Source of the DNA: a virus
DNA length: 20,532 nt
Reading direction: 5' to 3' (one strand)
Virus record (IMG/VR): IMGVR_UViG_3300025828_000255
Span: 1 to 20,532 of that record
Shown here: one piece after another, positions 1 to 20,532 of the stretch
Layout of the letters: every line of letters starts with the position of its first letter
How positions within the stretch are numbered: the stretch's first letter is position 1
Position numbers and translations under genes: made by a program
Notes under the pieces: generated by a model
The model's database searches: none
Seen by the model: the letters and a program-made list of their open reading frames with translations, nothing else
Told to the model about the DNA's origin: nothing

Positions 1-117
1 TGCACGTAACAAATCTAACTTCAATAACAATCTATCACTAATCTCGTTCTCTCCTGTGTACTGACAGGCAAACTCTTCTCTAGTGAAATAATCTAGGTCT
101 TGATTTATATCATACAT
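1..117 (-). CDS. M15-family peptidase (endolysin), N-terminal part, cut by window edge
   Basis: The first 39 codons of a minus-strand gene running off the left edge. The translation contains YFTREEFACQYTGE, then a leucine-rich helix ending KLDLLRA. This is the usual opening of phage M15A-type D-Ala-D-Ala peptidases (YF...EF.C..CG......L...LD.LR). Such enzymes cut the peptide cross-links of peptidoglycan and act as endolysins. The zinc-binding His/Asp residues lie beyond the window, so activity cannot be judged. The ATG overlaps the stop codon of the upstream gene by 8 bases (ATGTATGA), with a ribosome-binding site AGGGGAG about ten bases before it, so the two are probably translationally coupled. 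The family call rests on the N-terminal pattern only. Confidence 0.6.
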   Translation of the reverse strand, partial: MYDINQDLDYFTREEFACQYTGENEISDRLLLKLDLLRA

Positions 118-511
118 CTGTGTACTCCCCTTCAATGGGTTCTTCATTACCGCTTATGACGGTAGTCTCGCCACCGACACCAGTAATGGAAATATTAATA
201 GCACTTTTACCGCCACTAGCCTTATCCTTTTCAAAGTAACTAACGGGTAACAATCTATCCATGCACAGCTTCCAAGCTGCTGCCTGATTCTTATGGTCAT
301 CATCTAAGGCTGCGTTAAGTATCGCGTCCAACACCTTCCTACTCTTAGGGGATGCTAGCATTCTAGCCTTGTATTCGTTGATTACCGCTGCATCTCCCTT
401 GGGTCGCCCTACTGCATTGCGTTTACCCTTGGTTTTTGACGCTACTGAGTTCTTTTTAGGACGCCCAACCCGCTTCGCGGACTGACCAACCTTTGAATCC
501 TTACTACTCAA
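110..511 (-). CDS. Putative terminase small subunit / AT-hook DNA-binding protein
   Basis: A 133-residue protein with a very basic N-terminus carrying two AT-hook-like cores (GRPKK near residue 17, GRPKG near residue 36). A helical middle follows (EYKARMLASPKSRKVLDAIL, then DDDHKNQAAAWKLCMDRLLP), and then an acidic tail. Short AT-hook proteins with this ASPKSRKVLDAIL-type core occur in marine podoviruses, where I believe they are called small terminase subunits; that name is a recollection and not proven here. The start is TTG, supported by AAAGGAG six bases upstream. It is the first gene after the minus-strand promoter at 653-681 and is followed by the M15 endolysin, which fits a late packaging/lysis module. 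Any other DNA-binding regulator would look similar. Confidence 0.45.
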   Translation of the reverse strand: MSSKDSKVGQSAKRVGRPKKNSVASKTKGKRNAVGRPKGDAAVINEYKARMLASPKSRKVLDAILNAALDDDHKNQAAAWKLCMDRLLPVSYFEKDKASGGKSAINISITGVGGETTVISGNEEPIEGEYTDV

Positions 512-530
512 GGTCTACTCCTTTGGTTAT

Positions 531-546
531 CTTAAGTATACTTAAG
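531..546. promoter_or_regulatory. Palindromic operator-like site, copy 1
   Basis: A perfect 16-bp palindrome, CTTAAGTATACTTAAG, in the leader between the minus-strand promoter and the TTG start of the gene at 511. It is identical to the copy at 601-616. The dyad symmetry and repetition suggest a dimeric regulator's binding site. The regulator is not identified. Confidence 0.5.
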
Positions 547-550
547 TATT

Positions 551-585
551 CTTTAGGATTATACTTTAATTATTATTTAAAGAAT
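551..585. repeat. Leader repeat, copy A
   Basis: Two adjacent blocks, CTTTAGGATTATACTTTAAT (551-570) and TATTATTTAAAGAAT (571-585). They recur at 5081-5100 (one mismatch) and 5116-5130 (exact). Both copies sit downstream of a similar minus-strand promoter, so the whole promoter-leader looks duplicated. Confidence 0.6.
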
Positions 586-600
586 AAACTTAAAGGTGTT

Positions 601-616
601 CTTAAGTATACTTAAG
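601..616. promoter_or_regulatory. Palindromic operator-like site, copy 2
   Basis: A second exact copy of the 16-bp palindrome CTTAAGTATACTTAAG, 70 bp from the first and about 30-45 bases downstream of the expected transcription start of the promoter at 653-681. This position would suit a repressor or a roadblock to elongation. A shorter form, AAGTATACTT, lies at 5287-5296 downstream of another promoter. Confidence 0.55.
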
Positions 617-652
617 GCGCATGGTTGCCTTTGACTCTCTATTATACTAGAT

Positions 653-681
653 ATTATAGCATACTTTTAACTGAAAGTCAA
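653..681 (-). promoter_or_regulatory. Sigma70-type promoter for the minus-strand (terminase/late) unit
   Basis: On the minus strand there is TTGACT (681-676), a 17-bp spacer, then a perfect TATAAT (658-653), so five of six and six of six consensus bases at ideal spacing. A second TATAAT follows a few bases on. Transcription would start near 646 and read through both palindromes into the gene at 511. The spacer end and downstream flank (AGTATG, -10, ATATnTAGTAT) match the minus-strand promoter at 5138-5166. Confidence 0.75.
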
Positions 682-944
682 GCTTTATTTACTATATATC
701 CTTAAGTTTCCTTTAGACCGCGAGTCTAGCCAAAAGTTCCCCACACATGTCATAACTTTTAGCTATTAATGTGTCCTTTCTTATAGCTCAGGGCTACTTA
801 AGGGCCACCTTGTGTTTCCTTATGTATCTCAAGGACTTACAAGTATTCACAAGGCTTATACATGTATCCTAATTTCACCCTTTTTTGTATACCGGAGGGA
901 ACATCAGCATATAATGTAACACGCGACCCCCTCCCCGCCCTTAT
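682..944. other. Intergenic stretch without recognised features
   Basis: No gene is supported here. It holds a small inverted repeat (TAGAC/GTCTA, 714-718 and 724-728), scattered CTTAAG half-sites, and a two-mismatch DnaA-box-like word near 847-855. It ends in a C-rich patch just before the DnaA-box array. I found no convincing plus-strand promoter. Confidence 0.5.
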
Positions 945-1028
945 TTCTCCACAGGTTTTCCACAAGTTATCCACAGAAATCCCAGAGTTATCCACAGGAA
1001 TCCTTGAGTTATCCACAAGTTATCCACA
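945..1028 (+). other. DnaA-box array, candidate replication origin
   Basis: Four perfect copies of the strong bacterial DnaA box TTATCCACA start at 967, 988, 1009 and 1020, all in the same direction. Two one-mismatch copies precede them, TTCTCCACA at 945 and TTTTCCACA at 956. The starts are 11, 11, 21, 21 and 11 bp apart, so every box falls near a multiple of one helical turn and would lie on the same face of the DNA. Two weaker words ending AGCCACA (1159-1167, 1169-1177) continue the theme. AT-rich DNA follows at 1178-1260, as expected for an unwinding element. Host DnaA could open this site and load or attract the phage primase-helicase. It might also act as a DnaA-titrating or transcription-control site. 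Confidence 0.65.
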
Positions 1029-1220
1029 GGCCACCGTGTTGGCACGGGTATTGCATAAGATTCCACAAGGATTGAGTGTGAGTATGCCAGAGGATACCTA
1101 CAGCACTGTATGAATACACAGGTTGACACAAGCATACCCTTATGCTAGGTACACAAGGATAGCCACAAGTAGCCACAAATAAATTGCTATAGATGTAGGT
1201 AGATAAAAAAGATTGTAGAT

Positions 1221-1256
1221 TGTCGCAACCAGATATATCTATGTCGCAAATAGATA
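1221..1256 (+). repeat. Two iteron-like direct repeats around a palindrome
   Basis: TGTCGCAAnnAGATA occurs at 1221-1235 and 1242-1256, exactly 21 bp apart, the same pitch as the DnaA boxes. The perfect palindrome AGATATATCT (1231-1240) spans the end of the first copy. Repeats of this kind next to DnaA boxes recall iteron origins of plasmids and some phages. A phage initiator that could bind them has not been identified. They could instead be a regulator's operators. Confidence 0.45.
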
Positions 1257-1269
1257 AGCATCAGTCTCT

Positions 1270-1637
1270 CAAGGGTCTATCATGGGGACCATCAAGACGA
1301 CACAGAAACAGCGTGTCTGAGAATGGTAGAGGTATAAGCGGGATCAATATCTAGTGTTAGTAAAGTCCGCGGGCTTTGATTAATTTAACACCGAGCTTAT
1401 ATCGCAGTCTTGACCTGAGTGTTACCACTAGCAGATAACGGTAACAGCCCCTAGATGCCGCGGCATGCAAGGTTGTGAAAGTGGAGTGAATCAGGATAGA
1501 GTAACCAAGATTGTTCGCAGGTTACACGGAGCCAGAAGGCGGGCTGAAAGGTCGCAGTGTGGTTAAAACAGCTCCAGAGAACAATCAACGGTTATTCACC
1601 GGAGATGCTAGGTAACTGGCGTTTGCGTTGAATAACT
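1270..1637 (+). ncRNA. Candidate structured RNA or structured 5' leader
   Basis: No open frame of note, but many complementary segments. GACAC/GTGTC pair at 1299-1303 and 1313-1317. A nested three-part arm has GGTATAAGC/GCTTATATC (1331-1339, 1395-1403) enclosing GTGTTA/TAACAC (1354-1359, 1386-1391), which encloses AAAGTC/GGCTTT (1362-1367, 1372-1377). TGTTACC/GGTAACA pair at 1420-1426 and 1440-1446. A 12-nt palindrome lies at 1455-1466. GTAACC/GGTTAC (1501-1506, 1520-1525) has a loop whose GATTGTTC (1509-1516) matches GAACAATC (1579-1586) perfectly, giving a pseudoknot that encloses GGAGC/GCTCC (1528-1532, 1571-1575). GGTTATTCA/TGAATAACT (1590-1598, 1629-1637) ends just before the ribosome-binding site of the gene at 1652. 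It could be a separate RNA, a leader controlling early genes, or secondary structure of an origin. The pairings were found by eye; no family is recognised. Confidence 0.4.
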
Positions 1638-1651
1638 AAAGGTAACTAAAC

Positions 1652-2104
1652 ATGGCTAAGAAAACTCGTAGGTCATACGCTGAGTTAGATAACATACTAG
1701 GGCGGCATTACGCTGACAATAATTTCTGTGCCTTGGTCGCTATTTGTATAGCTACTGATGCAAGCGTAGGTAAGGTTAAAAGATACGTAGAGAAGTTTGC
1801 TAAAACTTGGGAAGGTCGTAAGCGAGTACATCGCAGAGGCACACCGTTTGAGGTAATCAAAGCTAGCTTGAATCGCTTTGGTAAAGAACATGACCCAGAC
1901 TGGAATAAGTACAGCCACTGTGGGTATACACTTAACAGAGTCCACAAGGAACTTGCACTAACGCACCCAAACGATACGTTTCACGTGTACGTAAGGGGTC
2001 ACGTGTCCTGTATCCGCGAAGGTATACTTGAAGATTGGACTGCAAAGAAGCCTAGCAGACGCAAGGTGTCGCACGTTTTCAGGGTAATTGATAGGACTAG
2101 TTAA
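1652..2104 (+). CDS. Early protein with possible papain-like (cysteine peptidase) fold
   Basis: A 150-residue basic protein and the first early gene. It begins after AAAGG at a good distance (1638-1642), immediately downstream of the terminal hairpin of the structured leader. The layout resembles small phage papain/C39-like proteins: a Cys at a helix start in DNNFCALVAI (C26), a glycine/threonine turn (GTP, residues 63-65), GYTLNRV, and a C-terminal block FHVYVRGHVSCIREGILEDW with H117 and D128. C26, H117 and D128 could form the Cys-His-Asp triad. The C-terminal strand-turn-strand pattern (H.....REG...DW) is the part I recognise best. Substrate and activity are unknown; it might be an inactive fold. 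As the first early gene, a role in acting on host proteins is conceivable, but that is inference. Confidence 0.5.
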   Translation: MAKKTRRSYAELDNILGRHYADNNFCALVAICIATDASVGKVKRYVEKFAKTWEGRKRVHRRGTPFEVIKASLNRFGKEHDPDWNKYSHCGYTLNRVHKELALTHPNDTFHVYVRGHVSCIREGILEDWTAKKPSRRKVSHVFRVIDRTS

Positions 2105-2172
2105 TTTGTTTTATCGTGTCTATTGGTATACAGTAGGCATTATTAAACCAACTAAACCAAAAGGTAATAACG

Positions 2173-2403
2173 ATGAAACTTAAGCAATTAGGAAGTAACA
2201 TGACCGAGCTAGACTTGGGCGAGGTACAGGTATTTTTTAGCTACGAGACACCAGTAGCCGCACGAACTGATACGGGTGCATTGGTGCGTACATCAACCAA
2301 GTACAGCGTAACCACCACCAAGCACATCAATAAGTGGTTGCAGGGTTGTGATGCAGTGGAAGTACCGCAGTCAGTAATTAACACTTTAGTGGAGGTAGTA
2401 TAA
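2173..2403 (+). CDS. Conserved small phage protein of unknown function
   Basis: 76 residues, start ATG after AAAGG. The sequence has the pattern LGSNMTEL, then VFFSYETPVAA, then YSVTTTKHINKWL. This is typical of a small protein family found in many podo- and siphoviruses of aquatic bacteria (possibly the family called DUF8033; the number is from memory). The predicted content is mostly beta-strand followed by a short helix. Its function is unknown. Its TAA overlaps the next ATG by one base (TAATG), so the pair is probably translationally coupled. Confidence 0.7.
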   Translation: MKLKQLGSNMTELDLGEVQVFFSYETPVAARTDTGALVRTSTKYSVTTTKHINKWLQGCDAVEVPQSVINTLVEVV

Positions 2404-2594
2404 TGAGCGAATCAGCAATTACACTGGGCAAAATACAAGTAGAGTTTGAGTGTTTATATGGCACTAAAGAAATGTTAAAACGACTAACTCAAAAAGATCG
2501 CACAAGTGAGTTATTGCGGATATGCAACCGCGAAAACATATCATTTAAAGGTTTTGAGTATTTAGAGCGCAAACTAATTTTGGTAGGAGTATAG
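2403..2594 (+). CDS. Small hypothetical early protein
   Basis: 63 residues, starting in the TAATG overlap with the preceding gene and preceded by GGAGG within that gene's last codons. Mixed charge, with a run LKRLTQKDRTSELLRICNRE that would be helical. No motif is recognised. Support comes from its position in a tightly packed gene series, its ribosome-binding site and codon use like its neighbours. Confidence 0.6.
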   Translation: MSESAITLGKIQVEFECLYGTKEMLKRLTQKDRTSELLRICNRENISFKGFEYLERKLILVGV

Positions 2595-2598
2595 TATT

Positions 2599-2757
2599 AT
2601 GGATTTAAAAACAGCAGAGACTCAACTAGCGTTAATAACTCCGCAGATCATTAAGCTAGAAATTCAGGGAAAAACAGCCTACACTGACGCTAAATGCTCT
2701 GATTTGTGGAAAGAAGCGCGGGAGTTAACCAAGATAATAAAACTACTTAAACTCTAA
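2599..2757 (+). CDS. Small hypothetical early protein (52 aa)
   Basis: A short gene of 52 codons reading MDLKTAETQLALITPQ, then a lysine/leucine-rich helix ending KIIKLLKL. It starts nine bases after TAGGAG and fills the gap between two other early genes. The sequence looks largely helical and possibly coiled-coil. No family is recognised. The packing, ribosome-binding site and fit to the gap make it a likely real gene. Confidence 0.6.
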   Translation: MDLKTAETQLALITPQIIKLEIQGKTAYTDAKCSDLWKEARELTKIIKLLKL

Positions 2758-2771
2758 TAGGAGCATAAACA

Positions 2772-2957
2772 ATGAGCAGGTCAATATTAATTGAGGTCAA
2801 GCAGAGCTATGGTCGGAAGGTTATCTATCCGGCCTGTAACAACGCTGAGACATTCGCGAGGCTGTCAGGGTGTAAGACCTTGACCGAACAAACGCTTGAG
2901 TTGATAGAGCAGTTAGGCTACACTATCGACACAATAACACCAGATTGGAGGGCTTAA
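2772..2957 (+). CDS. Conserved small phage protein of unknown function
   Basis: 61 residues starting after TAGGAG. The pattern ILIEVKQSYGRKVIYPACNN, then FARLSGCKTLTEQTLELI, then LGYTID resembles a short protein found next to small early genes in many T7-like and other phages. There it usually reads LIEV...YG...YP......FA.L.G.KTL....L..I..LG. The N-terminal half is beta-stranded and the C-terminal half helical. No biochemical role is known to me. Confidence 0.65.
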   Translation: MSRSILIEVKQSYGRKVIYPACNNAETFARLSGCKTLTEQTLELIEQLGYTIDTITPDWRA

Positions 2958-2960
2958 CTA

Positions 2961-3128
2961 ATGAATAGCGCAAGACGTAAGCAGCTAGTGGCTGAACAAA
3001 AGCGAGAGTATCGTATAAAGTTCTTTACAGATGTGTTTGGATGGTGTACCATCGCATCATTAACTTATTTAATATGGCTTGGGTTTTTCTTTATGTTAGC
3101 TAATCCCTTGTCCACTTTGTTTAACTAG
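2961..3128 (+). CDS. Small single-pass membrane protein
   Basis: 55 residues. The N-terminal half is strongly basic and helical (ARRKQLVAEQKREYRIKFF). It is followed by one hydrophobic segment of about 20 residues (roughly residues 27-47, from GWCTIASLTY to FFMLA) and a short polar tail. The charge pattern predicts N-terminus inside, C-terminus in the periplasm. It starts ten bases after GGAGG and three bases after the previous stop. An early small membrane protein could alter the host envelope, exclude other phages or act in lysis; one transmembrane segment and an early position do not point clearly to a holin. Confidence 0.6.
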   Translation: MNSARRKQLVAEQKREYRIKFFTDVFGWCTIASLTYLIWLGFFFMLANPLSTLFN

Positions 3129-3139
3129 GAGTATATATT

Positions 3140-3310
3140 ATGGGTAGGATTTGGAACGGTAGTTGTGAGGATTGGTTGCACGGTGATGAGCCACACGGCT
3201 TGGACTTGCCGGATGCAGATGATTATGCACCAATGGAACAATGGGAGATTGACGAGGCCATTGCGGATTTAATGGCAGACGCAGATAGACTAGGGAGATT
3301 AGATGACTAA
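3140..3310 (+). CDS. Very acidic 56-residue early protein
   Basis: Starts after TAGGAG. Of 56 residues about 17 are Asp or Glu, with three Arg and no Lys. The acids are spread along the chain (for example LPDADDY, EIDEAIADLMADADRL). No family is recognised. Small highly acidic phage proteins are sometimes DNA mimics or inhibitors of host nucleic-acid enzymes, such as T7 Ocr; the resemblance here is in composition only. Its stop overlaps the next start by eight bases (ATGACTAA). Confidence 0.6.
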   Translation: MGRIWNGSCEDWLHGDEPHGLDLPDADDYAPMEQWEIDEAIADLMADADRLGRLDD

Positions 3311-3476
3311 ACGTATCAAGCTAAAAGGGGGCGACGAGTACGATGCATTCTCTCGCGCCTCTCGTACCCTGCTACAATGGCGTAGTGGTGAAGTAAAGAA
3401 GATCAAACGCAAGCACAACAAACGAGTGCGACAGGAAAACAAAAGCGCAATGCGCGAGGATAATAGTTATGACTGA
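3303..3476 (+). CDS. Very basic 57-residue conserved phage protein
   Basis: Overlaps the acidic gene before it by eight bases and the gene after it by eight bases (ATGACTGA), so all three are probably coupled. The sequence contains KLKGGDEYDAF, then QWRSGEVKKIKRKHNKRVRQ. The GDEYDA..........G..KKIKR..NKR pattern recurs in small proteins of many phages, often near early genes. The lysine/arginine-rich C-terminal half suggests nucleic-acid binding. Its role is unknown. Confidence 0.65.
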   Translation: MTKRIKLKGGDEYDAFSRASRTLLQWRSGEVKKIKRKHNKRVRQENKSAMREDNSYD

Positions 3477-3927
3477 TAAAGAATTTTTTGATTGGCTAGA
3501 GACATGTCCGTCTAAGGATTGGCATGTCATGGACGCAGACCCTTGTAGTGTGGAGATTAGATTCCCTATCAAGATGTTAAAAGATAAGGACAAGAGCAAG
3601 TTACGTGTGCTAAACTCCTGTAGTACGGAGCTGTGGATCACTGACGAGGAGCTTAAGGAGGCCAACAAGCAAGCACTGGAAATCTTTGATGAATTCTACG
3701 ACAACATAGGTCATGGCGAGGAGACATGGACTGAGATTCAGGTAGGCGATAAGTTCTTTGACATCAACTGTTGGGACGAGGGTATAGGCTATGACTACCC
3801 GTCCAGAGAAGGGGCTGTACATTGCTCTATATATCCTACTGTTGAGCTAGATAATGGATACCGTTATTGTGAGGGCGATAAGTACTTGCGTTTGTTTACT
3901 GTGGATAAAACTTTAGGAGAAGAATAG
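3469..3927 (+). CDS. Hypothetical acidic early protein (152 aa)
   Basis: Starts in an eight-base overlap with the previous gene and ends one base before the next. It contains an aromatic, tryptophan-rich N-terminus (FFDWLE, then KDWHVMD), a helical centre with many acids (EELKEANKQALEIFDEFYDN), and a beta-rich C-terminus with FFDINCWDEG and CSIYPTVELDNGYRYC. No catalytic motif or known domain is recognised. Length, codon use and tight packing support a real gene. Confidence 0.65.
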   Translation: MTDKEFFDWLETCPSKDWHVMDADPCSVEIRFPIKMLKDKDKSKLRVLNSCSTELWITDEELKEANKQALEIFDEFYDNIGHGEETWTEIQVGDKFFDINCWDEGIGYDYPSREGAVHCSIYPTVELDNGYRYCEGDKYLRLFTVDKTLGEE

Positions 3928-3928
3928 T

Positions 3929-4129
3929 ATGATGATATTTGGTAGAATGTTAAGTATAGAGCTGATCAACGGTTGCGGATTGTACCTTGAGTTTGCTGAC
4001 AGCCGTGCCGTCTGGGTCTATAACAAGGACACGGACAACACTGAGGCCATGCCCTTTGAAGGCGTACTGCTACACTTGCCCTTCATCTTGGTCAGCTATG
4101 GTCGCGTGTACGAGGAGGTAGAGGTATGA
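3929..4129 (+). CDS. Small hypothetical early protein
   Basis: 66 residues, one base after the previous stop, with TAGGAG about ten bases upstream. The chain looks mainly beta-stranded (LSIELINGCGLYLEF, AVWVYNKDTDN, MPFEGVLLHLPF). The start may be either of two adjacent ATG codons. Its end overlaps the next gene by four bases (ATGA). No family is recognised. Confidence 0.6.
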   Translation: MMIFGRMLSIELINGCGLYLEFADSRAVWVYNKDTDNTEAMPFEGVLLHLPFILVSYGRVYEEVEV

Positions 4130-4350
4130 GTAAAATCAAAGAGGAACTGCTAGGCTATGACTATGAGCCTAGTGATTGGATAGAACCACAAGCACATGTA
4201 ATGGTTGACGAGTTGATTGAGTATCAGGTATACTGTATGACATTATCTGAACTGACACAGCGAGTCACTAAGCAGATGCGTGACGAGTATTATAGTAATT
4301 CATACACCGACATGGTGCAAAAGTACAGCGAGGTATTCCCTAATGAGTAG
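4126..4350 (+). CDS. Small hypothetical early protein
   Basis: 74 residues, starting in an ATGA overlap and preceded by GAGGTAGAGG. It is acidic and mostly helical (VMVDELIEYQVYCMTLSEL, then QRVTKQMRDEYY). No motif is recognised. Its last codons overlap the start of the next gene by eight bases (ATGAGTAG). Confidence 0.6.
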   Translation: MSKIKEELLGYDYEPSDWIEPQAHVMVDELIEYQVYCMTLSELTQRVTKQMRDEYYSNSYTDMVQKYSEVFPNE

Positions 4351-4549
4351 ATGTAAAAGTTGCGATGTTATATTAAACGAATACGAACTAAAAAAGATTG
4401 ACCATTTAACAGGACTACATCTTGACCTATGTAACGTCTGTGCCGCCCACTCTAATGAAGCATTAATGGAAAGTAGCGACACGCTTAATTATCTTTACAC
4501 GGGTTTAGTTTCGGAGACTGAGGATATTGACTCGTTGAGGGTGGAGTAA
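4343..4549 (+). CDS. Small zinc-ribbon-like early protein
   Basis: 68 residues. The ATG at 4343 lies in an overlap with the previous stop and gives MSRCKSCDVILNEYELKK, a CxxC pair at residues 4 and 7, followed by LCNVCAAH with a second CxxC near residues 30 and 33. Four cysteines in two pairs suggest a small zinc ribbon. The C-terminus is acidic. Its last 55 bases overlap, on the other strand, the end of the endonuclease VII-like gene. It is the last gene of the early series. Target and role are unknown. Confidence 0.6.
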   Translation: MSRCKSCDVILNEYELKKIDHLTGLHLDLCNVCAAHSNEALMESSDTLNYLYTGLVSETEDIDSLRVE

Positions 4550-4977
4550 TCGCCTTTATCTTCAAGATAATAGACAGCCTTCTTAAGTAACTGGGGGCTG
4601 TCTTTAAAAAGACCTAGAGCAGTGTTACAATGATGACACAACAAACCTCTGACTTCTCCTGTGTCGTGGTTATGGTCAACAAACAGAGAGGTAGGAGAGG
4701 TAGCAGGAGATTCACAGATAAGGCAAGCGTTGTTCTGTTCTGCCATCATCTGATTGTAGTCATCTGTTGTTATGTTATACTTACGCTTGAGATCCCTCTC
4801 TCTTTTAATAAGAGGACAGGCTTTTGTATTTAACCCTTTAGCGTGACGTTCTCTTTGATAAGTGTTAGTGCAGGGTTTACATCTTGGCTTGGGAATTGAA
4901 GCCTTACGAGTAGGACAGTGATAGTGCGTAAACTCAGTAAGAGGTTTAGATATGTTACATTTAATACAGGTTTTCAT
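4495..4977 (-). CDS. Endonuclease VII-like HNH nuclease (recombination endonuclease VII family)
   Basis: 160 residues. The N-terminal third has two CxxC pairs (C4/C7, C33/C36), a zinc finger. The C-terminal part is the T4 gp49-type core: YNITTDDYNQMMAEQNNACL with C85/C88, then FVDHNHDTGEVRGLLCHHCN with the DHNHD active-site cluster (101-105) and C114/C117, then the helix LLKKAVYYLE. The family resolves Holliday junctions and branched DNA; many copies behave as freestanding mobile nucleases. It starts eight bases after GGAG. It lies opposite to the surrounding plus-strand genes, has its own promoter at 5138-5166 and overlaps the preceding gene tail to tail, which fits insertion as a unit. Confidence 0.9.
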   Translation of the reverse strand: MKTCIKCNISKPLTEFTHYHCPTRKASIPKPRCKPCTNTYQRERHAKGLNTKACPLIKRERDLKRKYNITTDDYNQMMAEQNNACLICESPATSPTSLFVDHNHDTGEVRGLLCHHCNTALGLFKDSPQLLKKAVYYLEDKGDYSTLNESISSVSETKPV

Positions 4978-5080
4978 AAGTTATCTCCGACAAGATAATA
5001 GAAAAAGACCTACTAGCAGTGTCGGCTACGTTCGGCCTTTAAGGAAGGGCTTATGTATACACAAGTAAACATAAGTAAGA

Positions 5081-5130
5081 CTTTAAGATTATACTTTAAT
5101 GATTATCCTTTAAGTTATTATTTAAAGAAT
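5081..5130. repeat. Leader repeat, copy B
   Basis: CTTTAAGATTATACTTTAAT (5081-5100) and TATTATTTAAAGAAT (5116-5130) match the blocks at 551-585. A 15-bp insert between them is itself a partial copy of the first block. A nearby inverted repeat CTTATGT/ACATAAG (5050-5056, 5069-5075) lies closer to the endonuclease VII-like gene. Confidence 0.6.
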
Positions 5131-5137
5131 ACTATAT

Positions 5138-5166
5138 ATTGTATCATACTTATCGTCAAAAGTCAA
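5138..5166 (-). promoter_or_regulatory. Sigma70-type promoter for the endonuclease VII-like gene
   Basis: On the minus strand there is TTGACT (5166-5161), a 17-bp spacer and TACAAT (5143-5138). It shares the same -35 word, the AGTATG end of the spacer and the TAGTAT downstream flank with the promoter at 653-681. Transcription runs through leader repeat B to the gene starting at 4977. Confidence 0.65.
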
Positions 5167-5176
5167 TAACTAAACG

Positions 5177-5200
5177 TGACCAAATAGCTTAGACTGGTCA
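5177..5200. promoter_or_regulatory. Inverted repeat between divergent promoters
   Basis: TGACCA (5177-5182) and TGGTCA (5195-5200) form a perfect inverted repeat with a 12-bp spacer. It lies between the -35 boxes of the two divergent promoters, where an activator or repressor could act on both. No regulator is identified. Confidence 0.4.
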
Positions 5201-5219
5201 TACTATACTAACAAGGGGC

Positions 5220-5248
5220 TTGACCTTACTAAGTAACTGGGTTATAAT
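5220..5248 (+). promoter_or_regulatory. Strong sigma70-type promoter for the replication genes
   Basis: TTGACC (5220-5225), a 17-bp spacer and a perfect TATAAT (5243-5248). The start point would be near 5255, giving a leader of about 110 bases before the SSB gene. The palindrome AAGTATACTT (5287-5296), the core of the 16-bp sites at 531 and 601, lies about 35 bases into the transcript. Confidence 0.75.
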
Positions 5249-5286
5249 ATATAAATACAGTAAAGGAAAACTTAAAAGAATTATCA

Positions 5287-5296
5287 AAGTATACTT
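5287..5296. promoter_or_regulatory. Short operator-like palindrome
   Basis: AAGTATACTT, the central ten bases of the CTTAAGTATACTTAAG sites, again downstream of a promoter. Nearby TATACTAGG may be a further half-site. It is a short word, so chance occurrence is possible. Confidence 0.35.
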
Positions 5297-5365
5297 AGGT
5301 ATACTAGGTAGTAACCAAAGCGGCACGTTTAGTGTCATAACTTTAAATAGCAAGAGGCAGTAACT

Positions 5366-5731
5366 ATGGCAGTAATAGAAGGTATATTAGCATTTGAAAA
5401 CCTGAACGAACATGAGATTTTTCAGGGTCAAAGTACCGGCAAGTATTCAGTTGTCATTAGCTTAGACGATCAAACCGCAGAGCAGTTAGCAGGTATGGGT
5501 GTCAAGCTACGTGAGTACGAGGGTACTAAACAGCGTAAGTTCAGCACCAAGTATGATGTGCCTGTCTTAGACGCTGATGGCAATCCCTTTGCAGGACGCA
5601 TTGGCCGTGGCTCCAAGGTACGTTTGTTGTGGGCAGAAGGTCAGCCCCACCCTGTACATGGAACGTCTACCTACCTGAATAAGGTCAAGGTTCTGGAGGT
5701 TGCAGAGCAGGAAGGAGGCGAGGACTTTTAA
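5366..5731 (+). CDS. Single-stranded DNA-binding protein (T7 gp2.5 / Enc34-like role)
   Basis: 121 residues beginning MAVIEGILAFENLNEHEIF, a beta-rich OB-fold-like chain with YSVVISLDD and KVRLLWAEGQ. It ends in an acidic tail with a terminal phenylalanine (EQEGGEDF), the arrangement by which T7 gp2.5 and bacterial SSB contact the replisome. It resembles phage ssDNA-binding proteins of the DUF2815/Enc34 type. It would coat unwound template and coordinate polymerase and primase-helicase. It is the first gene after the promoter at 5220-5248, starts after AGAGG, and its TAA overlaps the start of the primase-helicase gene by one base. Confidence 0.8.
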   Translation: MAVIEGILAFENLNEHEIFQGQSTGKYSVVISLDDQTAEQLAGMGVKLREYEGTKQRKFSTKYDVPVLDADGNPFAGRIGRGSKVRLLWAEGQPHPVHGTSTYLNKVKVLEVAEQEGGEDF

Positions 5732-7356
5732 TGGCAGTTGAATCTACCTTTGTCCGACATGAGCCATGCCCTGCGTGTGGCTCTAAGGATAACTTGGCTA
5801 GATACTCTGATGGGCATGCCGTCTGTTTCTCAGGCGGCTGTTCACATTACGAGAGAGGTGACGGTCAGGTTATAAGCATTCAACAGAAACCTAAGAGGTC
5901 GTTAGAGATGACAGGAGTAGTAGCGGCAATCCCTGATAGACGTATCAATGAAGCCACAGCAAAACGCTATGGTGTTACAGTTGAGTACGGCACTGATGGG
6001 CAGATTGTCAAGCATCACTACCCGTACCATGACAAGGATACAGGTGCGGTGATAGGTACTAAGGTACGAGCAGTAGAAACTAAAAACTTTTATGCAACAG
6101 GAGGCTTTGATAATGCGGGGTTGTTTGGTCAACAGGCGTTCAAGAGTGGCGGTAAATACATTACGATCACAGAGGGCGAGGCTGATGCACTGGCAGTCAA
6201 CGAGATGTTTGACGGGAAGTGGCCAGTCGTATCCATCAGATCAGGTGCGGCAGGAGCAAGCAAAGACATCAAAGCAAACCTTGAGTGGCTAGAAACTTTT
6301 GATAATGTGGTCATCTGTTTCGACAGTGACAAGGCAGGACAGGAGGCGGCACGTTCGGTGCTTGATCTGTTCACCCCCAACAAGGCAAAGAATCTTGAGC
6401 TATCCATGAAGGATGCAGGTGATATGCTCAAGGCACGTAAGGTGCAGGACTTTGTTAAGGAGTGGTGGAACGCTAAGTCATATCGCCCTGATGGTATCGT
6501 TGCGGGTAATGAGACATGGGACATGATCATCAAGCAGTCTGATGTCAAGTCCATTGACTACCCTTGGGCGTGTCTCAATGAGTACACACATGGATTCCGT
6601 AAGCAGGAGCTAGTGACTATTACTTCAGGTTCAGGCATGGGTAAATCACAGATTGTCAGGGAGCTTGAGCATTACCTGCTAGGAGCTACGGAAGATAACA
6701 TAGGTATCCTTGCCTTGGAGGAGGATATCCCCAAGACAGCATTAGGCATTATGTCTATTGAGGCTAACAAGCAGCTACACTTGGACAAGTCTGTCTCTCA
6801 GGAAGAGAAGAAGGGATACTGGGACAACACGTTAGGGTCAGGACGTATCTTTATGTTTGACCACTGGGGCAGTACCAATGAGGATAACTTGCTAGGACGC
6901 ATACGCTACATGGCTAAAGGACTAGACTGCAAGTGGATTATCCTTGACCATCTCAGCATCGTAGTGTCAGACCAAGAGACAGGTGACGAGCGTAAGGCTA
7001 TCGACAGCATCATGACCAATCTCCGTAAGCTAGTTCAGGAGACAGGCGTAGGGTTGTTCCTTGTGTCTCACCTACGTAGACCAAGCGGTGCTAAGGCGCA
7101 CGAGGATGGCGGTAAGATTTCTTTGGGAGAACTCAGAGGATCAGCGGCAATCGCGCAACTTAGCGACATAGTTCTGGGGTTAGAGCGAGATCAGCAACAC
7201 GCTGACCCTGAGATACGTAACACCACCTGTGTACGTGTGCTGAAGAATAGGTTTGTTGGACTCACTGGCCCTGCTTGTTACCTGTATTATGACAAGGAGT
7301 CTGGGCGTATGATTGAGACTAACTGTCCAGTACCTGACGATAAAGCGGAGTTCTAG
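5731..7356 (+). CDS. Fused DNA primase-helicase (T7 gp4-like)
   Basis: 541 residues, close to the T7 enzyme. An N-terminal zinc ribbon (C13, C16, C32, C37) reads the priming site. A TOPRIM primase domain has TEGEADAL (E148) and the metal-binding FDSDKAG (D198, D200). A linker near residues 240-275 leads to a RecA-like hexameric helicase with Walker A SGSGMGKS (299-306), a catalytic glutamate region ALEED (328-332), Walker B IILDH (403-407), the SHLRR motif (446-450) and LRGSAAIAQLSD (468-479). It ends in an acidic stretch and phenylalanine (DDKAEF), like T7 gp4, whose tail binds the polymerase. It unwinds the fork and makes primers. The start is fixed by a TAATG overlap with the SSB gene. Confidence 0.95.
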   Translation: MAVESTFVRHEPCPACGSKDNLARYSDGHAVCFSGGCSHYERGDGQVISIQQKPKRSLEMTGVVAAIPDRRINEATAKRYGVTVEYGTDGQIVKHHYPYHDKDTGAVIGTKVRAVETKNFYATGGFDNAGLFGQQAFKSGGKYITITEGEADALAVNEMFDGKWPVVSIRSGAAGASKDIKANLEWLETFDNVVICFDSDKAGQEAARSVLDLFTPNKAKNLELSMKDAGDMLKARKVQDFVKEWWNAKSYRPDGIVAGNETWDMIIKQSDVKSIDYPWACLNEYTHGFRKQELVTITSGSGMGKSQIVRELEHYLLGATEDNIGILALEEDIPKTALGIMSIEANKQLHLDKSVSQEEKKGYWDNTLGSGRIFMFDHWGSTNEDNLLGRIRYMAKGLDCKWIILDHLSIVVSDQETGDERKAIDSIMTNLRKLVQETGVGLFLVSHLRRPSGAKAHEDGGKISLGELRGSAAIAQLSDIVLGLERDQQHADPEIRNTTCVRVLKNRFVGLTGPACYLYYDKESGRMIETNCPVPDDKAEF

Positions 7357-7358
7357 TA

Positions 7359-9089
7359 GTGGATAAGATTGTATTCGACATTGAAGCTAATGGCTTGAAG
7401 CCCGACAGAGTGTGGGTAATCATTGCCTATCACATGGGGTTGGAGGAATACTTTGAGTTCTCTGGTTTTACTTTGTACGATTTCAATCAGTGGTTACTAG
7501 ATCAAGGAGAGTGCGAGATCATAGGTCACAACATAATTGACTATGACATACCTGTTCTTGAGAAGATACTAGGCACAGACTTCAGCAAATGTAAAGTCAC
7601 AGATACGCTAGTCATGTCACGGTTAGCTAACCCACAGCGTGAAGGCGGTCACTCGCTAGATAACTGGGGTACTGTATTAGGACAACCAAAAGGAGAACAT
7701 AATGATTGGGATAATTTTTCGCAGGATATGGTGGACTACTGTCGCCAAGATGTGCGAGTTAATAAACTGGTGTACCAGAAACTCCTCACTGAGCTTACTG
7801 GTTTTGGAAGCGAAAGCATCGAGCTTGAGCATAGAGTACAAGATATTATATGTGGACAGATTAAAACAGGATGGACGCTAGACCAAGAGAAAGCGTTCTT
7901 ATTATTAGCAGAACTAAAGGAGAAGAAGTATGAACTTGAAGATGAAGTGTTACAGACTTTCAAACCGTTACCAACATTTGTCAAAGAGATTACCCCCAAG
8001 ACTAAGAAAGATGGTACGTATTCGGTTGTTGGGCTTAAATTTCTAGGCGATCAATGGACTACCGCAGTCGCTCCCTTCAGCCGTATAGACTACCCTGTGT
8101 TTAACTTGGGTTCTCGACAGCAGATAGGACGATACCTACAATACTTTGGGTGGAAGCCCAAGCAGTTCACTGAGACAGGACAGCCTATCGTAGACGAGGC
8201 AGTGCTAAGTAAGGTGCAAGGTATACCGGAGGCATCCCTGATTGGCGAGTACCTGATGATACAGAAGCGTGTAGCACAGGTTCAGAGTTGGTTAGATGCA
8301 GTCGAGGACGATGGTAGAGTACATGGGTACGTCAATGCGTGTGGTGCTGTGACAGGCCGTATGACGCACTCTAGTCCCAACATGGGTCAAGTACCGGCAG
8401 TCTATTCACCCTATGGCAGAGAGTGTCGTGATGTGTGGACAGTACCGGAGGGATATAAACTTGTGGGCTGTGACGCTAGTGGTTTAGAGTTGCGTATGCT
8501 TGCCCATTACATGAATGACGAGGACTACACTAATGAAATTCTCAATGGAGATATACACACGGCAAACCAGTTGGCTTCGGGCGTTGACACTAGAGATCAA
8601 GCAAAGACTTTTATATACGCTTTCCTTTATGGAGCAGGAGACGCCAAGGTCGGAAGTATCGTTGGAGGAACTGCAAAGGACGGCAGAAGACTTAAGGAAA
8701 AGTTCCTCGCAAATACGCCATCTCTTAGAGACTTACGAGAGCGAGTTGGAGTGGCGGCTACAAGAGGCTATGTTCTTGGCTTGGATAGAAGACGGGTGTC
8801 AATACGATCCGAACACGCTGCATTGAACAGTCTATTGCAGTCAGCAGGAGCCGTAGTGATGAAGAAAGCCCTATGTTTGTTGCATGAATACGCTACACTC
8901 TGGGGCATAAAGTTTAACATTATAGGAAACATACATGATGAAATCCAGACAGAGGTCGAGCAAGAGAAATCAGAGGTTTTCGGACGGTTGGCAGTCAGTT
9001 GTATTGAAGCCGCAGGACTCCACTACAAACTCAACTGTCCACTTACAGGAGATTACAAAGTCGGAAACAGTTGGGCAGACACACACTGA
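7359..9089 (+). CDS. DNA polymerase, family A (T7 gp5-like), with proofreading domain
   Basis: 576 residues from a GTG start two bases after the previous stop (CGGAG upstream). The 3'-5' exonuclease has its acidic residues in place: FDIEANG (D7, E9), HNIIDYD (D61) and DYCRQD (D126, D131). The polymerase carries TGRMTHSSPNMGQVP, motif A DASGLELRMLAHY (D372), motif B RDQAKTFIYAFLYGAG (R412, K416, Y420, Y424) and motif C IHDEIQ (D527, E528). Y420 corresponds to T7 Y526 and E. coli Pol I F762; tyrosine here is typical of virulent T7-like phages. The C-terminus GNSWADTH matches the T7 ending, so the protein is complete. It is shorter than T7 gp5 (704 aa). It copies the genome with the primase-helicase and SSB. 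Confidence 0.95.
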   Translation: MDKIVFDIEANGLKPDRVWVIIAYHMGLEEYFEFSGFTLYDFNQWLLDQGECEIIGHNIIDYDIPVLEKILGTDFSKCKVTDTLVMSRLANPQREGGHSLDNWGTVLGQPKGEHNDWDNFSQDMVDYCRQDVRVNKLVYQKLLTELTGFGSESIELEHRVQDIICGQIKTGWTLDQEKAFLLLAELKEKKYELEDEVLQTFKPLPTFVKEITPKTKKDGTYSVVGLKFLGDQWTTAVAPFSRIDYPVFNLGSRQQIGRYLQYFGWKPKQFTETGQPIVDEAVLSKVQGIPEASLIGEYLMIQKRVAQVQSWLDAVEDDGRVHGYVNACGAVTGRMTHSSPNMGQVPAVYSPYGRECRDVWTVPEGYKLVGCDASGLELRMLAHYMNDEDYTNEILNGDIHTANQLASGVDTRDQAKTFIYAFLYGAGDAKVGSIVGGTAKDGRRLKEKFLANTPSLRDLRERVGVAATRGYVLGLDRRRVSIRSEHAALNSLLQSAGAVVMKKALCLLHEYATLWGIKFNIIGNIHDEIQTEVEQEKSEVFGRLAVSCIEAAGLHYKLNCPLTGDYKVGNSWADTH

Positions 9090-9702
9090 AGCCTCTTGTT
9101 ACTCCTGCGGTGTGTCATTAATTGCAGGAGATAACTGGGCGCCTTCCATGGCTGAAAGAGGCCAGAAGATGTGCAAAGGTTGTTTTAACGGCAAGCATAA
9201 TAAACAGAATGGCCCTAGAAGAATGTATGTCAACGGTAAATACGTACCTAAGACACATCCTTTGTACAAAGCAGGAAGGTACAAAGGGTTTGAGGATGCG
9301 GCCTTTAGTTCCCTAGAGAACTACAAGTCTAATCCAGAAGGTCAGGTGTACATCATAACTAACCCTGCATGGGAAGGTTGGGTCAAGGTAGGTATGGCAG
9401 TAGACGCAGGAGATAGGCTAAATAACTATCAAACATCAAGCCCCGAAAGAGATTATGAGTTATTTGACTATGAAGACTTTGGAGATAGGAGAGTAGCAGA
9501 GAGCATGGTACATGATTATCTACGTAAGCGTTTTAAACACAAGAACGAGTGGTTTGAGTGTAGTACAGAAGAGGCAATGGAAGCAATAGACGCTATACAT
9601 TCTGAGCTACACGGTTCCGCTATGATGCTTAATGACTTATGTGATGCGGCTGATGACTTTGGTGATGTTTATTTAGGAGATGGTGTATGGCTGAGGGCAT
9701 AG
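8935..9702 (+). CDS. Zinc-finger protein with T5orf172/GIY-YIG-type nuclease domain
   Basis: The frame gives up to 255 residues. After the polymerase stop it encodes a four-cysteine finger (CYSCGVSL, then MCKGC), a basic linker (GPRRMYVNGKYVPKTHPLYK), and a domain starting QVYIITNP, then WVKVGMAVDAGDRL and a later VHDYLRKRFKHKNEWFEC. This is the pattern of the T5orf172 branch of GIY-YIG nucleases. The start is uncertain. The ATGATG at 8935 has AGGA before it but would overlap the polymerase gene by 155 bases; the next ATG (9149) would remove half of the finger; a non-ATG start near 9090 has no clear ribosome-binding site. Its end overlaps the exonuclease gene by 16 bases. It may be a mobile nuclease or take part in DNA processing. 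Confidence 0.7.
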   Translation: MMKSRQRSSKRNQRFSDGWQSVVLKPQDSTTNSTVHLQEITKSETVGQTHTEASCYSCGVSLIAGDNWAPSMAERGQKMCKGCFNGKHNKQNGPRRMYVNGKYVPKTHPLYKAGRYKGFEDAAFSSLENYKSNPEGQVYIITNPAWEGWVKVGMAVDAGDRLNNYQTSSPERDYELFDYEDFGDRRVAESMVHDYLRKRFKHKNEWFECSTEEAMEAIDAIHSELHGSAMMLNDLCDAADDFGDVYLGDGVWLRA

Positions 9703-10574
9703 AAGAAAAGACAACGGACACTGTAGTACAGGACATCTACGCATTGATGGAAAGCAAGGACGCTGACCCATCTGTAGATGTGGAGGCAGAGATAGAGAAG
9801 TTTGGTGAAGGCGTCAAGGCACTGATGCGTACTGAGTTTGGTCGGAAGAAGCGAGAGGATAACCGCAAGCTACGCTTGTCGAACATTGGCCGCACTGACC
9901 GCTATCTTTGGAATCACTTTAACGGTACGGATGGAGAGAAGCTGCTACCACATACCTACATCAAGTTTATGTACGGTCACTTGATTGAGGAGATGCTGTT
10001 GTTCTTGACTCGCATGGCAGGACATACAGTTACTGACGAGCAGAAGGTGTGCAAGGTAGAAGGTGTAGTTGGTCACATGGACTGCAAGATAGATGGCGTA
10101 GTGACTGACGTTAAGTCTGCCAGTAGCTTTGGGTTTAAGAAGTTCAAGGATGGTAGCCTAGTTGATGATGATTCCTTTGGTTACATAGATCAGATCAAAG
10201 CCTACGCCCACGATTGTGGTGAGACACAGGTAGGTTGGCTGACTATGGATAAAGCCAACGGTCACTTGACTTATCTTAAGTATGACCTTGAGAACACAGA
10301 CAGTGAGAAACTCAAGGAGCCTATTGTTGCTAGGGTCAAGCACATCAAGCAGCTTGTTGAGGGAGATGAGCCAACTGAGTATTGTTATGATCCAGTACCT
10401 GATGGCAAGTCAGGCAACATGAAGTTAGCGATAGGCTGTTCTTACTGTCAGTTTAAAGAGCATTGCTATCCTAACATGAGGGTGTTCAAGTATTCATTTG
10501 GCCCTAAGTTCTTAGTTGATGTAGTTAATGAACCAAGAGTAGAGGAGATCACGCTAGATGAAACGGGCTTTTAG
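9687..10574 (+). CDS. RecB/Cas4-type PD-(D/E)XK exonuclease
   Basis: 295 residues, ATG eight bases after AGGAG. Nuclease motifs appear in order: YGHLIEE (H98, E101/E102), VVGHMDCKIDG (D132), VTDVKSAS (D141 and K143, the DxK core), and YIDQIKAY (Q169, Y173). The C-terminus carries CSYCQFKEHC (C251, C254, C260), the CxxCx5C part of the Cas4/AddB iron-sulfur site. The usual fourth cysteine near the N-terminus is not seen; the matching segment reads SNIGRTDRYLW. Its position next to endonuclease I, where T7-like phages need an exonuclease (the T7 gp6 role), suggests host DNA breakdown, primer removal and recombination. Confidence 0.85.
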   Translation: MAEGIEEKTTDTVVQDIYALMESKDADPSVDVEAEIEKFGEGVKALMRTEFGRKKREDNRKLRLSNIGRTDRYLWNHFNGTDGEKLLPHTYIKFMYGHLIEEMLLFLTRMAGHTVTDEQKVCKVEGVVGHMDCKIDGVVTDVKSASSFGFKKFKDGSLVDDDSFGYIDQIKAYAHDCGETQVGWLTMDKANGHLTYLKYDLENTDSEKLKEPIVARVKHIKQLVEGDEPTEYCYDPVPDGKSGNMKLAIGCSYCQFKEHCYPNMRVFKYSFGPKFLVDVVNEPRVEEITLDETGF

Positions 10575-10929
10575 ATCAGGACTTGAGAAGGATTTATCAG
10601 AGAAGCTAGACGGACAGTACAAGTTTGAGCCTTATGATTTACCTTACACAGTACACAAGAAGTACCTACCGGACTTTGTTCACGAGGATAAGGCAATACT
10701 GATAGAGTGCAAAGGTTTCTTTAGGGTCGGGGATACTCAGAAGTATACCGCCATACGAGACTCAATGCCAGAGTGGGAGTTAGTCTTTGTGTTGTCAAAC
10801 CCTAGCAAGAAGGTACGTAAGGGTGGCAAGATAACAATGGGAGAGTGGTGTGACAAAGAAGGATTCAAACACTTCACCATTGAGACTGCCAAAGAACTAA
10901 CACGTTATATTAAAAGGAAGAAAGTATAA
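10558..10929 (+). CDS. Endonuclease I, Holliday-junction resolvase (T7 gp3-like)
   Basis: 123 residues. FRSGLEKDL (E10), YEPYD-like YKFEPYDLPYTV, YLPDFV (D39) and AILIECKGFF (E50, K52) reproduce the active site of T7 endonuclease I (E20, D55, E65, K67), followed by FVLSNPSKKVRKGGKITMGE and WCDKEGF, also as in T7. The enzyme acts as a dimer that cuts branched DNA, matures replication intermediates and helps degrade host DNA. It starts nine bases after GAGGAG, inside a 17-base overlap with the exonuclease gene, and its TAA overlaps the next ATG by one base. It is slightly shorter than T7 gp3 (149 aa). Confidence 0.95.
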   Translation: MKRAFRSGLEKDLSEKLDGQYKFEPYDLPYTVHKKYLPDFVHEDKAILIECKGFFRVGDTQKYTAIRDSMPEWELVFVLSNPSKKVRKGGKITMGEWCDKEGFKHFTIETAKELTRYIKRKKV

Positions 10930-11099
10930 TGGCTATGACACTAGAGGAGCTTAAAGAGAAATTAGTATTGCATCTGGATGAAGAGTTGACTTGTGAATTA
11001 TTATCAATCACGACATACGATTTAGTAGAGGCATTTGAACGTAGGATAATTAGAAACTTTGACAGAATAGCAGAGGACTTTGACGATGAGACTGAATGA
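10929..11099 (+). CDS. Small acidic hypothetical protein (56 aa)
   Basis: Starts in a TAATG overlap with the endonuclease I gene and ends inside the next gene. The sequence MAMTLEELKEKLVLHLDEEL, then TTYDLVEAFERRIIRNFDRI, then a tail of acids (EDFDDETE) is predicted helical. The opening resembles short phage proteins with a TLEEL..KL...LDE..LLE.L.I...DLV..F pattern that lie in nucleotide-metabolism operons. I know no function. Confidence 0.65.
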   Translation: MAMTLEELKEKLVLHLDEELTCELLSITTYDLVEAFERRIIRNFDRIAEDFDDETE

Positions 11100-11430
11100 C
11101 GTAAGCCCCGCAGAGTGGGACAGAGTGACCAAGGACTACAAAGAGACGACAATAAAGACAGGGCTAGAGAAGTGGCAACAGTTGGCTGAGGAAGAAGCTA
11201 AAGAGTTAGACCCAGTAAACAACCCAAGCCATTACAATACAGGTAACATAGAATGTATTGATGCAATAGAGGAGTCCATGTCCAGTGTTGCATTCAAAGG
11301 CTATCTCAAGGGCAACTGCATGAAGTACCTGTGGCGTTACGACTACAAGGGTAAGCAGGTACAGGACTTACAGAAGGCAGGTTGGTACTTAACCAAACTA
11401 ACAGCAATAGTGACAGAGGAGAACAACTAG
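11086..11430 (+). CDS. DUF3310 protein, T7 gp1.7-like nucleotide kinase relative
   Basis: 114 residues from the ATG at 11086, chosen over an upstream TTG because GAGG lies at suitable spacing. The C-terminal half carries the DUF3310 signature: VNNPSHYNTGNIECIDAIE, then FKGYLKGNCMKYLWRYDYKG and KAGWYLTKL. T7 gp1.7, which shares this domain, phosphorylates dTMP and dGMP, so a role in nucleotide supply fits, and the next gene is a ribonucleotide reductase. The N-terminal 40 residues are unrelated and helical. Its TAG overlaps the GTG of the reductase gene by one base, indicating coupled translation. Confidence 0.85.
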   Translation: MRLNDVSPAEWDRVTKDYKETTIKTGLEKWQQLAEEEAKELDPVNNPSHYNTGNIECIDAIEESMSSVAFKGYLKGNCMKYLWRYDYKGKQVQDLQKAGWYLTKLTAIVTEENN

Positions 11431-13307
11431 TGGATCAGTATCAACAGTTTATACACAAGAGTAGGTACGCACGTTGGCTACCAGAGCAGGGCAGACGAGA
11501 GCGTTGGGATGAGACAGTCAACAGATACGTAGACTTCTGGAAAGACCGTGGACAGATAAACGATAAGGAAGCACTTAAGTTATTCAATGCTATCTTTAAC
11601 CTAGAGGTCATGCCTAGTATGCGCTGTATGATGACAGCAGGTGAGGCACTGAACAAGGACAACGTAGCAGGGTTTAACTGTAGCTACCTACACATTGATT
11701 CACCACGTAGCTTTGACGAGCTTATGTATGTACTGATGTGCGGCACAGGTGTAGGCTTTAGTGTTGAACGTAACTTCATCAACAAGCTACCTGTAGTGGC
11801 TGAGACATTCCACAAGACTGACAGTGTGATCGTTGTGTCTGACAGCAAGATAGGTTGGGCATCTGCATTCCGTGAGCTTATCAGTCTACTGTACGCAGGG
11901 AAGATACCCAAGTGGGACATGAGTAAGGTACGGGAGTCAGGTGCTAGACTCAAGACATTCGGTGGTCGAGCCAGTGGGCCAGAGCCTCTTGATGATTTGT
12001 TCCACTTCTGCGTAGGTATCTTCCAGAAGGCCGCAGGTCGCAAGCTGACATCCATTGAGTGCCATGATGTATGCTGTAAGATTGCTGACATCGTAGTTGT
12101 TGGTGGTGTGCGTAGGTCAGCCCTGATTAGCCTGTCTAACCTGTCAGATCCACGTATGGCTAAGGCTAAGAACGGCAACTGGTGGGACACAGAAGGGCAG
12201 CGTAGGCTTGCTAACAACAGCGTAGCGTACACTGAGAAGCCAGACTTTGAGTCATTCCTTGCAGAGATGCAGAACATGTACGAGTCTAAGGCAGGAGAGC
12301 GTGGTATCTTCAGTCGAGTAGCGGCACAGAAGATTGCAGGACGTAACGGTAGGCGTGACCCTGAGCAGGACTTCGGTACTAACCCATGCTCTGAGATTAT
12401 CCTACGCAGTAATCAGTTCTGTAACTTGTCAGAGATTGTAGTACGTCCTGATGATGATCTAGCTTCGTTAAAAAGAAAGTGTGAAGTGGCGGCTATCATT
12501 GGTACACTACAGGCTACGCTGACAGACTTCCGGTACTTACGGAATGTATGGAAGAGAAATACGGAAGAGGAAGCACTGCTAGGCGTGAGCATGACAGGGA
12601 TTATGGATCACTACTTATTAGGTAAAAACTCACCTGACTTGGAGAAGTGGCTTGAACAGATACGTGACGTTGCTATTAAGACTAATGAGAAGTGGGCTAC
12701 TAAACTTGGAATTAATCAGTCTGCGGCTATTACTTGTGTTAAGCCTAGCGGTACAGTATCTCAGCTTGTCGATAGTGCTAGTGGTATCCATCCTCGCTTC
12801 TCTGAGCATTACATTCGCAGAGTACGTAGCGACAAGAAAGACCCGCTTGCACAGTTTATGCAAACAACAGGATTCCCAGTAGAGCAAGACTTGATGAGCC
12901 AAGCGTCACTGGTGTTCAGCTTCCCCATCAAAGCACCTGAAGAAAGTATTAAGGTTAATGATATTGATGCTCTGCAACAACTGAGGCTATGGAAGAAGTA
13001 CCAAGAATTCTGGTGTGAGCATAAACCAAGCATTACTGTTTACTACACAGACGATGAGTTCTTGGAAGTTGCACAGTGGATATGGAATAACTTTGATCTG
13101 TGTAGTGGTATTAGTCTGTTGCCGTATAGCGATCATGTATATCAACAAGCTCCGTATGAGGACATAGACGCTGAGAAGTATGAGGAGTTACTTGCGGCTA
13201 TGCCAGAGGGGGTGAACTGGGATGATCTGGAACACTTTGAGAAAGAGGATAACACGACAGGGAGTCAGGAGTTAGCGTGTGTAGGTGGTGCATGTGAGAT
13301 AGTTTAG
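11430..13307 (+). CDS. nrdJ: Adenosylcobalamin-dependent (class II) ribonucleotide reductase
   Basis: 625 residues from a GTG overlapping the previous stop, with GAGGAG upstream. The enzyme reduces ribonucleotides to deoxynucleotides using a B12-derived radical. Visible parts: GFNCSYLHID with C84 (one of the redox pair), the active-site loop NPCSEI with C320 (thiyl-radical cysteine) and E322, C331 eleven residues on (partner of C84, same spacing as C408/C419 in the Lactobacillus enzyme), KPSGT in the phosphate-binding region, and a C-terminal CVGGAC (C617, C622) that re-reduces the active site. This matches the monomeric, triphosphate-type class II form. The host must supply or import cobalamin. 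It is the last gene before the terminator at 13327. Confidence 0.95.
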   Translation: MDQYQQFIHKSRYARWLPEQGRRERWDETVNRYVDFWKDRGQINDKEALKLFNAIFNLEVMPSMRCMMTAGEALNKDNVAGFNCSYLHIDSPRSFDELMYVLMCGTGVGFSVERNFINKLPVVAETFHKTDSVIVVSDSKIGWASAFRELISLLYAGKIPKWDMSKVRESGARLKTFGGRASGPEPLDDLFHFCVGIFQKAAGRKLTSIECHDVCCKIADIVVVGGVRRSALISLSNLSDPRMAKAKNGNWWDTEGQRRLANNSVAYTEKPDFESFLAEMQNMYESKAGERGIFSRVAAQKIAGRNGRRDPEQDFGTNPCSEIILRSNQFCNLSEIVVRPDDDLASLKRKCEVAAIIGTLQATLTDFRYLRNVWKRNTEEEALLGVSMTGIMDHYLLGKNSPDLEKWLEQIRDVAIKTNEKWATKLGINQSAAITCVKPSGTVSQLVDSASGIHPRFSEHYIRRVRSDKKDPLAQFMQTTGFPVEQDLMSQASLVFSFPIKAPEESIKVNDIDALQQLRLWKKYQEFWCEHKPSITVYYTDDEFLEVAQWIWNNFDLCSGISLLPYSDHVYQQAPYEDIDAEKYEELLAAMPEGVNWDDLEHFEKEDNTTGSQELACVGGACEIV

Positions 13308-13326
13308 ATATAACATGTTACAACTT

Positions 13327-13349
13327 GGGGGCGTAATGCCCCCTTTTTT
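13327..13349 (+). terminator. Intrinsic terminator of the plus-strand genes
   Basis: GGGGGC (13327-13332), loop GTAAT, GCCCCC (13338-13343), then six T. It stands 20 bases after the reductase stop. On the minus strand no U-tract follows the stem, so it is one-directional. The T-run touches the stop codon (13348-13350) of the convergent virion gene. Confidence 0.92.
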
Positions 13350-16300
13350 ATTGCATCGCTCTTTTCAAACGCTCTTTCCTTCTTTGCTGTGCTTCTTGTT
13401 CTCTTTTCTTTTCTATAGTCTTTTCAGCACCGCCTAACATAAAGGTGTATATGTCTTGACCAACAATAGGAAGTTTAGTTACTACCTTTTTAACCGCATC
13501 GTAGTCTTGTTCTTCATCGTCAGCTAGTTCCATAGCTGCTTTACCTACCATATCAACCAAACCTAAACTTGCAGGAGTTAGTTGAGATTTTATAAATTCA
13601 CCATACTCTCCGTTTGCTAAGTGACGTTCCCTTTGGTACTTACTTAAGAATACAATATCCATAAGTGCCTGTACCCAAGCGTCTGAAGCTGTGTCTGCAA
13701 ATGTAGAAGCGTCTGTAAAATCTACAGCCATACCTTCTGTATCAAAGCCTGACTTAACGTAGTTTCTTACGTCTTGTACAGTAGCGTTAGCTGTACCCAT
13801 GATTAAAGCATAACGAGTAGCGTTGACTAAAGCCTCTTGTTTGTTCCCTTTCCTGTATTCATTGACAATATCTTTTCTAACTAAGCCTAACTGCTTAAGC
13901 ATGTAAGATTTCATAGCGTAAAAAATACGCCCGTTAGGAACCTCTAAGTAGGCTTTAGGCATCTCTGATAAAGAGATAGGCTGAACTTCCGACAACTCGT
14001 TCCAAAGCATGAGCTTTACGTTGTCATTTACCTCACCTTTCTTCAGAGACTCCATCAGTTTAACAGTCTCGTCTCCAAACACTTCATCCCATTTCTTTAT
14101 AAAAGCAGAAGGGTTCTTTTCAGCTAGTTTTTGATATTTATTATAGGAAGAATTAATGAAGATACGCTTACCGCTTCTATCAATCTTAGTAAATAGAGAT
14201 CCTTTCATGGTCGCATCAAGAGCCTTACTGAAACCATCCACGTTGCCAAACTCTATAGAGGTACGGTTCAGCAGACCTAAATCTTCTGGTTTAACCCTAG
14301 AGCCTTTTATTCCTGTCGCTATTTCTTTGATTGTATTTCCTAAGCCGTTGACATATACAGAACTACCTACGTCAGCTAACTGTATTAAGGCTGATCTAAA
14401 GTTAGCAAGCAGTGCCATGTTTTGTATATCTCTAACAGAAGCTAGTGTCCTGTTCATGGCTCTTTCGCCACCGTCAAAACGAGCAGTAAGTAAAGCCCTT
14501 AAGTTATCTTCTTGTGTATGGTTGAGTTCACCCTTTGCTCTCATCTGAGCTAACATCTCGCCAATGCTTTCACTTAAGTCTACAGTGTCTGTACCTTTAA
14601 CCTTCTTTAAAGAGTTCTGTTGGTTAAAGAACTGACGTTTAGCTATCTCTCTCTCCATTCGTTGAGTATAGATAGTCAAAGCTGTAGGAGCATCGTGATA
14701 AAACTCTCGCAGCTTGGGGGTTACTTCTTGGATAGTACGAGAAGCCTCTGTTCTTTTAGTAGGTAGTCCTGTTTTACTACCCGCTAGGATACGATTGTAG
14801 ACATCTGATACTACACTATCATCAAGCTCATTTACTTCTACCCCTTTCTTCTTAGCGATCTTTGCTAATGCCCTATCTGCTACGGACACTCCCGCAGTGC
14901 CTACCGCTTCTTGGATACCTTGCAGGTCTTTAATCACACGGGGGAAAAAGTTGACTCTCCTTCCTATCTTCATACCAGAAGCTAATGCTCTCTTGTGGAT
15001 GTCATCAAGAAGTTCAACTATTGGGCCATTCTTTTCTACACCTTGTGCGTTTTTAATTTTAAACTGCTTAGTCAATTCAGGGAAGTTTTCATCCGCTATC
15101 TTAAGTGCTGTCTTAAACTGACCGTTATTTAAAGCGTCTTGAAAGTCAAGATACTTAGCTTTAATCTCTGGATTCTTTTCTTTCTTAATTAATCTTGTAG
15201 TGTATTGTAAAAAAGGTTGAGTCTTAGTTTGAGTATTAGCCGTATTTACTGCTGATCTAAATTCATACTCACGCATTAAGTTACCAACACGTTGACTGTT
15301 TAATTTAATAACCTGCTGTAAGGGAGCCGCAAGCTCATCCCAAGCCTTACCTATCATAGTAGTGGAAGCTAAAGGATTATTACGAGCAGCTACTACTTTA
15401 GCAGCGTCATCTAACGTAGGTATTACAGGTGCGCCTAAAGTAGAATTATTATAAACTACTAAAGCGTCCTTGTTCTTTAGACCCATCTCTTTTAAAACAG
15501 TAGGTATTATCTCTTCTTCAGGAACATTAGCCACAACTTTGTCAGCTATCTTATCATTCATTTTAGCAACAACAGAGTTAGCAGCTTTAGTAGATCCTGT
15601 TTTAGAAGCAATAGCTTTGGTTTTATTTGTTACGTAGTTGACTGTGTTTTTGGTTTTCTCTGCCACAGCTTTAGTGGTTCTTATTGGTGCAGCTAAAGGA
15701 GGCGTAAGTAAAGCCCCTGCTGCTGTGTGAAGGCCTAACGTTTTTACGTCATAATCTCCTGAAGTTATCTGTCTCGTTAGTTCAGAAGAACCAGAGATAG
15801 CTGCTCCACTACCTACCATAGTTGTAAGAGCGCGGCCAATAGGTATTGCAGTAGTGAGTGAGCCTAATTCAGCACCTACACTACCTATAGTGTCTGATGT
15901 AACATCTTTACCTATTTGAGATTGAACAGCTAAAGTATCAGCATGTCTTTCCTGCGCCTCAGAAACTCTTAGTTTTTCTATATGTTGTATTCTTTCTTGA
16001 TAGGACATGGTGTCCATGAAGGCATCACCAAACCTTTCACGAGGGTGCATCAACCTAGCACCTTCTAAAGTGCCGTAAGCTGTGGAGCTAGGAGAATCTA
16101 CTGGCCCTAGTATGTTATCTTCAGCGTCTACCCACACAGAAGTAGGCGCAAAGGCTTCAGTTGCTCTGCTCAAGCGACCTATATCAGCAGACCCTTGATC
16201 CCAAGCAGCAGCCATCTCGTCTATGCGGGTAATCCTTTCACCTGACGGAGTTTCCCTGTAGTCTGGAGTATCCGTAACGCCTATCCAATCACCTAGTCTA

Positions 16301-16473
16301 CGTAAAGGTTCAAGCATTAAGAAAGGCGCAAACTCCAAAGGACGTTGACTACCTTCCTCTGTGACATATGGAGTTGCTTCTGTAGGGGTTTCAACAACTG
16401 TAAAACCTTCAGGTACAATAGAAGACTTAGAAACAGGAGTTTCAACAACTGTAAAACCTTCAGGTACTTTCAT
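13348..16473 (-). CDS. Large internal virion / DNA-ejection protein
   Basis: 1041 residues from the ATG at 16473, chosen because it forms the same TAATG overlap seen at the other junctions; an ATG 15 bases upstream is also possible, and neither has a strong ribosome-binding site. The N-terminus holds a tandem VPEGFTVVETP (residues 3-13 and 20-30). Then come polar helical stretches, a glycine/alanine-rich hydrophobic part (about 195-260), long charged helices, and a very basic C-terminus (KKREQEAQQRRKERLKRAMQ). No lysozyme or transglycosylase motif is seen. Size, position after two alanine/glutamine-rich virion proteins and helical composition match T7 gp16-type or P22 ejection proteins that enter the cell envelope with the DNA. 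Confidence 0.65.
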   Translation of the reverse strand: MKVPEGFTVVETPVSKSSIVPEGFTVVETPTEATPYVTEEGSQRPLEFAPFLMLEPLRRLGDWIGVTDTPDYRETPSGERITRIDEMAAAWDQGSADIGRLSRATEAFAPTSVWVDAEDNILGPVDSPSSTAYGTLEGARLMHPRERFGDAFMDTMSYQERIQHIEKLRVSEAQERHADTLAVQSQIGKDVTSDTIGSVGAELGSLTTAIPIGRALTTMVGSGAAISGSSELTRQITSGDYDVKTLGLHTAAGALLTPPLAAPIRTTKAVAEKTKNTVNYVTNKTKAIASKTGSTKAANSVVAKMNDKIADKVVANVPEEEIIPTVLKEMGLKNKDALVVYNNSTLGAPVIPTLDDAAKVVAARNNPLASTTMIGKAWDELAAPLQQVIKLNSQRVGNLMREYEFRSAVNTANTQTKTQPFLQYTTRLIKKEKNPEIKAKYLDFQDALNNGQFKTALKIADENFPELTKQFKIKNAQGVEKNGPIVELLDDIHKRALASGMKIGRRVNFFPRVIKDLQGIQEAVGTAGVSVADRALAKIAKKKGVEVNELDDSVVSDVYNRILAGSKTGLPTKRTEASRTIQEVTPKLREFYHDAPTALTIYTQRMEREIAKRQFFNQQNSLKKVKGTDTVDLSESIGEMLAQMRAKGELNHTQEDNLRALLTARFDGGERAMNRTLASVRDIQNMALLANFRSALIQLADVGSSVYVNGLGNTIKEIATGIKGSRVKPEDLGLLNRTSIEFGNVDGFSKALDATMKGSLFTKIDRSGKRIFINSSYNKYQKLAEKNPSAFIKKWDEVFGDETVKLMESLKKGEVNDNVKLMLWNELSEVQPISLSEMPKAYLEVPNGRIFYAMKSYMLKQLGLVRKDIVNEYRKGNKQEALVNATRYALIMGTANATVQDVRNYVKSGFDTEGMAVDFTDASTFADTASDAWVQALMDIVFLSKYQRERHLANGEYGEFIKSQLTPASLGLVDMVGKAAMELADDEEQDYDAVKKVVTKLPIVGQDIYTFMLGGAEKTIEKKREQEAQQRRKERLKRAMQ
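16388..16467. repeat. Direct repeat in the start of the large ejection-protein gene
   Basis: A 29-bp word is present twice without mismatch, at 16388-16416 and 16439-16467, offset by 51 bp (17 codons). It encodes the duplicated VPEGFTVVET segment. Identity at the DNA level suggests a recent duplication. Confidence 0.85.
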
Positions 16474-17750
16474 TATAGAGACACCCATTGTCCGTTACGT
16501 AAAATTTTTCTATTACCTTGTCTGTCCGCTATGATAGTTCCTTCAACTACCTCTCCTTCTCCTAAAGGCTGTTGAGTACCCGCAGCTACTCCTGCCGCAG
16601 TTTCTTCAGGGTCTAAACCTCCCTTACTTTCAGGGGCAGGTTTTAAACGATAAATATCTCCCTTCAAAATACTACGTTCCTCTTTGGGAGTTTCTTCAAT
16701 CCTGTTAATATACAGTTCTTGAACAGCTTGTTTTCTAGCTTCAGGTTCGTTGAGTCCATCCTTTTTTACTATTTCATTTGTTCTTGCAGCGACATCATCA
16801 ATTAACTGCTCTTGTTCGTAAGGCGTTAAGTTATTAAAGGCAGAGTTATCATAACCTGCACGATTACCTGCATTCAGTAATTGAAACCGCGCATCTTCAG
16901 AATCTTGTCTAGTGATTGTTACTCCTGCTTTAGTTTCATCTGTGTATTTTTTAGCGTCTGTAGGTAGAGCAGTGTACTTTGTACTTCCGTCAGCGTTTAC
17001 ACCTGAAGGGTACATAAGTTGTTTCGGTTGTTTACCTATTTTAGTTTCAGCAGCCCATACTGTTACACCAGAAGGTAACACATATTTTGTAGAACTGTCT
17101 CGTGTTACGTTAGGGTCAGGAACAAGAGACTTGGCTATGGTGTTAAACTCTGTAGTGGTACTCTCTCCATAATCTCCTGCTTCTACTTCAGCATAGATAG
17201 GGTGGTCATCAGGAACGCCTTGACCTTGTAATAATCTTCTTTGTGTTTTAATAGTAGCAGGTAGTTGAGCTTCTGCTTTAAGTCTTTTAGCTTCTAAGTC
17301 CCTAGCGTCACGCTCTAAGGCCATAACTATTTGTTGTCCTTGCGCTAAAGGAAGTGTCTTATCCATCACTCTCTGAGCATTATCAGGATCACCTAATTTA
17401 ACTAAAGCCTCTGCTATTGCTGTCCTTGTGTTTCCCTCTACTGACAACTCACGTATAGCAGCCGCAGTCTTAGCTGCCCCTGTTAAATCACCAGTAGCCT
17501 GTTGTAACTGCGCAACCTTACGCAGATCATCAGGATTACTCAGGTCTAACTGAGCCATAGCCATCTGTAGTTGTTCAGCAGTAGAGCGTGGGTCTTTACC
17601 CATTGCTCCCATTAAACCTCTACGCATACCCTCTGCTCGTTGTGCGCCAAAGGCTAATCGCTGTTGTGCTGCATTGCCGCCCATGCCCATAGGGTCAGGA
17701 CGTTGACTTGAGATTCCCGTAAGGAGTCCTGCAATATCTTGTCTAGCCAT
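16473..17750 (-). CDS. Probable internal virion protein (425 aa)
   Basis: The start is the ATG at 17750, inside a TAATG overlap with the preceding gene and behind AGGAGGA; a longer reading with seven more residues is less likely. The N-terminus (MARQDIAGLLTG, then QQRLAFGAQRAEGMRRGLMG) is rich in Gly, Met and Gln. A helical, alanine-rich middle (about 50-190) is followed by a more beta-like part (KYVLPSGVTVWAAE, KQLMYPSGVN) and an acidic, proline-containing end. No enzyme motif is seen. The place between two other virion proteins and the composition suggest an ejection protein like T7 gp15 or a P22 analogue. The specific assignment is inference. Confidence 0.6.
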   Translation of the reverse strand: MARQDIAGLLTGISSQRPDPMGMGGNAAQQRLAFGAQRAEGMRRGLMGAMGKDPRSTAEQLQMAMAQLDLSNPDDLRKVAQLQQATGDLTGAAKTAAAIRELSVEGNTRTAIAEALVKLGDPDNAQRVMDKTLPLAQGQQIVMALERDARDLEAKRLKAEAQLPATIKTQRRLLQGQGVPDDHPIYAEVEAGDYGESTTTEFNTIAKSLVPDPNVTRDSSTKYVLPSGVTVWAAETKIGKQPKQLMYPSGVNADGSTKYTALPTDAKKYTDETKAGVTITRQDSEDARFQLLNAGNRAGYDNSAFNNLTPYEQEQLIDDVAARTNEIVKKDGLNEPEARKQAVQELYINRIEETPKEERSILKGDIYRLKPAPESKGGLDPEETAAGVAAGTQQPLGEGEVVEGTIIADRQGNRKILRNGQWVSL

Positions 17751-18910
17751 TAGTTTCTTCCTCCTAACCAACTAGGTAGGCTTCCTTGTAGATCGCCAAC
17801 AATCCCAGTTAAAAGTCCTTCAACGCCTTCTAGCGCAGGTGCGTCTTTATCAAGTATTCTATTAATAAGCTGCTCTTGCATAGTAGCTTCTCTACCTAAC
17901 AACGAATCTAATATAGAAGCACCTTGCTGTAGTTGTAAACGATTAGCTAAGTCTTCAGCCTGTAGTCTAGACTCTAGTCCACCCAAGCCCATCTGTGTAG
18001 CCAACTCTGTACCAGTTCTGCGGCCAATGTCAGCAAACCCTGCGGGAACTTGACTAGCTGTCAATAACCCTAATGCTTGAGCTTGTGGCTGATAACCTGC
18101 GGCCTGTAGCATACCGCCTAGCTGACCTGCTTGTAACTGCTCTGCCTGTGACTGCTGTCTAGCGGCTAAGTTAGCACGAGCCATAGCTTCCTGTCGTGCA
18201 GTCTCTTGAGCTAGTAACTCAGGGGAAGCACCACCGTAGGCGGCAGAGGACAGCCCTAGACGCCCTTGTGATAGCAGACGCTCTTCCAATGCTAGACGCT
18301 GACGTTCCTCTTCAGGACGCTGTACGGCTCTCATCTGCTCAAATAGCTGTGCTTGTGCTGTAGCAGGGTCTACACCTACCTGACCAAACAATCCTGTAGC
18401 TTGTTGCTGTAGTTGCTGTTGTGCAGCTTGTTGCTCTGGAGATAAACCAATAGCGAAGCCACCTTCAGGCGTGGTAGTCACATTAGCCAAGTCACTGGTA
18501 ACAGTGTATGGTCTAAACTCTGTACCTGCTACTGCTTGCTCACCTAAAACTTGAGCAGCTTGTTGAGCCTCACGGCCTAACTGTTGCGCCCCCGCAATGT
18601 TTTCTTGTCCTAAGTAAAACTCACCACCTGCTCGTAGCAAGCCGCCTAAATCAAAACCAGAAGTAGAAGTAGGAGCCATGTTGTTCACTGCGTTTGATGC
18701 TGCAAAAGAAGCGTCTACAGGATTAGGGCTAGTGTTTGTAAGTACATTAGGAACAGGGTTATAGTTAGGAGTAGTCCCTGTACTTCCAAAAGCAGAACCA
18801 AAAGTTGACTGCGATGTTACTGTTGGTCGAGGCCTGTTGGCGTATTCTTGTTCCAACGCTGCTCTAGTTTCAGGCGTGTCTATTCTTAATTGATTGTAAT
18901 TAACAGCCAT
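17750..18910 (-). CDS. Probable internal virion protein, Gln/Ala-rich (386 aa)
   Basis: Starts in a TAATG overlap behind GGAGGG. After a disordered Ser/Thr/Pro/Asn-rich region (residues 28-75), a glycine-rich segment (GFDLGGLLRAGGEFYLGQEN, about 84-103) leads into long Gln/Ala-rich helices (EQQAAQQQLQQQATGLFGQV and similar, about 110-340). The pattern of small-residue helices with repeated GL/AG turns is common in small ejection proteins of podoviruses (T7 gp14, P22 gp7/gp20 roles). No catalytic residues are recognised. The next two genes are also probable ejection proteins, giving the usual set of three. Confidence 0.6.
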   Translation of the reverse strand: MAVNYNQLRIDTPETRAALEQEYANRPRPTVTSQSTFGSAFGSTGTTPNYNPVPNVLTNTSPNPVDASFAASNAVNNMAPTSTSGFDLGGLLRAGGEFYLGQENIAGAQQLGREAQQAAQVLGEQAVAGTEFRPYTVTSDLANVTTTPEGGFAIGLSPEQQAAQQQLQQQATGLFGQVGVDPATAQAQLFEQMRAVQRPEEERQRLALEERLLSQGRLGLSSAAYGGASPELLAQETARQEAMARANLAARQQSQAEQLQAGQLGGMLQAAGYQPQAQALGLLTASQVPAGFADIGRRTGTELATQMGLGGLESRLQAEDLANRLQLQQGASILDSLLGREATMQEQLINRILDKDAPALEGVEGLLTGIVGDLQGSLPSWLGGRN

Positions 18911-19143
18911 TAGTACGACCCTCCAGTAATTGTGTCAGCCGTTAATGTACCTGTGACGTTCACGGTAGCGGCTGTTACAGTACCTGTGAAAGTAGGACTA
19001 GCAGTGTCAGCTTTAGTAGCACTGGCAGTGGCAATGTTGTTAAACTCAGTGTCGATCTCTGTACCTCTCACAATCTTAGCAGCATTGCCTGAAGGGAGAG
19101 AATCCTTTGTAGCAAAGTTAGTTGTCTTAGTGTAATTAGACAT
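18910..19143 (-). CDS. Short tail-fibre-like virion protein (77 aa)
   Basis: The opening MSNYTKTTNFATKDSLPSGN, then RGTEIDTEFNNIATA, then KADTASPTFTGTVTAATVNV and a final TGTLTADTITGGSY, is the N-terminal head plus fibre-repeat motif seen in marine phage tail fibres. Here it ends after only 77 residues, so the long shaft and tip are missing. It could be an accessory fibre collar, a small head-tail decoration, or the head of a fibre whose remainder was lost. It starts in a TAATG overlap behind AGGGAG, between the gp10-like tail protein and the ejection proteins. Confidence 0.65.
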   Translation of the reverse strand: MSNYTKTTNFATKDSLPSGNAAKIVRGTEIDTEFNNIATASATKADTASPTFTGTVTAATVNVTGTLTADTITGGSY

Positions 19144-20532
19144 TAGATAAGTCTCCCTAGTAGAGCGTGTATGTCAATTTTTTGAATAGAAAAAGCAGCA
19201 CCATTAACCTCTGCTTCAATACCAATGGTTACTACCTCACCACTACCGCTAGTGTTAACCTTTGGTGTGTTGATTAAAATAGAAGAGGTGTACTCTGCTG
19301 TAGTGTTATACTCAGAAACACCGTACTCGCCAATGTTGCTAGAGCCGAATGTAAACGCTTGTTTAGTATAATTCGCTGTATAGTCATAGCCCCAGTTCAA
19401 TGTAGTAGGTGTGTTTTGTCCACCAATGATGGTCATGTTAAACTTCTTTAAAAACTTTAGGTTGGAAGTGTTACCAAAGTCCATAGGGTTACTAAAGTAT
19501 CTCATCTCGTACTTAACAGCACCGTCCATGTAGCCCTTGTACTTAACTATGCCGCTAGAGATGCCAATGTATATCTCACCACCTTCCAACACAGCAAACG
19601 ACAGAGGATACATTCCTGACCATGTTGTAGCCCGTTGTGACCCATCAGGCAGAGACTGTCGCATATCAAAGCAGTACACAGTGTTGCTGTCTGGTAACGT
19701 CAGTAGGTAGAAAGCCTCTTCAGAACTGTACAGAGACTTGATAGGGTTAGTCTGTAGCGGTATTAAGTTTAACAAGTCAGTACGTACATTCTTGCTGATG
19801 TCACGCATAGGCATAGACTTCTCTTGTATAGTCCTACCAAAGCTACGTACACCTGTCTCAGACAAGAACAGTATATCAGTGCCTGTGTGCTGTACTGAGT
19901 CACGAGCTATACAGCCAACGCCTTCTATGGTGTCTGTAAGCGTCATAGAGGCAGGAGAGGATGCACCTGAGTACACAAGTATAGACTTCTTACCAAAGAT
20001 GATTAGGAAGCCATTGTGAGCCGCTAGAGCCGTTATCTCGTCAAAGCCTGTAGGCCATACTAGAGTTACATCTAACGAGCCTGTAGCACCTCCTGACCAA
20101 GCATGACCGTTTAACGTATCAGACCAGTAGACAGTGTGCTTGTTACCTATAACGTCTGCTACAAATAACTTACCATAGGCTGCTAGGACTTCGTTGCCCT
20201 GTGGAGCAGTACCTGTGCTATGACTGTGGCCTGACATAGTTTCTAAAACAAAAGAGCCTGACTCGTCTGTGCCTATCAGAGGCTCATGTCCTCTCTGAAA
20301 CATGTAGACATGGTTGTTCAATGTCACTACTTTCCAGTTGTTAGCTGATGGTGTATAGCTACTAGGTGTAATGTCTGTTAAGGTTGAAGTGCCTTTGAAT
20401 ACTTTATTGTTACCCGCTGACAACACAACCTTGTCACCAGAGTTATCAATAAACTCGTACATAGTCTCTATGCCACGACTGCTTCCTAGTACAGAAGAGC
20501 CGTTACTAGACACTGCTTCCCAACCCTTACGC
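19143..20532 (-). CDS. P22 gp10-like tail stabilisation protein, N-terminus outside window
   Basis: At least 463 residues. The frame is open to the right edge (codons before the GTG at 20513 read RKGWEAV), so the gene begins beyond the window and the GTG is not its true start. The chain is beta-rich with repeating short blades (DKVVLSAGNNKVFKG, NNHVYMFQRGHEPL, LAAYGKLFVADV, LAAHNGFLIIFGKKSILVYS, DILFLSETGVRSFG). This matches the beta-propeller-like packaged-DNA stabilisation proteins of P22-type and many marine podoviruses, which plug the portal and carry tail parts. Its stop overlaps the next ATG by one base. The family call rests on pattern and neighbours. Confidence 0.7.
   Translation of the reverse strand, partial: RKGWEAVSSNGSSVLGSSRGIETMYEFIDNSGDKVVLSAGNNKVFKGTSTLTDITPSSYTPSANNWKVVTLNNHVYMFQRGHEPLIGTDESGSFVLETMSGHSHSTGTAPQGNEVLAAYGKLFVADVIGNKHTVYWSDTLNGHAWSGGATGSLDVTLVWPTGFDEITALAAHNGFLIIFGKKSILVYSGASSPASMTLTDTIEGVGCIARDSVQHTGTDILFLSETGVRSFGRTIQEKSMPMRDISKNVRTDLLNLIPLQTNPIKSLYSSEEAFYLLTLPDSNTVYCFDMRQSLPDGSQRATTWSGMYPLSFAVLEGGEIYIGISSGIVKYKGYMDGAVKYEMRYFSNPMDFGNTSNLKFLKKFNMTIIGGQNTPTTLNWGYDYTANYTKQAFTFGSSNIGEYGVSEYNTTAEYTSSILINTPKVNTSGSGEVVTIGIEAEVNGAAFSIQKIDIHALLGRLI

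Follow-up and report, generated by a model that had tools for sequence, protein, structure and literature searches.

What would binding sites for a host initiator do in a phage that carries T7-type replication genes of its own? T7-like phages are taught as independent of DnaA, and the part that host initiators play in phages with T7-type replication is largely unexplored. We addressed this question at a locus in a 20,532-base virus record of an uncultured marine phage (the window, meaning the whole stretch of DNA analyzed), where an original prediction had placed six DnaA boxes in a single direction. All six were confirmed on the + strand exactly as claimed. Boxes 1 (945–953, TTCTCCACA) and 2 (956–964, TTTTCCACA) each carry one mismatch, and boxes 3 to 6 (967–975, 988–996, 1009–1017 and 1020–1028) are exact copies of TTATCCACA, with steps of 11, 11, 21, 21 and 11 bp between the box starts. 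This arrangement was far above chance: the window contained 15 matches with at most one mismatch compared to 5.3 ± 2.6 in dinucleotide shuffles (largest value 13), and 300 first-order Markov simulations gave a maximum of 2 same-strand boxes per 84 bp compared to the six in the window. The locus thus has several closely spaced TTATNCACA sites in excess of chance, as is expected of a DnaA-box cluster. Furthermore, among one-mismatch variants of the box, 28 of 50 were changed at position 5, the N of TTATNCACA, and tolerance at position 5 is typical of E. coli DnaA boxes. Box sequence, spacing and variant spectrum therefore all support the identification as DnaA boxes and make host DnaA the predicted binder, and we consider it very probable that the array serves as a set of host DnaA binding sites. 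An Rfam search of the array module gave no credible match.

The original prediction was correct about the boxes but overlooked a sigma-54 promoter-like site that adjoins them (1039–1055, + strand, TTGGCACG-GGTA-TTGCA). This site is a complete fit to the -24/-12 consensus (a GG-N10-GC core within TGGCAYR-N4-TTGCW), points towards the early and replication genes and is in helical register with the boxes, the array ending about 12 bp before the -24 element. Since a one-mismatch match turned up in 38 of 100 shuffles, a single match in the window is unremarkable by itself, and we based the sigma-54 assignment on conservation and position instead. The site was kept in relatives, often in two or three tandem copies, and across 16 records the sigma-54 pattern gave 38 matches, some of them a coding match in the portal gene, compared to 0 for a reversed control pattern. 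We rejected a candidate late sigma-54 promoter located about 2.9 kb from the array, because the match falls within portal coding sequence and is explained by conserved codons. From its sequence, the 1039–1055 site would be bound by sigma-54 RNA polymerase. The AAA+ activator domain on which such a polymerase might draw (PF00158) was absent from 12 phage records in which we looked for a phage-encoded sigma-54 activator, while controls were positive; a host activator is possible.

Both elements lie between conserved flanks, on the left at 867–902 (CCTAATTTCACCCTTTTTTGTATACCGGAGGGAAC in the window phage) and on the right at 1074–1100 (GAGTGTGAGTATGCCAGAGGATACCTA). A conserved C-rich tract (927–940, + strand) forms the border of this slot on the side of the putative small terminase gene, terS, and is kept even in distant relatives, which retained the tract and DnaA boxes without sigma-54 sites. 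To determine what the slot holds, we collected loci by terS and not by any motif. Among 98 non-redundant slots, 21 contained DnaA boxes only, 33 sigma-54 sites only, 22 both and 22 other repeats. Motifs were derived from seeds in these same 98 slots in order to avoid circularity: the seed TTGGCA alone brought out TTGC at the sigma-54 distance in 91–94% of 160 sites, and TTGGCA occurred 162 times in slots compared to 19 times in control DNA from the same loci. DnaA boxes occurred 174 times in the slots and 0 times in a similar length of control DNA, with arrays of up to 10 boxes. Some sigma-54-only slots carried sites on both strands, and tandem runs reached six sites. In the slots of relatives, sigma-54 RNA polymerase sites seem to take the place of DnaA or to operate alongside it. 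In the L226-type set of 62 loci, every locus had DnaA or sigma-54 elements, and just 7 had the two together. One 36.6-kb contig had a slot at each end, one version with DnaA boxes and the other lacking them, a difference suggestive of polymorphism in the population. Other sequences were also repeated in the slot, including a GTGAC-N16-GTCAC dyad upstream of terS (L346, L351, L345, L358, L373 and other relatives) and tandem CACCATTGGG repeats that fill the slot in L380, L381 and L382, with L381 also having ACACCACACGC repeats.

Conservation of the array, on which the original prediction had depended, was borne out in dozens of relatives, and these kept a helical grid of 10.75 bp. A cluster of at least 3 boxes was present at the same place in 23 relatives identified by their primase. 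Using the flanking sigma-54 motif, we pulled out 61 distinct loci with at least 2 boxes upstream of that motif, in 34 architectures. Box number, order and orientation varied across relatives, with box positions relative to the promoter near -19, -30, -41, -51, -62, -72, -83 and -94. The commonest, shared by 42 of the 61 relatives, was a box start 19 bp before the sigma-54 element, as for box 6 of the window. Adjacent same-strand steps in these sigma-54-selected loci had a phase coherence of 0.87 near 10.85 bp. We also analyzed 22 non-redundant arrays taken from sets picked only by the neighboring terS-like gene, in which the best period over all pairwise distances was 10.75 bp. Because tandem duplication would yield steps of 11 and 22 bp, these were removed; the phase survived, and 0 of 2000 random sets reached such coherence. 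Divergence amounted to 1.0% of sites within boxes and 6.2% between boxes, in groups that were defined by having boxes. As a separate observation, a 21-bp iteron-like unit close to GTTATCCACAGGWATCCYTRA was common to the window array and to T7-like phages of Klebsiella and Enterobacter (L204, L205, L207). A blastn match to the array region in an intergenic stretch of Microvirus mar31 (L206, 3195–3282) contained no pair of TTATNCACA boxes.

The genes around the slot place these elements between two operons. To the left, the putative terS (110–511, - strand), assigned by position only as it had no family match, is the first gene of a leftward operon. A sigma-70-like promoter reads towards it (653–681, - strand; TTGACT-17-TATAAT, 11/12, with TG before the second hexamer), and a similar motif is also present in relatives. 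Downstream of this promoter lie two identical perfect palindromes, CTTAAGTATACTTAAG, at 531–546 and 601–616, which are likely to be the operators through which a regulator controls the leftward operon. To the right, the first gene past the module (1652–2104, + strand) matched PHROG 3754, a family of unknown function, and is preceded by a candidate structured leader RNA of about 300–350 nt (1293–1640, + strand), with a fold z-score of -3.1 and compensatory changes in 26 of 69 consensus pairs among 10 related sequences; it had no credible match in Rfam. Further rightward genes encode a gp2.5-like ssDNA-binding protein (5366–5731, + strand), a T7-type primase-helicase (5731–7356, + strand), a family A DNA polymerase (7359–9089, + strand) and a T7-type endonuclease I. 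An Endonuclease VII-type gene (4495–4977, - strand) lies on the strand opposite to its neighbors and is possibly a mobile insertion. In a near-complete relative of 35,327 bases, the terL, portal and capsid genes, which are of non-T7 type, are on the opposite strand, from which we infer a genome of two operons that point away from each other at the array and meet again, at about 13.3 kb in the window.

As the original prediction had stated, no phage RNA polymerase is seen: neither the window nor near-complete relatives contained the T7-type enzyme (PF00940), whereas three T7-like control phages were positive. The description of the phage as T7-like held for its replication genes but not for the portal and capsid, which in a relative matched the SU10/P22-type portal and PF19821 capsid families, nor with respect to the missing polymerase. 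Of the features that define the Autographiviridae, the phage has T7-type replication proteins, and its near-complete relatives lack the single-subunit RNA polymerase gene. The closest named phages are marine podoviruses, HTVC115P-type by primase (about 50% identity to HTVC115P) and HMO-2011-type by portal (about 22%), but the gene orders of HTVC115P and CRP-125 differ from that of the window phage. We found no isolate of its own family, and a host search gave neither a relative in genome_contigs nor a bacterial or archaeal genome with the DnaA-plus-sigma-54 pattern.

We then asked if the module had properties of an origin or a genome end. The cumulative GC-skew had its minimum at the module, at position 1034 in the window and likewise in two relatives (1021 in G007, with the array at 992, and 24817 in G004, with the array at 24726). 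A skew minimum thus lies near the array, but it coincides with the divergent orientation of the genes, and as any divergent gene pair would give such a minimum it does not by itself speak for an origin. No run of at least 3 DnaA-trios was present on either strand within positions 801–1180 of the window. AT-rich stretches flanked all slot types and were not specific to DnaA slots, and no DnaA-specific unwinding element was seen among the slot types. Contig ends of the window family were scattered and showed no fixed terminus. A fixed cos site at the array was rejected, as contig ends gave it no support. Terminase sites in the form of slot-flanking direct repeats were likewise rejected, since such repeats were barely above control.

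Isolated phages provided a clearer view of genome ends. Blastn searches, first using the window region and later the array of phage ZK1, identified similar arrays in phages of Klebsiella, Enterobacter, Shigella and Proteus, and the array-bearing records that we examined were mostly classed as Autographiviridae. In five isolates with identical genome ends, every TTATNCACA site near the genome start fell inside the direct terminal repeat (DTR): phiEap-1 (DTR of 195 bp, first 600 bp scanned), ZK1 (292 bp), vB_ShiP-A7 (177 bp), Kp7 (238 bp) and H01 (218 bp), with the first 1200 bp scanned. The 177-bp DTR of vB_ShiP-A7 was mapped experimentally by direct end sequencing in a paper that does not mention DnaA (PMC8427288). 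Isolated T7-like phages that have their own RNA polymerase carry DnaA arrays, and these are confined to DTRs. Some uncultured T7-like contigs that encode an RNA polymerase combined a DnaA array with a sigma-54 site as well (L308, 9694–9754, and L306, 540–600); in L308 the combination lies between terL and early genes. In the window phage, we infer that the slot is probably at the genome terminus. Blastn searches with a made-up DnaA-box array or a made-up sigma-54 array had no match in named phages. Literature searches, with most subscription journals outside their coverage, found no precedent for DnaA boxes in Autographiviridae or terminal repeats, nor for sigma-54 promoters in lytic phages. 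Lytic phages may exploit sigma-54, a use that the literature does not seem to report.

These data bear directly on the explanation first offered for the array, in which DnaA would open the DNA here, as at a simple oriC-type primary origin, because the phage has no RNA polymerase. The array, the skew minimum and the missing polymerase agree with it. However, the same arrays occur in T7-like phages equipped with an RNA polymerase, close relatives replace the array, and there is no DnaA-trio; the need for a DnaA-driven start is thus not supported, and a simple DnaA-dependent primary origin is very unlikely. The presence of arrays in phages with an RNA polymerase shifts the question to the role of DnaA and sigma-54 polymerase at phage genome ends. 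The reading that we favor, tentatively and as plausible rather than probable, is that the array is a docking element for host factors at a probable terminus and assists in starting or licensing phage DNA synthesis. DnaA molecules would bind side by side on one face of the helix and form an oligomer, within a hypervariable slot shared with the sigma-54 promoter between the divergent operons and probably at the genome terminus. DNA synthesis would be started or licensed in this region of the terminus or concatemer junction, with locally opened DNA offering a possible entry point for the T7-type primase-helicase that the phage encodes. DnaA and sigma-54 polymerase have in common that they first bind DNA in double-stranded form and can then open it, T7-type primase-helicases need no loader to enter opened DNA, and in T7 replication promoters flank the terminal repeats. 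A broader possibility, on which we are more reserved, is that a swappable terminal docking slot, holding DnaA arrays, tandem sigma-54 sites or other host operators, is a new kind of cis-element through which T7-type replisomes exploit host DNA-opening proteins to start or process DNA.

The proteins bound at the slot might instead have no role in initiation. Tightly bound at the concatemer junction, DnaA, closed-complex sigma-54 polymerase or others could form roadblocks or marks that serve in terminase cutting, duplication of the terminal repeat or end protection. The confinement of boxes to the DTR in the five T7-like isolates, the putative terS adjoining the slot, the exchangeable identity of the bound protein and the occurrence of sigma-54 sites in both orientations would all fit such a packaging element; yet contig ends in the window family show no terminus and roadblocks have no obvious need of 10.75-bp phasing or a sigma-54 register, and we regard this explanation as rather unlikely. 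Phasing also counts against a decoy that soaks up host DnaA, or sigma-54 polymerase, as phage copies build up and thereby stops host initiation or rewires transcription. Sites that by sequence are of the high-affinity type, clustered and in both orientations, up to 10 boxes per array and swappable host targets are what titration would predict, but a decoy requires neither a helical grid nor a fixed slot and register, which leaves it doubtful. The conserved register, with the array ending just before the -24 element, and the divergent promoters nearby would be accounted for if array-bound DnaA activated or repressed the sigma-54 promoter and the divergent operons. This form of transcription control is improbable, given that DnaA boxes occur without sigma-54 sites in 21 of 98 slots and the reverse in 33 of 98, and DnaA is not known to act as a sigma-54 activator. 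Whichever explanation holds, arrays confined to DTRs in isolates, together with their alternation with sigma-54 sites in a marine family that is uncultured but abundant, point to a shared, as yet undescribed step.

DnaA-box clusters as such are already known; what does not seem to have been reported is that they occur within terminal repeats of phages and that sigma-54 sites can replace them in one slot. Like the window array, oriC, P1 oriR and RK2 oriV have clustered, phased consensus DnaA boxes, many of them in one direction. In contrast to these oriC-type origins, the window phage has no DnaA-trio, encodes its own T7-type helicase-primase, and belongs to a group in which the array is exchanged for sigma-54 or other sites. 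The E. coli titration locus datA is also a cluster of high-affinity DnaA boxes outside an origin, but the window array differs from it in its fixed phage slot, helical grid and adjoining sigma-54 promoter. The terminal-repeat region of T7 contains the replication promoters phiOL and phiOR, which are thought to serve secondary initiation and concatemer processing. Like these end elements of T7, the arrays of phiEap-1, ZK1, Kp7, H01 and vB_ShiP-A7 are cis-acting sites carried inside the DTR, here for DnaA; in contrast to phiOL and phiOR, host factors would take the place of the phage RNA polymerase, at a DTR that in the window phage is putative.

Follow-up and report, generated by a model that had tools for sequence, protein, structure and literature searches.

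The question raised by this locus is what a phage encodes in about 370 nt that lie just upstream of its early genes. The original prediction was that of a novel structured RNA with a pseudoknot, acting perhaps as an early-gene leader or tied to the adjacent origin as a primer or copy-control RNA, and covariance analysis, comparison of folding energy with shuffled controls and an Rfam scan had been proposed as checks. The window, i.e., the whole stretch of DNA analysed (20,532 nt), is a virus contig, a 20.5-kb record, with a T7-like replication gene set. Its closest cultured relatives, as judged by the primase, are pelagiphages and roseophages with about 50% identity or less, and the phage group is for this reason considered to be uncultured. 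The main landmarks outside the locus are the following:

110-511, leftward gene
5366, gene for an ssDNA-binding-like protein
5731, gene for the primase-helicase
7359, gene for the family A DNA polymerase
10558, gene for endonuclease I
11382, gene for the ribonucleotide reductase, with class II (B12-type) domain matches

The early operon runs rightward and begins after 1270. An endonuclease VII-like gene (4495-4977, minus strand) lies within it on the opposite strand, perhaps as a mobile insertion. Just past the reductase, where the early operon converges with the leftward structural genes, there is a strong intrinsic terminator (13327-13343).

Between the overlapping ORFs that end at 1176 and the gene at 1652, no ORF of at least 50 aa was found on either strand, which rules out a hidden gene of that size and agrees with the earlier claim that the stretch holds no plausible one; tRNA and tmRNA genes are also absent from the window. 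The plus strand of 1270-1640 folds at -114.8 kcal/mol (z -2.77, 0 of 100 shuffles as good) and the minus strand gives a z of -0.74, the mean folding z over the upstream regions of 37 homologous genes being -3.5. Homologues were gathered by means of protein searches and DNA patterns, with 51 distinct matching cores (L029 holds a 5' remnant only), and three alignments were built from sequence alone, the structures being named and their pairs then counted. Standard pairs fill 94.8-97.4% of the cells, and double-sided changes have occurred in 69 of 129 pairs: 17 of 51 in the window-type 5' domain (8 sequences, 97.4% of cells paired), 33 of 44 in the type I 5' domain (23 sequences, 97.0%), and 19 of 34 in the 3' domain (29 sequences, 94.8%). 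None of 500 shuffles matched the paired percentage or the covariation score of any of the three alignments. This control leaves relatedness in; sliding the partners by 1-3 columns also keeps relatedness, yet falls far short, with pairing dropping to 26-47%. Chance folding is ruled out by the shuffle z-scores, the homologue z-scores, and the covariation counts. Comparative evidence thus indicates that the plus strand from about 1290 to 1637 encodes a real, conserved structured RNA of about 350 nt.

A covariance model built from type I only, and without the kissing loop described below, gave full-length matches before the diverged genes of L144, L146, L151, L125, L168, L162, L171, L178, and L189, and matched the core of the window-type RNA (1335-1399, E 0.0012), with no match in 24 control records (RNA-less relatives, isolates, and chance-hit contigs). 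The model has no match in the AT-rich group (L153/L163/L175), in L157/L160/L165, in L185 and L195, which are the most diverged, nor in L131 and L140. In the AT-rich phages (L153, L163, L166, L167, and L175; 27-28% GC) the gene leader, again without a model match, has long internal complementarity by eye, with folding z of -3.6 to -5.0 in L153, L163, and L175, and may be either a diverged or a convergent RNA. A long structured region with a CCAAGG/CCTTGG loop pair, also by eye and likewise unmatched, precedes the gene in L157, L160, L161, and L165.

Concerning the identity of this RNA, the window has no match in Rfam 15 at E <= 5, and its homologues have none save two opposite-strand chance hits in L125. 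The Rfam families without a match include the riboswitches, GOLLD, ROOL, HEARO, RNase P, and tmRNA, among others. Absence from Rfam and covariation together bear out the proposal of a novel structured RNA. No description of this leader RNA was found in the literature searched, and the fold and its partner gene, undescribed as far as these searches reach, would define a new RNA family with a function that we infer below.

The RNA is expected to start near 1289. Most homologues carry a near-consensus, host-type sigma-70 promoter (TTGACA-16-TATAAT-like), missed in the original prediction, that ends 28-30 nt before the conserved anchor of the type I RNA; because of this fixed distance, the RNA would begin at the 5' end of the transcript, as judged from predicted start sites. 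The span formerly given as 1270-1637 is therefore correct at its 3' end but not at its 5' end, since the RNA begins near 1289 and 1270-1288 is promoter. The elements on this side are:

1220-1248, direct repeat TGTCGCAA, the copies 20 bases apart, around AGATATATCT
1278-1283, plus strand, -10 box of the early promoter (TATCAT), where most homologues have TATAAT or TATACT

In the window and several relatives the -10 box is kept and the TTGACA -35 box is absent, the TGTCGCAA repeats standing in its place and probably serving as a site from which an activator or repressor acts on the early promoter. Further upstream, four perfect DnaA boxes (TTATCCACA) occupy 967-1028 on the plus strand, with 0.18 expected in the whole window, and mark a probable host-DnaA-dependent origin. 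This region also aligns in relatives without the RNA.

The RNA is made of two domains, a 5' domain locked by a kissing loop and a 3' domain locked by a pseudoknot. The 5' domain of the window, all on the plus strand and with pair counts on 8 relatives, comprises:

1293-1412, plus strand, arm 1
1293-1298/1407-1412, plus strand, closing helix of arm 1
1299-1303/1313-1317, plus strand, small hairpin of arm 1, absent as a unit in 3 relatives and covarying in the others
1331-1339/1395-1403, 1354-1359/1386-1391, and 1362-1367/1372-1377, plus strand, nested arm of arm 1
1425-1484, plus strand, arm 2, with helices 1425-1429/1480-1484 and 1444-1449/1471-1476 and hairpin 1455-1458/1463-1466
1368-1371 (CGCG, loop of arm 1) with 1459-1462 (loop of arm 2), plus strand, kissing loop

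The three-level nested arm that had been predicted at 1331-1403 is present, its 21 pairs being kept in 8 of 8 same-type relatives (100% of cells paired) with 9 of them changed on both sides. On the other hand, the closing helix of arm 1 and the two helices of arm 2 had been overlooked. Arm 2 shows compensatory changes among the 8 relatives (CC/GG to UG/CA, etc.), and in the equivalent helices (6 and 7) of the other 5' type every pair covaries. The kissing loop, likewise a new element, is paired at all 4 positions in 100% of cells of the window-type alignment (8 relatives). In fact, the two loops complement each other exactly in each of the about 42 distinct RNAs in which both can be read, through five versions: CCAAGG/CCTTGG, CCACGG/CCGTGG, CCTAGG/CCTAGG, CCGCGG/CCGCGG, and CCATGG/CCATGG.

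The 3' domain leads directly into the translation signals of the following gene:

1501-1506/1520-1525, plus strand, hairpin whose loop contains the pseudoknot strand 1509-1516; 98.9% of cells paired in 29 homologues
1509-1516 with 1579-1586, plus strand, pseudoknot of 8 bp
1528-1575, plus strand, type-specific subdomain (variant C) enclosed by the pseudoknot, with stem 1528-1532/1571-1575
1590-1637, plus strand, terminal hairpin, directly before the Shine-Dalgarno sequence
1638-1642, plus strand, Shine-Dalgarno sequence (AAAGG/AAGG), in most homologues 12-14 nt upstream of the start codon
1652-2104, plus strand, gene for a papain-like cysteine-peptidase-like protein of about 150 aa (PHROG 3754, function unknown)

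The pseudoknot had been predicted with these coordinates and is exact in the window; among the 29 homologues, 7 of its 8 pairs show both-side changes and 86.2% of cells are paired. Its sequence has changed repeatedly, from GATTGTTC/GAACAATC in the window to GATTAAA/TTTAATC in L187, GTTTATC/GATAAAC in L138, and CTAATC/GATTAG in L121, and the L015/L019/L071 subgroup has a weak version of 3-4 bp. These figures come from alignment counting, used because a regular expression for the exact strands missed G-U pairs and bulges. The enclosed subdomain is of variant C in the window, L006, L120, L121, and L123, with variants A, B, and D in other relatives, and its stem covaries by eye (GGAGC/GCTCC, GGGGC/GCCCC, GGAATC/GATTCC, and AGAGGC/GCCTCT). 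The terminal hairpin (97.1% of cells paired and both-side changes in 11 of 20 pairs in the 29 homologues) reaches to within one or two bases of the Shine-Dalgarno sequence; a distance of one base from the ribosome-binding site had been noted originally. No intrinsic terminator was found at the end of the RNA. Neither was a conserved helix masking the Shine-Dalgarno sequence, whose mean unpaired probability is 0.46 vs 0.39 overall under a nested-structure model that leaves pseudoknots out; anti-Shine-Dalgarno pairing, inspected by eye, is not general.

Both domains occur in more than one version, two sequence types for the 5' domain and at least four (A-D) for the 3' subdomain, of which the labels B and C are reliable, and A and D, drawn from loose patterns, are not. 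Types B and C are each confined to one gene clade: all 7 cases of type C, some being near-identical, accompany window-like genes, and all 10 of type B accompany the genes of another clade. The 5' type of the window (W) occurs with several gene clades and is combined with C, B, and other 3' types, from which it follows that recombination within the RNA is frequent, RNA and gene still staying together. Physical linkage might by itself account for the association of 3' types with gene clades.

The link between RNA and gene has been approached from both sides. The same gene lies downstream in all of the about 50 distinct RNAs, including those found by the 5' domain alone, and a scan of 2.9 million viral contigs with 5'-domain patterns gave no RNA without the gene, the remaining pattern hits fitting neither profile and being regarded as chance. 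Starting from the gene, a profile recognized the RNA in about 57 of 80 loci, and nearly all of the uncut others have a long stretch of non-coding DNA upstream; within the same phage clade, a gene-only search also led to the RNA or to a long structured stretch upstream. Among the loci fetched by primase and covering the region, 12 have RNA and gene and about 20 have neither, and one is never found alone except where a contig end cuts. In the approximately 20 RNA-less relatives, the sequence on the origin side and the position of the promoter are retained, and a different first gene follows a short leader (about 35 nt in those clearly readable). L029 matches the window at 96% identity as far as 1310, with the promoter retained; beyond this point, both RNA and gene are missing. 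This distribution indicates that RNA and gene are gained and lost together, and the RNA is almost certainly both real and tied to the peptidase-like gene. In bacterial and archaeal genomes neither gene nor RNA was found (the single 5'-domain pattern hit, L239, is attributed to chance), and no cultured phage with the RNA was found by megablast of 1000-3000 or blastn of 1000-2200; the relatives of the gene in isolate phages are distant and have no such leader.

The product of the gene at 1652 has no Pfam match at 0.001 and no Pfam nuclease match, and no match to the PADLOC defence-system models. C26, H117, and D128 are invariant in the 19 members of the protein family, and the AlphaFold2 model (pLDDT 86.5) has structural matches with papain-fold proteins (Josephin, C39 peptidases, and staphopain) with Z up to 8.9, although no Foldseek match falls below an E of 0.001. 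The protein is therefore a predicted papain-like peptidase, its activity being deduced from these features. Distant relatives in Pseudomonas phages are annotated as "putative peptidase"; those of this PHROG 3754 early protein are found in Pseudomonas, Limnohabitans, and Curvibacter phages, and a host-takeover or counter-defence enzyme is possible.

Regarding function, the most likely reading, held with moderate confidence, is that of a structured cis-acting 5' leader controlling the papain-like peptidase gene. It is favored by the position of the RNA and by its strict association with a single gene, alongside which it is lost; promoter and Shine-Dalgarno placement, together with the covariation, support the early-gene leader originally envisaged. 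It would also explain why the rest of the operon manages without the RNA. The RNA would be transcribed first from the early promoter, fold co-transcriptionally, and act in cis on the directly following gene, setting the amount or the timing of the peptidase. Control might be exerted through ribosome loading or the survival of the mRNA 5' end in response to a bound factor; as no expression platform was found, an effect triggered by a protein or host factor is what we infer. The 3' subdomain, whose type tracks the gene clade, would be the likelier site for a gene-specific signal, e.g., the peptidase itself, and the exchangeable 5' domain the likelier one for a common factor, probably from the host. 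Against a cis-acting leader stand the lack of conserved Shine-Dalgarno masking and of an intrinsic terminator at the RNA end, and the fact that usual autoregulatory sites are smaller than this RNA of about 350 nt. Moreover, unrelated phages (DC31, P26059A, and KIL1) carry distant homologues of the gene in the interior of operons, with no leader of this kind, so that in other lineages the gene can function in the absence of the RNA.

The main rival, put forward tentatively, is a two-part module in which a processed RNA would bind the peptidase-like protein as scaffold, guide, or inhibitor, in the manner of an RNA antitoxin or an omega-RNA; the two would then be neighbors because they are required jointly. 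Strict co-inheritance in the clade, a size far beyond the needs of a simple regulatory site, the tracking of the gene clade by the 3' subdomain, and the missing expression platform all fit this proposal, but the distant homologues that do without the RNA do not, and neither do the lack of a terminator or known processing site between RNA and mRNA, the absence of tandem repeats of the type III antitoxin kind, and the defence-system models without a match. A phage two-component system, with a structured RNA of about 350 nt as the scaffold, guide, or inhibitor partner of a small papain-like enzyme, is doubtful; to our knowledge, no RNA-partnered peptidases of such kind have been described. An independent trans-acting early ncRNA (e.g., a host-factor decoy), cut from the leader and with the gene hitch-hiking, is unlikely: the discrete, promoter-proximal, and highly structured nature of the RNA would fit, as would the exchange of its 5' domain types between gene clades, but by the 5'-domain patterns it never occurs without the gene in the viral contigs scanned, and in relatives it has disappeared together with the gene. 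Less likely still is a cis-acting antitermination RNA for the early operon similar to the putRNA of HK022. A long early transcript would start with this RNA, and putRNA likewise is a promoter-proximal nascent RNA (PMC9378689); however, an early operon of the same kind lacks it in about 20 close relatives, the operon holds no convincing plus-strand intrinsic terminator apart from the strong one at its end, and size and fold are unlike the two-hairpin putRNA of about 73 nt. Finally, a primer or copy-control RNA of the adjacent origin is largely refuted, for despite a DnaA-box array 260 bases upstream, the RNA tracks the gene and not the origin, transcription is directed away from the DnaA boxes, and the gene-less relatives, which also argue against general antitermination, conserve origin and promoter and have no RNA.

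Leaders of this general kind are already known. Riboswitches and protein-binding mRNA leaders are also structured 5' UTRs at a promoter that end at the ribosome-binding site, with conserved unpaired bases, kissing loops, and pseudoknots, and the conserved, covarying aptamer-like fold of riboswitches is present here; in contrast, the phage leader has no Rfam match, no terminator or Shine-Dalgarno masking was found in it, and it precedes one gene family only and in phages only. The putRNA of HK022, a phage early-leader RNA that adjoins its promoter, has two stem-loops in about 73 nt and serves a whole operon with terminators (PMC9378689), whereas the present RNA has two domains in about 350 nt and is lost along with one gene. 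The omega-RNA of IscB (HEARO) and type III antitoxin RNAs (ToxI-like) are structured RNAs directly upstream of one co-inherited protein gene, as is this one, but the leader differs from them: its partner is a papain-like protein of about 150 aa instead of a RuvC/HNH RNA-guided nuclease or a ToxN-type endoribonuclease, PADLOC gives no match, and the RNA has no tandem repeats within it and no similarity to theirs. GOLLD and ROOL are large ornate RNAs with kissing loops from phage and metagenome DNA (PMC12286853); the leader is smaller, shows no sequence or model match to them, and leads a protein gene.

This RNA is of interest as a large, covariation-supported family that Rfam 15 does not contain and that comes from uncultured marine phages of a common group. 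A tertiary contact (the kissing loop) and a pseudoknot can be read in it directly from compensatory changes, and one specific protein gene is its partner. It is a ready target for structure determination, and it raises the question of why an early phage peptidase needs a 350-nt RNA. Its evolutionary pattern is also unusual, RNA domains being swapped between phages while RNA and gene remain together. As a minor observation, three of the RNA-less relatives (L078, L079, and L031) carry another small hairpin leader, of the GCAAGGG...CCCTTGT type, before their different first gene.
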